From Pseudodesulfovibrio profundus (lineage in GTDB: Bacteria > Desulfobacterota > Desulfovibrionia > Desulfovibrionales > Desulfovibrionaceae), in assembly GCF_900217235.1 (NCBI RefSeq), contig NZ_LT907975.1, positions 2,641,001-2,705,000 on the forward strand: a DNA stretch of 64,000 nt, written 5' to 3'. A model generated the notes under the pieces. The model was not told the origin of the DNA. It ran no database searches and worked only from the letters and a program-made list of their open reading frames with translations. The position numbers were made by a program, and so were the translations under genes. Shown piece by piece: positions 1-64,000 of the stretch. Positions within the stretch are counted from its first letter, which is position 1; each line of letters starts with the position of its first letter.

Positions 1-1
1 C

Positions 2-319
2 AAGAATATGGGCCTGCTTCCTTTTGAGAGTACGGGGTCGAGCAATATCGGCTTCAGCATCGCTCTCATCGGTGCCGATAAAACCTATCGGCTGGACGCT
101 GACAGCCCGGTATTTCGTAAAGGATATCTTGGGCTGCGCCAGTCTCGGATCGGTGCGTACTTTGAGTACACCCCCAACCCCAACGTTTCTATCTTTGCCG
201 GCCCTGAATACTACTACGTTCGAGAGTACCGATTATACAATTCTGCTGGTGCGTTACGATCCACGCAGGAATTGGAGAATGCGCTGGGCGGTACCTTCCG
301 TTTTCAGTGTCGATTCTGA
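2..319 (+). CDS. C-terminal part of an outer-membrane beta-barrel-like protein (5' end outside window)
   Basis: The reading frame is open from the first bases of the window and stops at 319, so this is the last ~105 residues of a longer gene. The segment has alternating polar and aromatic residues typical of beta strands (SIFAGPEYYYVREYRLY) and ends in FRFQCRF. A terminal phenylalanine is the usual recognition signal of Gram-negative outer-membrane barrels. The protein is therefore probably a porin-like or DUF6268-like barrel, but the family cannot be fixed from this fragment. Moderate confidence in location, low in function. Confidence 0.55.
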   Translation, partial: KNMGLLPFESTGSSNIGFSIALIGADKTYRLDADSPVFRKGYLGLRQSRIGAYFEYTPNPNVSIFAGPEYYYVREYRLYNSAGALRSTQELENALGGTFRFQCRF

Positions 320-367
320 TGTAAACCCCCAATCCTTCTTCATCTGAGGGATTGCACTGGTTGGCTG

Positions 368-415
368 CAAAAGGAAAGGAAGCGAGGCCGGGAGGAGTGG
401 CGTCCGCTTCCTTTC
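368..415 (-). terminator. Rho-independent terminator of the creA-Nif11 transcript
   Basis: A perfect 11-bp inverted repeat (374-384 with 405-415, GAAAGGAAGCG and its complement) has a 20-nt loop. On the minus strand it is followed by a short T stretch (CCTTTT). It lies just downstream of the stop codon at 450. Confidence 0.5.
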
Positions 416-449
416 AGATATCCACGGGACAATCCCGGGATGTAAAATA

Positions 450-692
450 CTATGCCTTGTCTTTGACTTCTTTGATGAGTTTTTGCGTTTCGCTCATGGG
501 TTGGGCGTGTCCGGCCATGACCTTGGACGCCATTTCCCACACATCACCCATTTCGTCCTTTGTCAGATCATATCCTTTGGCGGTGATGAATGATTCCATG
601 TCTTCCCGGGATGCCAACTGCATGGCCTCGGCAAGCATGGCAGGGTTGGACATGACGTCATCCACCAGGCGGGATACTTCTTCTTTGCTCAT
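450..692 (-). CDS. Nif11-domain small protein
   Basis: This 80-residue acidic, helical protein begins MSKEEVSRLVDDVMSNPAML and continues with an ITAKGYDLTKDEM block. That matches the Nif11 family pattern (an N-terminal helix with an E-x-(L/V)-x-x-hydrophobic core, followed by a G-(Y/F)-(D/E)-(L/F)-(T/S)-x-(E/D)-E turn). Nif11 proteins were first seen in nitrogen-fixation clusters and are also leader regions of ribosomal peptide precursors. Here there is no Gly-Gly cleavage site or Cys/Ser/Thr-rich core, so a peptide natural product is unlikely. It starts 11 bp after the CreA gene stop and is probably cotranscribed with it. The function is unknown. Confidence 0.65.
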   Translation of the reverse strand: MSKEEVSRLVDDVMSNPAMLAEAMQLASREDMESFITAKGYDLTKDEMGDVWEMASKVMAGHAQPMSETQKLIKEVKDKA

Positions 693-703
693 CCTGTCTC
701 CGG

Positions 704-1216
704 CTACTTGATCTTGACGACCGTGATACTGTTCTTGGGAGAGCCTTCCACAACCCGATCACTGTAAACCATGTAAATCAGGGTCTCCCGTTCTTTGTCA
801 TAGAAACGAACCACCTGCATGGATTTGAAAATAAGAGATGTGCCTTTTCGGAAAACTCGTTTGCCATCCCTCTTGCCGCTTTTGACATCATCAGGTATTT
901 CAATAGGTCCGGTTTGTACACATTCGATGGAAGCGTCGGATGGGTCTTCGGCTACACCTATCATGCCTTTGACGCCGCCTTTTCGTGCGCGGCTGAGGTA
1001 GCAGGTTATTCCGGGGACTTCCGGATCGTCGAACGCTTCCACGACGATGTCATCATCTCGGCTGAACATGTGAAACACCGTGTCCACCGTGCCGATGACT
1101 TCGGAGGCGACCGGTGAAGGCATGACTCCGCAAAGGAGCAATGCCATGACCACGACACGCATCAAACGGGCGAAGGAATTTCGGCGTTTGTTATGGAAAT
1201 AATCTAGTGATATCAT
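704..1216 (-). CDS. creA: CreA family periplasmic protein
   Basis: The mature part reads VIGTVDTVFHMFSRDDDIVVEAFDDPEVPG and then CYLSRARKGG, characteristic of the CreA family (PF05981), small exported proteins of unknown role. An N-terminal hydrophobic stretch (VVVMALLLCGVMP) followed by SPVASE looks like a signal peptide with cleavage near VAS-E. I chose the ATG at 1216 (170 residues). The ATG at 1162 gives a shorter and equally good signal peptide, and neither has a clear ribosome binding site. It is divergent from the diguanylate cyclase gene and followed by the Nif11 gene. Confidence 0.75.
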   Translation of the reverse strand: MISLDYFHNKRRNSFARLMRVVVMALLLCGVMPSPVASEVIGTVDTVFHMFSRDDDIVVEAFDDPEVPGITCYLSRARKGGVKGMIGVAEDPSDASIECVQTGPIEIPDDVKSGKRDGKRVFRKGTSLIFKSMQVVRFYDKERETLIYMVYSDRVVEGSPKNSITVVKIK

Positions 1217-1298
1217 TCTGAAGTATTTAGCAAGGTGCAGGAAAAATGGCAATAGTTCGCCATTTGATAATGAAGCTGCACATCCAAGGGTTTTATAT

Positions 1299-2795
1299 AT
1301 GGGTTTGGAAACAGGAAAATGTGATGTGTTGGGAGTCGATTACGGGGTAGGTACGCATGCCGGTATCCTCTCTGCCATCGCTCGCAGCGCAGAAGAACTG
1401 GCGTCCGGCCTTGGCTGGCCTGGCGGCGTCAATTCATTGTTGGAGTCGTTGGGTCGGGCAACAGGCGTGAGCCGGGTTTGGATTTTCCAGACAGTCAAGC
1501 TGACTTCGTCACATATTACACAGAATTATACGTTTGAGTGGGCTTCCGATCCAAAATACAAACAGATCGGTATGTCCATGTTCAACATGTTCACCACCTC
1601 CATCGACCAGCCGGAATACCGCGATATGGTCCAGAGCAGGAAGCAGGGCGGATGGCAGAAGGTGGTCACCGAACAACTCAGCGATGGATGGCTGCGCGAC
1701 TATCTGGTCGGGCAGAACATTAAATCCATGCTGACGCTCCCGGTCATGGTCGAAGGGGCCTGGTGGGGAACGCTGGGTTTTGACGACTGCGAGCGGGACT
1801 ATGATTGGTCGGACGAGGAAATTTCACTGCTCAGGACGGCCGGGTATCTCATTTCCAATGCCGTGCTGACGGATCGTTTGTCGGCCAAGCGCAAGCAGTT
1901 CAGCATTCTCAAGGAAATAACCGACAGCCATGCATGGTCCTATGACTTCAACTCCGGGCAGGTGTGGTGTTCGCAGGAGCTGATTCACTCCGTTCCCATG
2001 CCCATGGATGGCATCCTGCTCTCCCTGCATGAAGCCTTGCGCATGATTCATCCCAATGACCGCCGTCCGTTCATAAAAGCGGTTCGGGATTATGTGGAGG
2101 GCAGAGAAGAAGGACTTCGGCAGGATGTGCGGGTTTATTCCGACTGCGGCGAGGCTCGCTGGATGGAGTTCATCGGAAATCTTCGCAAGGACAGCAAGGG
2201 GCAGCCCGAACAGTTGGCCGGTATTGCTGTGGATATCACGGCGCGCAAAGAGGATGAAGCACGACTCCTGGCCGAAGCGTCAACCGATCCGCTGACCGGT
2301 GTCACCAATCGTCGGGAATTCGAGCGGTTGTTTCAGCATCACTTCGAAGAGGCAAGACAGAACAATTCTTCCTTCGCTTTGCTCCTTGTGGATATTGATT
2401 ACTTCAAGGGGCTGAACGATAAATTCGGGCATACGGTCGGGGACAATGTCCTGTGGTATTTTACCGAAATCTGCGGGTCCATCTTGCGGAGTCAGGATGT
2501 CATAGCGCGGCTGGGTGGGGATGAATTCGCCATTCTGCTGCCTGATGTCATGCTCAAAACGGCTCGAAATATCGGCGAACGAATCCGCCGGTATGTGGTT
2601 TCCAAACCGTATTCCACCGAGGGGAGGCGCGTTTTCATGACCGTCAGTGTGGGAGTGGCGTTGTGCTGCAGCAATTACGCCTCCACGGAAGAGGTGATGC
2701 AGAGCGCGGACAAGGCGCTGTATTCCGCCAAGAAGTCCGGCAGAAACTGTCTGGTCTCCACGGCTGATCCCCAGTATATTGAAGGTGGATTTTAA
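1299..2795 (+). CDS. GAF-PAS-GGDEF diguanylate cyclase
   Basis: Probable cytoplasmic enzyme making cyclic di-GMP from two GTP. Residues ~20-195 form a GAF-like sensor (the WWGTLGFDDCE segment and following helix are typical), ~205-320 a PAS/PAC domain ending in GIAVDITARKEDE, and ~325-490 the cyclase domain. The catalytic motif RLGGDEFAILLPD is intact at about residue 405. An RxxD inhibitory site (RSQD) lies exactly five residues before GGDEF, so product feedback inhibition is expected. No membrane segment is visible, so the signal is probably cytoplasmic. The start at 1299 has AAGGG about 9 bp upstream. It is divergent from creA and followed by hairpins at 2840-2992. Confidence 0.9.
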   Translation: MGLETGKCDVLGVDYGVGTHAGILSAIARSAEELASGLGWPGGVNSLLESLGRATGVSRVWIFQTVKLTSSHITQNYTFEWASDPKYKQIGMSMFNMFTTSIDQPEYRDMVQSRKQGGWQKVVTEQLSDGWLRDYLVGQNIKSMLTLPVMVEGAWWGTLGFDDCERDYDWSDEEISLLRTAGYLISNAVLTDRLSAKRKQFSILKEITDSHAWSYDFNSGQVWCSQELIHSVPMPMDGILLSLHEALRMIHPNDRRPFIKAVRDYVEGREEGLRQDVRVYSDCGEARWMEFIGNLRKDSKGQPEQLAGIAVDITARKEDEARLLAEASTDPLTGVTNRREFERLFQHHFEEARQNNSSFALLLVDIDYFKGLNDKFGHTVGDNVLWYFTEICGSILRSQDVIARLGGDEFAILLPDVMLKTARNIGERIRRYVVSKPYSTEGRRVFMTVSVGVALCCSNYASTEEVMQSADKALYSAKKSGRNCLVSTADPQYIEGGF

Positions 2796-2839
2796 GTAGA
2801 ATTGGCAACACGCGTGTTGGCCGGCATGCACGCATGGAC

Positions 2840-2900
2840 TGCGGGGGTCGCATTGCTAAATGACTCGACTACCGCGACCCATCGTGATAGTGAATCCGCA
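2840..2900 (+). ncRNA. Candidate structured RNA or leader element
   Basis: There are two nested stems. An outer TGCGG (2840-2844) pairs with CCGCA (2896-2900), and an inner perfect 7-bp GGGTCGC (2845-2851) pairs with GCGACCC (2874-2880). The inner loop is 22 nt and a 15-nt one-sided bulge lies at 2881-2895. The arrangement lies between the cyclase stop and the ubiE operon and matches no riboswitch class I can recognise. It may be the 3' end of the upstream transcript or part of a leader for the 68-residue protein gene. Confidence 0.3.
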
Positions 2901-2936
2901 AAAAAGAGGGGGGCTGCCCGGTTTCTCTCTTTTTAT
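2901..2936 (+). terminator. Terminator-like hairpin after the diguanylate cyclase
   Basis: AAAAAGAG (2901-2908) pairs with CTCTTTTT (2927-2934) around a G/C-rich centre containing GGGC-T-GCCC. The A-run before and T-run after make it a possible bidirectional terminator. Confidence 0.5.
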
Positions 2937-2937
2937 C

Positions 2938-2992
2938 CGCCCGGCTACCCTGACTATGTTGGTCAAGGCCATTTCCCACCGGGCGGTTTTTT
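2938..2992 (+). terminator. Second terminator or attenuator hairpin before the ubiE operon
   Basis: CGCCCGG (2938-2944) pairs with CCGGGCG (2979-2985) and is followed by GTTTTTT. The loop is long (34 nt). It lies only 25 bp before the start of the next gene at 3018, so it could act as an attenuator for that operon rather than as a plain terminator. Confidence 0.45.
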
Positions 2993-3017
2993 CCGTTTCT
3001 TACAAGCGAGGTAGCCT

Positions 3018-3224
3018 ATGGACAAATATCAAAAGCAAGCCCTCCAGGTCGCCAAGGAAGTGGTGATCAAGTTCATTGAGGTCGGTCGTATTTCCCCGAG
3101 CAATTTCGGGCAGAATTTCGATGTGATCTACAAGGACATCATGCGAACCATGACCGGCGAGACCGCCGGGGACGGGTCGCGTGAGGAAGAGCTGGCCCAG
3201 AAAGAAACCGACAAGGACGCTTAG
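3018..3224 (+). CDS. Conserved-looking small protein upstream of ubiE
   Basis: This 68-residue soluble protein has a helical N-terminal half (MDKYQKQALQVAKEVVIKF) and a strongly charged C-terminal tail. No membrane segment, cysteine motif or known domain is visible. A good ribosome binding site (GAGGT, 6 bp spacing) precedes the ATG. Its TAG stop is followed directly by the ATG of ubiE, so the two are translationally coupled and probably work in the same pathway, perhaps as a small partner of quinone methylation. That role is inferred from position only. Confidence 0.75.
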   Translation: MDKYQKQALQVAKEVVIKFIEVGRISPSNFGQNFDVIYKDIMRTMTGETAGDGSREEELAQKETDKDA

Positions 3225-3986
3225 ATGGTCAAGCGTGAGTGCAATTCCGCCACCGGAGCTTCGACGCATGCGGAACACGGTGAACGTGTGGCCGCCATGT
3301 TCGGACGGATTGCTGGATGGTACGATTTCCTGAATCACGCCCTGTCCGGGTGTCAGGATATCTACTGGCGATACAGGCTGGCAAAGGCCGCCCGACCCAA
3401 ACCCGGTGAGACCGTATTGGACCTGGCTGCAGGTACCATGGATGTCTCTGTGGAGTTGTTGCGTCAGTATCCGGAGTGCCGCGTGGCTGCACTGGATTTC
3501 GCCCTGCCGATGCTGGAAACGGGCCGCGATCGCAAGCTGAAGAATGGCCGGGAAGAGAAAATCTATCCGGTACAGGCCGATGGGCGCAATCTGCCGTTGC
3601 CTGACGAATGTATGGGCGCGGCCACCATCGCTTTCGGTATTCGCAACATCCTCCCCCGCGAAGATGCGTACAAGGAATTTTACCGCGTGCTCAAACCGGG
3701 TGCGCGTTTGTGCATTCTGGAGTTCGGCACGGGTTCCAAGCGTGTCTGGAAGGGGCTGTACAATTTTTATCTCGATACGCTGTTGCCGTTCATTGGCGAC
3801 CGAATCTCGGGAGATCCGGGAGCGTATCGATACCTTGCCGAAACGATCAAGACGTTCCCTGATGAACGCGCACTGGCGCAGGAGATGGTGGATGCCGGTT
3901 TTGAGCGCGTATACCACGTGCCCATGATGTCGGGCATCGTCTATCTGCATGTCGGCGAAAAGCCGCATGCGTTCGATCAGGACTGA
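3225..3986 (+). CDS. ubiE: Demethylmenaquinone methyltransferase (UbiE/MenG)
   Basis: S-adenosylmethionine-dependent C-methyltransferase for the last step of menaquinone synthesis. The UbiE/COQ5 signature FGRIAGWYDFLNHALS is at residues ~26-41, the SAM-binding motif VLDLAAGTMDVS at ~65-76, and the second family motif FGIRN at ~130 with the FYRVLKPGARLCILEF segment after it. The length (253) fits the family. The ATG immediately follows the stop of the preceding small gene. The nearby futalosine hydrolase gene and polyprenyl synthase indicate a menaquinone rather than a ubiquinone substrate. Confidence 0.93.
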   Translation: MVKRECNSATGASTHAEHGERVAAMFGRIAGWYDFLNHALSGCQDIYWRYRLAKAARPKPGETVLDLAAGTMDVSVELLRQYPECRVAALDFALPMLETGRDRKLKNGREEKIYPVQADGRNLPLPDECMGAATIAFGIRNILPREDAYKEFYRVLKPGARLCILEFGTGSKRVWKGLYNFYLDTLLPFIGDRISGDPGAYRYLAETIKTFPDERALAQEMVDAGFERVYHVPMMSGIVYLHVGEKPHAFDQD

Positions 3987-4045
3987 GGTAATAACCGCCA
4001 GGCCGCGTACCTTGCTTGGACTGCATCGGGCGGCAAGTCGCTGCC

Positions 4046-4252
4046 TCAGGACATTAGCGAGCGTCCGAACGAGATGATCAGCAGGCCGAGAATGATGGCC
4101 GCCAGTCCGGTGAAACGGAGAAACTTGGGCGGTTGTTCGGCAAGTTTAACAAGGATGAGCGGCATACGTTCGGCAAACAGAAAATAGGGAATGCCTTCAA
4201 AAACGAGTGCCAGACCAAGGGCAGCGAAGAGCAGAGACCAATCAATATTCAT
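4046..4252 (-). CDS. DUF2065 small inner-membrane protein
   Basis: This 68-residue protein has two hydrophobic segments (residues ~7-24 and ~45-63) separated by ERMPLILVKLAEQPPKFLR. Its pattern of LGLALVFEGIPYFLFAERM followed by LRFTGLAAIILGLL matches the YjeT/DUF2065 family of short membrane proteins. The role is unknown. It is convergent with ubiE and divergent from the nucleotide-sugar dehydrogenase gene. Confidence 0.85.
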   Translation of the reverse strand: MNIDWSLLFAALGLALVFEGIPYFLFAERMPLILVKLAEQPPKFLRFTGLAAIILGLLIISFGRSLMS

Positions 4253-4313
4253 AACGGATTAGATAGCTGGGAACCGGGCGACTGTCCACCCGGAAACCTA
4301 CGGAGAGTGTAAA

Positions 4314-5636
4314 ATGAGCATGGTCACCATCGAGCAGTTACGAAACAAGGAAGACATCATCGCCGTCGTTGGACTGGGGTATGTCGGCTTGCCTCTGGCA
4401 GTCGCTCTTGGGCGGCATTTCAAGGTGCTCGGCGTTGATGTTTCGCAAAAGCGTGTTGATGAACTGAACGACCGGTTTGATCGGACCGGCGAAGTCGACT
4501 TCACAACCGTGGGCGACGATGTCGATTTACAGTTTTCCGCTGATCTGGCCGATCTTGCCAAGGCGAGAATGGTCATCGTGGCCGTCCCGACCCCCATCGA
4601 CGAATACCGCTATCCCGATCTGCGCCCGGTCACCGGCGCCAGCACATCCGTTGGTACCCACCTGCAACCGGGCAGTGTCGTCGTGTACGAGTCGACGGTT
4701 TTCCCCGGCCTGACAGAAGAAATTTGCGTTCCCATCCTTGAAGAACGGTCCGGCCTGAAATGCGGACAGGATTTCTGGGTCGGGTATTCTCCCGAGCGTA
4801 TCAATCCCGGCGACAAGGTCCACCGTCTGGAGACCATCGTCAAAGTGGTGGCAGGCCAGGATGAGGCGTCCGGCGTGTTGCTTCAGGAAATGTACGACAC
4901 CATCATCGAAGCCGGGACCCATCTCGCTGCGGACATCCGTACCGCCGAGGCTGCCAAAGTCATCGAGAACACCCAGCGTGATCTGAACATCGCGCTCATG
5001 AATGAACTGGCCATGATTTTCGACCGGATGGGCATCGATACGCTGGACGTACTTGAAGCAGCCGGTACCAAGTGGAATTTCCTGCCGTTTCGACCGGGGC
5101 TGGTCGGCGGTCACTGCATCGGCGTTGATCCCTACTATCTCACCTTCAAGGCCGAGGCCGAAGGATTCCATCCCCATGTCATTCTCGCCGGTCGCGAGAT
5201 CAACGACGGCATGGGCAAATTCATTGCTGAGTCCACGGTCAAGCGGATGATCCGCAACGATCACAAGATTCGCGGCGCCCGTGTCGGCGTGCTGGGCGTG
5301 ACGTTCAAAGAGAACGTGCCTGATATCCGTAATACCCGCGTTGTGGATATTCTGGTCGAGCTGGAAGACTACGGCGTGGAAACGGTAGTTCACGATGCCA
5401 TGGCTGATCCGGCGGAAGCCCGCGAAGAACTGGGACTGGAACTGTGCTCCATGGAAGACATGAAAGGACTGGATGCACTGATTCTGGCTGTTCCCCATGA
5501 AGAGTACAAGCAGCTCACCCCGGATGATCTCAAGGCAATGTTCGACAAGCCGGAAGGCGCGTTGATCATCGACGTCAAAGGCTTTTTCGATCGAGCCAGT
5601 CTGCAGGAAGCAGCCATCGATCTTTGGAGACTGTAA
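4314..5636 (+). CDS. Nucleotide-sugar dehydrogenase (TviB/WbpO-like)
   Basis: NAD-dependent 6-dehydrogenase of the UDP-glucose/GDP-mannose dehydrogenase superfamily, converting a UDP-hexose(amine) to the uronic acid for surface polysaccharide. The Rossmann motif VVGLGYVGLPLAVALG is at residues ~18-33. The central domain carries the catalytic-cysteine motif GGHCIGVDPYYL at ~264-275, and the C-terminal substrate domain contains GVTFKENVPDIRNT. Overall it most resembles the WbpO/TviB/VipA group acting on UDP-N-acetylhexosamines, but the substrate cannot be decided from sequence. GGAGAG precedes the ATG. The following mqnB begins 5 bp after its stop. Confidence 0.88.
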   Translation: MSMVTIEQLRNKEDIIAVVGLGYVGLPLAVALGRHFKVLGVDVSQKRVDELNDRFDRTGEVDFTTVGDDVDLQFSADLADLAKARMVIVAVPTPIDEYRYPDLRPVTGASTSVGTHLQPGSVVVYESTVFPGLTEEICVPILEERSGLKCGQDFWVGYSPERINPGDKVHRLETIVKVVAGQDEASGVLLQEMYDTIIEAGTHLAADIRTAEAAKVIENTQRDLNIALMNELAMIFDRMGIDTLDVLEAAGTKWNFLPFRPGLVGGHCIGVDPYYLTFKAEAEGFHPHVILAGREINDGMGKFIAESTVKRMIRNDHKIRGARVGVLGVTFKENVPDIRNTRVVDILVELEDYGVETVVHDAMADPAEAREELGLELCSMEDMKGLDALILAVPHEEYKQLTPDDLKAMFDKPEGALIIDVKGFFDRASLQEAAIDLWRL

Positions 5637-5641
5637 GGCCG

Positions 5642-6340
5642 ATGATAGCCGTCGTCACAGCCACTGCCAAGGAAATGAAAAGCGCCCTCGGCCATGCCGG
5701 GGCTCCCTCCCTCGGGCAGGGGGATATCGTTTCATTCAAACTTGGGGAACGGGTTGTGCTGCTTGCCGTGTGTGGCGTCGGGCTGCTCAATGCTGCGCTG
5801 CTCATGGGCCGGTTGATGGAGCGCGGGGATGTGACCGGTGTCGTCAACTTCGGTATTGCTGGTGCCTATGATGTGGAAGAATTTCCCTTGGGGACCACCA
5901 CCTACCTCTGGCAGGAGGCATGGCCCGAATACGGTCTGCTCCAGGAGGATGGCCGGGTGGATTCCAAGGCCATCGGTTTCCCCCAAGGTGAAATCGATGG
6001 AAAACCCGTCTGGGACCGGGTCAAGCTGTTCCCTGTGCACGATGCCGAGACCATGGGCCTTACCCTGCATGATCGCTGGGCGCGGGCTGCCGGGGTGTCG
6101 GTCAACTCTGTGACCGGAACGCCAGAGCGGGCCGGTTGGCTGAAGATGGCCTGCAACGGCGATGTGGAAAATATGGAAGGATATGCCCTGGCTTTTGCTG
6201 CCAAGCAGGTCGGGCTGCCGTTTCTCGAATTGCGAACCGTATCCAATCTGGTTGGGTCTCGGTACGCGGAAGACTGGGATTTGCCTGGGGCGTTCGCTGC
6301 GTTGGGACAATGCGCGAAGTTCCTTTTTTCCGGCCGGTAG
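5642..6340 (+). CDS. mqnB: Futalosine hydrolase
   Basis: Nucleosidase of the futalosine menaquinone pathway, releasing hypoxanthine from futalosine. The protein (232 residues) has the MTA/SAH-nucleosidase fold: MIAVVTATAKEMKSAL at the start, VVNFGIAGAYD at ~70, and the C-terminal VENMEGYALAFAAKQVGLPFLELRTVSN block, where the Glu of ENMEG is a family active-site residue. The ATG at 5642 was chosen over 5624 because the latter lies inside the upstream gene and TAAGG sits just before 5642. With ubiE and the prenyl synthase nearby, it supports the futalosine route. Confidence 0.88.
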   Translation: MIAVVTATAKEMKSALGHAGAPSLGQGDIVSFKLGERVVLLAVCGVGLLNAALLMGRLMERGDVTGVVNFGIAGAYDVEEFPLGTTTYLWQEAWPEYGLLQEDGRVDSKAIGFPQGEIDGKPVWDRVKLFPVHDAETMGLTLHDRWARAAGVSVNSVTGTPERAGWLKMACNGDVENMEGYALAFAAKQVGLPFLELRTVSNLVGSRYAEDWDLPGAFAALGQCAKFLFSGR

Positions 6341-6382
6341 AAAGCTTTACTACCGGGCCGCAACCTGACATACTTTACGGAT

Positions 6383-7351
6383 ATGAACGAACTACTTCGC
6401 TATTTCAGTAGGGAACTTCCCGCGATTAACGACTTTCTTGAGACTGAGGCAGATCAGCTCAATGGTCTCGTCAAGGAAGTTGCCAAGCATATAATCGGTT
6501 CGGGGGGGAAACGAATCCGCCCCATGCTCACCTTGTTGTTCGCTCGTGCCCACGGGTATGAGAAGGATGACTACCACGCCATCGCCTGCTCTCTGGAGCT
6601 GCTCCATTCTGCCACACTGCTTCACGATGACTATCTCGACGACGCAGAACTGCGCCGGGGCAAGGAAGCATCGCACCTCAAGTTCGGACGGACTGAGACC
6701 ATCCTTGCCGGTGATGCGCTGCTGGCCCTGGCCAACGAAATGGGTGCTCGCTACGGCAATGCCCGTCTTTCGTGGCTCCTGGCCAAAGGCATCATGGAGA
6801 CAGCGGTCGGTGAGATCGAGGAAATCCAGTTTTCCAAGAATCCCGAGTTGGATCGGGAGCGGTACATGGAGATCATTATCGGCAAGACAGCACGACTCAT
6901 CGAGTGCGCCTGCCGTTGTGGTGCTGCCCTGGCCGGAGCAACGCCGGAAGAGGAAGACCTCGCCGGTGAGTATGGCCTGAACCTCGGTATTGCCTTCCAG
7001 CTCGTTGACGATGCGCTTGATTACGCGTCCCCGACTTCGGAGACCGGCAAGCCAGAAGGTGGCGATCTCAAGGAAGGCAAGGTGACGTTGCCGCTTATTT
7101 TGCTCATGGAAGACAGTAACGAGGCCGAGAGCCGTGAGTTGCTGGATGCGCTGAAGACCACCGATCTCGAAGAAGAACGCTTTGAGGCCATTCTCGGGCG
7201 GGTCAAGGAAGGGCGCTACTCCGAAAAGACGCGAGAAGAGGCCGCCATGTATGTGGAAAAGGCCAAACGATGTCTGGACGGTTTCACCCCTGGCGAGGAG
7301 GTGGAAGTGCTCAAACAGGCTGCGGACTTTGTGCTGACCAGAACCAAGTAA
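6383..7351 (+). CDS. ispB: Polyprenyl diphosphate synthase (IspB-like)
   Basis: All-trans prenyl chain elongation enzyme supplying the menaquinone side chain. The first aspartate-rich motif HDDYLDDAELRRG is at residues ~77-89 and the second, LVDDALDY, at ~209-216. GGKRIRPMLTLL near residue 40 binds the pyrophosphate. At 322 residues it is the usual length for long-chain (C35-C45) synthases. The chain length cannot be read from sequence by eye. A hairpin at 7356-7384 separates it from purL. Confidence 0.88.
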   Translation: MNELLRYFSRELPAINDFLETEADQLNGLVKEVAKHIIGSGGKRIRPMLTLLFARAHGYEKDDYHAIACSLELLHSATLLHDDYLDDAELRRGKEASHLKFGRTETILAGDALLALANEMGARYGNARLSWLLAKGIMETAVGEIEEIQFSKNPELDRERYMEIIIGKTARLIECACRCGAALAGATPEEEDLAGEYGLNLGIAFQLVDDALDYASPTSETGKPEGGDLKEGKVTLPLILLMEDSNEAESRELLDALKTTDLEEERFEAILGRVKEGRYSEKTREEAAMYVEKAKRCLDGFTPGEEVEVLKQAADFVLTRTK

Positions 7352-7355
7352 TTTC

Positions 7356-7384
7356 AGGCCGGTCCCATCAGAGGAGACCGGCCT
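7356..7384 (+). terminator. Hairpin between the prenyl synthase and purL
   Basis: AGGCCGGTC (7356-7364) pairs with GACCGGCCT (7376-7384) and is followed by TCTGCATTT. The T-run is weak, so this may be a partial terminator or attenuator ahead of purL. Confidence 0.5.
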
Positions 7385-7414
7385 TCTGCATTTATATCGA
7401 GAGGAGAGAAGAAC

Positions 7415-10411
7415 ATGCTGTGCCGTGTTGTTGTCGGTTTGAAAGAAGGCGTACGTGATGTTGTTGGCGAAAAGTTCGGCCGCAAGATCAAGAGTGAACT
7501 GGGCATGGATGTGCGCGAGGTGCGCATCGTCAATGTCTATACGCTGGAAGGGCTTGAGCAGGAGCAGGTCGACCTTGCCCTGGAACGAGCTGCGTTGCAT
7601 GACCCGGTCCTGCATGAAGTATCCCTGGCACCGCTGGCCAGAGACTTCGACTGGATCATCGAGGTCGGATTCCGTCCCGGCGTGACGGATAACGAAGGCC
7701 GTACCGCCCGCGAGACCCTGGGTGTTGTCCTTGGTCTGAGCAAGGAAGCGCTTGAAACCGTCAAGGTCTACACTTCCAAGCAGTACCTGATCACCGCCGA
7801 TATGGACGAAGCCGCCATTCAACACGTAGCCAAGGACCTGCTCGCCAACGAGTTGATCCAGCGCTACGAGTACAAGTCTTCCGACACATGGACCAAGTCT
7901 CCCGGCTTTGAAGCCAAGGCCGCGCGCGTCACGGGCAAGGCGTCTGATGAAGTCGCGATCATCCCGCTTTCCACCATGTCCGATGAAGAAATGATGGCCT
8001 TTTCCCGCGCCAATACGCTGGCTCTCTCCCTGCGCGAGCTGCACGATATCCGCGATTACTACCTCGATCCCAAGGTCAAGAGCGAGCGCGAATCCCTCGG
8101 CTTGCCCGCTGATCCGACCGACGCGGAAATCGAAGTGCTGGCCCAGACATGGTCCGAGCACTGCAAACACAAGATTTTCTCTGCAAAAATCAACTACGAG
8201 AACCGCGAAACCGGCACCAGAAGCGAGATTTCCTCCCTCTACAAGACGTTTATTCAGGGTTCCACCAAGCAGATTCGCGAGCGCAATGCCGTTGAACGCG
8301 ACGGTGGCGACTACTGCCTCTCCGTGTTCAAGGATAATGCGGGCGTCATCGCCTTTTCCGAGACAATCAATGTCTGTGTGAAAATGGAGACCCACAACTC
8401 GCCTTCGGCTCTGGACCCCTACGGCGGAGCACTCACCGGTATTGTCGGCGTCAACCGTGACCCCATGGGTACCGGTATCGGTGCCAACCTGTTGTGTAAC
8501 ACCGATGTGTTCTGCTTTGCTTCCCCGTTCCACGAAGGGGAACTGCCCCCTCGCCTGCTGCATCCGCGCCGCGTCTTTGAAGGCGTGCGCGAAGGCGTCG
8601 AGCATGGCGGCAACAAGTCCGGTATTCCCACGGTCAACGGTTCCATCGTCTTTGACGAGCGTTACCTCGGCAAGCCGCTGGTCTACTGCGGCACCATCGG
8701 CACCATGCCGGTGGAAGTGGCAGGTCGCCCGTCCCATGAAAAATGCGCCTTGCCCGGTGACTGCATTGTCATGTCCGGTGGTCGTATCGGCGCGGACGGT
8801 ATCCACGGCGCGACGTTCTCTTCCGAAGAGTTGCACGAAGAGTCTCCGGCTACCGCAGTACAGATCGGTGACCCCATCACCCAGCGCAAGATGTACGATT
8901 TCCTGATGCGTGCCCGTGACCTCGGCCTGTACAACGCCATCACCGATAACGGTGCCGGTGGATTGTCCTCCTCCGTAGGCGAAATGGCTGAAGATTCCGG
9001 TGGGTTCGAGATGGACCTCGCCAAAGCGCCACTCAAGTATGATGGACTGCGCCCGTGGGAGATTCTCATCTCCGAAGCACAGGAACGCATGACCATGGCC
9101 GTGCCGCCGGAAAAGCTGGATCGCTTCATGGCGCTTTCGGCTGAGATGGATGTGGAATCCACCGTACTCGGTCATTTCACCGACTCCTGTAAATATTTTG
9201 TGAAGTATGGCGACAAGATCGTCACCTGTCTCGACATGGAATTCCTGCATGAGGGCGTACCGCAGATGGAACTCGACGCCATCTGGGAACGTCCCGAGAT
9301 TGCTGATGAGCCGATCCCTGCCGTGGAAGATCAGGCCGGACTGCTCAAGGACATGCTGGGCCGACTGAACATCTGCTCCAAAGAGTATGTGGTTCGCCAG
9401 TACGATCATGAAGTGCAGGGCGGCAGCGTCGTCAAGCCCATGGTCGGCGTCAAGGCCGATGGCCCGTCTGATGCCGGTGTTGTCCGTCCGCAGCTCGAAT
9501 CGGAGCAGGGACTGGTTATCTCACACGGTATCTGCCCTGAATATTCCGATATCGACACCTACTGGATGATGGCCAACGCCATTGATGAAGGTATCCGTAA
9601 CGCCGTTGCCGTTGGCGGTAATGTCAACTACATGGCCGGTTGCGACAACTTCTGCTGGTGCGATCCGGTCCAGTCTGAATCCACCCCTGACGGCCATTAC
9701 AAGCTTGCTCAGTTGGTGCGTGCCAACCAGGCCCTTGCTCACTACTGCCTCGGGTTCGGTGTGCCGTGCGTATCCGGTAAGGATTCCATGAAGAATGATT
9801 ACAAGGGCGGTGGGCACAAGATTTCCATTCCGCCGACCGTATTGTTCTCGGTTATTTCCGTTATTCCCGATGTGAACAAATGCCTGACCTCCGACTTCAA
9901 GCAGGCGGGTGATGGCATCTACATCCTCGGATTGACCCGTCCCGAGTTCGGCGGCAGTGAAATCGCCGGACAGCTCGGTTTCTCCAGCAGCGCCGTGCCT
10001 CAGGTTGATCTGCTGTCTGCCAAGAAACGGTATGAAACCATGTTCGACGTAACGCAGGCCGGGCTGGTCAATGCCGCCCATGACTGCTCGGACGGTGGGT
10101 TTGCCGTGGCTCTGGCCGAAATGTGCATCGGCGGCCGTATGGGTGCCGAAGTCAATCTGTCCAATCTGCCGGTTAACGGCGAGATGGATGACACGGGGCT
10201 TCTCTACGCAGAATCCGCCAGCCGCCTTGTGGTGACAGTGCCTGCGGCCAAGCAGGCCGAGTTTGAAGCGGCCTTTGCAGGTCAGGCTTTTGCTCGAGTA
10301 GGAGAAGTTACTGATTCCTCTAAACTTATCGTCAAATCGGACGATAGAATAGTAATTGAGGAGCATGTGGAAGCCCTTGCTGGAGCGTTCAAGGCAACGC
10401 TTGACTGGTAA
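7415..10411 (+). CDS. purL: Phosphoribosylformylglycinamidine synthase, PurS-PurL fusion
   Basis: Fourth step of purine synthesis: FGAR + ATP + ammonia to FGAM. The 998-residue protein begins with a PurS-like domain (~1-90), then a linker and the catalytic PurL region. The substrate/ATP motif HNSPSALDPYGGALTG is at ~328-343, and a second AIR-synthase half carries VGGNVNYMAGCDNFCWCDP and DCSDGGFAVALAEM. There is no C-terminal glutaminase domain, so a separate PurQ must supply ammonia. It is thus intermediate between the Gram-positive split PurS/PurL/PurQ and the ~1290-residue enterobacterial enzyme. GAGAGGAGAGAAG precedes the ATG. Confidence 0.92.
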   Translation: MLCRVVVGLKEGVRDVVGEKFGRKIKSELGMDVREVRIVNVYTLEGLEQEQVDLALERAALHDPVLHEVSLAPLARDFDWIIEVGFRPGVTDNEGRTARETLGVVLGLSKEALETVKVYTSKQYLITADMDEAAIQHVAKDLLANELIQRYEYKSSDTWTKSPGFEAKAARVTGKASDEVAIIPLSTMSDEEMMAFSRANTLALSLRELHDIRDYYLDPKVKSERESLGLPADPTDAEIEVLAQTWSEHCKHKIFSAKINYENRETGTRSEISSLYKTFIQGSTKQIRERNAVERDGGDYCLSVFKDNAGVIAFSETINVCVKMETHNSPSALDPYGGALTGIVGVNRDPMGTGIGANLLCNTDVFCFASPFHEGELPPRLLHPRRVFEGVREGVEHGGNKSGIPTVNGSIVFDERYLGKPLVYCGTIGTMPVEVAGRPSHEKCALPGDCIVMSGGRIGADGIHGATFSSEELHEESPATAVQIGDPITQRKMYDFLMRARDLGLYNAITDNGAGGLSSSVGEMAEDSGGFEMDLAKAPLKYDGLRPWEILISEAQERMTMAVPPEKLDRFMALSAEMDVESTVLGHFTDSCKYFVKYGDKIVTCLDMEFLHEGVPQMELDAIWERPEIADEPIPAVEDQAGLLKDMLGRLNICSKEYVVRQYDHEVQGGSVVKPMVGVKADGPSDAGVVRPQLESEQGLVISHGICPEYSDIDTYWMMANAIDEGIRNAVAVGGNVNYMAGCDNFCWCDPVQSESTPDGHYKLAQLVRANQALAHYCLGFGVPCVSGKDSMKNDYKGGGHKISIPPTVLFSVISVIPDVNKCLTSDFKQAGDGIYILGLTRPEFGGSEIAGQLGFSSSAVPQVDLLSAKKRYETMFDVTQAGLVNAAHDCSDGGFAVALAEMCIGGRMGAEVNLSNLPVNGEMDDTGLLYAESASRLVVTVPAAKQAEFEAAFAGQAFARVGEVTDSSKLIVKSDDRIVIEEHVEALAGAFKATLDW

Positions 10412-10555
10412 ATCAGTGGTTTCAGGTCGTTAACAAAGCCTGACCCCCCTTTACCTTGTTGGAAAAACCATCTATAGCGACAATAACAGTTGCAGTAGGT
10501 GGTCATGCAAGGGATGGCTGCCTCATCACTATAGGCACGTTATGGGGGTTGGTAC

Positions 10556-11041
10556 ATGTTGGTTCTATCGAATTGGTCAAAAGGCTGTCTCGTGCTATTC
10601 GTGGCGGCCTTTTTTGCCGCCGTTGGAATGGCATCCATGAGTAAAGCGGAGTCAGGGCAATACCTTGGCTCCGATTCCTGTATGGACTGTCATGATCAGG
10701 AGTATGAGAATTTCAAGAAACATTCTAAAAAGGCTCACTCTGGAGAATCCGTCAAGCTGATGCAGGGCGACCTGACAAAGCAGGAATTGGAAGAGTGTTA
10801 CGAATGTCACATGACCGGATTCGGTAAGCCGGGAGGGTTTGTCAGCTTTGAAGAAACTCCGCAGATGGCCGAAGCTGGTTGCGAGACATGCCATGGCCCG
10901 GGGTATGACCATGTCGAATCCGGTGGTGATCCTGACCTGATCAAGGGCAAGCTGGAAATTTCTGACTGCGAGGGGTGTCACAACCCTGACCGTGTTGCTG
11001 CATTTGATTTCAAACCGCTCCTGTTCGGCGGCGCACACTAA
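10556..11041 (+). CDS. Periplasmic tetraheme cytochrome c
   Basis: The 161-residue protein has a signal peptide (hydrophobic residues 10-27, cleavage probably near AES at ~32). Four CXXCH heme-attachment motifs follow: CMDCH 42-46, CYECH 81-85, CETCH 109-113 and CEGCH 138-142. The GSDSCMDCHDQEYENFKKHSK opening resembles cytochrome c554-type domains. It probably carries low-potential electrons in the periplasm. The stop is 9 bp before the heme-containing chemoreceptor gene, suggesting one transcript and possibly a shared redox partner role. Confidence 0.87.
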   Translation: MLVLSNWSKGCLVLFVAAFFAAVGMASMSKAESGQYLGSDSCMDCHDQEYENFKKHSKKAHSGESVKLMQGDLTKQELEECYECHMTGFGKPGGFVSFEETPQMAEAGCETCHGPGYDHVESGGDPDLIKGKLEISDCEGCHNPDRVAAFDFKPLLFGGAH

Positions 11042-11050
11042 GGGGACGAT

Positions 11051-13066
11051 ATGAAATTCATCAAGCAGTCTCTGGGTGTCAAAGTCATATTGCTATCGTC
11101 ACTGCTGACCATCACCGCTTTTTCCGGGTTGTTTGTATACAACTCCTATTCAACGTACGAGCATACGCTGGCCGAGGTGAAAAATGCCTCTATCCGCGAG
11201 GCTGATTTGTTGTACATGGCCATCGAAGATCCCATGGCTATAGGTAACAATGCCGGTACGGAATTGAAATTCCGTCAACTTTCAGAGCGCTATGACAATA
11301 CCATGGCGTACCTGACTGACTGGAAAGGCGAGATCACCTACTCAACAGAAAAGGATACGGTCCGAGATTCCATTTACGAAGTTCGTGGTGAGGGAAATCT
11401 GCCGCAGTTGATCAAACGAGGGTTGGCTGAAAGCATTGTTGAAGGCGAGTTGATGGAGATCAACGGCAAGCTGCAGTTTGCCGAGGTGAAATCCATCGAG
11501 AACGCACCGTCCTGTTATCACTGTCATGGTCGCTCTCACGATATTCTTGGTACGCTCGTGCTGACGGTAGACGTCAGCCCGCAGTTCGATTCGCTCAAAC
11601 AGAACCAGTTCCGCTCTGCCGCCATATCCGTGTTGGGCGTAGTGGTGCTGCTCGCGGCACTGATCATATTCATGCGCAAGTCTGTAGTGAATCGCATCAC
11701 GACCATCGCTGCGACCACCGAAGATGTGTCCAAGGGCAACCTGGACGCCAAGTTCACCGTGAAAGGTGAAGATGAGCTTGGTTCGCTTTCGCACTACCTT
11801 GGCGAAATGGTTGATCAGATCAAAGACCAGTTGCAGTACAACAAGTCTGTCCTTGAAGGCATTGTCGTTCCGCTGTTTGTCACGGATAGTGAGGAGCGGT
11901 TGCAGTTTGTCAATGCGCCGCTGCAAAAGATACTCGGTGTGAGCGAAGATGAGGTCAAGGGACGTCTTGTTTCATCCGTATTCGAATGTCAGGAAGGGGA
12001 CGACACCTGTGATGCCGCCCATGTTATCGCGAGTGGCATCTCCATCTCCGGCAACTTCCAGTACAGGCGTGATGACGGAACCGTCTTCCCGCTGCACTTC
12101 GAGGCCTCACCGCTGGTCGATGCCGACGGTGATACGGTCGGAGCCATCTGTGTCCTCATCGACCTTACTCGCGAAGAAGAAGACAAGAAAAATATCGAGG
12201 CGCAGAGACAGAACCTGCTGGTGGTGGCTAACGAAGTCACCGAAGTCTCCAACAAGCTCAACGAAGCATCCAAGATTCTGTCTGACAAGATGAATCAGTT
12301 GGCTAACGGCGTTGATACCACGGCGGACCAGACCTCTCAGGTCGCCACTGCCATGGAGGAGATGAACGCCACGGTTCTGGAGGTCGCCAAGAATGCATCG
12401 GAAACCTCTGATGCCTCGAACAAGGCGAATCAGGTTGCCGCAGACGGTGGTGTCATTGTTGGGAAGACCGTTGATGAAATCAACTCGGTCGCCGATATCA
12501 CCGAGAAGTTGGCAGAGGCTCTTGGAGCTCTCTCAAGCCGCGCCGAGAATATCGGTCAGGTCATGGCTGTCATTAATGATATTGCCGATCAGACCAACCT
12601 CCTGGCGCTCAATGCCGCTATTGAAGCGGCCAGAGCCGGAGAGGCCGGACGCGGTTTCGCCGTTGTTGCCGACGAAGTTCGCAAGCTGGCAGAGAAGACC
12701 ATGGACGCCACCAAGGAAGTGGAAGAAGCCATATCTCTCATCCAGCAGTCGACCACTGAAGTCGTGCAGGAGATGGACACCGCCAAGGAGCGTGTCATCA
12801 ACACGTCGGGCATGGCCCAACAGGCAGGAAACGTCCTGGGCGAAATCGTCGGACATTCGGATGCCATCGCCGATATGGTCAGAGGCATCGCCACTGCTGC
12901 GGAACAGCAGTCCGCGACTTCGGATGAAATCAATACTTCCGTCACTCAGATCAACGATCTGTCCCAGGAAGTGCTGGCAGGCATCAGGGAATCCAATAGG
13001 GATATCCAGGAAGTCTCGGAAATGGCTTCGCACTTGAGCGAGTTGGTGTCGAAGTTCCGAAATTAA
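11051..13066 (+). CDS. Methyl-accepting chemotaxis protein with periplasmic heme c motif
   Basis: Transmembrane chemoreceptor of 671 residues. TM1 is ~10-30, followed by a periplasmic sensor and TM2 at ~192-210. HAMP comes next (~211-265), then a PAS domain (~270-378, ending VGAICVLIDLTREEEDKKN) and a signalling hairpin with the conserved tip DQTNLLALNAAIEAARAGEAG. The periplasmic domain contains SCYHCHGRSHD at ~153-163, a CXXCH site that should bind heme covalently. Desulfovibrio DcrA is a known heme-c chemoreceptor that responds to oxygen and redox state, and this protein is probably of that type. It lies 9 bp after the cytochrome gene, and a terminator follows at 13087-13118. Confidence 0.92.
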   Translation: MKFIKQSLGVKVILLSSLLTITAFSGLFVYNSYSTYEHTLAEVKNASIREADLLYMAIEDPMAIGNNAGTELKFRQLSERYDNTMAYLTDWKGEITYSTEKDTVRDSIYEVRGEGNLPQLIKRGLAESIVEGELMEINGKLQFAEVKSIENAPSCYHCHGRSHDILGTLVLTVDVSPQFDSLKQNQFRSAAISVLGVVVLLAALIIFMRKSVVNRITTIAATTEDVSKGNLDAKFTVKGEDELGSLSHYLGEMVDQIKDQLQYNKSVLEGIVVPLFVTDSEERLQFVNAPLQKILGVSEDEVKGRLVSSVFECQEGDDTCDAAHVIASGISISGNFQYRRDDGTVFPLHFEASPLVDADGDTVGAICVLIDLTREEEDKKNIEAQRQNLLVVANEVTEVSNKLNEASKILSDKMNQLANGVDTTADQTSQVATAMEEMNATVLEVAKNASETSDASNKANQVAADGGVIVGKTVDEINSVADITEKLAEALGALSSRAENIGQVMAVINDIADQTNLLALNAAIEAARAGEAGRGFAVVADEVRKLAEKTMDATKEVEEAISLIQQSTTEVVQEMDTAKERVINTSGMAQQAGNVLGEIVGHSDAIADMVRGIATAAEQQSATSDEINTSVTQINDLSQEVLAGIRESNRDIQEVSEMASHLSELVSKFRN

Positions 13067-13086
13067 ATTAATCCAGAATAATACAG

Positions 13087-13118
13087 AAAAGGCCGGGATT
13101 GATTCCGGCCTTTTTTTT
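13087..13118 (+). terminator. Terminator after the chemoreceptor gene
   Basis: AAAAGGCCGGGA-(TTGA)-TTCCGGCC is followed by eight T residues. Confidence 0.85.
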
Positions 13119-13257
13119 ATGCTCAATACATGTGGAAAACTGTAAGTTATTCACAGATACTGTGTAAAAAGTTGAAGGTCATAGCAGATAATCGAAATAA
13201 TTGCACCAAACGTAAAACTGAGCTAGGGAAGACTTGGCTCATGGGGATGGGCTATGC

Positions 13258-13290
13258 TTGACATAAATTGATCAATGTAATAATAGTTAC
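13258..13290 (+). promoter_or_regulatory. perR promoter and candidate autoregulatory operator
   Basis: TTGACA (13258-13263) lies 17 bp before TAATAG (13281-13286), a plausible -35/-10 pair. Over the -10 lies GTAATAATAGTTAC (13277-13290), with inverted GTAA/TTAC ends. The arrangement resembles the one in front of rbr, so both may be bound by the PerR-type protein encoded next door. Inferred from sequence similarity only. Confidence 0.4.
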
Positions 13291-13316
13291 TCGCAACAAT
13301 TAGCAGGGGGAACACT

Positions 13317-13715
13317 ATGACGTCGGAAATGGGATTCAGGCTTTCCAAACAACGGAAAGTTATTCTGGAAGAATTGCGTAAAGTAACGTCGCATCCTACG
13401 GCGGATGAAGTATACGACATGGTCAGAAAGATTATCCCAAGAATCAGTCTTGGAACCGTGTATCGTAATCTTGAATTTTTGAGCAACAAAGGGCTTGTCC
13501 TCAAGCTTGGTGCTCCTGGTGCGCAGAAACGGTTTGATGGTACTCCTGAGCCTCATCCGCACATTCGATGTGCTGTCTGCACAGGTGTAGTTGACGTGGA
13601 GTGTGAAGTGGAAGTTCCACAGATTCCTGAAAGCTGCACCAGCGGATATAAGATTCTCAATACAAACGTCGAGTTTGTTGGCGTTTGCCCTCAGTGCCAG
13701 GAAGCGCAGCAGTAA
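13317..13715 (+). CDS. perR: Fur-family peroxide regulator (PerR-like)
   Basis: Metal-dependent repressor of 132 residues. A winged-helix DNA-binding domain (~10-75, with SLGTVYRNLEFLSNKGLV as the recognition region) precedes a dimerisation domain. Structural-zinc cysteines are C85-x-x-C88 and C124-x-x-C127. H26 lies in the SHPTADEVY segment where PerR has an oxidisable histidine, and H80/H82 are further metal ligands. The short length and position directly before rbr, dfx and roo favour PerR over Fur, but the family assignment is inference. The start has AGCAGGGGG upstream. Confidence 0.82.
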   Translation: MTSEMGFRLSKQRKVILEELRKVTSHPTADEVYDMVRKIIPRISLGTVYRNLEFLSNKGLVLKLGAPGAQKRFDGTPEPHPHIRCAVCTGVVDVECEVEVPQIPESCTSGYKILNTNVEFVGVCPQCQEAQQ

Positions 13716-13737
13716 ATCATAGCGCCTTTAGTTATTC

Positions 13738-13773
13738 AGGCCGGTTGACAAATGAGTCAACCGGCCTTTTTTT
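13738..13773 (+). terminator. Terminator after perR
   Basis: CAGGCCGGTTGAC and GTCAACCGGCC form a long stem around AAATGA, followed by TTTTTTT. It separates perR from the rbr promoter. Confidence 0.85.
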
Positions 13774-13783
13774 ATACAGTAAC

Positions 13784-13813
13784 TTGACATTACTAATCAA
13801 AATATATAGTAAT
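13784..13813 (+). promoter_or_regulatory. rbr promoter with inverted-repeat operator
   Basis: TTGACA at 13784-13789 is followed by TATAGT (15-bp spacing) or TAGTAA (17-bp spacing). A perfect 7-bp inverted repeat, ATTACTA (13789-13795) and TAGTAAT (13807-13813), covers the spacer and -10 region, the right place for a repressor. The overall layout resembles the perR promoter (TTGACAT, then ATCAA, then the TA-rich box), which makes PerR the best candidate. The transcript leader would be ~170 nt. Confidence 0.45.
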
Positions 13814-13992
13814 CATTCTCACATCGGGTTTCATTCATATGAATCGCTGATGGAAGATTACTATGTTACCAGTTGTGTTGGCGGTGCTTGGGCCACAGTT
13901 GTGTTAGGCCCTGTACATTTTATTTGAATATGGTAGAACCTAGGTTCAATTCGATTTACAAATCTACTCGACCGAAAGTGTCAGGAGGAACT

Positions 13993-14565
13993 ATGTCTCT
14001 TAAAGGAACGAAAACGGAAAAGAATATCTTGACTGCGTTTATTGGTGAATCTCAGGCACGCAATAAGTACACCTATTTCGCCAGTGTCGCGAAAAAAGAA
14101 GGATACGTTCAGATATCCAAGATTTTTGAAGAAACAGCCAACCACGAGAAAGAACACGCTAAGCGCCTGTTCAAGTTCCTTGAAGGTGGCGACGCAGAAA
14201 TCACTGCCACTTTCCCGGCTGGCAAGATCGGCAACACCGTTGAGAACCTCAAGGCCGCTGCACACGGCGAAAATGAGGAATACTCTGAAATGTACCCCGA
14301 GTTCGCAGCCATTGCCCGTGAAGAAGGATTCCCGGAGATTGCTGCTGTCATGGAAAACATCGCCGTTGCTGAAAAATACCATGAAGAACGCTATCTTTCT
14401 CTTCTCGACAATATCGAGAAAGAGCGTGTGTTCGTAAAGGACAAGGAAATCGTCTGGCGCTGTCAGAACTGTGGTTACAACCACAAGGGAACCACTGCTC
14501 CGGTTGCCTGCCCGGCCTGTGACCATCCTCAGTCCCACTTCGAAATCAAAGATACCAACTGGTAA
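13993..14565 (+). CDS. rbr: Rubrerythrin
   Basis: Non-heme diiron peroxidase that reduces hydrogen peroxide with electrons from rubredoxin. The 190-residue protein has the four-helix diiron domain with Glu/His ligands in IGESQARNKYTYF, EETANHEKEHAKR, EEYSEMYPEFAAIAREEG and AVAEKYHEER. A C-terminal rubredoxin-like domain follows (CQNCGY... ACPACDHP, two CXXC pairs). I chose the ATG at 13993 because AGGAGG lies 3-9 bp upstream and the protein then starts as other rubrerythrins do. It is followed by dfx 25 bp later, probably in one transcript behind the inverted-repeat promoter. Confidence 0.95.
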   Translation: MSLKGTKTEKNILTAFIGESQARNKYTYFASVAKKEGYVQISKIFEETANHEKEHAKRLFKFLEGGDAEITATFPAGKIGNTVENLKAAAHGENEEYSEMYPEFAAIAREEGFPEIAAVMENIAVAEKYHEERYLSLLDNIEKERVFVKDKEIVWRCQNCGYNHKGTTAPVACPACDHPQSHFEIKDTNW

Positions 14566-14590
14566 ACAACCTCTATCCAAGGAGTTATAA

Positions 14591-14980
14591 ATGGCTATTA
14601 AATTGGGTGAAGTTTACAAATGTGAAGCATGTGGCAACATGGTTATCGCTATCCACGAAGGTGGCGGAGACCTCGTTTGCTGTGGTGAAGAAATGATCCT
14701 GATGACCGAAAACACCGTAGACGCAGCCAAAGAAAAGCACGTCCCGGTCGTTGAGAAAGATGGCGATAAGGTCACCGTCAAGGTCGGCAGCGTTCCTCAT
14801 CCCATGGAAGAAAAGCACTACATTGAGTGGATAGAGTGCCAGATCGGCGACACCGTTTTCACCAAGATGCTCAAGCCCGGTGATGCACCGGAAGCTGAGT
14901 TCTGCGCTTGCGGTCTTTCCGGCGATATCGTCGTTCGCGAATACTGCAACCTGCACGGACTTTGGAAGGCTGAAGCGTAA
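14591..14980 (+). CDS. dfx: Desulfoferrodoxin (superoxide reductase)
   Basis: Cytoplasmic iron protein that reduces superoxide to peroxide. The N-terminal desulforedoxin domain (center I) has KCEACGNMV and VCCGEEM. The C-terminal SOR domain (center II) has EKHVPV (Glu47-Lys48-His49), [13 protein letters not shown] with two His ligands, and [11 protein letters not shown] with the Cys and last His. At 129 residues it is the two-iron class. It starts 25 bp after rbr with CAAGGAG upstream. Its product peroxide would be removed by rubrerythrin. Confidence 0.96.
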
Positions 14981-15114
14981 GCTGACGTTTTTTACCTGTG
15001 TTATGAAAATGAGGGTGGGCTTTGCCTGCCCTCATTCTGCTCTGTAGGATCGAAATCGCCAAACGGCGTAAGAATTTTCCCCGGGGGGGATATTTTTCAA
15101 TCAGGAGTATGATC

Positions 15115-15564
15115 ATGGCTCGCCCCGAAGATATGTGGCAATGTCAGACAGTGAATTGTGGCTATATTTACAACCCGGACAAGGGTGATCGGAGGGGAAA
15201 GATCAAGAAAGGCACGTTGTTCCAGGATATCCCTGATGAATGGCGTTGTCCCATCTGCGGTGGGACGAAAAAATGCTTCCGCCCCCTGGTCGGCCCCGGA
15301 TCTACCAAAGCCGACTGCGAGCTGCCGGTCGAAACCGATCCTCAGAAGTTGACAGCAGCAGCCACTGCTGCAAAAGTAACTACTCAAAAGGAGAATGACC
15401 CCATGCAGAAATACGTTTGTGAGATTTGCGGCTATGTTTATGACCCTGAACAGGGTGATCCTGATAGTGATATCGCACCGGGCACCAGCTTCGACGATCT
15501 GCCCGATGATTGGACCTGTCCCATCTGCGGGGCAACCAAAGAGAGCTTTGTTCCTGAAGACTAG
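15115..15564 (+). CDS. Two-domain rubredoxin (fused) with internal start
   Basis: Electron carrier for rubrerythrin, superoxide reductase and the flavodiiron oxidase. The 149-residue frame holds two complete rubredoxin domains. Domain 1 (~1-60) has CQTVNC, with four rather than two residues between its first cysteines, and CPIC. Domain 2 (~97-149) is a canonical CEIC...CPIC rubredoxin. They are joined by an Ala/Thr-rich linker. A strong ribosome binding site AAAAGGAG (15386-15393) lies 9 bp before an in-frame ATG at 15403, so the second domain can also be made alone. This looks like two adjacent rubredoxin genes joined by loss of a stop codon. The start at 15115 has AGGAG at proper spacing. 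Confidence 0.9.
15386..15405 (+). promoter_or_regulatory. Internal ribosome binding site and start for the second rubredoxin
   Basis: AAAAGGAG at 15386-15393 is followed 9 bp later by ATG (15403), in frame with the upstream rubredoxin. Translation from here gives a normal 53-residue rubredoxin beginning [15 protein letters not shown]. Confidence 0.65.
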
Positions 15565-15746
15565 GATACAGGCAAGTTTTCATGAGTAACGTCGAACTGA
15601 AGAACCCCTTCCCGACGTTGCTGATATCGCTGAAGGGTAGCTGTGGTTCGGCCCCTGAACGTGAAATTTTTACATCGAAGCGCGTGCCACTGGCCGCGCT
15701 TCTTTTGGAACTGACGGTTGATTGACCGTTCAATACGGAGAAAAGA

Positions 15747-16952
15747 ATGAGACCAGTTGAAATTAAAGAAGGAATTTTCTGGACAGGTGTGGTGGATTGG
15801 AATCGCCGTAACTTTCACGGTTACTCCATTTCCCACAAAGGCACCACGTATAACAACTTCCTGATCAAGGACGAGAAAGTTGCCCTGATCGATACTGTTG
15901 CTGAAGAGTTCTGGGGTGCGATGCAGTGCAATCTGGCTCATGTTCTTGGCCCCGAAGGCAAGATCGACTACTTCATCATCAATCACCTTGAGCCGGATCA
16001 TGCCGGTTGCCTCGCCCTCGCCGTTGAGAAGTACCAGCCTGAGAAAATCTACACCTCCCCCATGGGGCAGAAAGCAATGCAGGCTCACTTCCATTACAAG
16101 GACTGGCCTGTTGAAGTCGTGCCCACCGGCAGTGAAATCTCCCTCGGCAAGCGCACCCTGCAGTTCGTGGAAACCCGCATGCTGCACTGGCCTGACGCCA
16201 TGCTGACCTACTGCCCGGAAGACAAGATCGCGTTCACCAACGATGCGTTCGGTCAGAACTGGGCCACCAGCGAGCGTTTTGCCGATCAAGTGGATCGCAC
16301 CTTCCTCGAAGATCTGATGAAGACCTACTACGCCAACATTGTTCTTCCTTATTCGCCTGTGGTTCTCAAGACCCTCAAGGCGCTGGAAGAGATGAATCTT
16401 GATATCGACATGATCTGCCCTGACCACGGCCTGATGTTCCGCGGTAAGGAAGAGTGCAAATGGGTGCTCGACAAGTACGTTGAGTTTGCCGAGCAGAAGC
16501 CGAAAAAGAAAGCTGTCATCGTGTTCGACACCATGTGGCACTCCACGGAAAACATGGCCAACGCCGTGGCTTCCGGACTGGCTGACGAAGGTATCTCTGT
16601 TCGTGTCATGTCCATGAAGTCCAACCATCACTCCGAAGTGATGACCGAGATTTTCGATGCCGCTGCCGTCATCGTTGGTTCACCCACTCACAACAACGGT
16701 ATCCTGCCGCTCATGGCAGACATGCTGACCTACATGAAGGGACTGCGCCCGCAGAACAAGATCGGCGCGGCCATCGGTTCCTTTGGTTGGTCCGGTGAGT
16801 GCGTCAAGGTACTGACCCAGGCTCTTGAGGAAATGGGCATGGACATTGTTGATCCGATCAAGGTCAAACATGTGCCGACCCATGACACCCTAGTCCAGTG
16901 CTACCAGCAGGGCAAGGATATCGCAGCCGCCATCAAGGCAAAGCTCGATTAA
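15747..16952 (+). CDS. roo: Rubredoxin:oxygen oxidoreductase (flavodiiron protein)
   Basis: Terminal oxygen (possibly also NO) reductase of the cytoplasm, taking electrons from rubredoxin. The 401-residue protein has an N-terminal beta-lactamase-like diiron domain with HLEPDHAG (H80, E82, D84, H85), later ligands in MLHWPDAM and TNDAFGQN, and ICPDHGLMF. From ~252 a flavodoxin domain binds FMN (FDTMWHSTENMA, VGSPTHNNG, GSFGWSGE). This is the A-type flavodiiron layout without extra domains. It begins 182 bp after the rubredoxin stop. A terminator follows at 17015. Confidence 0.95.
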   Translation: MRPVEIKEGIFWTGVVDWNRRNFHGYSISHKGTTYNNFLIKDEKVALIDTVAEEFWGAMQCNLAHVLGPEGKIDYFIINHLEPDHAGCLALAVEKYQPEKIYTSPMGQKAMQAHFHYKDWPVEVVPTGSEISLGKRTLQFVETRMLHWPDAMLTYCPEDKIAFTNDAFGQNWATSERFADQVDRTFLEDLMKTYYANIVLPYSPVVLKTLKALEEMNLDIDMICPDHGLMFRGKEECKWVLDKYVEFAEQKPKKKAVIVFDTMWHSTENMANAVASGLADEGISVRVMSMKSNHHSEVMTEIFDAAAVIVGSPTHNNGILPLMADMLTYMKGLRPQNKIGAAIGSFGWSGECVKVLTQALEEMGMDIVDPIKVKHVPTHDTLVQCYQQGKDIAAAIKAKLD

Positions 16953-17014
16953 TTGCAACGCTGAAAGCAGAATCCCTCGTCTCTTTTTTGAGCAGGGTAG
17001 AGACTGAATAAAAC

Positions 17015-17052
17015 AAGCCCGGTCTTCCTTTTGGAAGGCCGGGCTTATTGTT
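17015..17052 (+). terminator. Terminator between roo and the convergent ywbE-like gene
   Basis: AAGCCCGGTCTTCC and GGAAGGCCGGGCTT form a long stem with loop TTTT, followed by ATTGTTTGG. On the minus strand it is followed by GTTTTATT, so it may serve both strands. Confidence 0.8.
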
Positions 17053-17076
17053 TGGTGTCGTTGATGTGCGGTGTTT

Positions 17077-17271
17077 CTAAGAAAGGATTTCCTTGACCCG
17101 TCCCACCTGACCATCCTCAAGACGAACCTTGATGCCGTGTGGGTGGGTAGGGGATTTGGTCAGCAGTCTGCCGACAACTCCCTCGGTCAGGTTTCCGGTG
17201 CGCTGATCCTTTTTCAGGACAATGCGCACCCGAAGGCCGGGCTTGATATCGCTTCGTACAGTACCTTGCAT
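17077..17271 (-). CDS. YwbE-family small protein
   Basis: A 64-residue basic protein, MQGTVRSDIKPGLRVRIVL with KDQRTGNLTEGVVGRLLT and HPHGIKVRLEDGQVGRVKEI. This matches the YwbE/DUF2196 family (a small beta-barrel with a KOW-like feel). No function is established. It is convergent with roo and lies 10 bp downstream of the next minus-strand gene, with which it may be cotranscribed. Confidence 0.88.
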   Translation of the reverse strand: MQGTVRSDIKPGLRVRIVLKKDQRTGNLTEGVVGRLLTKSPTHPHGIKVRLEDGQVGRVKEILS

Positions 17272-17281
17272 GGTGATCCGG

Positions 17282-17800
17282 CTATTGCCAAGCGTCGTTT
17301 TTGTAGCTGAAAATGTGTCGGTTCGGAATAATTGCTACGGGGTTGAAGTCCGCGCCGTTCAATGCTTCGGGCGATTCGGCTACGGCTTCGTAGATGGTTT
17401 CGTGATAGGAAAGTACGCCAACGTACGGGATAGTCTTGGATTTGGAGCGACGAACCTTGGTTGCGAGCGTGGATTTGTCGATGGCGTGAAAGCGACCGCG
17501 GAACGTCCCATCAGCTTCGCGTGTCACCTGCATCCGGCTTCGCGAAAGTCGGTGATTGCTGTTGATGGTTTTGACTTTGGTTTTGGCGAATCGAGAAAAT
17601 TCGTCCTTTCGGTTGGCAAGGTCTTCGTCCAGATAAGTCGGAAGCGTCTTGGCCGTAACCTTGGGAACGGTTGCACCCGGCTCGATGGCAGCGACTTCAA
17701 CTTCGGAAGTGGCAATGGCATCCTGGGCCTGTGCGTTGGACATTAAAAAAGAGCCGAGCAAAGACACGGCAAAAAAACCAATAAAAATATATTTATGCAT
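17282..17800 (-). CDS. Exported protein of unknown function
   Basis: A 172-residue protein with a clear signal peptide (KYIFIGFFAVSLLGSFLMSNAQA, cleavage after AQA). The mature part is Val/Ala/Thr-rich, then basic (RLSRSRMQVTREADGTF), and ends with NRHIFSYKNDAWQ. I recognise no domain. The ATG at 17800 was chosen because AGAGGA lies 8 bp upstream, while the ATG at 17809 overlaps that site. It is downstream of the vWA-OmpA gene with a hairpin between them, and both products are exported, so they may act together in the periplasm. Confidence 0.75.
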   Translation of the reverse strand: MHKYIFIGFFAVSLLGSFLMSNAQAQDAIATSEVEVAAIEPGATVPKVTAKTLPTYLDEDLANRKDEFSRFAKTKVKTINSNHRLSRSRMQVTREADGTFRGRFHAIDKSTLATKVRRSKSKTIPYVGVLSYHETIYEAVAESPEALNGADFNPVAIIPNRHIFSYKNDAWQ

Positions 17801-17826
17801 GGTGGTCATCCTCTGGCCAGAGCAGC

Positions 17827-17852
17827 AGCCGGGCGGTTGGAACCGCCCGGCT
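17827..17852 (-). terminator. Hairpin between the vWA-OmpA gene and the downstream exported protein
   Basis: AGCCGGGCGGTT and AACCGCCCGGCT form a 12-bp perfect stem. There is no T-run on the minus strand, so it may be a processing or stabilising hairpin that adjusts the ratio of the two products rather than a full stop. Confidence 0.5.
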
Positions 17853-17867
17853 GTTCTTAGTATACCT

Positions 17868-18932
17868 TTACTGGCTCAGGATTTCAACCCTACGGTTGAG
17901 GCGACGGCCTTCCTTGGTGCCGTTGTCGTACTTGGGTGAATTTTCACCATAACCCTTGGGCTCCAGGCGGTCAGCAGAGATGCCATTGGCGGTCATCCAG
18001 TTGACGACTGCGGCGGCGCGACGTTCGGACAGTCCCTGGTTGTAGGCTTCAGGACCGGTGGAATCGGTGTGGCCGGCGATCTCATAGGTGGTTCCCGGCT
18101 CTTCTTCCAGGATCATCTTGGCCTGTTCGAGGACAGGGACCATCTCGTCGGTGATGGCAGCCTTGTCAAAGCCGAAGTTCAGGCTGAAGGTGATGGTTTC
18201 CTTCTGCATGGGCACGACAACCGGTGCCGGCTTGGCAGGTGCGGGCTTGGCATCGGCTACTTCCTTATAGAGGACATCCTTGGCGTATTGATCCATGGCG
18301 CCGGGTGCCATCAGGGACTCGTAGTCGGCAACGACAGTGCAGGGGAAGATGGCGCGGATTTCGTCAATGATCTTCTGGCCGGCTGGCTTGTCAGCAAAGC
18401 TGACGATGTGCAGGCAGAGATTGTCGCCGAAACGGTTACGCATTTCGCGTGCGACCATGACCGGGTCCTCACCCTTGTTGCTGAGGCCGTCGGTGAACAT
18501 GATCAGCGCGGTTTTGCCGCTGAGTCCGCCGATAACGGGTTCCATATCCTTCTGGCCGCTGCCCATGGGGGTCTTGCGGTTGAAGATCTCGAAATCGCGT
18601 TCGATGGAATCGAGACCCTTGCTGATGTTGGCCTTTTTATATGTGCCGGGCTCACTCACTACCTGGAAAGGAGCGAATGTGAAGAAAGCGGAAGTAAATC
18701 CGAGTTCTTCAGGAACAGCGTTGTTCAGAGCTTCAATGACGTCGACGGCTTTGTCGATTTTGGTATCGCCGACACCGTCTTTAGTCATACCCATGGAACC
18801 GGAGTGGTCGAGGAAGAGGATGAAGTTGTCAGCCTTTTTGACCATCTTGGCCTGGGCCGGGGTCGTTGCCGCAAAGCCGAATGTCATGGCTACAACGAGC
18901 GTCAACAGCAGCAGTTTCTTGAATTCTTTCAT
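17868..18932 (-). CDS. Exported vWA-OmpA fusion protein
   Basis: A 354-residue protein. The signal peptide (~1-29, ending AQA) is followed by a von Willebrand A domain with an intact metal site DHSGSMG (D42, S44, S46) and TDGLSN later (~residue 150). A Pro/Ala linker (KPAPAKPAPVV) leads into a C-terminal OmpA domain (~245-354). The OmpA part has NFGFDKAAITDE, IAGHTDSTGPEAYNQGLSERRA and RRVEIL, the peptidoglycan-binding signature. It probably anchors to the cell wall while the vWA domain binds a protein ligand. AAAGGAG precedes the ATG. Confidence 0.9.
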   Translation of the reverse strand: MKEFKKLLLLTLVVAMTFGFAATTPAQAKMVKKADNFILFLDHSGSMGMTKDGVGDTKIDKAVDVIEALNNAVPEELGFTSAFFTFAPFQVVSEPGTYKKANISKGLDSIERDFEIFNRKTPMGSGQKDMEPVIGGLSGKTALIMFTDGLSNKGEDPVMVAREMRNRFGDNLCLHIVSFADKPAGQKIIDEIRAIFPCTVVADYESLMAPGAMDQYAKDVLYKEVADAKPAPAKPAPVVVPMQKETITFSLNFGFDKAAITDEMVPVLEQAKMILEEEPGTTYEIAGHTDSTGPEAYNQGLSERRAAAVVNWMTANGISADRLEPKGYGENSPKYDNGTKEGRRLNRRVEILSQ

Positions 18933-19170
18933 GGTTTCACTCCTTTGGAGGGGGTTGCTTTATCTACATAATACTAACGGCGATATAAACTATATACGGT
19001 AGTGATGACTTTGGTGCAAGAAGTCAAAGAAAAAAATAGGAAAGAAATAATAGGAGATTCATCAGGGAAAGAGGTCTCGGAGCGGTTGCGTCTGACGCGC
19101 TAACACAGTATAAAGAAGCGTTTGCCGCCCTTGTGGGCGACTATTCGGATTGAATACAAGAGGAGCTGGC

Positions 19171-20151
19171 ATGTATATAGTTACCGGCGGCGCAGGGTTT
19201 ATCGGCAGCGCCATGGTTTGGAAGCTCAACCAGATGGGCATTGATGATATCCTGGTGGTCGACAATCTTTCCACCAGTGAAAAGTGGAAAAATCTCGTTG
19301 GGCTGCGCTATGAAGACTATCTGCACCGGGACCAGTTTCTGAAATATATCCTTGAAGGGGAAGACCCTTTCAATACGCAGGCCGTCATTCACATGGGTGC
19401 CTGCTCGGCAACCACCGAACTGGATGCCGACTTCCTGATGGAAAACAACTACCGCTACACCCAGTTCGTCTGCCGTCACTGCATGAGCAATGATGCCCGC
19501 TTCATCAATGCCTCCAGCGCATCCACCTACGGCGACGGTGAATACGGATTCGACGATGACCATGAGGGCATTGATCGTCTGCGCCCCCTGAATATGTACG
19601 GCTATTCCAAGCAGTTGTTCGACCTGTGGGCCAAGCAGGGCGGCATCCTTGATCGCATTGTCTCCCTCAAGTTTTTCAATGTCTATGGGCCCAACGAGTA
19701 TCATAAGGATGATATGCGCTCGGTCATCTGCAAGGCGCACAAGCAGATTCTGGAGACAGGCAAGCTCAAGCTGTTCAAGTCCTATCGAGAAGAATACCCG
19801 CACGGCGGACAGAAGCGTGACTTCGTCTACATCAAGGATTGTGTCGATATCATGGCCTGGTTCCTGGAAAATAAAGAAACCGGCGGCATCTTCAACATCG
19901 GCACCGGCACAGCCCGTACTTGGAATGATCTGGGCAACGCAGTATTTGCTGCCATGGATCGCGAGCCGAATCTTGAATATATCGAGATGCCGGAAGCGAT
20001 CCGCGACAAGTATCAGTATTTCACCGAAGCCAATATGGATAAGCTGGCCGCAGCCGGTTGCGATGTGAAGATGACCTCCCTGGAAGACGGGGCGGCCGAC
20101 TACGTGCGCAACTACCTGCAAAACGACAATCCTCATCTGGTATCACGCTAG
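19171..20151 (+). CDS. hldD: ADP-glyceromanno-heptose 6-epimerase
   Basis: Converts ADP-D-glycero- to ADP-L-glycero-manno-heptose for the LPS inner core. The NADP-binding motif VTGGAGFIGSAMV is near the N-terminus and the SDR catalytic motif MYGYSKQ (Tyr, Lys) is at ~148-154. The family-specific FFNVYGPNEYHKDDMRSV and GGQKRDFVYIKD blocks follow. The 326-residue length is normal. AGGAG lies 6 bp before the chosen ATG. lptD follows after 12 bp, so core synthesis and LPS export are cotranscribed. Confidence 0.94.
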   Translation: MYIVTGGAGFIGSAMVWKLNQMGIDDILVVDNLSTSEKWKNLVGLRYEDYLHRDQFLKYILEGEDPFNTQAVIHMGACSATTELDADFLMENNYRYTQFVCRHCMSNDARFINASSASTYGDGEYGFDDDHEGIDRLRPLNMYGYSKQLFDLWAKQGGILDRIVSLKFFNVYGPNEYHKDDMRSVICKAHKQILETGKLKLFKSYREEYPHGGQKRDFVYIKDCVDIMAWFLENKETGGIFNIGTGTARTWNDLGNAVFAAMDREPNLEYIEMPEAIRDKYQYFTEANMDKLAAAGCDVKMTSLEDGAADYVRNYLQNDNPHLVSR

Positions 20152-20163
20152 GCCGGAGAACCA

Positions 20164-22557
20164 TTGCGACGTAAAAGAACCATATGGTGGATTCTCTGCC
20201 TTGCGGCAGTGCTGATCCTGTGCCTTCCGTTGACCCTGCTCGGAAAGAATCCGAAGCTCGACAGGGTCAGGAAGTATGTCATGGACATCCCCGAGTCCGA
20301 GACTGCAGCCAAACAGGATGAGTGGACCTTTTCAGCAGATCGTGTGGTGGGGGATCATACCAGCGAGTATGTGGAAGCTCACGGCAACTGCACGCTTTCC
20401 ATGGGCGACAATGAACTTCGCGCCGACTTCGCCCGCTACTATCAGACCACCGGCTGGGTTTTTCTCAAAGGAAACATCCGCGCTCGTTGGGGTGGTGACT
20501 TCCTCGAAGCCGACGAAGGCGAGTTCGATCTCAACAACATGACCGGTTGGCTCAAGAACGGAAAACTGTTCATGGCCAAGCCGCATATCTATGTGGAAGC
20601 CGAGCGTGTCGGCAAATCCAAAGGCGATTCCTATACCTTCAAGAACGCCAAGGTCACGGCGTGCGAGGGCGAGCGTCCGGCCTGGTCCGTGTCCACGGAA
20701 GAGGGCGATATTGATCTGGACGGACAGGTCAAACTGTACCGTTCGGCGTTCCGCATCAAGGATATCCCGGTCTTTTACTGGCCGTACATGTCGTTGCCCG
20801 GGCGCATGGAGCGCCAGACCGGTTTTCTCACCCCGTATATTTCATCGAGTTCCAAGCTCGGATTCCAGACCAACCTTCCATACTATTGGGTCATCAATGA
20901 CGAGATGGACGCCACGTTCTATCAGAACTACATGTCCAAGCGCGGCTACATGCAGGGTGTTGAATTCCGGCACGTGGAAGATGAAGACTCAAAAGGCATG
21001 TGGAAGGTGGATTACCTGAAGGACAGCAGGACTGCCGATTCCGAAGCTGACGAGTACAAATCCTATAATGACGATGGACTGGCACGCCCCAACTCCAATC
21101 GGTGGTGGGTTCGCGGTAAGTATAACGGCTGGTTGGGCAGTCCGAATATCAAGGTCAAGGTGGATCTTGATGCGGTTTCCGACCAGAACTATCTCAGGGA
21201 TTTCAACCGTGGCCCCAACGGCTTCGATCAGACCCGCGACGATTTTCTCGACGCCTTTGGGCGTGACATCGAGGACAAGGATGACAACATCCGCACCTCC
21301 ACCCTGCTTGCCTCACGCAGCTGGGATCGGTTCGGGCTGTCTTCCAAGATTCAGTATCGCCAGAACCTGGAGTTCATGAACGGCAACGGTGATGACGATA
21401 AAGATACGACGGTTCAAACCCTGCCCGAGTTGGAAGCCTTTGCTTTCCAGCAGCGACTGGGCAGCACGCCGGTCGAGGTCGCAGCCGAGGCCAAGTACGA
21501 TTATTTCACACGCAAATATGGGCATACAGGTCATCGCATGCGGCTGACCCCCGAGCTAAAAGTGCCCATGAGCAATGACTATGTGACCTTCATTCCCAAT
21601 GCATCCATCGATCACACGTCCTACAACGTGTCGCGCCACGAGGCGTTCGGGGAGCAGAAGATTACCGATAAGGGTGGCCGGACCAGAACCATCAACACCA
21701 GCAAGGTCGAAGATGGCTACAGCAGCCGCACCACCTGGAAGGCCGGATTCACCGCCTTCAGCGAGATGACCCGGACATTCGATCTGGAAGAGATGCCCGA
21801 AGCAGACCCATCCCTGGCCGGAACATCCCGCTGGACCCGGTTGCGCCACTCGGTCATTCCCCGTGTCAGCTATGCTTACACGCCGACCATCACCGGTCAG
21901 GATAAACACCCGTATTTCGATGAGTTTGACCGCATCGACGGTCTGAACGAAGTGACCTACTCACTGACCAATGTTCTGAATCGCCGTCTGGATACCGTGG
22001 TCCTGTCGCCCAACAGCGGGCAATCTCCGCAGGCGGCTTTGGCAACAAGTTATCTCGAATTCATTCGGTTCCGTCTGGAACAGTCCTATGATCAGAACGA
22101 GGCGTCCCGCAATGCGGACCGGGACGAGTACGAACGCCGTCCCTTCTCCGATGTGTTGGCCGAGCTGAAAGTTCGACCGCGGGAATACGTCGATCTGGTG
22201 ACCCGGACCTGGTTCTCGCCCTACCTGACCGAGTTCACCCAGACCGAGACCGACGTACGCTTTTTCAAGGATGGACTGGGTGAGATCATTGTCGGGTACG
22301 ACTATCTGACAAAAATTGATGAGTACAAGCGTGAGCGGGACAAAACCCTGTCCATTGCCCGTCTGGAAGGCACCTGGGAAATCAACGATGAGTTCTCGCT
22401 CAATGCCATCTACCGTCATGATTTCAACAGCGAGCGTGACCTCGAACGCACATTGACGCTCAGTTGGTTCTCCGGGTGTTACACCCTCCACTTCGGATAT
22501 TCCCAGAAGCCTGACGACGACCGGTTTGAATTCGGTTTCGACCTGATGAACTTCTAA
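20164..22557 (+). CDS. lptD: LPS-assembly protein LptD
   Basis: Outer-membrane translocon that inserts LPS into the outer leaflet with LptE. The 797-residue protein starts at a TTG with GGAGAA upstream. It has an N-terminal hydrophobic signal (TIWWILCLAAVLILCLPLTLL), an OstA/LptA-like jellyroll region (~55-180, with EYVEAHGNCTLSMGD and EADEGEFDLNNMTGWLKNG), and a C-terminal barrel (from ~210, with PVFYWPYMSLPGRMERQTGF). It ends FGFDLMNF with terminal Phe. The few cysteines make the disulfide pattern differ from E. coli. lptE lies elsewhere in the window (50462). Confidence 0.92.
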   Translation: MRRKRTIWWILCLAAVLILCLPLTLLGKNPKLDRVRKYVMDIPESETAAKQDEWTFSADRVVGDHTSEYVEAHGNCTLSMGDNELRADFARYYQTTGWVFLKGNIRARWGGDFLEADEGEFDLNNMTGWLKNGKLFMAKPHIYVEAERVGKSKGDSYTFKNAKVTACEGERPAWSVSTEEGDIDLDGQVKLYRSAFRIKDIPVFYWPYMSLPGRMERQTGFLTPYISSSSKLGFQTNLPYYWVINDEMDATFYQNYMSKRGYMQGVEFRHVEDEDSKGMWKVDYLKDSRTADSEADEYKSYNDDGLARPNSNRWWVRGKYNGWLGSPNIKVKVDLDAVSDQNYLRDFNRGPNGFDQTRDDFLDAFGRDIEDKDDNIRTSTLLASRSWDRFGLSSKIQYRQNLEFMNGNGDDDKDTTVQTLPELEAFAFQQRLGSTPVEVAAEAKYDYFTRKYGHTGHRMRLTPELKVPMSNDYVTFIPNASIDHTSYNVSRHEAFGEQKITDKGGRTRTINTSKVEDGYSSRTTWKAGFTAFSEMTRTFDLEEMPEADPSLAGTSRWTRLRHSVIPRVSYAYTPTITGQDKHPYFDEFDRIDGLNEVTYSLTNVLNRRLDTVVLSPNSGQSPQAALATSYLEFIRFRLEQSYDQNEASRNADRDEYERRPFSDVLAELKVRPREYVDLVTRTWFSPYLTEFTQTETDVRFFKDGLGEIIVGYDYLTKIDEYKRERDKTLSIARLEGTWEINDEFSLNAIYRHDFNSERDLERTLTLSWFSGCYTLHFGYSQKPDDDRFEFGFDLMNF

Positions 22558-22623
22558 CGGGCAGGGCTGCTGTCATGGACGCATTCCACGCCTGGCAGAG
22601 GGCTTGCCCGCAGCAAGGATTGT

Positions 22624-24489
22624 ATGGAAAAGAAAGCTGATATCCGTGTTCTTCCTCCGGGGCTGAAAAATCAGATTGCCGCCGGTGAAGTGGTTGAGCG
22701 CCCCTCCAGCGTCGTCAAGGAACTGGTGGAGAACAGCCTCGACGCCGGTGCCATGCGAGTGGACGTGACCGTGGAAAAGGGCGGCCAATCCCTGATCCTC
22801 GTTCAGGATAACGGGTGGGGCGTTGATCCCGAGCAGCTCAATCTGGCTGTGACGCGTCATGCAACCAGTAAGATCACGGGGTTTGACGACCTTGCCTCCA
22901 TTTCTTCCTTCGGATTTCGGGGGGAGGCGCTTCCTTCCATCGCTTCGGTATCCCGTTTTACCATGACCTCCTGCCATCAGGGCAGTGATGAGGCGGCTTT
23001 CATCGAAGTTCGGGGCGGCGAAGTCGCTTCGGAAGGGCCAGCCGCCCTTGCTTCCGGTACCCGCGTGGAAGTCCGGGATTTGTTCTCCAATACTCCGGCA
23101 CGCCTTAAATTTCTCAAGACCGAAGCAACGGAAAACAAGCGGTGCCAGGATACGCTCATGCGGATCAGTCTGGCCCATTTGCAGTCCGCGTTCTCATTGA
23201 CCATGGGCGGACGCGAGGCGTTTCGCCTTCCGGCCGGGCAGGATCTTGCCACGAGACTGCAGACCTTCTGGCCGCCTGCGGTCTGCGAAGGGTTGCGTCC
23301 ATTTGATTATGAACGGGAGGATTACCGCGCACATGGTGTGGCGGGTTCTCCGGCCACAGCTCAGGGGCGCGGCGACCGCATCCTGCTCTACGTCAATGGC
23401 AGGCCCGTACAGGACAAGATGATGCTCAGCGCGGTGCGTCAGGCGTACCGGGGAATGCTTATTTCGCGTGAATATCCGCAGATCGTGTTGTTTTTGGAAC
23501 TGCCCAACAACGAAGTGGACGTCAACGTACACCCCGCCAAAATGGAAGTCCGTTTTCTGGAAGAGAGCCGGGTCTTTTCGGTCATCCGTGGCGGGATCAT
23601 GCAGGCTATCAATTCCATGAATGACGGCCCCTCGGAGGAGCCAACCTTTTCAGGTTCTGCAGCTTCGAGCATGTCGGAGTACCATCGCCCTGAAAGTGGT
23701 GGAAGCGCGCTGCCCACCAAGCGGGCGCATCGTCCTTCAGGGAGTTCGGATGGGCCGAAGTTCTCCTCGTATCGCGAATTTCAAAGTGAATACAATCCGC
23801 CCAAGGATATTCCGCTGCCGGTGCCACCGCCGAGTGGCATGCGCCATGGTGGTCGTGACGAATTTCCCGGTGACGATGACTCGCTGCTGGAGGCTCGCGG
23901 AACAATGCCGTCGGTCTCTCCGTCAAGAGAGGCTGTGTTGCAGGGGACGGATTACACGTACCTTGGGCAGGTTGCCGATACCTATCTGGTCGTTCGCCAG
24001 GGCAATGCGTTGGTGCTCATTGATCAGCATGCAGCCCACGAGCGGGTGTTGCTGGCTGCCATGCGGGAGGAGCGTACCCGCGGCGACTCCCAGCCACTGG
24101 CCATTCCGTTGGAGATAACCCTGCATACCAGTCAGGTCGATGTCTTGCAGAATCTGTGGGAGGAACTCGGTGCCATGGGCTTCAAGATGTCCATGGATGG
24201 GCCGACCAAAGTGCAGATTCGTGGCATTCCGCCGACCCTCGATACAGGCAAGGCGCGGGAGTACATCACCGATGCCCTGGCCGAAAAAGTCAGGACCATG
24301 GATGACCTCTGGACCATGATGTCATGCAAGACCGCCATCAAGGCGGGACAACCGCTGGCCGTGGATGAAGCCCTTGCACTGCTCGATGTCTGGCTCAAGA
24401 CGCCGGAGCGGGAATACTGCCCCCACGGCAGGCCGGTCGTGCTGAAGTGGAATCCGCTGGATCTGGAAAAGCTCTTCAAGAGAAAGTAA
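22624..24489 (+). CDS. mutL: DNA mismatch repair protein MutL
   Basis: ATPase coordinating mismatch repair. The N-terminal GHKL domain has IAAGEVVERPSSVVKELVENSLDAGA, split here as motif I at ~20-45, then DNGWGVD (~77) and GFRGEALPSI (~100). A Pro/Ser-rich linker (~330-430) leads to the C-terminal dimerisation domain with CPHGRPVVLKW near the end. The endonuclease-type motif is present as DQHAAHERVLLA, but the last Glu of the DQHAx2Ex4E consensus is replaced by Ala, so nicking activity is uncertain. Length 621. alr follows 2 bp later. Confidence 0.94.
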   Translation: MEKKADIRVLPPGLKNQIAAGEVVERPSSVVKELVENSLDAGAMRVDVTVEKGGQSLILVQDNGWGVDPEQLNLAVTRHATSKITGFDDLASISSFGFRGEALPSIASVSRFTMTSCHQGSDEAAFIEVRGGEVASEGPAALASGTRVEVRDLFSNTPARLKFLKTEATENKRCQDTLMRISLAHLQSAFSLTMGGREAFRLPAGQDLATRLQTFWPPAVCEGLRPFDYEREDYRAHGVAGSPATAQGRGDRILLYVNGRPVQDKMMLSAVRQAYRGMLISREYPQIVLFLELPNNEVDVNVHPAKMEVRFLEESRVFSVIRGGIMQAINSMNDGPSEEPTFSGSAASSMSEYHRPESGGSALPTKRAHRPSGSSDGPKFSSYREFQSEYNPPKDIPLPVPPPSGMRHGGRDEFPGDDDSLLEARGTMPSVSPSREAVLQGTDYTYLGQVADTYLVVRQGNALVLIDQHAAHERVLLAAMREERTRGDSQPLAIPLEITLHTSQVDVLQNLWEELGAMGFKMSMDGPTKVQIRGIPPTLDTGKAREYITDALAEKVRTMDDLWTMMSCKTAIKAGQPLAVDEALALLDVWLKTPEREYCPHGRPVVLKWNPLDLEKLFKRK

Positions 24490-24491
24490 CT

Positions 24492-25619
24492 ATGACAATC
24501 GATTACAATAAACTGGAAGTTCGGATCAATCTGGACAACCTGCGGCATAACTACAGGATTTTCACTCGGTTCAGTGACAATGTCATTCCGATCATCAAGT
24601 CCGATGCGTATGGCCATGGTCTCGCTGAGGTCAGTAGGGCACTGGAAAACGACGCATCGACCTTTGGAGTCGGCTTTGTGAACGAGGCGGTCCTACTGCG
24701 CCGTTCAGGATGTAAGCAGCGCATCATGGCCCTGCTCGGTCCTATTGATGACGCTGATTTTCAAGCGTTGTGGGATCATGAGATTCTGGCTGCCATGTCG
24801 CACATGGGCCAGCTGGAGCGCGCTGCCGCTATGGCGGAAGAGCGTGGGACTCTGAACATAGGACTGAAGATCGACACCGGGATGCGGCGATTGGGGTTCC
24901 GGCCCGAAGAGGTCGACGAACTCATCGAATTTCTGAAAGGCCATTCAAAGCTCAAGCCGGTCATGGTCACTTCCCACCTGGCTTCGGCTGACGTACCGGA
25001 ACATAAGGAACATGTTCACGGGCAGGCCCGGGCCTTTGAGGCCGTTGTCGGCAAACTGCGCGAGGCCGGATTTGACGTGGAAGCCAACCTTGCCAATTCG
25101 GCTGGCTCCATGGTCCATCCGCCATGTCACATGGATTCGCTGCGGCTCGGCATATCACTGTATGGCGGCAATCCGCTGCATGGAACACAGTGGGCAGACG
25201 CCGGTCAGGAGCTCAAGCCTGCCATGGACGTTTCCGCTCCGGTCATGCAGGTCCATCCGCTGGGCAAAGGTGAGGGCATCAGCTATGGCTGGACCCATGT
25301 TGCCGAGAGGGATTGCATGGTGGCTATCATCGGGGCGGGATATGCTGATTGTTACAGCCGCTCGCTGTCTGGCAAGGGGTTTGTGAATATCGCCGGGCGC
25401 AGGGCGCCTGTACTTGGGCGTGTCTGCATGCAGATGACCGCTGTTGACGTGACTGATATTTTGGGCGAAGGGACAGAGGTCGTCCCCGGAGATCGTGCCT
25501 GGCTGCTTGGCGGCCCGGGCGATGCGGCCATCACTCCGGAAGAGTTGGCCGACTGGTGGGGAACGATCACGTACGAGGTGTTCTGCCTTCTGGGCATGAA
25601 CCAGCGTATATATACATAA
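24492..25619 (+). CDS. alr: Alanine racemase
   Basis: PLP-dependent enzyme making D-alanine for peptidoglycan. PLP lysine is in IIKSDAYGHGL at ~36-46. The C-terminal catalytic Tyr lies in the GISYGWTHV segment, and GRVCMQMTAVDVT is typical. 375 residues is the usual length. The ATG at 24492 is 2 bp after the mutL stop, so the pair is translationally coupled, although they are unrelated in function. Confidence 0.93.
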   Translation: MTIDYNKLEVRINLDNLRHNYRIFTRFSDNVIPIIKSDAYGHGLAEVSRALENDASTFGVGFVNEAVLLRRSGCKQRIMALLGPIDDADFQALWDHEILAAMSHMGQLERAAAMAEERGTLNIGLKIDTGMRRLGFRPEEVDELIEFLKGHSKLKPVMVTSHLASADVPEHKEHVHGQARAFEAVVGKLREAGFDVEANLANSAGSMVHPPCHMDSLRLGISLYGGNPLHGTQWADAGQELKPAMDVSAPVMQVHPLGKGEGISYGWTHVAERDCMVAIIGAGYADCYSRSLSGKGFVNIAGRRAPVLGRVCMQMTAVDVTDILGEGTEVVPGDRAWLLGGPGDAAITPEELADWWGTITYEVFCLLGMNQRIYT

Positions 25620-25676
25620 TAATAACCGTGCTTGCTGATGGATAGTAATCTGTCTCAAGCCTACAAGGAGCATACT

Positions 25677-25898
25677 ATGCCTGCAGTGCGGGATGATGAA
25701 TGGACCGTTGCCGAGAGTTATTCTCGTGAGGAGATGGAGAAAGAAGGTGTCACAGCCAAGTGGCTGGCCGGCAAGTGGCTTGATGTCGCTGAAGATATGG
25801 CACTTATCCCTGAAAATAATGTTCGTATCATTGAAGAGGACGGTGTCGTACGCATCGAAGTATCCGTGTACCTCATGGAATGCATGCGAGGTTTCTAG
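25677..25898 (+). CDS. Small acidic protein of unknown function
   Basis: A 73-residue protein, MPAVRDDEWTVAESYSREEM..., rich in Glu and with alternating VRIIEEDGVVRIEVSVYL that suggests a small beta sheet. I recognise no domain. AAGGAG lies 6 bp before the ATG, and a terminator follows at 25928. Its place after alr may reflect cotranscription. Confidence 0.65.
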   Translation: MPAVRDDEWTVAESYSREEMEKEGVTAKWLAGKWLDVAEDMALIPENNVRIIEEDGVVRIEVSVYLMECMRGF

Positions 25899-25927
25899 TT
25901 CTCATGATCGTTGTATCACGAAGAGAA

Positions 25928-25952
25928 GGCGCACTCAGGTGCGCTTTTTTTT
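25928..25952 (+). terminator. Terminator after the small acidic protein gene
   Basis: GGCGCACTCAGGTGCGC hairpin (GCGCAC / GTGCGC, loop TCAG-like) followed by eight T residues. Confidence 0.8.
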
Positions 25953-25985
25953 GTGTGATCATCGAACAGCGTCGCACTCATCCAT

Positions 25986-26009
25986 GGCATCATCATAAAT
26001 TTTGATGAT
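25986..26009. repeat. Inverted repeat in the intergenic region before the phosphate operon
   Basis: CATCATCA (from 25987) and TGATGATG (to 26009) are perfect 8-bp arms about 7 bp apart. It could be an operator or a short hairpin. The rest of the 25899-26337 gap is AT-rich and holds the Pho-box-like array. Confidence 0.4.
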
Positions 26010-26213
26010 GTGTGATTCAGAGGCAGTGCAAAGTGGGAGAATTATTTTTCGTGTGTTTTTATTCATCTGTACGAAAGGTGTGGGATATCTGTGGATAATG
26101 AGTGGAGAAGTTGCAATCCCCGGTGAGGAAATATAAAAATACGTTGTTTCGTTAAGGCTCTCAAACTGTAATAAAAGTGCTACAATTTACTGATATGTTT
26201 GATCATGTCCATT

Positions 26214-26268
26214 GTAACATAACCGTAACATTATAAAACGTTACATTTTGGTGACGCACATGTTACAG
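26214..26268 (+). promoter_or_regulatory. Pho-box-like array before the phosphate operon
   Basis: GTAACAT occurs at 26214 and 26225, exactly 11 bp apart. GTTACAT (26240), GTGACGC (26251) and GTTACAG (26262) again step by 11 bp. Seven-base direct repeats separated by four bases are the defining geometry of PhoB boxes, and the bases resemble the CTGTCAT half-site. The array ends 69 bp before the PhoR-like kinase gene, with phosphate-transport genes beyond. PhoB binding is inferred. Confidence 0.6.
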
Positions 26269-26337
26269 ACCCCTCGCACCGTGTTGGATCTTTCCACATG
26301 CTGGTTGGCTGACCGGTGACGACAACCGAGGAAACAG

Positions 26338-28131
26338 ATGAAGCTGCGAACATTTCAAATGCGTATCCTGTTGTGGACATGGGCGTTACTGCTCATGGCC
26401 CTTGCCGTGGTTTTTTACTACTCCACGTCGCTGGTGGGCGATGATCTGCTGCATGCCACCAAGAGCAAGGCGAAAAGCGAACTGGAGTCTATTCGGTGGT
26501 TGATCGTCGAACATGGCCCCTATGAAGGTGAACACGGTTTCGGCAAATGGGTCGACGGGCTTGGGCAGCGCCTGGGCGTGCGTATTACATACGTAGCCAA
26601 GGCTGGGCACGTTATCGCTGATTCGGATGTCGGCTTTGGCAATGTCGGTGTCATGGACGATCACAGCCAGCGCCCGGAGATAGTGGCAGCACATATCGAA
26701 GGGGAAGGATCCAACGTCCGCTATTCCGATACGGTGCACAAGGAGATGCTCTATACGGCAGTGAAAGTCGTGGGGAGCGAAGCTGTTCCCGATGGCTACC
26801 TCCGGTTGGCGGTCCCGTTTTCTCGAGTCAGTGACCGGCTGGCCTCACTGCGCATCAACTTCTTTTGGATTTTCCTCGGGACCATGGTCTTTGCCGTGGT
26901 CGTTTCCATGGTCATGTCGCGCAACATGAGCCGCGAGATATACGAATTTTCCAACCTTGCCCGATCCATTGGCGAGGGTGATTACGGGACCCGTCTGCGC
27001 GTGGTGCCCGGCAGTGAGTTCATGCCGCTGGCCCAATCCATCAACGGCATGGCCCAATCCATCGAGCGCAATGTTCGCGTCATCCGCGATCAGAAAGGAC
27101 AACTGCAGGCCATCTTCGAGGGAATGCGCGAAGGAGTCATGTCGCTGGATGCAAGCGGCAGGATCGAGTCCTTCAACTCGGCCCTGGATACCATGTTCAA
27201 CCTCGCAGATAGTTCGATTGGCCGAACCCCCATCGAGGTGACCCGCCGTTTCGAGATTCAGGACTTGGTGGACGCCATCAAGGCCAACCCTGACGAGGGG
27301 GCTCGCTCCATCCAGATCGAACTGATGGATCGCACGGTGGAACTGAGCGCCGTTCCATCCCTTGATCATCAGGGCGAGGCCAAGATTATTCTGGTATTCC
27401 ATGACATCACGGAAATGAAACGCAGCGAGAAGGGGTTGAAGGATTTTGTGGCCAACGCTTCTCACCAACTGCGCACGCCGCTGACCTCCATCAAGGGGTA
27501 CGCGGAAACATTGATCGACAACCCGCCGTCCAATCCCGAGGACGCAAAGTTCTTCCTTGAAATCGTACTCAAGAATGCCGATCACATGGACAAGGTCATC
27601 TCCTCCATGCTGGCGCTGGCAAAGTCCGAGCAAATGGGCAAGCAGTTGAAGCTGGCCCCCGTATCCGGGCGTGAGTTCCTGAACAGGACGGTGGCGGACG
27701 TCACCCCATGGGCAGCCGAGCGGGGCATTACCTTTAGAATACAAGCTCCCGAGGACGACATGTATGTCATGGCGGAACCGGACGGCCTGCTGCACGTTTT
27801 TCATAATTTACTCAACAACGCGGTAAAATACAGCCCGGACAACGGTAAGGTTACCGTTAGTGCCGAGGATGATGGAGAATCCATCGTGTTCTGTATTGAA
27901 GACCAGGGGCCGGGCATATCGCGCGAGCACTCCACCAAGGTCTTTGAGCGCTTTTATCGCGTGGACGAGAATACTATCGACAGTTCTTCCGGCAGCGCCG
28001 GACTAGGTTTGGCAATTTGCCGCCGCATTGTGCGGAATTTAGGCGGTGAAATCTGGCATGACGGATACGGTGAAGACATCCGCGGAGCCCGGTTCTGCTT
28101 CAGACTGAATAAATCTGGACCACCGGCCTAA
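26338..28131 (+). CDS. PhoR-like sensor histidine kinase
   Basis: Membrane kinase of 597 residues. TM1 (~9-28), a periplasmic sensor, TM2 (~175-197), HAMP (~200-250) and PAS (~255-365) precede the kinase core. The phosphoacceptor box is ASHQLRTPLTSIKGYAETL (His at ~378). The ATP-binding N, G1 and G2 boxes are HNLLNNAVKYS, EDQGPGI and GSAGLGLAIC. It resembles PhoR in domain order and H-box. GAGGAA precedes the ATG. No response regulator lies in this operon, so the partner PhoB must be elsewhere. Its position before PiT and PhoU genes supports a role in phosphate control. Confidence 0.88.
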   Translation: MKLRTFQMRILLWTWALLLMALAVVFYYSTSLVGDDLLHATKSKAKSELESIRWLIVEHGPYEGEHGFGKWVDGLGQRLGVRITYVAKAGHVIADSDVGFGNVGVMDDHSQRPEIVAAHIEGEGSNVRYSDTVHKEMLYTAVKVVGSEAVPDGYLRLAVPFSRVSDRLASLRINFFWIFLGTMVFAVVVSMVMSRNMSREIYEFSNLARSIGEGDYGTRLRVVPGSEFMPLAQSINGMAQSIERNVRVIRDQKGQLQAIFEGMREGVMSLDASGRIESFNSALDTMFNLADSSIGRTPIEVTRRFEIQDLVDAIKANPDEGARSIQIELMDRTVELSAVPSLDHQGEAKIILVFHDITEMKRSEKGLKDFVANASHQLRTPLTSIKGYAETLIDNPPSNPEDAKFFLEIVLKNADHMDKVISSMLALAKSEQMGKQLKLAPVSGREFLNRTVADVTPWAAERGITFRIQAPEDDMYVMAEPDGLLHVFHNLLNNAVKYSPDNGKVTVSAEDDGESIVFCIEDQGPGISREHSTKVFERFYRVDENTIDSSSGSAGLGLAICRRIVRNLGGEIWHDGYGEDIRGARFCFRLNKSGPPA

Positions 28132-28171
28132 GTAAACTCTTAGCAAAAGCCCTCGAAAGAGGGGTAACCAA

Positions 28172-29410
28172 ATGGACATCTACGATCTGTTCTTTTTCAT
28201 GTCTCTGGGCGCCGGCTTCCTCATGGCGTTCAACCTGGGGGCAAACGACGTGGCAAACTCGATGGCTTCCGCTGTTGGAGCGCGGGCCATCACGGTGAAG
28301 CAGGCGGTATTCATCGCCAGTATCCTGAACTTCACCGGTGCTGTTTTTCTGGGGTCCCATGTGACCTCGACCATCAGCAAGGGGATCATCAACCCGTCAG
28401 CGATATCAGACCCGAAGATCATCATGATAGGGATGTTCGCGGCGCTATTGGCAGCAGCCATATGGGTGCTCATAGCGACGCTCACATCACTCCCCGTATC
28501 GTCAACCCACTCCATTGTGGGAGCGATCATGGGGTTCGGCCTGGTTGCCGGCGGACCCAGTGTGGTCAACTGGCTCAAGATGGGTGGTATTGTCATGTCG
28601 TGGATCATCTCCCCGTTCTTTGCGGCAGGCATCGCGTTCTTCATATTTTCGCACATCCGAAAATATATTCTGTATAAACACCACTTCATCCAGCAGGCCA
28701 AGCGATGGGCTCCTATCTGGATCTCGCTGGCCTTTTTCCTTATCTGCCTGTCTTTTCTTTACAAGACTCCCGTAGGCAAGGGGCTTGGTTTGCATTGGGG
28801 TTCGGCCCTCCTGTTTGCTGGGTGTCTTGCGGTGCTGGCCTGGTTGCTCGCCAGGTTGTTTGTCAATCGGATTGTCATCAACGAAGAGGAAGGCGCTGAA
28901 GGTGTTGAGCGGATTTTCCGCAAGATGCAAGTGGGTACTTCCTGCTATGTTGCCCTGTCTCAGGGTGCGAATGATGTTGCCAACGCCATCGGTCCTGTGG
29001 CAGCCATCTATCTGATTGCCAAGGAACATCAATTGCTGGCTCAGGCAGATGTTCCGCTCTCCATGCTGATCCTTGGCGGTGTCGGTATTGCCGTCGGTAT
29101 CAGCCTGCTGGGGCACAAGGTTATGGGAACAGTGGGAACAAAGATCACTACGCTGACCAACACCCGCGGTTTCTCCGTGGATCTCGGTGCGGCTTCCACT
29201 GTCCTCGTGGCATCCAATCTCGGGTTGCCCGTTTCCACCACGCACGCTGCGGTCGGTGGTGTTGTGGGTGTCGGCCTGGCCCGTGGTTTCCATGCTGTGG
29301 ATTTCCGGGTGTTGCTGCGAATAGTCACCTACTGGATCGCCACGGTGCCAATCGCCGCACTGACCAGCATAGTAATCTTTGTGCTGTTGAAATGGCTGTG
29401 TTATAGCTAA
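28172..29410 (+). CDS. PiT-family inorganic phosphate transporter
   Basis: Inner-membrane low-affinity phosphate permease of 412 residues with ~10 hydrophobic segments. The two family signatures, GANDVANSMASAVGA near residue 25 and GANDVANAIGPVAAI near 268, mark the inverted duplicated halves. The second half also has the STTHAAVGGVVGVGLARG motif. GAGGGG precedes the ATG. The partner PhoU-like gene follows 37 bp later, the usual pit-accessory arrangement. Sulfate uptake by the same family is possible but less likely given this context. Confidence 0.9.
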   Translation: MDIYDLFFFMSLGAGFLMAFNLGANDVANSMASAVGARAITVKQAVFIASILNFTGAVFLGSHVTSTISKGIINPSAISDPKIIMIGMFAALLAAAIWVLIATLTSLPVSSTHSIVGAIMGFGLVAGGPSVVNWLKMGGIVMSWIISPFFAAGIAFFIFSHIRKYILYKHHFIQQAKRWAPIWISLAFFLICLSFLYKTPVGKGLGLHWGSALLFAGCLAVLAWLLARLFVNRIVINEEEGAEGVERIFRKMQVGTSCYVALSQGANDVANAIGPVAAIYLIAKEHQLLAQADVPLSMLILGGVGIAVGISLLGHKVMGTVGTKITTLTNTRGFSVDLGAASTVLVASNLGLPVSTTHAAVGGVVGVGLARGFHAVDFRVLLRIVTYWIATVPIAALTSIVIFVLLKWLCYS

Positions 29411-29447
29411 AACGAATTTAACGATTTTCCAAAGAGGTTATATAAAC

Positions 29448-30122
29448 ATGTCTCTCAAACTTCCTTTGTTCGGCCTCCTCGCCAAGCGTAGCCCCATGGA
29501 TGGTCTTGTCGAACACTACGACAAGATTGCCGAATGCATCGCTACCATTGATGAATCGCTCGAATGCTACGTTTCCGGCGGCGTTTGCCGTGAATTCGAG
29601 GAGTTGACTCGGACCATTGATGCCATTGAGAATCACGCCGACATCATCAAGCGTAATATCCGCAACCATCTGCCCAAAGGGCTGTTCATGGCTGTGGAGA
29701 AACCGCTGTTCCTCAATTACACAAAGTTCCAGGATAACATTCTGGATTCTGCGCAGGATGCCCTGCACTGGTTGGCCATGCGCAAGGTGGATATCCCCGA
29801 GGAAATTCAGAAGGATCTGATCTTCCTTCTGGATGGTGTGTCCAAAACCACTGTGCTGCTTGGACCGGCGCTGAAGGCGACTATTGCCCTGGTTCACGGC
29901 GAATCCGTTGATCGCGACGGCACCAAGGCGTGTTACCGCAAGGTTCGTTCCGAGCGTGATTCGGTTCGCAAGCTCAAGAACAACCTGCACAAGAAAGTGT
30001 ACGCCATGGATCTGGATTTCAAAGACATCTACCAGATCATGCACTTCATCGACTGCCTTGATGACATGTGCCACAACACCGAGAACTGCGCTGACCATCT
30101 GCGGGCCATGATCGCTCGCTAG
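29448..30122 (+). CDS. DUF47/PhoU-like Pit accessory protein
   Basis: A 224-residue, all-helical, cytoplasmic protein of the TIGR00153/DUF47 family (PhoU-like), thought to regulate PiT transporters. Helical repeats such as EELTRTIDAIENHADIIKR and IYQIMHFIDCLDDMCHNTE carry the acidic metal-binding residues. AGAGGT precedes the ATG, and a strong terminator lies at 30147. Confidence 0.88.
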   Translation: MSLKLPLFGLLAKRSPMDGLVEHYDKIAECIATIDESLECYVSGGVCREFEELTRTIDAIENHADIIKRNIRNHLPKGLFMAVEKPLFLNYTKFQDNILDSAQDALHWLAMRKVDIPEEIQKDLIFLLDGVSKTTVLLGPALKATIALVHGESVDRDGTKACYRKVRSERDSVRKLKNNLHKKVYAMDLDFKDIYQIMHFIDCLDDMCHNTENCADHLRAMIAR

Positions 30123-30146
30123 GTTCTGCTCTTCGCATTTTAGGAA

Positions 30147-30182
30147 CCCTCCGTATCCGAGAAGGATGCGGAGGGTTTTTTT
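30147..30182 (+). terminator. Terminator of the phosphate operon
   Basis: CCCTCCGTATCC and GGATGCGGAGGG form the stem, followed by TTTTTTT. Confidence 0.85.
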
Positions 30183-30340
30183 GTGTTGATATCCGATGCT
30201 GCTGGTGTTTTGGATGTTTGGTGTGCTTGTCAAAGGGGTACAACTCTCCACAAGTGGGATGGTGGGAATTATCCCATCACTATGTGTTCAGAGTTACCTT
30301 GATACATCTTTGAAATGGCCTGCGATTTGTCTGCCTTTGA

Positions 30341-30378
30341 GTAAAAACATTTTTTACTTGAAAACGATTTTCAAAATC
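30341..30378 (+). promoter_or_regulatory. Two adjacent palindromes, Fur-box-like, before the HD-GYP operon
   Basis: GTAAAAA-CAT-TTTTTAC (30341-30357) is followed immediately by TTGAAAA-CGA-TTTTCAA (30358-30374), both perfect 7-3-7 inverted repeats. The stretch 30360-30378 matches the classical Fur-box 19-mer at 13 of 19 positions by my count. The pair lies ~140 bp before the first gene of the operon. The rest of the 30123-30515 gap holds the phosphate-operon terminator and no other gene. Binding by Fur is inference. Confidence 0.5.
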
Positions 30379-30515
30379 AATATATTCCAAACCCGACACA
30401 AAAAGCGCACCAAACAGGCGAGAAAGGTATGAAAGAAGCAATGAACTCCACTTGGCGATGTACATGTCCGGCCGGTCTGATTCCGGTCGGAATACATCAA
30501 CCAAAAGGAGTGACC

Positions 30516-30848
30516 ATGAGTAATTTGCAAAGGCTTGGCATGTTGAACCGTGAGGCGATGAAGGCGTTCAATTGCGGCAAGGTCGAGGATGCGATGTTTC
30601 AACTGATTCAGGCCGGACGCCTTGCCCGTCGCATGGAATCACCGTTGCACGAGGCCAAGATTCGCAACAACATTGGCTTGGTCCATCAGGGCAGCGGTAA
30701 TGTGGAAGAGGCTCGAATTTCGTTTCGATTGGCGCAGAAATCAGCTGTCGATGGAGCGGGCGAAGGCACTGTGTTGCATAAAGTGATCGCCCGAAACCTT
30801 CAGCGCCTGGAACAGGAAGCCCAAGGAAGACGAGTTGATGCTGCTTGA
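30516..30848 (+). CDS. Short TPR-like helical protein
   Basis: A 110-residue protein with two helix-turn-helix units, LNREAMKAFNCGKVEDAMFQ and AKIRNNIGLVHQGSGNVEEA, that resemble tetratricopeptide repeats. AAAGGAG lies 6 bp before the chosen ATG. Its end overlaps the start of the HD-GYP gene by 14 bp, so the two are translationally coupled and the protein may be a partner or adaptor of the phosphodiesterase. Confidence 0.75.
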   Translation: MSNLQRLGMLNREAMKAFNCGKVEDAMFQLIQAGRLARRMESPLHEAKIRNNIGLVHQGSGNVEEARISFRLAQKSAVDGAGEGTVLHKVIARNLQRLEQEAQGRRVDAA

Positions 30849-31527
30849 TCCCCAATCCCCGACAGCGGTCACTTCGTTGTCGGGGAAACGTCAGTGCCGG
30901 GATGCGACCCATGTCGTAACCACGATTATACACCAGATGGCGGAATCGCTCGGGAACGCCATTGATGCCAAGGATCCGCACACCTCGCTTCATTCAGCGG
31001 AAGTCGCCGAGATAGCCCGGGCTCTGGCCTTGAGCATGGGGGTGTCTCCTGCCGAGGCCGATGTCATCCATGTGGCCGGTCACCTTCATGATATCGGCAA
31101 GATTGGTGTGCCGGATTCCGTCTTGCGAAAACAAGGCCCCTTGACCACTGCCGAGTGGTCTTCCATTCGGCAGCACCCGGAGTCCGGCGCAGCCATTCTT
31201 CGTCCTGTGCAAGAACTGAATAGCCTTGGTGTGGTCGATATGGTGCTACATCACCATGAGCGATACGACGGAAAAGGGTATCCGGCTCGGCTTGCGGGAT
31301 CGCAAATTCCACTGGGCGCACGGATTATTGCCGTGGCTGACTCCTTGTCTGCCATTTTGCAGAACCGCCCGTATCGGGAGGCCCGGGATTTTGATGCGGC
31401 AGTTGCGGAAATCCGACGCTGCTCCGGAACCCAGTTTGATCCTCGGGTGGTTGAAGGCTTGTGCAGAACAGTGGATACGATCAGAACAATCATCACCACC
31501 ATGAATGTGGAAAAGCAGTACGGGTAG
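30835..31527 (+). CDS. HD-GYP cyclic-di-GMP phosphodiesterase
   Basis: A compact 230-residue HD-GYP enzyme that hydrolyses cyclic di-GMP. The metal-binding HLHDIGKIGVP is at ~82-92 and HHERYDGKGYPARL at ~137-151. The following GARIIAVADSLSAI is the last family motif. No receiver or PAS domain is attached, so control may come through the coupled TPR-like protein or the upstream palindromes. Together with two GGDEF genes in this window it bears on cyclic-di-GMP turnover. Confidence 0.9.
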   Translation: MMLLDPQSPTAVTSLSGKRQCRDATHVVTTIIHQMAESLGNAIDAKDPHTSLHSAEVAEIARALALSMGVSPAEADVIHVAGHLHDIGKIGVPDSVLRKQGPLTTAEWSSIRQHPESGAAILRPVQELNSLGVVDMVLHHHERYDGKGYPARLAGSQIPLGARIIAVADSLSAILQNRPYREARDFDAAVAEIRRCSGTQFDPRVVEGLCRTVDTIRTIITTMNVEKQYG

Positions 31528-31738
31528 GAATACAAAAATTTGTTCTCATACAGCGTCAAGTGAGTAGGAGTTGAAAAATTTGAACTGTGGGCAGATCGGG
31601 AAAAGCTGATAGTCTGTATGGCTCTTGCTCATAACTAACTAAAATAATGTGGAAAATTTTTTATTTAAATAAGTGGTAAGTGTTGGCATGCAATCTGCTA
31701 ATAAAGAAGCATCTTCCTTTTATTTGCACCGAGAAATA

Positions 31739-31765
31739 TCACAGGCCTCCGCAAGGAGGCCTTTC
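31739..31765 (+). terminator. Hairpin in the gap after the HD-GYP gene
   Basis: AGGCCTCC-GCAA-GGAGGCCT is followed by TTCTCGTTTC. The T-run is weak. The 31528-31852 gap shows no other gene, only AT-rich sequence. Confidence 0.5.
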
Positions 31766-31852
31766 TCGTTTCTGGCACTGGATTTTAGTATCAAATCAAC
31801 GTAGCTTCTCTGTCCTGATAATCGTGACACTTTTCGCCAAATGTAAGGATAT

Positions 31853-32620
31853 ATGGATATTGGATTTAAGCGCATCGTAAGCATGCTTTTACACGCATGC
31901 GTCATCATGCTTCTCTCATCGCACTCGGCCTTAGCCGAGAAGAGGCTGGTCGTCATGACCGAACTGGCGGGTAGTTCCGCATTTCTTCAGGACGGTAAAC
32001 TCGACGGGCAGGCTGTTGAGATCGCCCGGGAAATCATGCGGCGTACGGGCGATACCGCTGAAGTCGTGGTTATGCCTTGGGCCAGAGGGTATGAGACATT
32101 ACAGACGAGGCCCAATACCGTATTGCTGTCGACTTCCCGCACGGCCGAGCGCGAAAACCAGTTCCATTGGGTTGGTCCCATATTGAAACTGCAATGGGTT
32201 ATGGTAGGTTTGAAGGGGGCTAATATACAAATCTCCTGTCTGGACGATGCCAAAAAACTCAACGCTATTGGTACCTATATCAATGACGCCCGAGATCAGT
32301 TTCTTGTCCGAAAAGGGTTCACCAATTTGGATAGAGCCACCAATGGCTTGTTGAATTACAAAAAACTGCTCCATGGAAGGGTCGACGCGATTATCTCTTC
32401 TGATCTTGCCGTGTTGTCCGCCTCCAGGCAGTTGGGAGTTCATCCCGAATTGTTCAAGGTCCTGTTTTCAATAAAAGACATGGATGTGTACATTGCCATT
32501 TCAGATGGAACTTCCATGCAGAAAGTTAAAGCATGGCAGGATGCCTTCCAGAGCATGCAGGCTGATGGGGCGTATCAGGCGATTCAGCAGAAATGGTATC
32601 CGTTTTTGTCCGAACAATAG
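31853..32620 (+). CDS. Periplasmic substrate-binding protein (SBP family 3-like)
   Basis: A 255-residue exported protein. After a signal peptide (MLLHACVIMLLSSHSALAEKR, cleavage after ALA) it has VVMTELAGSSAFLQDGKLDGQAVEIAREI, matching the start of type-3 extracellular solute-binding proteins. LLSTSRTAERENQFHWVGPI and a C-terminal AYQAIQQKWYP follow the same fold. No transport or kinase gene is adjacent, so it may serve an orphan transporter or a sensor. The ligand cannot be deduced. Confidence 0.82.
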   Translation: MDIGFKRIVSMLLHACVIMLLSSHSALAEKRLVVMTELAGSSAFLQDGKLDGQAVEIAREIMRRTGDTAEVVVMPWARGYETLQTRPNTVLLSTSRTAERENQFHWVGPILKLQWVMVGLKGANIQISCLDDAKKLNAIGTYINDARDQFLVRKGFTNLDRATNGLLNYKKLLHGRVDAIISSDLAVLSASRQLGVHPELFKVLFSIKDMDVYIAISDGTSMQKVKAWQDAFQSMQADGAYQAIQQKWYPFLSEQ

Positions 32621-32698
32621 TACGAAGCCCTGTGGCTGAATAAGTACCACTCCCTTTCCCCAACTGCCCCATTCTTCCGTTGAATTCTGATTTAAGCG

Positions 32699-32731
32699 AA
32701 AAAAGCCCTGCCCGAACAAGTCGGACAGGGC
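32699..32731 (-). terminator. Terminator of ilvD
   Basis: On the minus strand GCCCTGTCCGA-CTTGT-TCGGGCAGGGC is followed by TTTTTT. Confidence 0.85.
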
Positions 32732-32755
32732 ATTGTGCTTTGTATGAGTGTGTTC

Positions 32756-34417
32756 CTACTTTTCGTACACTGCACCCCGGGAGGCAGAGGTGACGAGTTT
32801 GGCGTAGCGTCGCAGGAACGGAGATTTCACTTCCTTGACTACAGGCTTGAATTCCTTTCTGCGCTGTTCCAGTTCAGCCTCGTCAACCATCAGGTTGATG
32901 GACCGACCGGGGATGTCGATTTCAATGGTGTCCCCTTCACGGATCAGACCAATAGGGCCACCGGCTGCGGCTTCGGGCGAGACATGCCCAATGGCTGCAC
33001 CACGGGTTCCGCCGGAGAAACGTCCATCGGTGATCAGCGCTACGGACTCGCCCAGTCCCATGCCGGAAATGGCTGAGGTGGGGGTGAGCATCTCGCGCAT
33101 GCCGGGGCCGCCCTTGGGGCCTTCGTAGAGGACAACCACGACATCGCCGGGCTTGATCTGGTTGCCCAGAATAGCTTCCACGCTTTCCTCTTCAGAGTTG
33201 AAAACACGGGCCTTGCCGGTGTTGCGCATCATCTCGGGGGCAACGGCGGATTGTTTTACGCAGCAACCTTCCGGAGCGATGTTGCCGTACAGGATGGCGA
33301 TGCCGCCTTCCTCCGAATACGGATTGTCGATGGGGCGGATGATTTCGTTGTTGGTGACCTTGGCTTCGAGAGCTTCGAGATTCTCGCCAAGAGTCTTGCC
33401 GGTGACTGTCATAACATCAAGGTTGAGCAGGTCTTTTTTGACCAGCTCGGACATGACCGCCGGGATGCCGCCAGCCTCTTCCAGGTCTTCCATGTAGTGG
33501 GGACCGGCCGGGGAGAGCTTGCAGAGGTTGGGGGTCTTCATGCTGATCTCATTGAACATTGCCAGATTGAGATCGAGACCGGCTTCTGCGAACAGGGCGG
33601 GCAGGTGCAGGGTGGTGTTGGTGGAACAGCCAAGGGCCATGTCCATTGCCACAGCGTTGTGCACGGATTTTTCGGTGACGATGTCACGTGGGCAGATATT
33701 CTTTTCGAGCATCTCCATCACCTGCATGCCAGCCTTTTTTGCGAGGCGGGTGCGGGCGGACATCACGGCAGGGATGGTGCCGTTGCCGGGCAGGGCCAGA
33801 CCAATGGATTCGGAAAGACAGTTCATGGAGTTGGCCGTGAACATGCCTGCGCAGGAACCGCAGGTCGGACAGGCAGACTCCTCGTAGGTGGTCAATTTCT
33901 CTTCGGTCATGGTTCCGGCTTTGACCTTGCCGACGCCTTCAAAAACCTTGATCAGATCCGCGGTCTTGTTCCGACCTGCGAGCATGGGGCCGCCGGATAC
34001 GATAACAGCCGGGATGTTCAGTCGAAGGATCGCCATGAGCATACCGGGTACGATCTTGTCGCAGTTGGGAATGCAGACGATGGCGTCAAAGGGGTGGGCC
34101 GTGGCCATGAGCTCGACGGAATCAGCGATGATCTCGCGGCTGGGCAGGGACATTTTCATGCCCTCATGGTTCATGGCGAGGCCGTCACAGACGCCGATGG
34201 CGGGAAATTCCATGGGTGTACCACCGGCAATGCGAATGCCGGTCTTCACCGCTTCGGTAATGGTGTCTAGATGCACATGACCGGGAATAATCTCGTTGGC
34301 GGCGTTACATACGCCGATAAGCGGCCTGTCCATTTCCTCCTTGGACAATCCGGTCGCGTAGAGCAGCGAACGGTGCGGTGCCTTTTCCAATCCTCCAGTC
34401 ATCTTCTTACTGCGCAT
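32756..34417 (-). CDS. ilvD: Dihydroxy-acid dehydratase
   Basis: Fe-S-dependent third step of valine/isoleucine synthesis. The 553-residue protein has cluster cysteines in [15 protein letters not shown] and [19 protein letters not shown]. It also has the family block [19 protein letters not shown] near the C-terminus. I chose the ATG at 34417 because GAAGGAG lies 8 bp upstream. The protein then begins [19 protein letters not shown] as usual. It is a single-gene transcript divergent from the YHS gene. Confidence 0.95.
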
Positions 34418-34651
34418 CAAGGGACTCCTTCTCTCTAATGATAATTCGGAGGGGTAGTTCACCCTGAATGGAGCCATGTGTCAACTTGTTTGGTTGAGCA
34501 ATCAATGTTTGATCGATGACAACCAGTCTCTTCGCATTTGGATATGATTTGCATAACTGGCCGAACACACGTGGCTTTTGCTCCTGATCCTTGACGAGTG
34601 CACACCAGTCGCGATTCTCCGCGGATTGTGGTATTAATGAGGTGTGCCCAA

Positions 34652-34927
34652 ATGACCAGTAACAAAGGGGGAGCCATGCCCGGATGCGGACCCGGATGCG
34701 GGTGTGCCGAAAAGCGGCATAATCTGACCAAGGCAGTCGCCCATATCGAGCGCGACCCGGTTTGCGGCCGAAAGGTCAACCGGCTCAATAACGATACCCA
34801 GCGCATTGTTCAGGCTGACGGCGAATACTTTTTCTGTTCGACCAAGTGCATGACTAAGTTCGTGAACAATCCTTCGAAGTACACGGAAAAGAAGAAGGGG
34901 TTGCTCGGCCTGCTTGGTATTCGTTAA
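34652..34927 (+). CDS. YHS-domain protein with Cys-rich start
   Basis: A 91-residue protein (83 if the ATG at 34676 is used). The N-terminus reads MPGCGPGCGCAEKRHN, a likely metal-binding cluster. The YHS domain follows with DPVCGRKV and YFFCSTKCMTKFVNNPSKY. YHS domains occur in metal-handling proteins such as copper ATPases. GAGGTG precedes 34652 and GGGGGAG precedes 34676, so the start is not decided. It is divergent from ilvD. Confidence 0.78.
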   Translation: MTSNKGGAMPGCGPGCGCAEKRHNLTKAVAHIERDPVCGRKVNRLNNDTQRIVQADGEYFFCSTKCMTKFVNNPSKYTEKKKGLLGLLGIR

Positions 34928-34965
34928 ACAGCATAAACTTGATTTGAGATGTACACATCGCCCCT

Positions 34966-34998
34966 GCTCGCCAAAGAGCAGGGGCGATTTTCATTCAG
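34966..34998 (+). terminator. Terminator after the YHS gene
   Basis: CGCCCCTGCTC-GCCAAA-GAGCAGGGGCG followed by ATTTTC. Confidence 0.75.
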
Positions 34999-35149
34999 AT
35001 GGGCGAGACTGAATAGGAATCTGCTACGCGCAACCTTTTGTTGCAAATACAGGCGGTCACTGGACAGCTTCCTGTTACGGACTTATAGTTCCAGTCCGCC
35101 GGATATGGTTTTATTGGCGGATGATATACAGCACCTAGGAGAATCGACG

Positions 35150-35653
35150 ATGAAGATGACCGATCTGATGCCCGTTGAACAGTGGTTGGAGCTGGAACGG
35201 GAACTGTTTGAAAAGTTCAATATCAATGCGGAAGTGGTCGAGGAAGACGGCAAGCGCGTCACCAACAAACGGTTGTGGTGTAATGAGCTGTGCAAGGCCA
35301 TTCGTTCAAGCGATAAGGGTACCAGCGGTATCTGTGCGCCGTCGGGCCAGGAGTTCGTTCGTCTGACCCGCGAGGAGCGCAAACCGTTCATCGAGGAATG
35401 TGACATCTGTCTGACCAAGATCAATGTGCCTGTCATCGTCAACGATGAGGTCGTCGGCGCTGTGGGCGGTTGCGGCCCGCTGCTGGAAGGCGAGGAGATG
35501 GAAGAGTTCATGGTTCAGGTGACCATGGGCATGAAGGAAGAGGAAGTTGCCAAACTGGCTGAAACCATCCCCACGGTCTCACAGGATCAGCTCGACGAGA
35601 TCAAGGCCTACATCGAAAAGCGCGTGGCTGACATCGTCGCCGCCAACGCCTGA
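35150..35653 (+). CDS. Standalone PocR-domain protein
   Basis: The 167-residue protein is almost entirely a PocR sensory domain (PF10114): it begins near DLMPVEQWLELERELFEKF and includes WCNELCKAI, GICAPSGQEF, ECDICLTKINVPVIV and VGAVGGCGPLLEG. PocR domains are usually attached to kinases or transcription factors, and the founding protein regulates propanediol/cobalamin genes. Here no output domain is attached. Seven cysteines in ~85 residues could bind a metal, heme or corrinoid. GGAGAATC precedes the ATG. It is convergent with the CobD-CobQ fusion gene, 92 bp away. Confidence 0.82.
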   Translation: MKMTDLMPVEQWLELERELFEKFNINAEVVEEDGKRVTNKRLWCNELCKAIRSSDKGTSGICAPSGQEFVRLTREERKPFIEECDICLTKINVPVIVNDEVVGAVGGCGPLLEGEEMEEFMVQVTMGMKEEEVAKLAETIPTVSQDQLDEIKAYIEKRVADIVAANA

Positions 35654-35676
35654 TCGACCCAGCGATAAAAGAATGA

Positions 35677-35712
35677 AGCCCCCGCAGTCTCTTGCTGCGG
35701 GGGCTTTTTGTT
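35677..35712 (+). terminator. Terminator after the PocR gene
   Basis: AGCCCCCGCAG-TCTCTTG-CTGCGGGGGCT followed by TTTTGTTTTT. It lies between convergent genes and clearly serves the plus strand. Confidence 0.85.
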
Positions 35713-35745
35713 TTTGGGTGGTGGGCGAAAGATATGTGCCGGTTA

Positions 35746-38427
35746 TCAGCCGCCGAGATTGAAAAACAGGCTGGCCTGATTGCAGCAACCGGAAAAGCCG
35801 AGGGCCTTGTAAATCTTGTCCATGCCCACGGCCTCGCGCACCACGCTTGCCAGATGGTCAAGGGCGTCTTCCATGTCGAACCGTACCTGCACCTCGTCGA
35901 GAGGTGAGAGGCCTTTGCGCATGCGGAGTTGGTCGATGAACCAACGCCGGAATTCGTCAGCGTCGAACAGGCCGTGCAGGTAGGTCCCCCAGACCCGGCC
36001 ATCGGCCCGTGCAAAACCGAGGGGGTCGCCGTTATTGTCGCGCAGGGCCACGCGCAGGTTGTCGGCCAGAGTCACGGTCTGGCCATGGTGAATTTCGTAC
36101 CCATGCACCTGATGGCCGGACTTCGTGTGCCTGCCCCAGGTCCTTGTGAGGGTCTTCTCCGGGACCAGCGTGGTCTGGACGGGCAGCAGCCCGAATCCTT
36201 CCATGCGCGAGGTCTCGGATTCCAGTCCGAAAGGATCGTCCACCAGATCGCCCAGCATCTGGAACCCCCCGCAAATGCCTACCACCTGCGTTTTGCTGTC
36301 ACTGTTGACCAGCTCGCGGATCATGGCGGCCATGCCCGTGGATTTGAGGGCCTTCATGTCCGGCACCGTGGATTTGGAGCCGGGGATGATGATGGCGTCT
36401 GGTGTCCCGATCTGTTTCGGGTCGGTGACGATGCGAACACGGACATCCGGCTCGGCATAGAGCGGGTCGATGTCGTTAAAGTTGGAAATGCGCGGCAGGT
36501 CGATGACCGCGATGTCCACGCACTGATCTTCGGGAAATTTATCTGACTCGGGACGGAATCCTTCCTTGAAAGATACTGAATCTTCCTCAGGTAGGCCCAG
36601 CGACTGGATGTAAGGGATGGTGCCCATGACCGGCTTGCCCGTGTGCTCGAACATCTGCCCAAAGGCGGGATCAAGCAGGCTGGGGTCGCCTCGGAACCGG
36701 TTGATGATGAACCCTTCCACAAGGCTTCGTTCCTGGGGAGTGAGCAGATTCATGGTGCCGACAATGGAAGCGAACACACCGCCACGATCAATGTCACCTG
36801 CCAGCAGCACCCTGGCATCGGCATACTTTGCCATGGCCATGTTCACGATGTCGTGGTGCTTGAGATTGACCTCGGCCGGACTGCCTGCTCCTTCAAGGAC
36901 GATGACGTCATATTCGTTTGCCAGTGAATCATAGGCTGTTTTGACGGCCTCCCATGCGCGGGGCTTGTAGCGAACATACTCGCGCACGGACATGTTGCCC
37001 ACGGGCTGACCCATGACGATGACCTGCGAGCCGGTGTCGGACCCGGGCTTGAGCAGAACCGGATTCATGCGGACCTCGGGGCGCAGTCGGCAGGCCATGG
37101 CCTGAGTGACTTGCGCCCGTCCCATCTCTCCGCCGGAGTCCGTCACAAACGAATTGAGGGACATGTTCTGTGCCTTGAAGGGCGCTACGGAGTACCCGTC
37201 CTGCAGCAGGATTCGGCAAAAGGCGGCAGCCAGCACGGATTTGCCCGCATTGGAGCTGGTGCCTTGCAGCATGAGCGCCGGAGTGCGTTTGGATCGCTTG
37301 ACCACCGGGGCGCGCGCCGTGCCGGACACGGCTTCCATGGCATTGATCAACCATTCGTTGTCAGCCTCGTCGCGAACAGCCACGCGGAACCAGCGATTGT
37401 CCAGTCCTTCATAGTTGCCACACAGCCGAATGGCGATGCGGTGTTCCATGAGCAGCTTCTCAAACAGTGGCTCAGCGTTCTGGCCGATGCGATCCACACG
37501 ACAAAGCAGGTAGTTGGCTGCTCCCGGGTACACGGTGATACCCGGAATCTGACGCAATCCCGAGGCGAGATTCTCACGCAGCAACGCCGTCTGTTCGCGG
37601 GTATACTGGGCGTACTGCGTATCCTTGAGACAGCGAACGCCTACCTTCTGGGCCAGAATGTTGACCGACCATGCCGGGAGTCGCTGCTTGAGGCGGATGA
37701 TGACGTCCGGGTCGGCAAAGGCCAATCCGAGTCGGATGCCGGGGATGGCGTAAAATTTGGTCAGCGAAACAATGGTGATCACATTGGATGGCCGGTTGCG
37801 TATCAGGCGGTCGGCATCCTTGGGCAGGAAGTCGGCAAAGGATTCATCCACAACGAATCGGCAGTGGGGGAACATGGTGGCCACTTCGCGCAGATCCTCG
37901 GCAGAGAAGGTGCTGCCCGTGGGATTGTTGGGGCTGCATAGATAGACGAGGGACGGTGTGGTCAGCAGCGGGCCGAGTTTGGGGAAATCCACCTGAAAGT
38001 CTTCGGTCATTGGCACTTCGCGAACTGTGATCCGGTGCGCTTTGCACGCCCGTGCATAGTCCACGTAGGCCGGGGAAGGAATGATCGCTTGAGAGAAACC
38101 ACCCATGCCGGCCACGGCGAACAGCAACTCGGAAGCCCCGTTGCCTGCCAGCACCTGCGTGGGCCAGACCTTGTACGCTTCCGATGCCGCCATGAGCAGA
38201 TCGTGGCAATCGGGATCGGGGTAGGAGTCAACCTGTTGCAGCGCTTTTCCGACTACCTGTCCCAGCCACGGCGGAGGGCCGAGGGGGTTCACGTTGGCGG
38301 AAAAATCGAGAATATCACTGGGCGAGCATTTGGCCTGTTCCGCCATTTTGCGCAGGTTGCCACCGTGGGCGAATTTCTGCTCGTCCAAAATATCGGGAAT
38401 GCCGGCAAAGACCGATTGTTTGACCAT
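35746..38427 (-). CDS. Fused threonine-phosphate decarboxylase (CobD) and cobyric acid synthase (CobQ)
   Basis: Bifunctional cobalamin enzyme of 893 residues. The N-terminal half (~1-375) is a PLP aminotransferase-fold decarboxylase making aminopropanol phosphate ([31 protein letters not shown] lysine in [15 protein letters not shown]). The C-terminal half (~385-893) is CobQ/CbiP, which amidates the corrin ring. It starts with [20 protein letters not shown] and has [10 protein letters not shown] and the glutaminase cysteine in [11 protein letters not shown]. The two activities act in the same late stage of cobalamin synthesis. No cobalamin riboswitch is visible upstream. No strong ribosome binding site precedes 38427. 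Confidence 0.93.
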
Positions 38428-38568
38428 GGTATACTGATAACTGTTCGTTTTAACAGATGGTTACAGTGTGCGAGAGAGGGCCTGAAGGAGAATCAAATTC
38501 CATATCCGTTCTACGTTGAATCGAGGGTGTGGGCAAGTGGGGACCCCATGGTTTTTCCTGCATCATAG

Positions 38569-38594
38569 AAAAAAGGCCACCCGTTCGGGCGGCC
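38569..38594 (-). terminator. Terminator of the DJ-1/PfpI gene
   Basis: On the minus strand GGCCGCCC-GAAC-GGGTGGCC (one G-U pair) is followed by TTTTTT. Confidence 0.75.
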
Positions 38595-38619
38595 ATCTAT
38601 GGCTTATGCAGGGTTGCGG

Positions 38620-39312
38620 TTACATTTTCAATGCACGAAGAACGAGTTCGGCCACCTTTTCCGATGAAGGCGGATTCTGCCCGGTAATCAGGTTGCCGTC
38701 AGCCAGCGCGAATGGCTCGAAGTTGGGTGCAGAACGGACATTGGCCCCCAATTCGGTCAGACGGGATTCGAGCAGGAACGGGACCGTATCGGTCAGGCCG
38801 ACCGCTTCTTCCTCACTGTCGGTAAAGGCGGACACATCGCGATCCTTGACCAGTGGCTCACCATTGGAAAGCCTTGCACCGACCAGTCCGGCCGGGCCGT
38901 GGCAGACTGCCGCCACAATGCGCCCGGATTCGTAGGTGGCGGCCACCAACTTGGCGAGGTGCTCGTTGTCTGGCATGTCCCACATGGTCCCATGCCCGCC
39001 CGGAATGAATAAGGCATCGAAGCCGAAGGTGTCCACCTCGGCTACTGAAGGCGTATGCTGGATGGCGGCCATGGCGTTTTTGTCATCAAGGAACCGTTCG
39101 ACCGACTCGGGATTCTCCCCGCGCTCGGCCTGGCTTTTCGGGTCAATGGGAACGCTGCCCCCACTGATGGATACAATACGTACATCGCAACCGGCATCGA
39201 TGAAGGCGTAGTAGGGAGCGGCAAGTTCCTCAAGCCACAGTCCGGTGGTTTCCTTTTCGTCGCCAAGAGAGGCATGCGACGTCACGATAAAGAGTACATT
39301 TTTTCGGCTCAT
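38620..39312 (-). CDS. DJ-1/PfpI family protein (Hsp31-like)
   Basis: A 230-residue class-I glutamine-amidotransferase-fold protein. The nucleophile elbow is AAVCHGPAGLVGA (Cys ~130). FIPGGHGTMWDMPDN and KETTGLWLEELAAPYY are typical of the Hsp31/HchA-like glyoxalase or chaperone group. The likely role is protection from glyoxals or damaged proteins, inferred from family. AAAGGAG lies before the ATG at 39312. The 39313-39628 gap upstream holds AT-rich promoter-like sequence (TATTATATATT near 39410) and no gene. Confidence 0.88.
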   Translation of the reverse strand: MSRKNVLFIVTSHASLGDEKETTGLWLEELAAPYYAFIDAGCDVRIVSISGGSVPIDPKSQAERGENPESVERFLDDKNAMAAIQHTPSVAEVDTFGFDALFIPGGHGTMWDMPDNEHLAKLVAATYESGRIVAAVCHGPAGLVGARLSNGEPLVKDRDVSAFTDSEEEAVGLTDTVPFLLESRLTELGANVRSAPNFEPFALADGNLITGQNPPSSEKVAELVLRALKM

Positions 39313-39628
39313 GATTGCTCCTTTTTCAATGAATGCAATCAGTCTACAATAAAAATCGATATGGTTCACGCCTTTCCTTTTTGGGGGCTGTAAAGCGACG
39401 CAATGTGCATATTATATATTAGACAACCTCTCTCAAATGCCTTACAAGACGGTTCCGATACGCCCGCAAGGGGTCTTTTCCCATTGCCTGCGAATCAGGC
39501 CGCTGAAGACAATTTTGATCCGTTCGATATTCCGAGTCGGGCCTTCTCATGACGGCATGTGGTATGCCGGACAGGAATACGAACGGATGGTGTTAAGTGG
39601 TTTGAGGAACAATCTAAGCAAAAAGAAT

Positions 39629-41434
39629 ATGAGCAAGATCGATAAAATCAGAAATTTCAGCATTATCGCTCACATTGACCACGGCAAGTCAACGTTGGCG
39701 GACCGCATTCTGGAGATCACCGGCATGGTCGGTGACCGGGACAAGAAGGACCAGTACCTCGATAAGATGGATCTGGAACGTGAACGCGGTATCACCATTA
39801 AGGCACAGACCGTACGAATCCCCTACAAGGATTCCGATGGTGAGGAGTATATCCTGAATCTCATCGACACGCCCGGCCACGTGGACTTCAGTTATGAAGT
39901 ATCGCGGTCGCTGTCCGCATGCGAAGGCGCTCTGCTGGTGGTGGATGCCACACAGGGCGTGGAAGCACAGACACTGGCCAACGTGTACCTGGCACTGGAC
40001 AACGACCTTGAGGTCATTCCGGTGCTCAACAAGATTGATCTGCCCAGCGCCGACCCGGAGCGCATCAGCCAGGAAATTGAAGAGGTTATCGGCCTGGATT
40101 GCTCCAATCCGATCGCTGTTTCCGCCAAGACCGGCAAGAACGTCCAGGAGGTGCTTGATGCAGTCGTCAATCTCCTGCCGCCGCCGAAAGGTGATCCGGA
40201 CAAGCCGCTCAAGGCGTTGATCTTCGATTCCTGGTACGACACGTATCAGGGGGTTGTCGTTCTGTTCCGCATCATTGACGGAACCCTCAAGAAACGGGAT
40301 GAGATCAAGATCTTTTCCACCGGCAAGAACTTTGAGGTCACACGCCTCGGTGCATTCATGCCCGAACCCGTGGACATGAAGACCATGGGACCGGGAGAGG
40401 TCGGATTCCTTTGCGCATCCATGAAAGACCTCGGTGACGCACCCGTGGGTGACACCATCACCAAGGCCGAGAATCCGGTCACGGAGCCGTATCCCGGCTT
40501 CAAACCGGTCAAGCCCATGGTGTTCTCCGGATTGTATCCGGTTGAGCCCAAAGAGTACGAAAACCTCAAGGCCGCGCTGGAAAAACTTCAACTCAACGAT
40601 GCCGCTTTCAGCTATGAACCGGAAACATCCCAGGCTCTGGGCTTCGGTTTCCGCTGCGGTTTCCTCGGGTTGCTGCATATTGAAATCATTCAGGAACGGC
40701 TGGAACGTGAGTTTGAGGCGCGCCTCATCACGACGGCCCCATCGGTTATCTACGAGGTCGTGGATGTCAACGGTGAAGTGATGGTGATCGACAACCCGTC
40801 CAAGCTGCCCGATCCCACGAAGATTGGTTCCATCAGCGAACCGTTCGTACGTCTTGAGGTTCATGTGCCCAACGACTATGTCGGTGCGGTGCTTGCTCTG
40901 TGCGAGGAGAAGCGCGGAATTCAGAAGGACATGGCCTATATCACGGAAAAACGTGTGGTCATCACCTATGAGATTCCCTTTGCCGAAGTCATGTATGATT
41001 TCTTCGACAAGCTGAAATCCTCCACCAAGGGGTATGCAAGTCTCGACTATGAGATCATCGATTACCGTGAGGCAGACCTTGTCCGCCTGGACATTCTGAT
41101 CAACGGTGATCCTGTTGATGCGTTCTCCTGCATTGTGCACCGTGAAAATGCTTCGCGAACCGGACGTTCATTGGCTCTCAAGCTGAAGCGCTCCATTCCG
41201 CGCCAGATGTTTGAAGTCGTCATCCAGGCTGCCATCGGCAACAAGATCGTTGCCAAGGAGCGCAACGCACCGTTCCGCAAGGACGTAACCGCCAAGTGTT
41301 ACGGTGGTGATATCTCGCGTAAACGCAAGCTCCTGGAAAAACAGAAAGAGGGTAAGAAGCGTATGCGCCGCATGGGCAACGTGGAAATCCCGCAGGAAGC
41401 ATTCCTTTCTGTTCTCAAAGCTGACGAAGATTAA
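39629..41434 (+). CDS. lepA: Elongation factor 4 (LepA)
   Basis: Ribosome-associated GTPase that back-translocates or remodels stalled ribosomes. The G1 motif [13 protein letters not shown] is at residues ~15-27, with [12 protein letters not shown] (G3) and [12 protein letters not shown] (G4) following. The C-terminal domain ends [20 protein letters not shown], the LepA-specific tail. 601 residues from this ATG is the family length. Longer in-frame starts upstream would add unrelated residues. lepB follows 23 bp later, the conserved lepA-lepB order. Confidence 0.95.
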
Positions 41435-41457
41435 ATGAAATCACGCAAGGAACATAC

Positions 41458-42078
41458 ATGTCACATGACTCAATGAAATCATTTCGCGACACCATAGAAG
41501 CTGTCGTTGTCGCGCTGCTGCTGGCTCTGGTTATCCGGGCTTTTGTCGTTCAAGCCTTCAAGATTCCGTCCGGCTCCATGTTGGATACCTTGCAGATCGG
41601 CGATCACCTGCTGGTGACCAAGTTCGCGTATGATGTTCGGCTCCCGTCCAATCTCTTATTGGAAACCACCGGCGGCAAAGTGCTCTTCCGTGTGGGCGAC
41701 CCCGAGCGTGGCGATATCGTCGTGTTCAAGTTCCCGGAAGATGAATCCAAGGACTACATCAAGCGCATCATAGGTCTGCCCGGCGATATCATTGAGATCA
41801 AGGACAAGGTCGTGTTCATCAACGGCAATCCCCTTGATGAGCCGTATGTTCTGCACACCAAGCCGGGAATCATGCCGGTACGTGACAACTTCGGCCCTTA
41901 CAAGGTTCCCGAAGGCAACTATTTCATGATGGGTGACAACCGGGAAGGCTCCTACGACTCCCGCTTCTGGGGACCGGTCAAGCGCGAGAAAATCGTGGGT
42001 AAGGCGCTGATCATCTATTGGTCCTGGGGATCCATCAGCGATATCCGTTTTGATCGAATCGGAACGATATTCAACTAA
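41458..42078 (+). CDS. lepB: Signal peptidase I
   Basis: Membrane endopeptidase that removes signal peptides. It has one N-terminal membrane segment (AVVVALLLALVIRAFVVQAF, ~14-33). The catalytic serine is in KIPSGSMLDTLQIGDHL (~37-53) and the catalytic lysine in YIKRIIGLPGD. The MGDNREGSYDSRFWG block is the final family box. 206 residues. AAGGAA precedes the ATG. Confidence 0.95.
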   Translation: MSHDSMKSFRDTIEAVVVALLLALVIRAFVVQAFKIPSGSMLDTLQIGDHLLVTKFAYDVRLPSNLLLETTGGKVLFRVGDPERGDIVVFKFPEDESKDYIKRIIGLPGDIIEIKDKVVFINGNPLDEPYVLHTKPGIMPVRDNFGPYKVPEGNYFMMGDNREGSYDSRFWGPVKREKIVGKALIIYWSWGSISDIRFDRIGTIFN

Positions 42079-42117
42079 CCTTCGATGTTAGTGTGAATTC
42101 ATAGTCAAACGCAACTT

Positions 42118-42158
42118 AAGGTGCGGTAGAGGAAATTTCCTCTACCGCACTTTTTTTA
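42118..42158 (+). terminator. Terminator of lepA-lepB
   Basis: GGTGCGGTAGAGGAAA and TTTCCTCTACCGCAC form a 14-15 bp stem followed by seven T residues. Confidence 0.9.
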
Positions 42159-42307
42159 TTCAGTCAGGTGGCACTCTGAGTACCGACTTTATAGATGCGG
42201 CTCACCGGAGACTTTGCTGCCGAAGAGTTGGTGTGTTAATAGGGTATGCAATATTGTGAATGGGGAGGACTTTTGCGCTTACAATGACACCGTACCAGGG
42301 AGTTCGG

Positions 42308-43201
42308 ATGCCAGACAAATCGATTCCACATCAGCCCGCGAAAATCACGCCGGGTAAGCCCACGCTCACCAATCACGTCAAGATCCATAACTGCAAGATG
42401 TGCGGTACGCCGTCGCCCATCCTTTGGCTGCGGGAGGAGCACGAGCCGTTGCCAGTATATGACTTTTTTGGCCCGGATTACGCACGTCCCTACTACCAGT
42501 GTCCGAAGTGCAACTTCATTTTTTGTACCGATTTTGATGCCCTCTGTGCGGAGGAACTCGACTGGATATACGATGGCATGGCCACCCAGAGCCTGCTCAA
42601 AGGGCGGATTAATCGGGGATACCGAGAAACTGTTATGGTCATCAATTACGCTGCGTTACAGCATGTCGATGTCAAACGAGCCAAGATTCTGGTGTTTGGA
42701 TGCGGTACCGGACTCAGCATGAACCTCATGCTCCAGCACGAGATGCGCCCTTGGGCAACGGATTATGCGGAATTCGATTTCACCAATACGGACTATCCGG
42801 CCGACATGTATAATCCGGCACTGGCACCTGTCATGCGTAAACGCTTTATCCCGCTGGACGCGTTGCCCAAAGAGGAGTTCGACATCATCACCATGACCGA
42901 GGTGTTCGAGCACTTTACCCGGCCACGTAAAGAGATGACTGCTGTGATGAGCGCCCTGCGTCCCGGTGGATTCCTCATCGGTACAACCGGTGTGATTGAT
43001 TGGCGGGAGAATCCGGACTTTTCGGCTTGGTGGTACAAGGATGCGCAGACCCATGTCTCCTTTCTCTCCGAACGCAGCTTTCGTCAGATGGCAAAGGATT
43101 TCGGCTGCCTCGGCATGCTCTACAAGTCCTCGCCCATACTCATCGGCCAGACCGACATGTCTGCCTCCCAGTGTGTGTTCGTCTTGAAAAAGGTCCCGTA
43201 G
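42308..43201 (+). CDS. Zinc-ribbon SAM-dependent methyltransferase
   Basis: A 297-residue protein. The N-terminus has a zinc-ribbon (CKMCG ~29-33 and CPKCNFIFC ~62-70) as in sugar C-methyltransferases. The Rossmann SAM site is KILVFGCGTGLSMNLM at ~123-138, and DIITMTEVFEHFTRP is motif II. The substrate is unknown. The family includes methyltransferases of surface sugars and of other small molecules. AGGGAG lies before the ATG. It is a single gene between lepB and leuS. Confidence 0.83.
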   Translation: MPDKSIPHQPAKITPGKPTLTNHVKIHNCKMCGTPSPILWLREEHEPLPVYDFFGPDYARPYYQCPKCNFIFCTDFDALCAEELDWIYDGMATQSLLKGRINRGYRETVMVINYAALQHVDVKRAKILVFGCGTGLSMNLMLQHEMRPWATDYAEFDFTNTDYPADMYNPALAPVMRKRFIPLDALPKEEFDIITMTEVFEHFTRPRKEMTAVMSALRPGGFLIGTTGVIDWRENPDFSAWWYKDAQTHVSFLSERSFRQMAKDFGCLGMLYKSSPILIGQTDMSASQCVFVLKKVP

Positions 43202-43237
43202 TCAGTCTTTGTTTCAAGCTTCTGGTTTTCCATACAT

Positions 43238-43267
43238 AAAAAAGGCCGCCCCTTTCGGAGCGGCCTT
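43238..43267 (-). terminator. Terminator of the leuS operon
   Basis: On the minus strand AAGGCCGCTCCG-AAAGG-GGCGGCC is followed by TTTTTT. Confidence 0.8.
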
Positions 43268-43293
43268 GAATGATCTGTTGGCAGGTGATCGAA

Positions 43294-45795
43294 CTAGTTG
43301 GCAACGATGTTGACCAGCTTGTTCGGGATCACGATGACCTTGCGAATGGTCTTGCCATCGGTGAACTTGGTGACGTTATCCAGACCGAGAGCAATGGCTT
43401 CGACTTCGTCTTTTGGCGCATTGTTGGGTGCCTGGAATTTACCACGCATCTTGCCGTTGACCTGAACGACCAAGGTCACTTCGTCCTTGACCAGCGCCTT
43501 TTCGTCAAAGGTCGGCCAGGGCTGTTCGGTCAGGCCCTTTTCGTTGTCCATGACTTCCCAGAGCTCCTCGCAGATATGCGGGGTGACGGGAGAGAGCAGC
43601 GAAATGGCAGTAGCAATGGCGGAAGAAAGGGCCTGCGGCTCTTCCTCGGCCAGCGCATCCCTGAGTTGGTACATCTCGTTGACCAGTTCCATGACAGCGG
43701 CGATGACCGTGTTGAACTGAAACTCGTTCTCGATGTCCTTGGTGGCACGACGAATGGTGTCGTGCTCTTTGAAACGAAGCTGCTTGGCTGCTTCGGATTT
43801 GGGGTCATTGTAGGAAGCGGCCACCGTGGGCGTCAGCTTGTCTTCCAGTCCTTCAACCAGACGCCAGAGGCGATTCAGGAAGCGGAAGGAACCTTCAATG
43901 CCCTGATCCGACCACTCAAGCTCCTTGATCGGCGGTGATGCGAACAGGATGAACAAACGAGTGGCGTCAGCGCCGAAACGGTTGATCATGGCGTTGGGAT
44001 CGACCACGTTGCCCTTGGACTTGGACATCTTGCCGCCGTCCTTGAGAACCATGCCCTGAGTGAGCAGGTTGGCAAACGGCTCGTCGCATTCGATGAAGCC
44101 GGTGTCGCGCAGTGCCTTGGTAAAGAAGCGGGAGTAGAGCAGGTGCAAAATGGCGTGCTCGATACCGCCGATATACTGGTCCACGTTCATCCAGTAGCCG
44201 GTGGCTTCCTTGGAGAACGGTTCTGCCTCGTTGCGGGGATCGCAGTAACGCAGGTAGTACCAGGATGATTCAAAGAATGTGTCGAAGGTGTCTGTTTCGC
44301 GTCGGGCTGCCTTGCCGCACTTGGGGCATTCGCAATTGATGAATTCCTCCATCTGCGGCAGCGGGGACTTGCCGTCCTTGCGTACCTGAGCGTTTTCGGG
44401 CAGCAGCACCGGCAACAGGTCTTCGGGAACCGGGACAGCTCCGCAGTCTTCACAGTAGATGACCGGAATGGGTGCGCCCCAGAAACGCTGACGGGAAACG
44501 TTCCAGTCGCGCAGGCGGTAATTGATGGCCATCTTGGCCTCACCGGCCTTGTCGAGGTGCTCGACAATGGCTTTCTTGGCAGGCTCGTTCTCCATGCCGT
44601 CGAAGTCGCCGGAATTGACCATGATGCCGGGATCGACAAAGGCCGCTTCAAGGGACTCGGCTTCGAGCACTTCGCCCTTGTCGTGCATCTCCTTGGGGTT
44701 GATGACAACCTGGAGCGGCAGATCATACTTCTGAGCAAATTCGAAATCGCGCTGGTCATGAGCAGGAACGGCCATGACCGCGCCGGTGCCGTAGCCCATG
44801 AGGACGAAGTTGGCCACAAAGATGGGAATCTCGCGACCGGTAACCGGGTTGATGCAGTACTTGCCGGTGAAGATGCCTTCTTTCTCAAGATCGTCGGCGC
44901 CGCGTTTGATGCGATCCATATTCTTGATGTTGTTGACGAACTCTTCGACTTCGGCCTTGTTCTCACTGTCGGCGATGAGCTGATCCACCAGGGGATGCTC
45001 GGCCGCGACAGACATGAAGGTAGCGCCGTAGATGGTGTCGGGGCGGGTGGTGAAGACCGTGATGGTCTCGTCCATGTCCTTGACATTGAAGGTCAATTCC
45101 GCGCCGTAGGATTTACCAATCCAGTTGCGCTGCATGGTCAGAACCCGCTCGGGCCAGCCGCCTTCGAGGGTCTCAAGGTCCTTGAGCAGTTCTTCGGCGT
45201 AATCGGTGATACGCAGGAACCACTGTTCCATGTCTTTTTGTTCGACTTCGGAATCACAGCGCCAGCACAACCCTTCCTCGACCTGTTCGTTGGCGAGGAC
45301 GGTGTTACAGCTGGGGCACCAGTTCTGGGGGGAGTCCTTGCGGTAGGCGAGGCCCTTTTCCAGGAACTTCAGGAAAAATTTCTGCTCCCACTTGTAGTAC
45401 TCGGGACGGCAGGAAGCGACTTCGCGGCGCCAGTCGTAGGAGTAGCCAAGACGCTGCAACTGCTCGCGCATCTCGGAGATATTCTGGTACGTCCACTTGG
45501 CAGGATGGGTCTCGTTCTTGATGGCCGCGTTCTCGGCGGGCAGGCCAAAGGCGTCCCAGCCCATGGGGTGCAGCACGTTGAAGCCCTGCATCTTCTTGAA
45601 ACGGGCAACCACATCGCCGATGGAGTAGTTGCGGACATGGCCCATGTGGATTTTGCCGGATGGGTAGGGGAACATCTCCAGTACGTAGTACTTGGGTTTG
45701 TCCGTATCCACCTCAACTTCAAAGCAGCCGGAATCCTGCCATGCCTGCTGCCATTTTTTCTCGATCTTTTCCGGATCGTATTTACCTAAGGGCAT
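43294..45795 (-). CDS. leuS: Leucyl-tRNA synthetase
   Basis: Class I aminoacyl-tRNA synthetase of 833 residues. The HIGH motif is in PYPSGKIHMGHVRNYSIGD near residue 42, and the KMSKS motif in GGKMSKSKGNVVDP near 587. The CP1 editing domain lies between (TTRPDTIYGATFMSVAAEHP) and a zinc-type CPSCNTVLA/CWRC region is present. AAGGATATT precedes the ATG. It is the last gene of a minus-strand cluster after ribBA, ribH and nusB. Confidence 0.96.
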   Translation of the reverse strand: MPLGKYDPEKIEKKWQQAWQDSGCFEVEVDTDKPKYYVLEMFPYPSGKIHMGHVRNYSIGDVVARFKKMQGFNVLHPMGWDAFGLPAENAAIKNETHPAKWTYQNISEMREQLQRLGYSYDWRREVASCRPEYYKWEQKFFLKFLEKGLAYRKDSPQNWCPSCNTVLANEQVEEGLCWRCDSEVEQKDMEQWFLRITDYAEELLKDLETLEGGWPERVLTMQRNWIGKSYGAELTFNVKDMDETITVFTTRPDTIYGATFMSVAAEHPLVDQLIADSENKAEVEEFVNNIKNMDRIKRGADDLEKEGIFTGKYCINPVTGREIPIFVANFVLMGYGTGAVMAVPAHDQRDFEFAQKYDLPLQVVINPKEMHDKGEVLEAESLEAAFVDPGIMVNSGDFDGMENEPAKKAIVEHLDKAGEAKMAINYRLRDWNVSRQRFWGAPIPVIYCEDCGAVPVPEDLLPVLLPENAQVRKDGKSPLPQMEEFINCECPKCGKAARRETDTFDTFFESSWYYLRYCDPRNEAEPFSKEATGYWMNVDQYIGGIEHAILHLLYSRFFTKALRDTGFIECDEPFANLLTQGMVLKDGGKMSKSKGNVVDPNAMINRFGADATRLFILFASPPIKELEWSDQGIEGSFRFLNRLWRLVEGLEDKLTPTVAASYNDPKSEAAKQLRFKEHDTIRRATKDIENEFQFNTVIAAVMELVNEMYQLRDALAEEEPQALSSAIATAISLLSPVTPHICEELWEVMDNEKGLTEQPWPTFDEKALVKDEVTLVVQVNGKMRGKFQAPNNAPKDEVEAIALGLDNVTKFTDGKTIRKVIVIPNKLVNIVAN

Positions 45796-45923
45796 AGTAA
45801 TATCCTTGTCGATTGCTGCGCGTTATCCGTTCTGTCGCACGAAAGCCGAGGAGGTGTCGCGACCGCAAGGGGCGCTGTTGCATCCTCGGCATCACGCAGC
45901 TGTTTGTCTTTTTGTAACTCTGC

Positions 45924-46370
45924 CTACTGTTTCAGCTTCTTGGCTGCACCATCGAGAATGCCGTTGACAAAAGAACGGGACTTCTCGTCACCGAACGTCT
46001 TGGACAGTTCGATGGCTTCGTTGATAGCGGCTTTGACCGGAATATCAGTAAACATCATTTCATACAGGGACAGGCGGAGAATGGAGAGCTCCACAATGGC
46101 GATGCGTTCGATTTTCCAGTGCTGGGTCTGGGCCTGGATGATCTCGTCGAGCTTGGCGCGTTGAGCGTCAACACCGAGGGCCAGGTCGCGAGCGAATTCG
46201 CAGGCGGTTTCGGATTCTTCTTCCTTCACCAGCGGATTGATGTCGAACAGCGAACCAATGTCCATGGGATTGTCTGCGTCCACGAAATGGGAAGCATACA
46301 ACACCTGAAACGCCAGAGTACGTCCTACCCTGCGGATGCCGGGCTTGTTGCCCTTCTTTTTACCGCCCAT
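45924..46370 (-). CDS. nusB: Transcription antitermination factor NusB
   Basis: All-helical RNA-binding protein of the rRNA antitermination complex. The 148-residue protein has GRTLAFQVLYASHFV, RIAIVELSILRLSLYEM and KAAINEAIELSKTFGDEKSRSFVNGILD, the family blocks. It starts 3 bp after the ribH stop, the common ribH-nusB order. Confidence 0.94.
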   Translation of the reverse strand: MGGKKKGNKPGIRRVGRTLAFQVLYASHFVDADNPMDIGSLFDINPLVKEEESETACEFARDLALGVDAQRAKLDEIIQAQTQHWKIERIAIVELSILRLSLYEMMFTDIPVKAAINEAIELSKTFGDEKSRSFVNGILDGAAKKLKQ

Positions 46371-46373
46371 GGT

Positions 46374-46841
46374 CTAGAGCTGTTCCAGAACGCGGATGGT
46401 TTCGAGCAGAGCGGAAGCGGCTTCAACACCTTTGTTGCCTGCCTTGGAACCGGCACGTTCGATGGCCTGGTCCAGAGAATCACAGGTCAGCAGGCCAAAG
46501 CCCATGGGAACGCCGGATTCCATGCTGGCCTGGGCAACGCCCTTGGCGCATTCGTTACATACGAAGTCGAAGTGCGGGGTAGCGCCGCGAATAACCGCGC
46601 CGAGTACAACCACACCGTCGTAGTCGCCGGATCTGGCCAGCTTCTGGGCAGCGATGGGCAGCTCGAATGCGCCGGGTAGGCGGACGAGAGTCAGGTCTTC
46701 TTCGCTTCCGCCGTGGCGGACAAGGTAGTCGGTGGCGCCGGAAATGAGTCGGTCAACGATGAAGTCGTTGAAACGGGCGGCCACGATGGCGATTTTCAAA
46801 CCTTTGGCGTTCAGCTGTCCTTCAATGGTCTTCAAGGGCAT
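46374..46841 (-). CDS. ribH: 6,7-Dimethyl-8-ribityllumazine synthase
   Basis: Penultimate riboflavin enzyme, forming icosahedral or pentameric shells. The 155-residue protein has [54 protein letters not shown] and [25 protein letters not shown], all active-site blocks. GGGAG precedes the ATG. ribBA is 130 bp upstream on the same strand. Confidence 0.95.
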
Positions 46842-46908
46842 GGATCGGTCTCCCTATTTATATGTATATATAGCGGTGTAATAAGTTATCGGTTCTTCAA
46901 AAGTCAAT

Positions 46909-46945
46909 ACGGCGAACAGCCTGTTGGCCGATTCGCCGTTTTTTT
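46909..46945 (+). terminator. Hairpin with plus-strand T-run between ribBA and ribH
   Basis: CGGCGAACAG...CTGTTGGCC...TTCGCCG followed by TTTTTTTT on the plus strand. The flanking genes are both on the minus strand, where it would be a stem without a T-run. It may stop antisense transcription or act as a leader structure of ribH. Confidence 0.4.
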
Positions 46946-46971
46946 TGGCGTTATCAGTCACCTTGCGGCAA

Positions 46972-48183
46972 CTACGGTGTATCCACCTTGATCATGTGTT
47001 CCATCTTGTCGCGCTTGGTCTTGAGATACTTTTCGTTCATCTCGCAGGCGTCGATTTCGATGGGTACACGTTCGGTGACCTTCAGGCCGTACCCTTCCAG
47101 GCCGACCATTTTCTTCGGGTTGTTGGTCATCAGCTTCATTTTGGAAACACCGAGAGCGACCAGAATCTGGGCACCGGTGCCATACTCGCGAAGGTCCGGC
47201 GGAAAGCCGAGCTTGACGTTGGCTTCAACCGTGTCGAAACCCTGATCCTGCAAGTGGTACGCCTTGATCTTGTTGCCAAGGCCGATACCGCGACCTTCCT
47301 GCCGCATGTAGACGAGTACGCCCTTGCCTTCGTTGCGGATCATGCACATGGCATCGGCCAACTGGGGGCCGCAGTCGCAACGCAGGGAGCCGAACACGTC
47401 ACCGGTCAGGCACTCGGAATGGACACGCACCAAGGTGGGCTCGTCCGGGTGAATGTCGCCCATGTACAGGGCGATGTGGGTCTTGCCGTCTGCCTCGGAA
47501 TGGAATGCCGCGGACTTGAACTCGCCCCAGCGGGTGGGCAGGTTGGCTTCGGCCACCTTTTCCACGGACTGGCCGTCGAATTTCATGCGGTAGGCGATGA
47601 GATCGGCAACGGAGCAGATTTTGAGGTCATGCTTTTCAGCATAGACTTCCAGATCAGGCATGCGAGCCATGGTGCCGTCTTCGTTCATGATTTCGCAGAT
47701 GACAGCCGCGGGCTTGAACCCGGCAAGGCGGGCGATGTCTGAGCCGCCTTCGGTCTGTCCGGCACGAACCAGAACACCGCCGTCCTTGGCTCGGAGTGGG
47801 AAAATGTGGCCGGGGGTGACAATGGAGTCCGGACCTGCGCCGTCTTCAACGGCAGCCAGGATGGTGGTCGCACGGTCTGCGGCCGAAATGCCGGTGGTAA
47901 CGCCTTCGCGGGCCTCGATGGAGACAGTGAAGTTGGTGCCGAAACCAGACTCGTTCTTTTGGGCCATCAACTCAAGACCGAGCTTGTCAGCCATGCTGTT
48001 GTTCATGGGCAGGCAGATAAGCCCGCGTCCATGGGTGGCCATGAAGTTGATGATCTCAGGGGTGACCGCTTCAGCAGCGCACACCAGATCGCCTTCGTTT
48101 TCACGGTCCTCGTCATCCACCATGATGATCATTTTACCTTGGCGGATATCCTCAATGGCGTCTTCAATTCTACACAATGCCAT
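46972..48183 (-). CDS. ribBA: Bifunctional 3,4-dihydroxybutanone-4-phosphate synthase / GTP cyclohydrolase II
   Basis: Supplies both precursors of the riboflavin ring. The N-terminal RibB part (~1-200) has [21 protein letters not shown] and [11 protein letters not shown]. The C-terminal RibA part (~205-403) has [22 protein letters not shown] with the zinc cysteines, then [30 protein letters not shown] precedes the ATG. No FMN riboswitch is recognisable in the 230-bp upstream region. Confidence 0.96.
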
Positions 48184-48415
48184 GCGTCGTTACCTCATAG
48201 AAAGATTTTTCCGAAACCGCAGCACGTCGCTGTCCTGACCTGCTTGCGCGGAACCAAATTACTTATCGTAAATGGTCGTGGTGGGAAAGGGGAAATTTTT
48301 CACTCAAAACTGCAATGATAACAAGCGGATGCTGATTTGATGTTCCTGGTCTTCCAACAAGGGAAGCTCCACGGCCAGAAGGAATGTAGTCATTGGAGGC
48401 CAAATGACAAGGGGA

Positions 48416-49261
48416 TTAGAGTAGGGGGAGTTGTTTTTCCACGATCCGTTTGTGCGCCACGACACAGTTTCGACCCAGGGATTTTGCCTTGTACATGGCG
48501 TCTTCGGCTGACCGGATCAGGTGCTCGCGAACGGGGCCATCCGTGTTTTCGATGGATTCAAGGTCAGCCACGCCTGCGCTTATGGTCACCTTAAGGCGCG
48601 GGCCTTCCATGGTCAGGTCGTTTACTTCGACCACATTCCTCAACTTTTCCGCAGCCATTGCCGCCTTGTTGACGTCCAGGGCCGGGATGAGGATGGCAAA
48701 TTCCTCGCCGCCGTACCTTGCGATGATATCCGAGGTGCGGATGTTGGCAGCCAGCAGGCGCGAAACCTCGGTCAGCGCCAGGTCGCCGTATTGCGCCCCC
48801 AGTTCGTCATTGATTTTGCGGAAGTTGTCGATGTCGATCATGATCAGCGACAGGTTGGTCTTGTATCGGACGGCCCGGTCCACTTCCTGCTCAAGGCGTT
48901 CAAAGAAGTAACGCCGGTTGGCGAGACCGGTCAGCGGATCGTTGACGCTTGTCTCTACCAGTACGTCGGTGGCAGCTTTCAGTTGTCTGGTGAGTCGCTG
49001 GGTAAGAAAAATGAAGGTTGCCACGATCACCGAGGTCCAGGCGGCCACAAAAGAGAAGACCATTGTCCGGTTGGCATCCATGGCCGATTTGATGGTCGAG
49101 ATGTCAAAAATGGCAGCGCTCATCAGTATTGGTTCGGATCGGCCGTCAATGAGGGACAATCCCGCGCACACACCACAAAGAAAGACGGTCATGACCATGA
49201 CGACCTGAATGGCGAACAGCAGCCAGATGCGGAAAGGGCGGGGTGTGGACAACTTCTTCAT
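48416..49261 (-). CDS. Membrane diguanylate cyclase
   Basis: A 281-residue protein with two membrane segments (~13-37 and ~67-87) enclosing a short ~30-residue periplasmic loop. The GGDEF domain follows (~105-270), with active motif RYGGEEFAILIP. An RxxD inhibitory site (RTSD) precedes it by five residues. Synthesis of cyclic di-GMP with feedback control is expected. The small loop leaves little room for ligand sensing. The start has only a weak GAGAA upstream. Confidence 0.9.
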   Translation of the reverse strand: MKKLSTPRPFRIWLLFAIQVVMVMTVFLCGVCAGLSLIDGRSEPILMSAAIFDISTIKSAMDANRTMVFSFVAAWTSVIVATFIFLTQRLTRQLKAATDVLVETSVNDPLTGLANRRYFFERLEQEVDRAVRYKTNLSLIMIDIDNFRKINDELGAQYGDLALTEVSRLLAANIRTSDIIARYGGEEFAILIPALDVNKAAMAAEKLRNVVEVNDLTMEGPRLKVTISAGVADLESIENTDGPVREHLIRSAEDAMYKAKSLGRNCVVAHKRIVEKQLPLL

Positions 49262-49351
49262 TGAATTCTCGGGATTCCGGTACTTTTTATCGATCTATTC
49301 TGGTTGAGCCTCCTATACATCAATGAGTGAAAGTTGAAAATACCGTTTTTG

Positions 49352-49390
49352 AAAAAAATGACCCGACTCGCTGTTGGCTGCGAGTCGGGT
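49352..49390 (-). terminator. Terminator of the glycosyltransferase gene
   Basis: On the minus strand ACCCGACTCGCAG-CCAA-CAGCGAGTCGGGT is followed by CATTTTTTTC. Confidence 0.8.
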
Positions 49391-49468
49391 CGATTCATGG
49401 ATTGTTTTTGATGCCGGGGCCTTTTGAGGTCCACTTGGGCCTCGATGTGCAAAGCCGGGCTGTGCGGA

Positions 49469-50197
49469 TCAGGCGAGAGCCTCGTGCAGTTCCACTGTAG
49501 CCGGACGGCGAACCTGATCGGCGGACACGCTTCGTTCATTGGCGAGTCTGTCGAGCATGTTGGCCTGACGTCTGGACAAGGCGTTGTTGTCCAGGCTCCT
49601 GCCCGCATCATACACGCCGACGACCTCTTCAAGCACTTTTGTGGAGTGCGAGCGGCGGTACCACTGGAGGATGTTCAGATAATCTGCCTCGTACTTGCCC
49701 TGATAGAGCCAGCCGCCGCAGCGGTCGACAACCAGTCGTCGGGAAACGCACAGGCACAGTGGATCGATATTGCCCGGACGCACCAGTGAGCCGTTGTCGT
49801 TGACCGGCAGAAACGGCTTGTCAAAGGCGAGTTGCGTATCGATACGGGCGATGATCATCTCCGTATCCGTATACCGCATGTAGGTGCGCAAAGCGTGCTG
49901 CTTGATGACGTTGTCGTCATCAAGAAAAATGAGCTTGTCGCCGCTGGCAATCTTGAGCAGCGTGTTGCGTATGCCGTTGCCCCAGTCGTTATCCCTGGGC
50001 AGATTGAAGGCCTGGACCGGGTAGGCGCACTGCGGTGCTGTCCCCTTGACTCCGTCGAAGCCTATGAGAATTTCCAGTTGTTCCTTCTTCAGTCCTGCGA
50101 ACCTGGCCGCCTTTTCAACGGATTCCACCGCCTTCTGCAAAGCCCTGGGCCGCCTGCCTGTAGAGGGAATTATGATCGAAAAGAGTGTGCCGTCCAT
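49469..50197 (-). CDS. Family 2 glycosyltransferase
   Basis: A 242-residue GT-A fold enzyme. It opens with FSIIIPSTGRRPRALQKAVESVEKA, and the nucleotide-sugar/metal motif is LIFLDDDNVIK (DDD at ~92-94). No membrane segment is seen. The acceptor is unknown, probably a surface glycan. AGGAG lies ~11 bp before the ATG. It is a single-gene transcript. Confidence 0.85.
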   Translation of the reverse strand: MDGTLFSIIIPSTGRRPRALQKAVESVEKAARFAGLKKEQLEILIGFDGVKGTAPQCAYPVQAFNLPRDNDWGNGIRNTLLKIASGDKLIFLDDDNVIKQHALRTYMRYTDTEMIIARIDTQLAFDKPFLPVNDNGSLVRPGNIDPLCLCVSRRLVVDRCGGWLYQGKYEADYLNILQWYRRSHSTKVLEEVVGVYDAGRSLDNNALSRRQANMLDRLANERSVSADQVRRPATVELHEALA

Positions 50198-50461
50198 GGC
50201 AGTGATCTCCTATCCCTCCCCCACTGTTCGTGCGGGTTTTACAAGTACGAATCTCGTCTTGTTTATTAAGCTGTATTGTTAGCGTATATTTCACCGCTTC
50301 ATGGGTTGTATCGGCAAAGATGAGCAGTTTCTTTAGGGGGGCGTATCAAGTTGTTTGCATGGAAGTCGTCAACAGGGTCGGAATGAGCCAAGGTCAAAGT
50401 GGACCTTTGCTTCGTTTCCACGTACTATCTGCCACCAAAATCGATTCCGTGGAGTTAAACG

Positions 50462-50959
50462 ATGAACGTAGCCAAATATATGCCTCTTTTGCTGTGCTTT
50501 TTCCTTGTTGGGTGCGGATATTCCGTTGGTCCCAGCAGCGACCACTTTGTTCTGGCCGAAAAATACCGAACAATGGGGATAGCTGAAGTGGACAACCCGA
50601 CCATGTTCACCTGGCTTGAGCCACGTCTTCGCAAGCTGTTGCGCGACGAGATGACCAACCGTGGCGTGATTACCTGGGTGGATGATCGGGAGGATGCCGA
50701 CGCGTTGATCTCCATCGATATCGAAAGTTATACTCGGCGTACCGCGGTGGAAGGCGAAAATGACGAAACCTTGCGTTCCAGCGCAAAGTTGGAGTTCAGC
50801 GCAGTGGTCCGTTCTGCCGTGGATGATTCTGTCCTCTGGAGCTCCGGCCGCATTACGCAGAGTTGGCCGTTCTTCTCCGGGCAGGAGTCCGAAGCCGATG
50901 AAGAAGTCACGCGCCTTGGCATCCGTGATTTGGCTAACAGAATGTCCCAGAACTATTAG
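50462..50959 (+). CDS. lptE: LPS-assembly lipoprotein LptE-like
   Basis: A 165-residue lipoprotein that would plug the LptD barrel. The signal peptide LLLCFFLVGCGYSV has a lipobox (LVGC) with acylated Cys at ~18, and GYSVG follows as in many LptE proteins. The IDIESYTRRT and ITQSWPFFSGQESEADEE segments fit the family, and holA follows 11 bp later. An lptE-holA order is common in Gram-negative bacteria. GGAG precedes the ATG. Confidence 0.85.
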   Translation: MNVAKYMPLLLCFFLVGCGYSVGPSSDHFVLAEKYRTMGIAEVDNPTMFTWLEPRLRKLLRDEMTNRGVITWVDDREDADALISIDIESYTRRTAVEGENDETLRSSAKLEFSAVVRSAVDDSVLWSSGRITQSWPFFSGQESEADEEVTRLGIRDLANRMSQNY

Positions 50960-50970
50960 AGTGGAATAGC

Positions 50971-51960
50971 ATGAATCGACCCAAATACATTTTTCTTGTC
51001 TGTCCTGACCCGGAGCTGATCAAGTCCCACGTGGACGAGCGACTCAAGAGCTCGGGGCAGGACGGTTGGGAAATAAAGACATTCTGGGGTGATGATGACG
51101 ATCCGCTGCCTCAGATATTCTGGACCGACCTGACGATCAAATCGCTTTTCCCGCAACCCAAGGCATTGATCGTGCGCCGCGCCCATGCCCTCAAGGCAGA
51201 GCATTGGGATAAGCTCGATGCCGGTGTCAAAGGCTTGGGGTCGGACATCTATCCGATTTTCTGTCTCGAAGGACAATGGAAGACCAAGAAGGCGCCCATT
51301 CCGGCCACACTGGCTCGACGAGGTCTGTTCAAGAAGGCCAAGGAAGCCGGTTGGATATGGGAATCGCAGGGATTGGATGCCCGGTCCCTGGGTGATTTCG
51401 TGCGGACATGGGCGCAAAAGAACAACATGGCATTTGAGCCGGGGGCGGATCGCGCCTTGGCCCAGGCATTGCCCGCAGATGCTGTCGCGGCCCGACTGGA
51501 GCTCGACAAGATCGAGTTGGCTGCCGGTGACGAGCGTATGGTCAAAAGAGAGCATGTCGGACTGATCGCCCAGACCGGAGAGATGGCGTTTTTCGATCTC
51601 ATGGACGCCCTGAGTCGTCCGGGAGCCGAGGCCGCTGTATGGAAGCGGGTCATTGATGATCACGCAAAGGCTGCCAAGGACCAGATGCTTTTCAATCTTA
51701 TCGGATTTTTGGCTTCACAGGCCCGGATGTTCGGGATGATCCTCGGTGGCGGCAAGGTCGCGGGTAATCCGTATGTCATCAAGAAAAAGACACCGGTTGC
51801 CCGTCAGCTTGGGCAGCAGGGCGTTGCGCGCATGATTGATCTGGCTCTGGAGGCCGAATATTCCATCAAATCGGGCGAGCGAAAGTACGACGAAGTACTG
51901 GACAGCCTCATCGCCGGTCTCATCGATCTGTTTCAGCCTAAAGCCCGGATGCGTCGTTGA
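50971..51960 (+). CDS. holA: DNA polymerase III subunit delta
   Basis: Clamp-loader subunit that opens the sliding clamp. The 329-residue protein begins KYIFLVCPDPELIKSHVDERLK and contains ALIVRRAHALKAEHWDKL and RLELDKIELAAGDERMVKREHVG, typical of HolA, including the (V/L)xxELxKLxLYAG-like block. No Walker A is expected or seen. It is coupled to lptE. radC starts 53 bp downstream. Confidence 0.88.
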   Translation: MNRPKYIFLVCPDPELIKSHVDERLKSSGQDGWEIKTFWGDDDDPLPQIFWTDLTIKSLFPQPKALIVRRAHALKAEHWDKLDAGVKGLGSDIYPIFCLEGQWKTKKAPIPATLARRGLFKKAKEAGWIWESQGLDARSLGDFVRTWAQKNNMAFEPGADRALAQALPADAVAARLELDKIELAAGDERMVKREHVGLIAQTGEMAFFDLMDALSRPGAEAAVWKRVIDDHAKAAKDQMLFNLIGFLASQARMFGMILGGGKVAGNPYVIKKKTPVARQLGQQGVARMIDLALEAEYSIKSGERKYDEVLDSLIAGLIDLFQPKARMRR

Positions 51961-52013
51961 TAGGCTTATTATAAATCGTTCTAAATCATTCCTCACGTCT
52001 TGACTTCCCCGAT

Positions 52014-52697
52014 ATGAAACAAAAACAAAAGCCCCATTACGTAGGCCACCGGCAGCGCCTGAAAGAGAAGCTGGCCGGTGAACCTCGCAGCCTGGCTGAT
52101 TATGAGATCATGGAACTGGTTCTGGCTTCCGTGCTTCCCCGGAGGGACACGAAACCGTTGGCCAAGGCCTTGATCGAGCGCTTTGGATCTTTGAAAGACG
52201 CCATGATGGCCCGCCCTGATCAGCTTGACGAGATCAAGGGTGTTGCCGCCGGAGTGAAATACCACTGGCAGCTCATTCAGGAGCTGTTCGCCCGCATGGG
52301 TGAGGCGCAGGCCCGGAGCGGCGAGCCTCTGTCTGACCCTGTTGAGGTGGCTCGTGCTGCCATGGCCCGCATCGGCAACAAGGGAACCGAGGAATTCTGG
52401 GCGGCCTTTCTGGATTCCAAGAACCGGGTGATCGCCTGGGAGCAGGTCTCCAAGGGTACGGTCAATGCCACGCCGGTTTTTCCGCGGGAGATCATGGCTA
52501 CTGCACTCCGACTGGAGGCGGTCTCCATCATCCTGGCCCACAACCACCCGGGGGGCGACCCGAGGCCGTCTTCGGAAGATATCTTGCTGACGGCACGGAT
52601 TCAGGAAACGGCGCAGGCATTGGATATTCGCGTGCTGGATCATCTGGTGGTGACGGATACCGAGTTCTATAGTTTCAATGATCATGGGCGGATGTGA
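52014..52697 (+). CDS. radC: RadC-family JAB1/MPN protein
   Basis: A 227-residue protein with an N-terminal helix-hairpin-helix part (DYEIMELVLASVLPRRDTK, FGSLKDAMMARPDQLDEIKG) and a C-terminal MPN metalloprotease-like domain. The JAMM metal motif is intact in AHNHPGGDPRPSSEDI (HxH, seven residues, S, D). Despite the name, a DNA-repair role is not established for this family. The stop overlaps the acylphosphatase start (TGATG). Confidence 0.92.
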   Translation: MKQKQKPHYVGHRQRLKEKLAGEPRSLADYEIMELVLASVLPRRDTKPLAKALIERFGSLKDAMMARPDQLDEIKGVAAGVKYHWQLIQELFARMGEAQARSGEPLSDPVEVARAAMARIGNKGTEEFWAAFLDSKNRVIAWEQVSKGTVNATPVFPREIMATALRLEAVSIILAHNHPGGDPRPSSEDILLTARIQETAQALDIRVLDHLVVTDTEFYSFNDHGRM

Positions 52698-52969
52698 TGG
52701 AAGAAATTGTAGCAGTCATACACGGCAAGGTGCAGGGAGTCTGGTTTCGGGCCTGGACCCGAGACATCGCCCGCGAGCTGGGAGTTGCAGGCTGGGTGCG
52801 TAATCTTCCCGATGGGAGTGTGGAGGCTCTTGCCCAAGCGGAAAAGGGCGTCCTGGATCAGTTTATTGAGCGTCTGCACGACGGCCCACCCTTGGCAAGG
52901 GTGACGGAGGTCGTTGTGAAAAGTGGAGACAAAGAGACAGTCTTCGACTCGTTTGACGTACGTAGATAA
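52697..52969 (+). CDS. acyP: Acylphosphatase
   Basis: A 90-residue enzyme hydrolysing acyl phosphates. The family signature HGKVQGVWFRAWTRDIA (Arg at ~19) and GWVRNLPDGSVEALAQA (Asn ~37) carry the catalytic residues. The ATG at 52697 shares one base with the radC stop codon, so the genes are translationally coupled. Confidence 0.93.
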   Translation: MEEIVAVIHGKVQGVWFRAWTRDIARELGVAGWVRNLPDGSVEALAQAEKGVLDQFIERLHDGPPLARVTEVVVKSGDKETVFDSFDVRR

Positions 52970-53067
52970 GAAGTGTCAAATTGCATAAAAATCGGACTTG
53001 CCAACCCGTTTTGACGACTTATTTGGGTAAAACAACCAGATTTTCACAGAAATAAAAGGATGAAACC

Positions 53068-55608
53068 TTGAGCAGGAAAAAAAGTAAATCGCCCATCAAG
53101 CCGACAAGGATCAAGCGCAAAAAGCCTGAATCCGGCGGCAGGAAAGGGCCTGCAAATAAGCCGAAGCGCCCGGAAAGCGCGCCTGTCGAGCCTGGTAAAG
53201 GCGAAGAACTGCCTGATATCATTGAAGCGTTGACCAACGCTCCCGGAACAGCGTCCCTGTTTGGCGACGGTGATGAATTGGCCGGTCCGAATCCGGCGGA
53301 TATTCCTTCCACCCTTCCGGTGCTTGCCGTCAGGGATATCGTTGTTTTCAATTACATGATCCTTCCTCTTTTCGTGGGACGGGAGAAATCCATCCAGGCC
53401 GTGGACGCGGCACTGGCAGGGGACAGGTATATCCTGATTCTCACCCAGAAGGACGAAAAGGTCGAAGACCCGAACCCGGACGAAATGTACATGACCGGCA
53501 CCGTCGGCATGATCATGCGTATGCTGAAAATGCCGGATGGCCGTCTGAAGGTGCTTGTACAGGGATTGGCCCGTGCCAAGGTGAAGCGTATCACGTCCAG
53601 TGATCCGTATCACATCGCAGAGCTTGAACCGCTCATCGAGCCGGAAGTGCCTGAACTGACCAGCGAGCAGGAAGCGCTTATCCGTTCTTCCCGCGAGCAG
53701 TCCGAGCGCATCCTGACCCTGCGCGGGATTTCCTCGCAGGATATCATGTCCGTGCTCAACAATGTTTCCGAGCCGGGGCGTCTGGCTGATCTCATCGCAT
53801 CCAACTTGCGAATGAAGGTTGATGTCGCGCAGAAGATTCTCGAATGCCAGGACCCCATGGATCGACTGGAACTGGTCAACTCCCAGCTTCTCAAGGAAGT
53901 GGAAGTTGCCAATATGCAGAACAAGATCCAGACCATGGCCAAAGAAGGCATGGACAAGGCACAGCGTGACTTCTACCTGCGTGAGCAGATGAAGGCCATC
54001 AAGCGCGAGCTGGGTGACGACGGTGACGATTCCGAAGAGATGGAGGAACTCAAGCAGGGTATCCTCAAATCCGGCATGCCCAAGGATGTCATGAAAGAGG
54101 CGCACAAGCAGTTGCGTCGCCTTGAATCCATGCACGCCGAATCCAGTGAAGCCACTGTCATCAGAACATATCTCGATTGGATGATTGAGCTGCCGTGGAA
54201 AAAGCTTTCCCGCGACAGGCTCGACATCAAAAAGGCCGAGACCATTCTGAATGAGGATCACTATGACCTTGAGAAGGTCAAGGAACGTATCCTCGAATAT
54301 CTGAGTGTTCGCAAGCTCAACCCGAAGATGAAAGGTCCCATCCTTTGCTTCTCCGGCCCTCCCGGTGTGGGTAAGACCTCTCTTGGTCGATCCATTGCCC
54401 GTTCCCTTGGCCGCAAGTTCCACCGTATGTCGCTTGGCGGCATGCGCGACGAAGCAGAGATTCGCGGTCATCGCCGGACATACATCGGCGCCATGCCCGG
54501 ACGAATCATCCAGGGAATCAAGCAGTGCGGTACCCGTAACCCGGTGATCATGCTCGACGAAATCGACAAGCTCGGTTCGGACTTCCGTGGCGATCCGTCT
54601 TCGGCATTGCTGGAGGTGCTTGATCCGGAGCAGAACTACTCCTTTACCGATCACTACCTGAATGTGCCGTTTGACCTGTCCAAGGTGATGTTCATTTGTA
54701 CGGCCAACATGCTGGATTCTATTCCCGGCCCGTTGCGTGACCGCATGGAGATCATTCGCATCCCCGGTTACACGGAGCAGGAAAAGACTGCTATTACCCG
54801 CCGTTACATTATCCCTCGTCAGGTCAGCGACAACGGCCTCAAGGATGATGAACTGGAGGTCTCTGACAAGCTGGTCGCAAAAATCGTTCGTGAGTACACC
54901 CGCGAAGCCGGGCTGCGTAATATCGAACGGGAAATCGGAACCCTGTGCCGCAAAATGGCACGCAAGAAGGCAGAAGGGGAGAAGGGACCGTTCAAGGTGA
55001 CGGCCAAGAACCTCTACACGCTGCTCGGGCCGCCGCATTTTCTTGACGATGAAAAGGAAACCAGCCTGCCTCCGGGCGTTGCCGTGGGCTTGGCCTGGAC
55101 ACCTGTGGGTGGCGAGTTGCTTCACATCGAAGTAACGACCATGCCCGGTAAAGGCCGTCTGACACTGACCGGTAAGCTCGGTGATGTGATGAAGGAATCG
55201 GCTCAGGCCGCCCTGTCCATCGCCCGTGCTCGCGCCGACGAATATGGCATCGATCCGAAGTTCAACGAGAAGATGGATATCCACGTTCACGTTCCGGCTG
55301 GTGCCACTCCCAAGGATGGCCCGTCCGCCGGTGTCACGTTGGTCACGGCACTGATCTCGGCATTGTCCAATGCTCCGGTCAACCCCGAGATCGCCATGAC
55401 CGGTGAAATCAGTCTCCGTGGTCGTGTCCTGCCTGTTGGCGGTATCAAGGAAAAGATTCTGGCCGCGGTAGCCCGTGGCATGAATATTGTCCTGATCCCG
55501 GCCCAGAACAAAAAGGACCTCACCGAAATACCGGAAGAACTCCGCAAGCGGATCAAGATCAAGACCGTCGAAAAGATCGAAGAAGTCTGGCCCCTTGCCA
55601 AAGCATAA
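53068..55608 (+). CDS. lon: ATP-dependent Lon protease
   Basis: Soluble AAA+ serine protease of 846 residues. An unusually basic, low-complexity N-terminal tail (SRKKSKSPIKPTRIKRKKPE) precedes the LON substrate-binding domain (~75-275, starting LPVLAVRDIVVFNYMILPL). The AAA+ Walker A is GPPGVGKTSLGRS near 432 and Walker B is VIMLDEIDKLG. The protease Ser-Lys dyad lies in KDGPSAGVTL (~753) and GGIKEKILAAVARG. The start is TTG with AAAAGGA 8 bp upstream. The ATG at 53060 gives only a three-codon frame. Confidence 0.95.
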   Translation: MSRKKSKSPIKPTRIKRKKPESGGRKGPANKPKRPESAPVEPGKGEELPDIIEALTNAPGTASLFGDGDELAGPNPADIPSTLPVLAVRDIVVFNYMILPLFVGREKSIQAVDAALAGDRYILILTQKDEKVEDPNPDEMYMTGTVGMIMRMLKMPDGRLKVLVQGLARAKVKRITSSDPYHIAELEPLIEPEVPELTSEQEALIRSSREQSERILTLRGISSQDIMSVLNNVSEPGRLADLIASNLRMKVDVAQKILECQDPMDRLELVNSQLLKEVEVANMQNKIQTMAKEGMDKAQRDFYLREQMKAIKRELGDDGDDSEEMEELKQGILKSGMPKDVMKEAHKQLRRLESMHAESSEATVIRTYLDWMIELPWKKLSRDRLDIKKAETILNEDHYDLEKVKERILEYLSVRKLNPKMKGPILCFSGPPGVGKTSLGRSIARSLGRKFHRMSLGGMRDEAEIRGHRRTYIGAMPGRIIQGIKQCGTRNPVIMLDEIDKLGSDFRGDPSSALLEVLDPEQNYSFTDHYLNVPFDLSKVMFICTANMLDSIPGPLRDRMEIIRIPGYTEQEKTAITRRYIIPRQVSDNGLKDDELEVSDKLVAKIVREYTREAGLRNIEREIGTLCRKMARKKAEGEKGPFKVTAKNLYTLLGPPHFLDDEKETSLPPGVAVGLAWTPVGGELLHIEVTTMPGKGRLTLTGKLGDVMKESAQAALSIARARADEYGIDPKFNEKMDIHVHVPAGATPKDGPSAGVTLVTALISALSNAPVNPEIAMTGEISLRGRVLPVGGIKEKILAAVARGMNIVLIPAQNKKDLTEIPEELRKRIKIKTVEKIEEVWPLAKA

Positions 55609-55628
55609 CGGCCATACTCAATAAGTAT

Positions 55629-55664
55629 AAAAAGCCCCGTCATCCGATGACAGGGCTTTTTTTA
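55629..55664. terminator. Bidirectional terminator between lon and the TPR operon
   Basis: AAAAAGCCC-CGTCAT-CCG-ATGAC-AGGGCTTTTTTT has an A-run before and a T-run after the stem, so it can stop both convergent transcripts. Confidence 0.85.
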
Positions 55665-55719
55665 TAAGCAAATTTTTATCGTATTCAATTCATGCTGCTC
55701 GGGTGTGAGTGAGAATTGA

Positions 55720-56748
55720 TCAATCTCCCAGCAGGCTGTCGATATCTACTTCTTCGCCGTCCTCCACCTGGTGGGAGCGCTGTTGCTGGGCGCGGCCTTC
55801 TTCCGGGGCGTCGAAGACGGGCTTCTCGTCGAGGGGCACCTTCGGTTCCTGTTGCTCGATCATGCGGCGGGCGGCGGCAGCGACTTCCGGCGGGACCGGC
55901 GGCTTGTCGTATTTGACCAGCAGGGATTCGTCGTCAGAGAGCGCCACTATCACATGGCAAAGGTCCTGAGTGACTTCGAGTTTCGGATTGATCCGATGGG
56001 AGAGAAGCAGGCCGTCAATACACCCTTCCCAGTCCTTGTTTTCGTAAAGGGCGCGAGCGTAATTGTAATAGAGATTCTCGTCATCTTTGACCATCTCGAT
56101 GGCTCGGCGATAATACTGAACCGACTCATCAAACAGGCCGATTTTGCGCAGGGCGATGCCGAACTCATTGAAAAGATGCTGATTCTTGCCGTCAAAGGCA
56201 GACTGAATCTGCACCAGTTCATTCATGATCTCGCGTGTCCGTTCCACCTCTTTTCGCGTGGAGCAGATCAGGCCAATGCCGAACAGGGCGCGGATATTCC
56301 GGGCTTCGAGCTTGAGAGCACTGCCGTATTCCATCTCTGCGCTGTACAGGCGGCCTTCCTCACGAAGCGCATCGCCCCGATCCAGGGTCTCGGCCAGTTC
56401 TTTCATGGCCGGGAGAACCGTGGTTTCGTAGTAGCCGAAATGGGGGGTGTACTCATTGATGAGCTTATGCAGGGGGATGGTGGCCGGTTCGCCGTCGGGC
56501 AGATCATTGTCGTTGATTTGGCGAAGCTCGATGCGCTCGGGGCCGGTTTGATGCGCATACCAATACTGGCGATCATCAGACGTGGCATCGTTCGTATCGC
56601 TCGTGTCCGAGTCAGATATCGAGGAAAAGACGCATTTGATGATCCCGTCTTCTGTCAGATAGTCCCAACCGGAGACCGTTCCATTGCTCTTGGGCGTATC
56701 ACCCAGATCAAGCTTGAAATCATCCTTATCCATAACTCTTGATCGCAT
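55720..56748 (-). CDS. TPR protein, second paralog of the TPR-X-TPR operon
   Basis: A 342-residue soluble protein with tetratricopeptide repeats at ~110-260. Shared blocks with the gene at 57337-58242 are SAEMEYGSALKLEARNIRALFG, HLFNEFGIALRK, RAIEMVKDDENLYYNYAR and DWEGC. An N-terminal region (KCVFS, YWYA, EYTP) is also shared. The C-terminus is Gln/Glu-rich and ends in EDGEEVDIDSLLGD, an acidic peptide tail that could be a binding motif. The ATG at 56748 was chosen because it overlaps the upstream stop (TGATG) and aligns with the start of the paralog. The role is unknown. Confidence 0.85.
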   Translation of the reverse strand: MRSRVMDKDDFKLDLGDTPKSNGTVSGWDYLTEDGIIKCVFSSISDSDTSDTNDATSDDRQYWYAHQTGPERIELRQINDNDLPDGEPATIPLHKLINEYTPHFGYYETTVLPAMKELAETLDRGDALREEGRLYSAEMEYGSALKLEARNIRALFGIGLICSTRKEVERTREIMNELVQIQSAFDGKNQHLFNEFGIALRKIGLFDESVQYYRRAIEMVKDDENLYYNYARALYENKDWEGCIDGLLLSHRINPKLEVTQDLCHVIVALSDDESLLVKYDKPPVPPEVAAAARRMIEQQEPKVPLDEKPVFDAPEEGRAQQQRSHQVEDGEEVDIDSLLGD

Positions 56749-57344
56749 CAGCTCTTTTGGTGAAAGACATGGCCGAAGTAGCCCCATTCCTCATTGCGGT
56801 CCACACCGACATTTCGCCCTGCACCGCCTTTCCAGGTGACGCCCACTGCCAACTCCAGTTTGAACTTTCCACCAAGAAGGCGAGTGCAGTTGTCAATGGA
56901 GAGGGTGACGTCCTCCTGGCGGAAGGCATCAACATCGTCCCATCGAAAGCTCAATGCCGTGTCGCGTCGGGCATGATAGACACCGAGGACGTCCTTGGCC
57001 TTGCCCTGACTCAGGAACTGTTCCGGGCGAGGGATACGGCGGGCGGCATCGACCTGTGTAAAGGATACGGGTCGGCCTTCGTGGAATATCTCCATGCCGA
57101 ATTCTTCGTCCTGCATGGCAATCCCTTCGCTGACAAAAAGTGGTGACAGGTTTGCCCCAACCACCTGATTGACCTGTTTCACTTTCTGGGAAGAGGCCAC
57201 TCCCAGCGCTATATCCATGAGAAGGACATGCCACTCTCTGCGTCCATAGGCGGCCACTCCGGCAGAGATCGTCTGTTGCGAGAGGAGTATGGCCCCGACA
57301 CGATAGCCGGTGCCGAACATGGTGACGTCCAGCCGCTTAGACAC
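56748..57344 (-). CDS. Unrecognised protein between two TPR paralogs
   Basis: A 198-residue protein with no cysteine cluster, signal peptide or clear membrane segment. It begins SKRLDVTMFGTGYRVGAIL, contains GVAAYGRREWHVLLMDIALG and a hydrophilic middle, and ends KGGAGRNVGVDRNEEWGYFG. The C-terminal half has alternating hydrophobic residues suggesting beta structure. Its start overlaps the upstream TPR gene by 8 bp, and its stop overlaps the downstream TPR gene by one base. It is almost certainly made with both and may be their binding partner. I do not recognise a family. Confidence 0.78.
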   Translation of the reverse strand: MSKRLDVTMFGTGYRVGAILLSQQTISAGVAAYGRREWHVLLMDIALGVASSQKVKQVNQVVGANLSPLFVSEGIAMQDEEFGMEIFHEGRPVSFTQVDAARRIPRPEQFLSQGKAKDVLGVYHARRDTALSFRWDDVDAFRQEDVTLSIDNCTRLLGGKFKLELAVGVTWKGGAGRNVGVDRNEEWGYFGHVFHQKS

Positions 57345-58242
57345 GTTTTCCTCCTAAACCTTCCGTGGGAAATTCCATCATTGCTGAAGAGTTGCTCTTT
57401 TTTAGTAGTGTTTTGACTTGTTCCGCGATTTCAGTTGGTACTTCTGGTTTGCCGTGCTTTTCCCGCTTCTTCGGATCATCCGCCATGATGGACATGACTT
57501 GTCCCAAGCTAATTGCTGCGGTGTGGTCGGGGTCGAGTTTCAGTGCCTTTTCCACGAAAAGGAAGCAGTGCTCCCAGTCGTTTTTCTCATAAAAAACACG
57601 GGCCAGATTGTAAAAGAGATTCTCGTCATCTTCGGTCAACTCGGAAGCGCGAGTGTAGTAGCGTATGGATTCTTCATAGAGCTGGTTCTTTCGCAAGGCA
57701 ATGCCGAACTCGTTGAACAAGTGCTTGTGGTCTTCGTCGAAAGCCGCCTCCATGGCGACCAGTTGATCGAAAACCGCCAACCCCTTTTCCCTGTCGTTGC
57801 GTTCCAGGTACACAAGCCCCAGCCCGAAGATGGCGCGGACATTGGTTTCGTCAACATCCAGCGCCCTGGTGTATTCCATCTCGGCTGAAAGCGGCTTGTT
57901 GTCCTCACGGTGCTTGTCGCCCTTGGCAAGGGTCTTGTTGAGCGCCGCCATGGCCGGTTGTACCTGCTGGTTGTGAATCTCGACCTCAGGGGTATACTCC
58001 GAGAGCAGGGTCTCGCGGTCTACGTATGTCTCATCGCCCACGGGAACGAACTGCGGATTTATTTTGCGTATGGCATACGAATCCTCGTCGCACTGCTTGG
58101 CGAACCAGAGGTTTTTACTCTGTTGCTTTTTTGCGGTGGTTCCGGTCCCGACTTTGAAGGTCGTCACCGTTGAGAAGACGCACTTGAGAGGCTCGTTGGT
58201 GTTCTCGAGCCCTGGACATCCCGGTTTAACCTGTGAACGCAT
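57337..58242 (-). CDS. TPR protein, first paralog of the TPR-X-TPR operon
   Basis: A 301-residue soluble protein with TPR units at ~105-250: SAEMEYTRALDVDETNVRAIFG, HLFNEFGIALRK, YYTRASELTEDDENLFYNLAR and DWEHCFLFVEKALKLDPDH. The N-terminal ~100 residues (KCVFSTV, NLWFAKQ, EYTPEVEIHNQQ) match its paralog and form a shared non-TPR domain. The ATG at 58242 was preferred because CCAGGA lies before it and both paralogs then begin MRS(Q/R)V. It is the first gene of the operon. The upstream 58243-58573 gap contains the divergent promoters and no gene. Confidence 0.86.
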   Translation of the reverse strand: MRSQVKPGCPGLENTNEPLKCVFSTVTTFKVGTGTTAKKQQSKNLWFAKQCDEDSYAIRKINPQFVPVGDETYVDRETLLSEYTPEVEIHNQQVQPAMAALNKTLAKGDKHREDNKPLSAEMEYTRALDVDETNVRAIFGLGLVYLERNDREKGLAVFDQLVAMEAAFDEDHKHLFNEFGIALRKNQLYEESIRYYTRASELTEDDENLFYNLARVFYEKNDWEHCFLFVEKALKLDPDHTAAISLGQVMSIMADDPKKREKHGKPEVPTEIAEQVKTLLKKSNSSAMMEFPTEGLGGKRV

Positions 58243-58573
58243 TTGGGTCCTGGTTTGCATTGTCTATCTGCCCGGCACTGATGTGGCCGGAAGTCATCCC
58301 CCCGATGACAAAGATGTAAGTAGTGTATATGTTACCGCCGATTATGTCGATTCCAATAAACAGTTGTTTTGATCAGTCTCCACCTTACCGCTCACCACTT
58401 TCACCGTCATTTATAATGTGGGACTGGACAAGCACGGATGACGATTTATCCTACTTTACGGTTGCGGTGGGCATGTAGGAACCGACCGTTGCCAGTATTG
58501 ACCTTTTGAGCTATTGAGTCTCTCTGTCCCGACAGCCTTTGGTTGTGGATAAACCATGCATTCGGAGTAATAC

Positions 58574-58822
58574 ATGCCGATATTTGAATATATTTGTAAC
58601 GATTGCGAAAAAGAATTCGAAGAACTCGTATTTGACAGGGATGAATGTCCCAATTGTCCCGGCTGTGGGTCTTCGAAAACCGAAAAGCTGATGAGCGCGG
58701 TTCGTTCTCGCGTTGGCGGCGGTGCACCGGATATGGGAGGCGATTCCGAAATGGCCTCCGCTCCTTCCGCCCCCAGTGGATGCGCCGGTTGTTCCGGCGG
58801 CGACTGTTCCAGCTGCGGCTAA
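58574..58822 (+). CDS. FmdB-family zinc-ribbon protein
   Basis: An 82-residue protein. The zinc ribbon is [19 protein letters not shown] with [15 protein letters not shown] (CxxC...CxxC). A Gly/Ser/Ala-rich linker leads to a Cys-rich tail [15 protein letters not shown]. FmdB proteins are putative regulators or small metal proteins. TCGGAG lies before the ATG. hemC follows 44 bp later. Confidence 0.9.
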
Positions 58823-58866
58823 TTCCAGACCGCCTTCTCAAAACGGCACCAGACCACAAGGATATC

Positions 58867-59799
58867 ATGAAACAACTCGTCATTGCCACGCGCGGTAGCG
58901 CTCTGGCCCTCTGGCAGGCCAATCATATTAAGGATCGACTTGAAGCCGAACACCCCGGACTGAGCGTTGAACTGCTCAAGATCAAGACTAAAGGGGACAA
59001 AATTTTGGACGTCCCGCTGGCTAAAGTCGGCGGTAAAGGTCTGTTCGTAAAGGAAATCGAAGAAGCATTGTTGGATGGACGCGCGCATATTGCGGTTCAC
59101 TCCATGAAAGACGTCCCCACCGAACTGCCTGAAGGACTGGAAGTCGGCATCATCCCCGAGCGTGAAGCACCGACCGATTCTCTGCTCTCCGTCCATTATG
59201 ATGGACTGAAAGGGCTGCCCGAAGGTGCTGTCGTCGGCACCTCTTCCCTCCGTCGTCAGTCGCAACTGGCCACCCTGCGTCCCGATCTCAAGATCGAGTC
59301 CCTGCGCGGCAACCTCGATACCCGCGTCAATAAGCTGCTCAATGGCGACTTCGATGCCATTGTTGTTGCCACCGCCGGTTTGAATCGACTGGAAATTTCA
59401 GCGCCCAAGCAGGAGATCCTCGGACCGCCGGACTTCCTTCCTGCTGTAGCCCAGGGTGCCCTCGGTATCGAATACAATAAGGATAATACTGAAGTGATCG
59501 AAATGCTTCAGTTCCTCGATCACACCCCCTCCAAGCATCAGGTGATGGCTGAGCGCGGTTTCCTGACCGGTCTTGACGGTGGATGCCAGGTACCCATTGC
59601 CGCATGGTCTCAGCTCGATGGCGACATGGTTCGCCTCACCGGCTTTGTGGCCGATGTCGATGGCTCCAATCCCATCCGCATGATGGCTGAAGGCAAGGTC
59701 GAGAATGCCTGGGATATCGGCATGATTCTGGCCGGAAAAGTCTTGGAGCAGGGCGCCAAGGAAATCCTTGATCGCGTCTACGCTCGCGAATCCGCATAG
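58867..59799 (+). CDS. hemC: Porphobilinogen deaminase (hydroxymethylbilane synthase)
   Basis: Polymerises four porphobilinogens in tetrapyrrole synthesis, feeding heme and cobalamin. The N-terminus [19 protein letters not shown], the [12 protein letters not shown] block and the dipyrromethane-cofactor cysteine in [13 protein letters not shown] (~240) are diagnostic. 310 residues. Longer upstream starts would run through the FmdB gene. In Desulfovibrio-type bacteria heme is made from siroheme, but hemC is shared by both branches. Confidence 0.95.
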
Positions 59800-59809
59800 T
59801 CTTTGATTG

Positions 59810-59842
59810 CTCCGGCCCGGCATTCCGGGCCGGAGTTTCTCT
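59810..59842 (+). terminator. Terminator of hemC
   Basis: CTCCGGCCCG-GCATTC-CGGGCCGGAG followed by TTTCTCT. Confidence 0.8.
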
Positions 59843-60075
59843 ATTGGCTATCACTGAATCGTTATTGCTGTTCGCAATAAATTCTGAATCCCGAACGGGA
59901 CAATTGTGATAAATAGATGTCCAGAGCTAAATTTTCAGTAAAAAAAGTCACCAAAATCAAGATGGTTGGGGAGCGAACTCTTCGCGATCCCCGAAATCCC
60001 CTAAAGGTTTCCATCGCCAATCCGATAAGAACCGTAAATACACTGCAACAAATACATTGCAAGGAGGTTCGAATC

Positions 60076-60273
60076 ATGGAAGTTGGTAGTCTCAACGTAA
60101 GTGCATTCAATCAAGCGGATCAGATGAAGAACATCCGCAAGGTTCGGCTGCAGCGAGAAGTTTTGGAAAACCCGGAAATGGCCCGTGACCTCGTCAAGGT
60201 TCAGGCTTCAGGTACCTACAACGCGAAGGGTGAAGTCATTCAGGCTGTCGCCGGAGATCTTGGAAATGCATAA
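60076..60273 (+). CDS. Small protein of unknown function
   Basis: A 65-residue, charged, probably helical protein (MEVGSLNVSAFNQADQMKNI ... EVLENPEMARDLVKVQASGTY). AAGGAGG lies 8 bp before the ATG, a strong ribosome binding site. The spacing of hydrophobic residues and the NP-x-M-A-x-DL turn recall small flagellar or anti-sigma regulators, but I cannot name a family. A terminator follows at 60299. Confidence 0.7.
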   Translation: MEVGSLNVSAFNQADQMKNIRKVRLQREVLENPEMARDLVKVQASGTYNAKGEVIQAVAGDLGNA

Positions 60274-60298
60274 GAAACGTGGTTCGTTACACGAGTAG

Positions 60299-60331
60299 GG
60301 CCGGTGCACCGCATCGGCCCTATTTTTTTGG
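60299..60331 (+). terminator. Terminator after the 65-residue protein gene
   Basis: GGGCCGGTGC-ACC-GCATCGGCCC is followed by TATTTTTTT. Confidence 0.8.
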
Positions 60332-60402
60332 CTGATCAAAATCGCTTTTTCCCCTTTCCCTATCTGCACATCTCTCTATTTCAAGACTTTACAAGCAGAA
60401 TA

Positions 60403-60471
60403 TGAATGCCGCTTTGCGGTGATTTATTAGATGACTTCGCCTCCGGCGGCCAAAGGGCGAGCCCTTTTGGA
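60403..60471 (+). repeat. Dispersed 69-nt repeat, copy A
   Basis: This copy and the one at 63932-64000 agree at 64 of 69 positions, with all five differences being transitions, and lie in the same orientation. Conserved parts include GAATGCCGCTTTGCGG, CTTCGCCTC and GGCGGCCAAAGGGCGAGCCC, each able to form small hairpins, as in REP-type elements. In copy A similar GC-rich, hairpin-prone sequence continues to ~60640 without a convincing gene. Confidence 0.8.
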
Positions 60472-60760
60472 ATCCTGTGTCGCCGCTGGCGAAGGGTATG
60501 TGGGTAGAACAAGTCGTTCGCTGGCTTTTCTTGGCGGTGCGCTTCGGTAAACTCGCCCCGAAGGGCAAATGGGATGCAAGGGCGGTAGTCCGTTTCGGGG
60601 CTGATTGTTCGCTGTTGCACGGAAAAGTGGTTTTGTGTATAATTTTTGAACGAAACTTGTTTCAGGATTCATCAAAATAGCGAGAGTTGGTGCGAGAGGA
60701 CATAGAGTCAATTAGGTTCTCTATCCTAGCTGGATGGTCCTGAAAACGTCAGGCAATCTC

Positions 60761-60847
60761 ATGGTCGATCAAATCATTATAGTAGGTATCCCTATTCTGG
60801 CCTCCGTGTTCCTTGCTGCTTTGTCGCCGAGGAAGAAGGGCGTTTAG
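60761..60847 (+). CDS. Possible 28-residue membrane miniprotein
   Basis: ATG to TAG encodes MVDQIIIVGIPILASVFLAA followed by LSPRKKGV: one membrane-length hydrophobic segment and a basic tail. Such a shape occurs in type I toxins and in small membrane subunits such as KdpF. The ribosome binding site is weak (CAGG), so it may be a chance frame. The remainder of the 60274-60980 gap holds the terminator, the repeat and no other gene. Confidence 0.35.
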   Translation: MVDQIIIVGIPILASVFLAALSPRKKGV

Positions 60848-60980
60848 TTGTGTCGGTGTATCCTGATCGAAATTTTCGCTGCAGCCAAACATCTTAGGCA
60901 ATCAGAAGATGTATGCTTTTCAATGGCGATAATTCCAGATTAATATGGTTGCAGAATAGACTCGAGGATAAACCGTACCA

Positions 60981-61829
60981 ATGAAGATACTTGTAACGGG
61001 TGCGACAGGTTTTTTGGGCCATCACGTAATTTCTACCCTTGTTGAAAGAGGGGTGGAAGTAGTGGCCACAGGGCGCAGTCTGAGTAAGATGAAACAGGCG
61101 CCGTGGGCTGATGCCGTTACGCTAGTCCAAATGGATTTGGATCAACTACCAGACTCCCTCATGGATCAGTTGCACCACCCTAGCCATTGTGTCCACCTGG
61201 CGTGGCCTAACCTGCCCGACTATAAGTCCGAAACCCATCTCAATCATAGTCTGCCTCAAAGCAAGAATTTCCTATGCAAGCTCATCGATCAAGGGATTCA
61301 GAAAATTCTGGTGGCAGGAACTTGTTTTGAGTACGGAATGCAGGAAGGGGAGTTGTCTGAAAAGTTTCCCCCTCGTCCTGACAACCCATACGGTCGAGCC
61401 AAAAATCAACTTCGCTTGGAACTGGAAAGTTATCTGAAAGACAAAGATACGGATTTACAGTGGGCACGACTTTTTTACATGTACGGCAAAGGGCAGAATC
61501 CCAAATCTCTTTTTGCGCAACTCCAGAAGGCCATTCAGTCTGGTTGCGATGAATTCGACATGTCCGGCGGTCAACAGATTCGTGATTATCTGCCAGTGGA
61601 GGAAGTCGCGGCGGCCATTGCAGATCTTATTTGTCACCCTACTCACACCGGTACGATAAATGTTTGTTCCGGAGAGAATGTTCCCTTGCTTGATCTTGTG
61701 AAAAGATATCTCGAAAATCACAACGCAGATATCAAATTGAATCTTGGCGTATTCCCGTATCCCGACTGGGAACCCTTCAAGTTTTGGGGGGCCCCTCACC
61801 TATTGGAAAAAGTGAGAAAGCAACGATGA
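60981..61829 (+). CDS. NAD-dependent epimerase/dehydratase (sugar nucleotide SDR)
   Basis: A 282-residue extended short-chain dehydrogenase. The coenzyme motif VTGATGFLGHHVI is at residues ~5-17 and the catalytic Tyr-x3-Lys is NPYGRAKNQ at ~139-147. RDYLPVEEVAAAIADL and the C-terminal GVFPYPDWEPFKFWG are typical of nucleotide-sugar epimerases/reductases. The substrate cannot be read. The stop overlaps the next start (ATGA). The gene looks less GC-rich than its neighbours to the left. Confidence 0.88.
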   Translation: MKILVTGATGFLGHHVISTLVERGVEVVATGRSLSKMKQAPWADAVTLVQMDLDQLPDSLMDQLHHPSHCVHLAWPNLPDYKSETHLNHSLPQSKNFLCKLIDQGIQKILVAGTCFEYGMQEGELSEKFPPRPDNPYGRAKNQLRLELESYLKDKDTDLQWARLFYMYGKGQNPKSLFAQLQKAIQSGCDEFDMSGGQQIRDYLPVEEVAAAIADLICHPTHTGTINVCSGENVPLLDLVKRYLENHNADIKLNLGVFPYPDWEPFKFWGAPHLLEKVRKQR

Positions 61830-62917
61830 AATGCCCCCTGTGTAACGAAACCGAAGCTATTCTCATATACTCCAATGCTGCTGTTCCGGCTTTTCAAAAC
61901 AGGGTGTACGAAAATAAAAACGACGCTTTGAACACCCCATGTTTCCCGGTGGAACTCATGCAATGCACCTCTTGTGGCTTTGCATGGAACCATTTGTTTC
62001 ACCCTGAGGTCATGGAATATGATGAATCTTATCAAAATGAGCAAGCGCACTCCTTGGCTTTCCAAAAACACCTGAATGACACGCTTGGAGTGGTTAATAG
62101 TATCGCTAAGCCAGGACAAAACGTCATTGAAATAGGTTGTGGAAAGGGTGTTTTTTTGAGCATGATCCGGGATGCCGGTTACAAAGTCACAGGCTACGAC
62201 CCGGCCCATGAAGGCAACGATCCCGATGTTGTGTCGGAATATTTCAACAAAGAACTTGATGTGACTCCAGGGGATATTGTCGTTCTGCGCCACACACTGG
62301 AGCATGTGGCGGCTCCTGTTGAGTTCCTTCATGCCATCTGTGAGGCCAACGGGTTCACTGGTAAAATACTGATCGAAGTCCCTCGATTCGAATGGATTGT
62401 TCAAAGGCGGGCTTTTTGGGACATCTTTCATGAGCACTGTAATTATTTCACGGAATCCTCTATTGCTGGCCTTTTTGATGAATGCTCCGTAGTTCCGTGT
62501 TTTGAAGATCAATATATGTGGATAATCGCCGATATCAATAAGCTCAGAGAATTCACATCTTGCAAAAAAAGCTGCCAAGCTACAGTCGATCCCAACATCT
62601 TTTCTGATGAAGTGGAGCGGCTGAAGAAGTATGTGGCCCTTCGCCCTGGTTGCCTGATATGGGGTGCTGGTGCAAAAGGGATTGCATTCGCCAATCAGGT
62701 CGATCCTCAAGGGACGGTGCTTGGCGGAATCGTCGACATCAGCCCTAAAAAACAAGGCCGTTATGCGGCTAAAAGTGGTCACTTAATATTATCGCCCGAT
62801 GAGCTGCGAGATCATGAAAATGCAGACATCATCATAATGAACGAAAATTACAAAGATGAAATACAAGCCATGTGCGAAAGAAATCCTAACGCACTGCTGA
62901 CATTAGGAGAAATATGA
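61826..62917 (+). CDS. Sugar C-methyltransferase-like protein
   Basis: A 363-residue protein with three expected parts. An N-terminal zinc-binding region has CPLCNETEAI and MQCTSCGFAWN, the SAM domain has NVIEIGCGKGVFLSMI at ~95-110, and a C-terminal region has RPGCLIWGAGAKGIAFANQV. This is the layout of NDP-hexose C-methyltransferases (TylC3-like), where the C-terminal domain binds the sugar nucleotide. The ATG shares bases with the preceding stop, and the stop overlaps the next gene. Confidence 0.86.
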   Translation: MKCPLCNETEAILIYSNAAVPAFQNRVYENKNDALNTPCFPVELMQCTSCGFAWNHLFHPEVMEYDESYQNEQAHSLAFQKHLNDTLGVVNSIAKPGQNVIEIGCGKGVFLSMIRDAGYKVTGYDPAHEGNDPDVVSEYFNKELDVTPGDIVVLRHTLEHVAAPVEFLHAICEANGFTGKILIEVPRFEWIVQRRAFWDIFHEHCNYFTESSIAGLFDECSVVPCFEDQYMWIIADINKLREFTSCKKSCQATVDPNIFSDEVERLKKYVALRPGCLIWGAGAKGIAFANQVDPQGTVLGGIVDISPKKQGRYAAKSGHLILSPDELRDHENADIIIMNENYKDEIQAMCERNPNALLTLGEI

Positions 62918-63654
62918 GCAATCCAATTGAAGATTTCAAGAAAGAACGGCAAGAACGCATTAACGCGCAGGGCAGCAATGAGAAACTGAAATCAGCTGCA
63001 GACAGTTTTATGCGTGAGTCGATCAAGACAGGATATTCATACAACTTTCATTGGCTCGGGCGTCCCATCATACAGTATCCTCAAGATATCATCGCAATGC
63101 AGGAACTCATATGGAATGTGCAGCCTGATATTATTATTGAGACCGGTATCGCACATGGTGGAACTGTGTTGTTTCACGCCTCAATGCTGCAGCTTTTGGG
63201 CGGCGAAAGAAAAACCGTTAGTATTGATATCGATATTCGCGACCACAATCGTGCCGAAATTGAGGCACATCCCATGTGTAAGAACGTCACCATGTTGCAA
63301 GGTTCTTCCATCGACTCCGAGATTGTGGAATCAGCCTTCGACCTTGCCAAGGGGTGCGAGAACCCCATGGTGATTCTTGACTCTAATCATACCCATGAAC
63401 ATGTCCTTGAAGAAATGAAATTATACTCACCTCTTGTCAAAAAAGGTTCATACATGGTTGTTTTCGACACGGTCATTGAAGAACTCCCGGAAGAAGCGTC
63501 TGCCGATCGTCCGTGGGCGCCTGGTAATAACCCCATGACTGCTGTTGACGAATTCCTGAAGACAAATGACCGCTTTGTGCGTGACACGGACATTGACAAC
63601 AAACTCATGTTTTCAGTCGCTCCTCGCGGCTACTTGAAATGCATCAAAGATTGA
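62914..63654 (+). CDS. CmcI/cephalosporin-hydroxylase-family protein
   Basis: A 246-residue protein of the CmcI family (PF04989). Typical segments are YSYNFHWLGRPIIQYPQDI, DIIIETGIAHGGTVLF (SAM-binding-like), MVILDSNHTHEHVLEEM and PWAPGNNPMTAVDEFL. Members are found as methyltransferase-like enzymes in antibiotic and polysaccharide loci. Here the ATG overlaps the methyltransferase stop by four bases, so a role in modifying the same sugar is inferred. Confidence 0.87.
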   Translation: MSNPIEDFKKERQERINAQGSNEKLKSAADSFMRESIKTGYSYNFHWLGRPIIQYPQDIIAMQELIWNVQPDIIIETGIAHGGTVLFHASMLQLLGGERKTVSIDIDIRDHNRAEIEAHPMCKNVTMLQGSSIDSEIVESAFDLAKGCENPMVILDSNHTHEHVLEEMKLYSPLVKKGSYMVVFDTVIEELPEEASADRPWAPGNNPMTAVDEFLKTNDRFVRDTDIDNKLMFSVAPRGYLKCIKD

Positions 63655-63756
63655 TAGGTGTTATTCAAGGGCTTCAAGGCCAGGGTAGGCGCTCTTTGAC
63701 CCCCAAGGTGTTGTTGAGCGTGCCTTCCTCTCAGGACCATGATTAATTGAAAATCC

Positions 63757-63803
63757 GGCTTTCACTCTCTGGATATAATTATCCTATCTAGAGGGTGAAA
63801 GCC
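63757..63803 (+). repeat. Long inverted repeat downstream of the sugar operon
   Basis: GGCTTTCACTCTCT (63757-63770) and AGAGGGTGAAAGCC (63790-63803) pair with one G-U and a 19-nt loop. A second, weaker hairpin (CACTCT near 63857 with AGAGTG near 63880) lies after it and reuses the word TTTCACTC. Neither has a strong T-run. The 63655-64000 gap holds no gene. Confidence 0.6.
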
Positions 63804-63931
63804 TGCTCAATCTCGGATCGCAGACTGATCGACCTATGGGTATGAAGTTCGCTGCACTCTTTCACTCCGTTTTACAACTAGAGTGTGGCTTTTTCGCTAT
63901 TGGTCATTTTTCGGTAACAAGAGATAAAATC

Positions 63932-64000
63932 TGAATGCCGCTTTGCGGCGATTTATTGGATGGCTTCGCCTCTGGCGGCCAAAGGGCGAGCCCCTTTGGA
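63932..64000 (+). repeat. Dispersed 69-nt repeat, copy B (runs to window end)
   Basis: The same element as at 60403-60471, in the same orientation, with five transitions among 69 positions. It is cut by the end of the window, so its true length is unknown. The two copies flank the sugar-modification operon. Confidence 0.8.

Follow-up and report, generated by a model that had tools for sequence, protein, structure and literature searches.

A conserved promoter-like block and ribosome-binding site within the linker codons of a fused double rubredoxin gene of Pseudodesulfovibrio

In Pseudodesulfovibrio profundus two rubredoxins are encoded by one open frame, rd, and the DNA between the two domains contains a Shine-Dalgarno-like sequence followed by an in-frame ATG. 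This arrangement raises the question of whether one protein or two are made from the gene and, if two, whether both come from the same message. The 64,000 nucleotides surrounding rd (hereafter the window, to which positions refer; Table 1) were analyzed together with a search of 36 genomes of the genus, all of which gave matches.

Table 1. Features of the rd locus, with positions in the window
Feature	Position	Strand	Evidence
rbr, rubrerythrin, adjoins dfx	13990–14565	+	PF02915; NF045767 above cut-off
dfx, desulfoferrodoxin/superoxide reductase	14591–14980	+	TIGR00320, 187.1 bits vs 146.9
G+C-rich hairpin, terminator-like, in the dfx-rd gap	15010–15034	+	home-made hairpin scan; poor T-tract in the window
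Shine-Dalgarno AGGAG of the long ORF	15103–15107	+	sequence
Fused rubredoxin ORF (rd), 149 aa: CX4C rubredoxin, linker, CX2C rubredoxin	15115–15564	+	open frame, profile matches
Domain 1, CX4C-type rubredoxin, residues 8–55	15136–15279	+	PF00301; PDB 8ito relative
Proposed −35 hexamer TTGACA of the internal promoter, codons 79–80	15349–15354	+	30/31 fused genes, 5/5 unfused genomes
Proposed extended −10, TGC then AAAAGT (T−15, G−14, A−11, T−7)	15369–15377	+	0, 0, 0 and 1 changes on tree
Internal Shine-Dalgarno AAAAGGAG	15386–15393	+	AGGAG in 31/31 fused genes; codons 91–93 with zero synonymous change
Nested rubredoxin ORF, 53 aa, internal ATG (Met97)	15403–15564	+	NF045768 alone; ATG in 31/31 fused genes
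Predicted intrinsic terminator 3′ of rd, GAAGCGCG...CGCGCTTC-TTTT	15677–15706	+	hairpin scan; partly also terminator scan
roo, flavodiiron rubredoxin:oxygen oxidoreductase	15747–16952	+	PF19583 and PF00258; follows rd in 36/36

As the preliminary description had proposed, a single frame carries two rubredoxin domains: 15115–15564 is open throughout and PF00301 matches both halves, with 66.8 bits for residues 1–96 alone and 91.2 bits (cut-off 23) for the part from Met97 alone. The second domain alone also scores 106.4 bits with NCBIfam NF045768, above its cut-off of 90; the first domain alone, with 61.3 bits, stays under this equivalog cut-off of 90. The cysteine ligands are arranged as CX4C and CX2C in domain 1 and as two CX2C pairs in domain 2, and all four are intact in each domain of all 31 fused genes found in the genus. 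By family profile and cysteine ligands both domains are rubredoxins, with electron transfer and binding of one Fe per domain predicted. Nearest to domain 1 is PDB 8ito, a CX4C rubredoxin; its alignment with domain 1 plus the tail of that domain spans 73 residues and scores 129.5 bits. Whereas 8ito is a chain of 75 residues and its counterparts in other families of the order are separate genes, here the domain is fused. A rubredoxin-2 with CX4C-type spacing is also known from D. desulfuricans 27774. AlphaFold returned two better-predicted domains and, at residues 69–95, a linker with pLDDT below 50 (confidence is modest overall, with mean pLDDT 69.7 and pTM 0.37); the linker is predicted to be disordered.

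The gene order rbr-dfx-rd-roo is found in all 36 genomes, and in the window a FUR-family regulator gene (13317–13715) lies upstream of rbr. The rd-roo gene pair is known from Desulfovibrio. The same kinds of genes are adjacent in the P. methanolicus cluster rbo-rub-sorA-rbo-perR, whose second rbo is a rubrerythrin; in the accessible part of that report rub is one rubredoxin, with no mention of a fusion or a nested start (PMC11505543).

The frame is fused in 31 of the 36 genomes and unfused in G019, G013, G003, G012 and G033. In a tree of rbr, dfx and roo rooted on other families (a quick tree with SH-aLRT support only and several weak forks), the five unfused forms branch from within the fused group at four or more points. 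The loci examined from the order's other families have either one gene for each domain or a CX4C gene with no canonical rubredoxin nearby. The unfused forms look like later breaks, which suggests a fusion that is old in the genus and was broken several times. The preliminary description had taken the fusion for a recent one, caused by loss of a stop codon, and had proposed a comparison of separate versus fused genes in related genomes as a check. Since the unfused forms are nested among the 31 fused ones, this comparison contradicts recency.

The internal ribosome-binding site and start pointed out in the same description are present: AAAAGGAG is followed by 9 nt and then by ATG 15403 (Met97). 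Neither AGGAG nor ATG has any base change on the tree of the 31 fused genes. Constraint on codons was assessed by counting codon differences between species that share an amino acid and comparing the counts with expectations specific to the species pair and the residue. The test used 30 fused genes, with rbr, dfx, roo and the rest of rd as controls; L012, near-identical to L010, was dropped from it and kept in the motif, parsimony and base-by-base counts (31 rows). In the 30 species, 320 synonymous differences would be expected in codons 91–93 (CAA-AAG-GAG) and none is seen (observed/expected 0.00), which places the site beyond chance; for codons 78–80 (AAG TTG ACA) the count is 32 against 474 (0.07). 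When the 834 three-codon windows of rbr, dfx, rd and roo are ranked, both fall in the bottom three; the only other zero window, roo 170–172 (0 against 220), ties with rd codons 91–93 as lowest. We conclude that, on this evidence, the internal Shine-Dalgarno sequence and start codon are under selection at the DNA level.

Single columns point the same way. By parsimony no codon change is seen at Leu79 (46 control Leu columns have a mean of 8.3 and a minimum of 3), at Lys78 and Lys92 (56 controls, minimum 1) or at Ala85 (59 controls, minimum 2). Gln91 and Glu93, also with no change, and Thr80, with one, are not unique when taken alone, since 3 of 16, 2 of 68 and 5 of 40 controls, respectively, are as low (for Thr80, as low or lower). 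Codons that are rare in the control genes are fixed in the linker: TTG, 11% of Leu codons, and ACA, 5% of Thr codons, each in 30 of 31 genes, and CAA, 5% of Gln codons, in all 22 genes where position 91 is Gln. Codon 85 ends in T in 30 of 30 genes although four different amino acids are encoded there; no other of the 175 columns with at least four amino acids is free of third-base changes. The remaining third bases of codons 81–90 changed 5–13 times each on the tree.

The conserved DNA upstream of the Shine-Dalgarno sequence has the layout TTGACA-N14-TG-N2-A-N3-T and lies 25 nt 5′ of ATG 15403. Promoters of the σ70 type have a −35 element TTGACA, a spacer of 16–18 bp and a −10 element with A−11 and T−7. 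The block in the window shows this layout (TTGACA, a 17-bp spacer and an extended −10 with A−11 and T−7), and the bases that hardly change in the linker are those needed by a σ70 promoter; promoter activity is what the likeness suggests. TTGACA underwent 3 changes in total over its six bases on the tree, and G023 is the sole fused gene without it. Its distance to TG is 14 nt in all 35 genomes that have TTGACA, the few length changes all lying downstream. One early branch has four fused genes with A in place of T−7, which the unfused G013 also lacks. As a −10 the hexamer is weak: it reads AAAAGT or GAATAT, with 3/6 consensus matches and no T−12, and a promoter scan of the window requiring 4/6 matches in the −10 did not list the linker promoter.

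The unfused genomes separate the block from the fusion. In all five, TTGACA-N14-TG and a Shine-Dalgarno-ATG unit stand directly before a canonical rubredoxin that is not joined to domain 1, with 51–54 bp from the start of the element to the ATG. G003 lacks domain 1 and its block is intergenic. In G013 (draft, 81% complete) the block is out of frame, with an in-frame stop one codon 5′ of the ATG, and in G019 (draft, 87% complete) the linker has two stops with the block behind them. G012 and G033 have tandem copies, the roo-proximal rubredoxin with an intact block and the copy adjacent to domain 1 degraded and without an exact TTGACA. The strongest cases of a block without a fusion are G003, G013 and the pair G012 and G033. 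In G019, G012, G033 and G003 the block lies within an open stretch of 63–102 nt in frame with the rubredoxin, where some N-terminal extension of that protein is possible. The intact block before canonical rubredoxins of unfused genomes indicates that selection follows the rubredoxin-roo side and not the linker peptide.

Conservation of a Leu-Thr pair in the protein was considered as a cause of the pattern at codons 79–80 and was rejected, because the DNA is kept both at synonymous sites and in unfused genomes.

Limits of transcripts were sought with a home-made hairpin scan, which had no shuffled control and accepted two or more T near the stem end. With this uncontrolled scan, a somewhat T-rich hairpin was found between dfx and rd in 30 of the 36 genomes (not in G018, G029, G030, G005, G016 and G013), and a hairpin followed by T between rd and roo in 35 (none found in G011). 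In 21 of the 29 genomes having both, the dfx-rd hairpin ends 17–29 nt 5′ of the long ORF. This leaves little room for a separate promoter, so that the long product probably depends on read-through past the hairpin; in the window the gap is 76 nt and a promoter upstream of the long ORF is possible. The rd-roo hairpin would end a short transcript 3′ of the nested gene. Taken together, the promoter-like element in the linker and the hairpin that is often found before the long ORF suggest that the 53-residue protein probably has an mRNA of its own. The earlier proposal of two protein sizes from one message thus probably holds for the two sizes, since selection acts on the internal ribosome-binding site and on the ATG, and probably fails for the shared message.

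From the fusion, its spread, the DNA-level constraint and the presence of the same block in unfused genomes, all read directly from the sequences, we infer promoter activity, a transcript start point, two proteins, an electron flow and an intergenic origin of the block, as follows. We consider it likely that rd harbours a second gene within its frame, equipped with a promoter, a ribosome-binding site and a terminator of its own; the promoter and leader of this nested gene would serve at the same time as codons for the linker of the fused protein. A long transcript, arising by read-through from rbr-dfx or from a putative upstream promoter, would be translated from 15115 into the double rubredoxin, in which a disordered linker joins the CX4C to the CX2C domain. 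A short transcript would start within the linker codons, at about 15384, from the σ70-type promoter (TTGACA at 15349, extended −10 at 15369–15377) and would end at the 15677–15706 terminator or read on into roo. Translated from ATG 15403 by use of AAAAGGAG, it would yield a rubredoxin of the ordinary kind, 53 residues long, which likely donates electrons directly to the neighbouring flavodiiron oxidase. The linker peptide would be a former intergenic promoter and leader read as codons, and its Leu-Thr and Lys/Gln-Glu residues would be conserved because the DNA element sets them.

Fused genes also occur, with other linkers, in UBA4079, Humidesulfovibrio-type and Desulfobulbales-type genomes. 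Fifteen joints from outside the genus were compared: eight from UBA4079 or Humidesulfovibrio-type genomes, six of Desulfobulbales type (L069, L072, L074, L075, L076 and L080) and L079 from Deltaproteobacteria; a further relative, L081, was left out of the count. A Shine-Dalgarno-like purine run with ATG or GTG is present at 14 of the 15 joints, the joint of L079 having neither. AGGAG stands shortly before ATG in all eight UBA4079 and Humidesulfovibrio-type joints; weaker cases are L069, L075 and L076, in which the purine run ends just 2 nt from ATG, and L074, in which AAGGA is farther from the start. TTGACA is absent from all 15 joints compared. That other fused lineages keep the Shine-Dalgarno-like run without TTGACA would suit a single mRNA giving both proteins by internal initiation, with only the internal ribosome-binding site of importance and TTGACA incidental, and within the genus the Shine-Dalgarno sequence and ATG are indeed the most strictly kept part (31/31). 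We nevertheless regard this as unlikely, as a pure ribosome-binding site leaves unexplained why TTGACA and TG-N2-A-N3-T persist at an unvarying spacing, including at synonymous sites and in non-coding DNA.

The block could also be a regulator-binding site or an RNA element instead of a core promoter, the ribosome-binding site still being used. The weakness of the −10 would agree with this, as would the constraint on the AAG codon ahead of TTGACA and the lack of enrichment in the genome. The exact promoter pattern has 3 matches genome-wide against 5 for a reversed control and 10 and 7 at two wrong spacings (few are expected and the power is small), and TTGACA-N17-TANNNT has 17 against 21 for the reversed control, with 9 against 19 at a wrong spacing (again with little power). 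However, the kept bases and the 17-bp spacer fit the contacts of σ70. Predicted RNA folds differ among relatives: MFE folds alone, computed for five sequences, had no shared stem-loop structure in the linker. A site of this kind other than a promoter is in our judgement distinctly unlikely.

Is the fused protein itself of use? If stops had been free to arise, about 11 would be expected from the changes in the linker, against 4–5 breaks of any kind in the genus. This deficit argues for selection on the long form with moderate strength only, because only genes with an open frame were counted as fused. Retention of the nested gene without the fusion in five genomes, and a hairpin often just 5′ of the long ORF, would be in line with a locus at which only the single rubredoxin matters and the long frame is open by chance, the fused protein being neither made nor used. 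Set against the intact ligands of domain 1 in 31 of 31 genes and, more moderately, the deficit of stops, this appears very unlikely. That only the fused protein is made, with the internal Shine-Dalgarno sequence and promoter as leftovers from before the fusion, agrees with a frame open in 31 of 36 genomes but is hardly credible, since leftovers would decay and linker codons 66–96 have at least 430 nucleotide changes on the tree with almost none in the promoter/Shine-Dalgarno element.

Each component of the favoured arrangement, a nested gene with its own promoter, has precedents: rubredoxins that are double or of CX4C type, in-frame starts farther downstream, and promoters located in coding regions. 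AlkG (rubredoxin-2) of Pseudomonas putida GPo1, which serves the alkane hydroxylase AlkB, likewise has two rubredoxin domains per chain and a long linker (70 aa), with CXXCG motifs; the accessible part of the source mentions no internal start (PMC3604635). Compared with AlkG as described there, domain 1 of rd is CX4C and not CXXC and so departs from the AlkG-type CXXCG pattern, the linker is about 40 aa long and includes promoter-like and ribosome-binding sequences, and rd has rbr, dfx and roo as neighbours, AlkB/AlkT being the partners in the AlkG type. N-terminally truncated bacterial proteoforms arise from downstream starts, over half of those in E. coli removing fewer than 15 aa (PMC13245402), and promoters within coding regions have been reported (PMC9600179). 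The rd gene resembles these cases, so far as the accessible parts of both reports describe them, in its in-frame internal start and in a promoter-like block inside a coding sequence. It differs from the truncated proteoforms in that the start would release a complete second domain and that promoter-like block, ribosome-binding site and terminator are kept genus-wide.

In the open-licence PMC texts, titles and abstract openings name no double rubredoxin or nested start in Desulfovibrionaceae, which leaves their absence unproven, and linker codons resembling the conserved promoter and leader of a gene's own second domain were not found in combination in that open-licence literature. New here is the promoter-like TTGACA-N14-TG-N2-A-N3-T in linker DNA. 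It seems fairly likely that this fusion has kept separate expression, one stretch of DNA being selected both as promoter and as flexible peptide throughout the genus, and that at least one fused lineage outside it has likewise kept the ribosome-binding site. The locus would then be a natural case of two genes fusing with no loss of independent control, in which a promoter sets the sequence of a linker peptide. Annotation by the longest frame gives one rubredoxin of 149 aa and would miss the 53-aa protein, probably the usual donor of the oxygen reductase. Since five genomes retain the element without the fusion, comparisons for the role of each product in oxygen defence are at hand within the genus.

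Several minor observations were made. The tandem copies of linker and rubredoxin lie on the minus strand of L036 (G033, 1000–2010) and L037 (G012, 1070–1750), with the diverged copy beside domain 1 and the fusion lost; G033 has a further rubredoxin-like frame between its copies. A second rubredoxin match in the P. profundus genome, L002 (G000:C1:3903303-3903470), lies in a frame of 65 aa and shares 57% identity with domain 2. A search of a plasmid collection gave only short matches of 60–80% identity in 5 records. On the minus strand at 6392–9409, a frame of 1005 codons lies opposite the 998-aa frame at 7415–10411, which we take from its sequence to be purL; the former is probably a by-product of codon usage. 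Ahead of the FUR-family gene (13317), TTGACA and a −10-like AATAGT are found at 13258–13287, so that a perfect −35 box also occurs at an ordinary intergenic site nearby. The dfx-rd gaps of L005 and L007 are unusually long (370 and 458 nt), and both contain the motif GAGGTTGTGGAGAAAGGTTCAAG, which may be a short repeat element. Before roo, at 15716–15733, the motif GGTTGA-N4-CCGNTCAA (in the window GGTTGATTGACCGTTCAA) recurs in several genomes of the genus and could be an operator, or part of a promoter, for roo.
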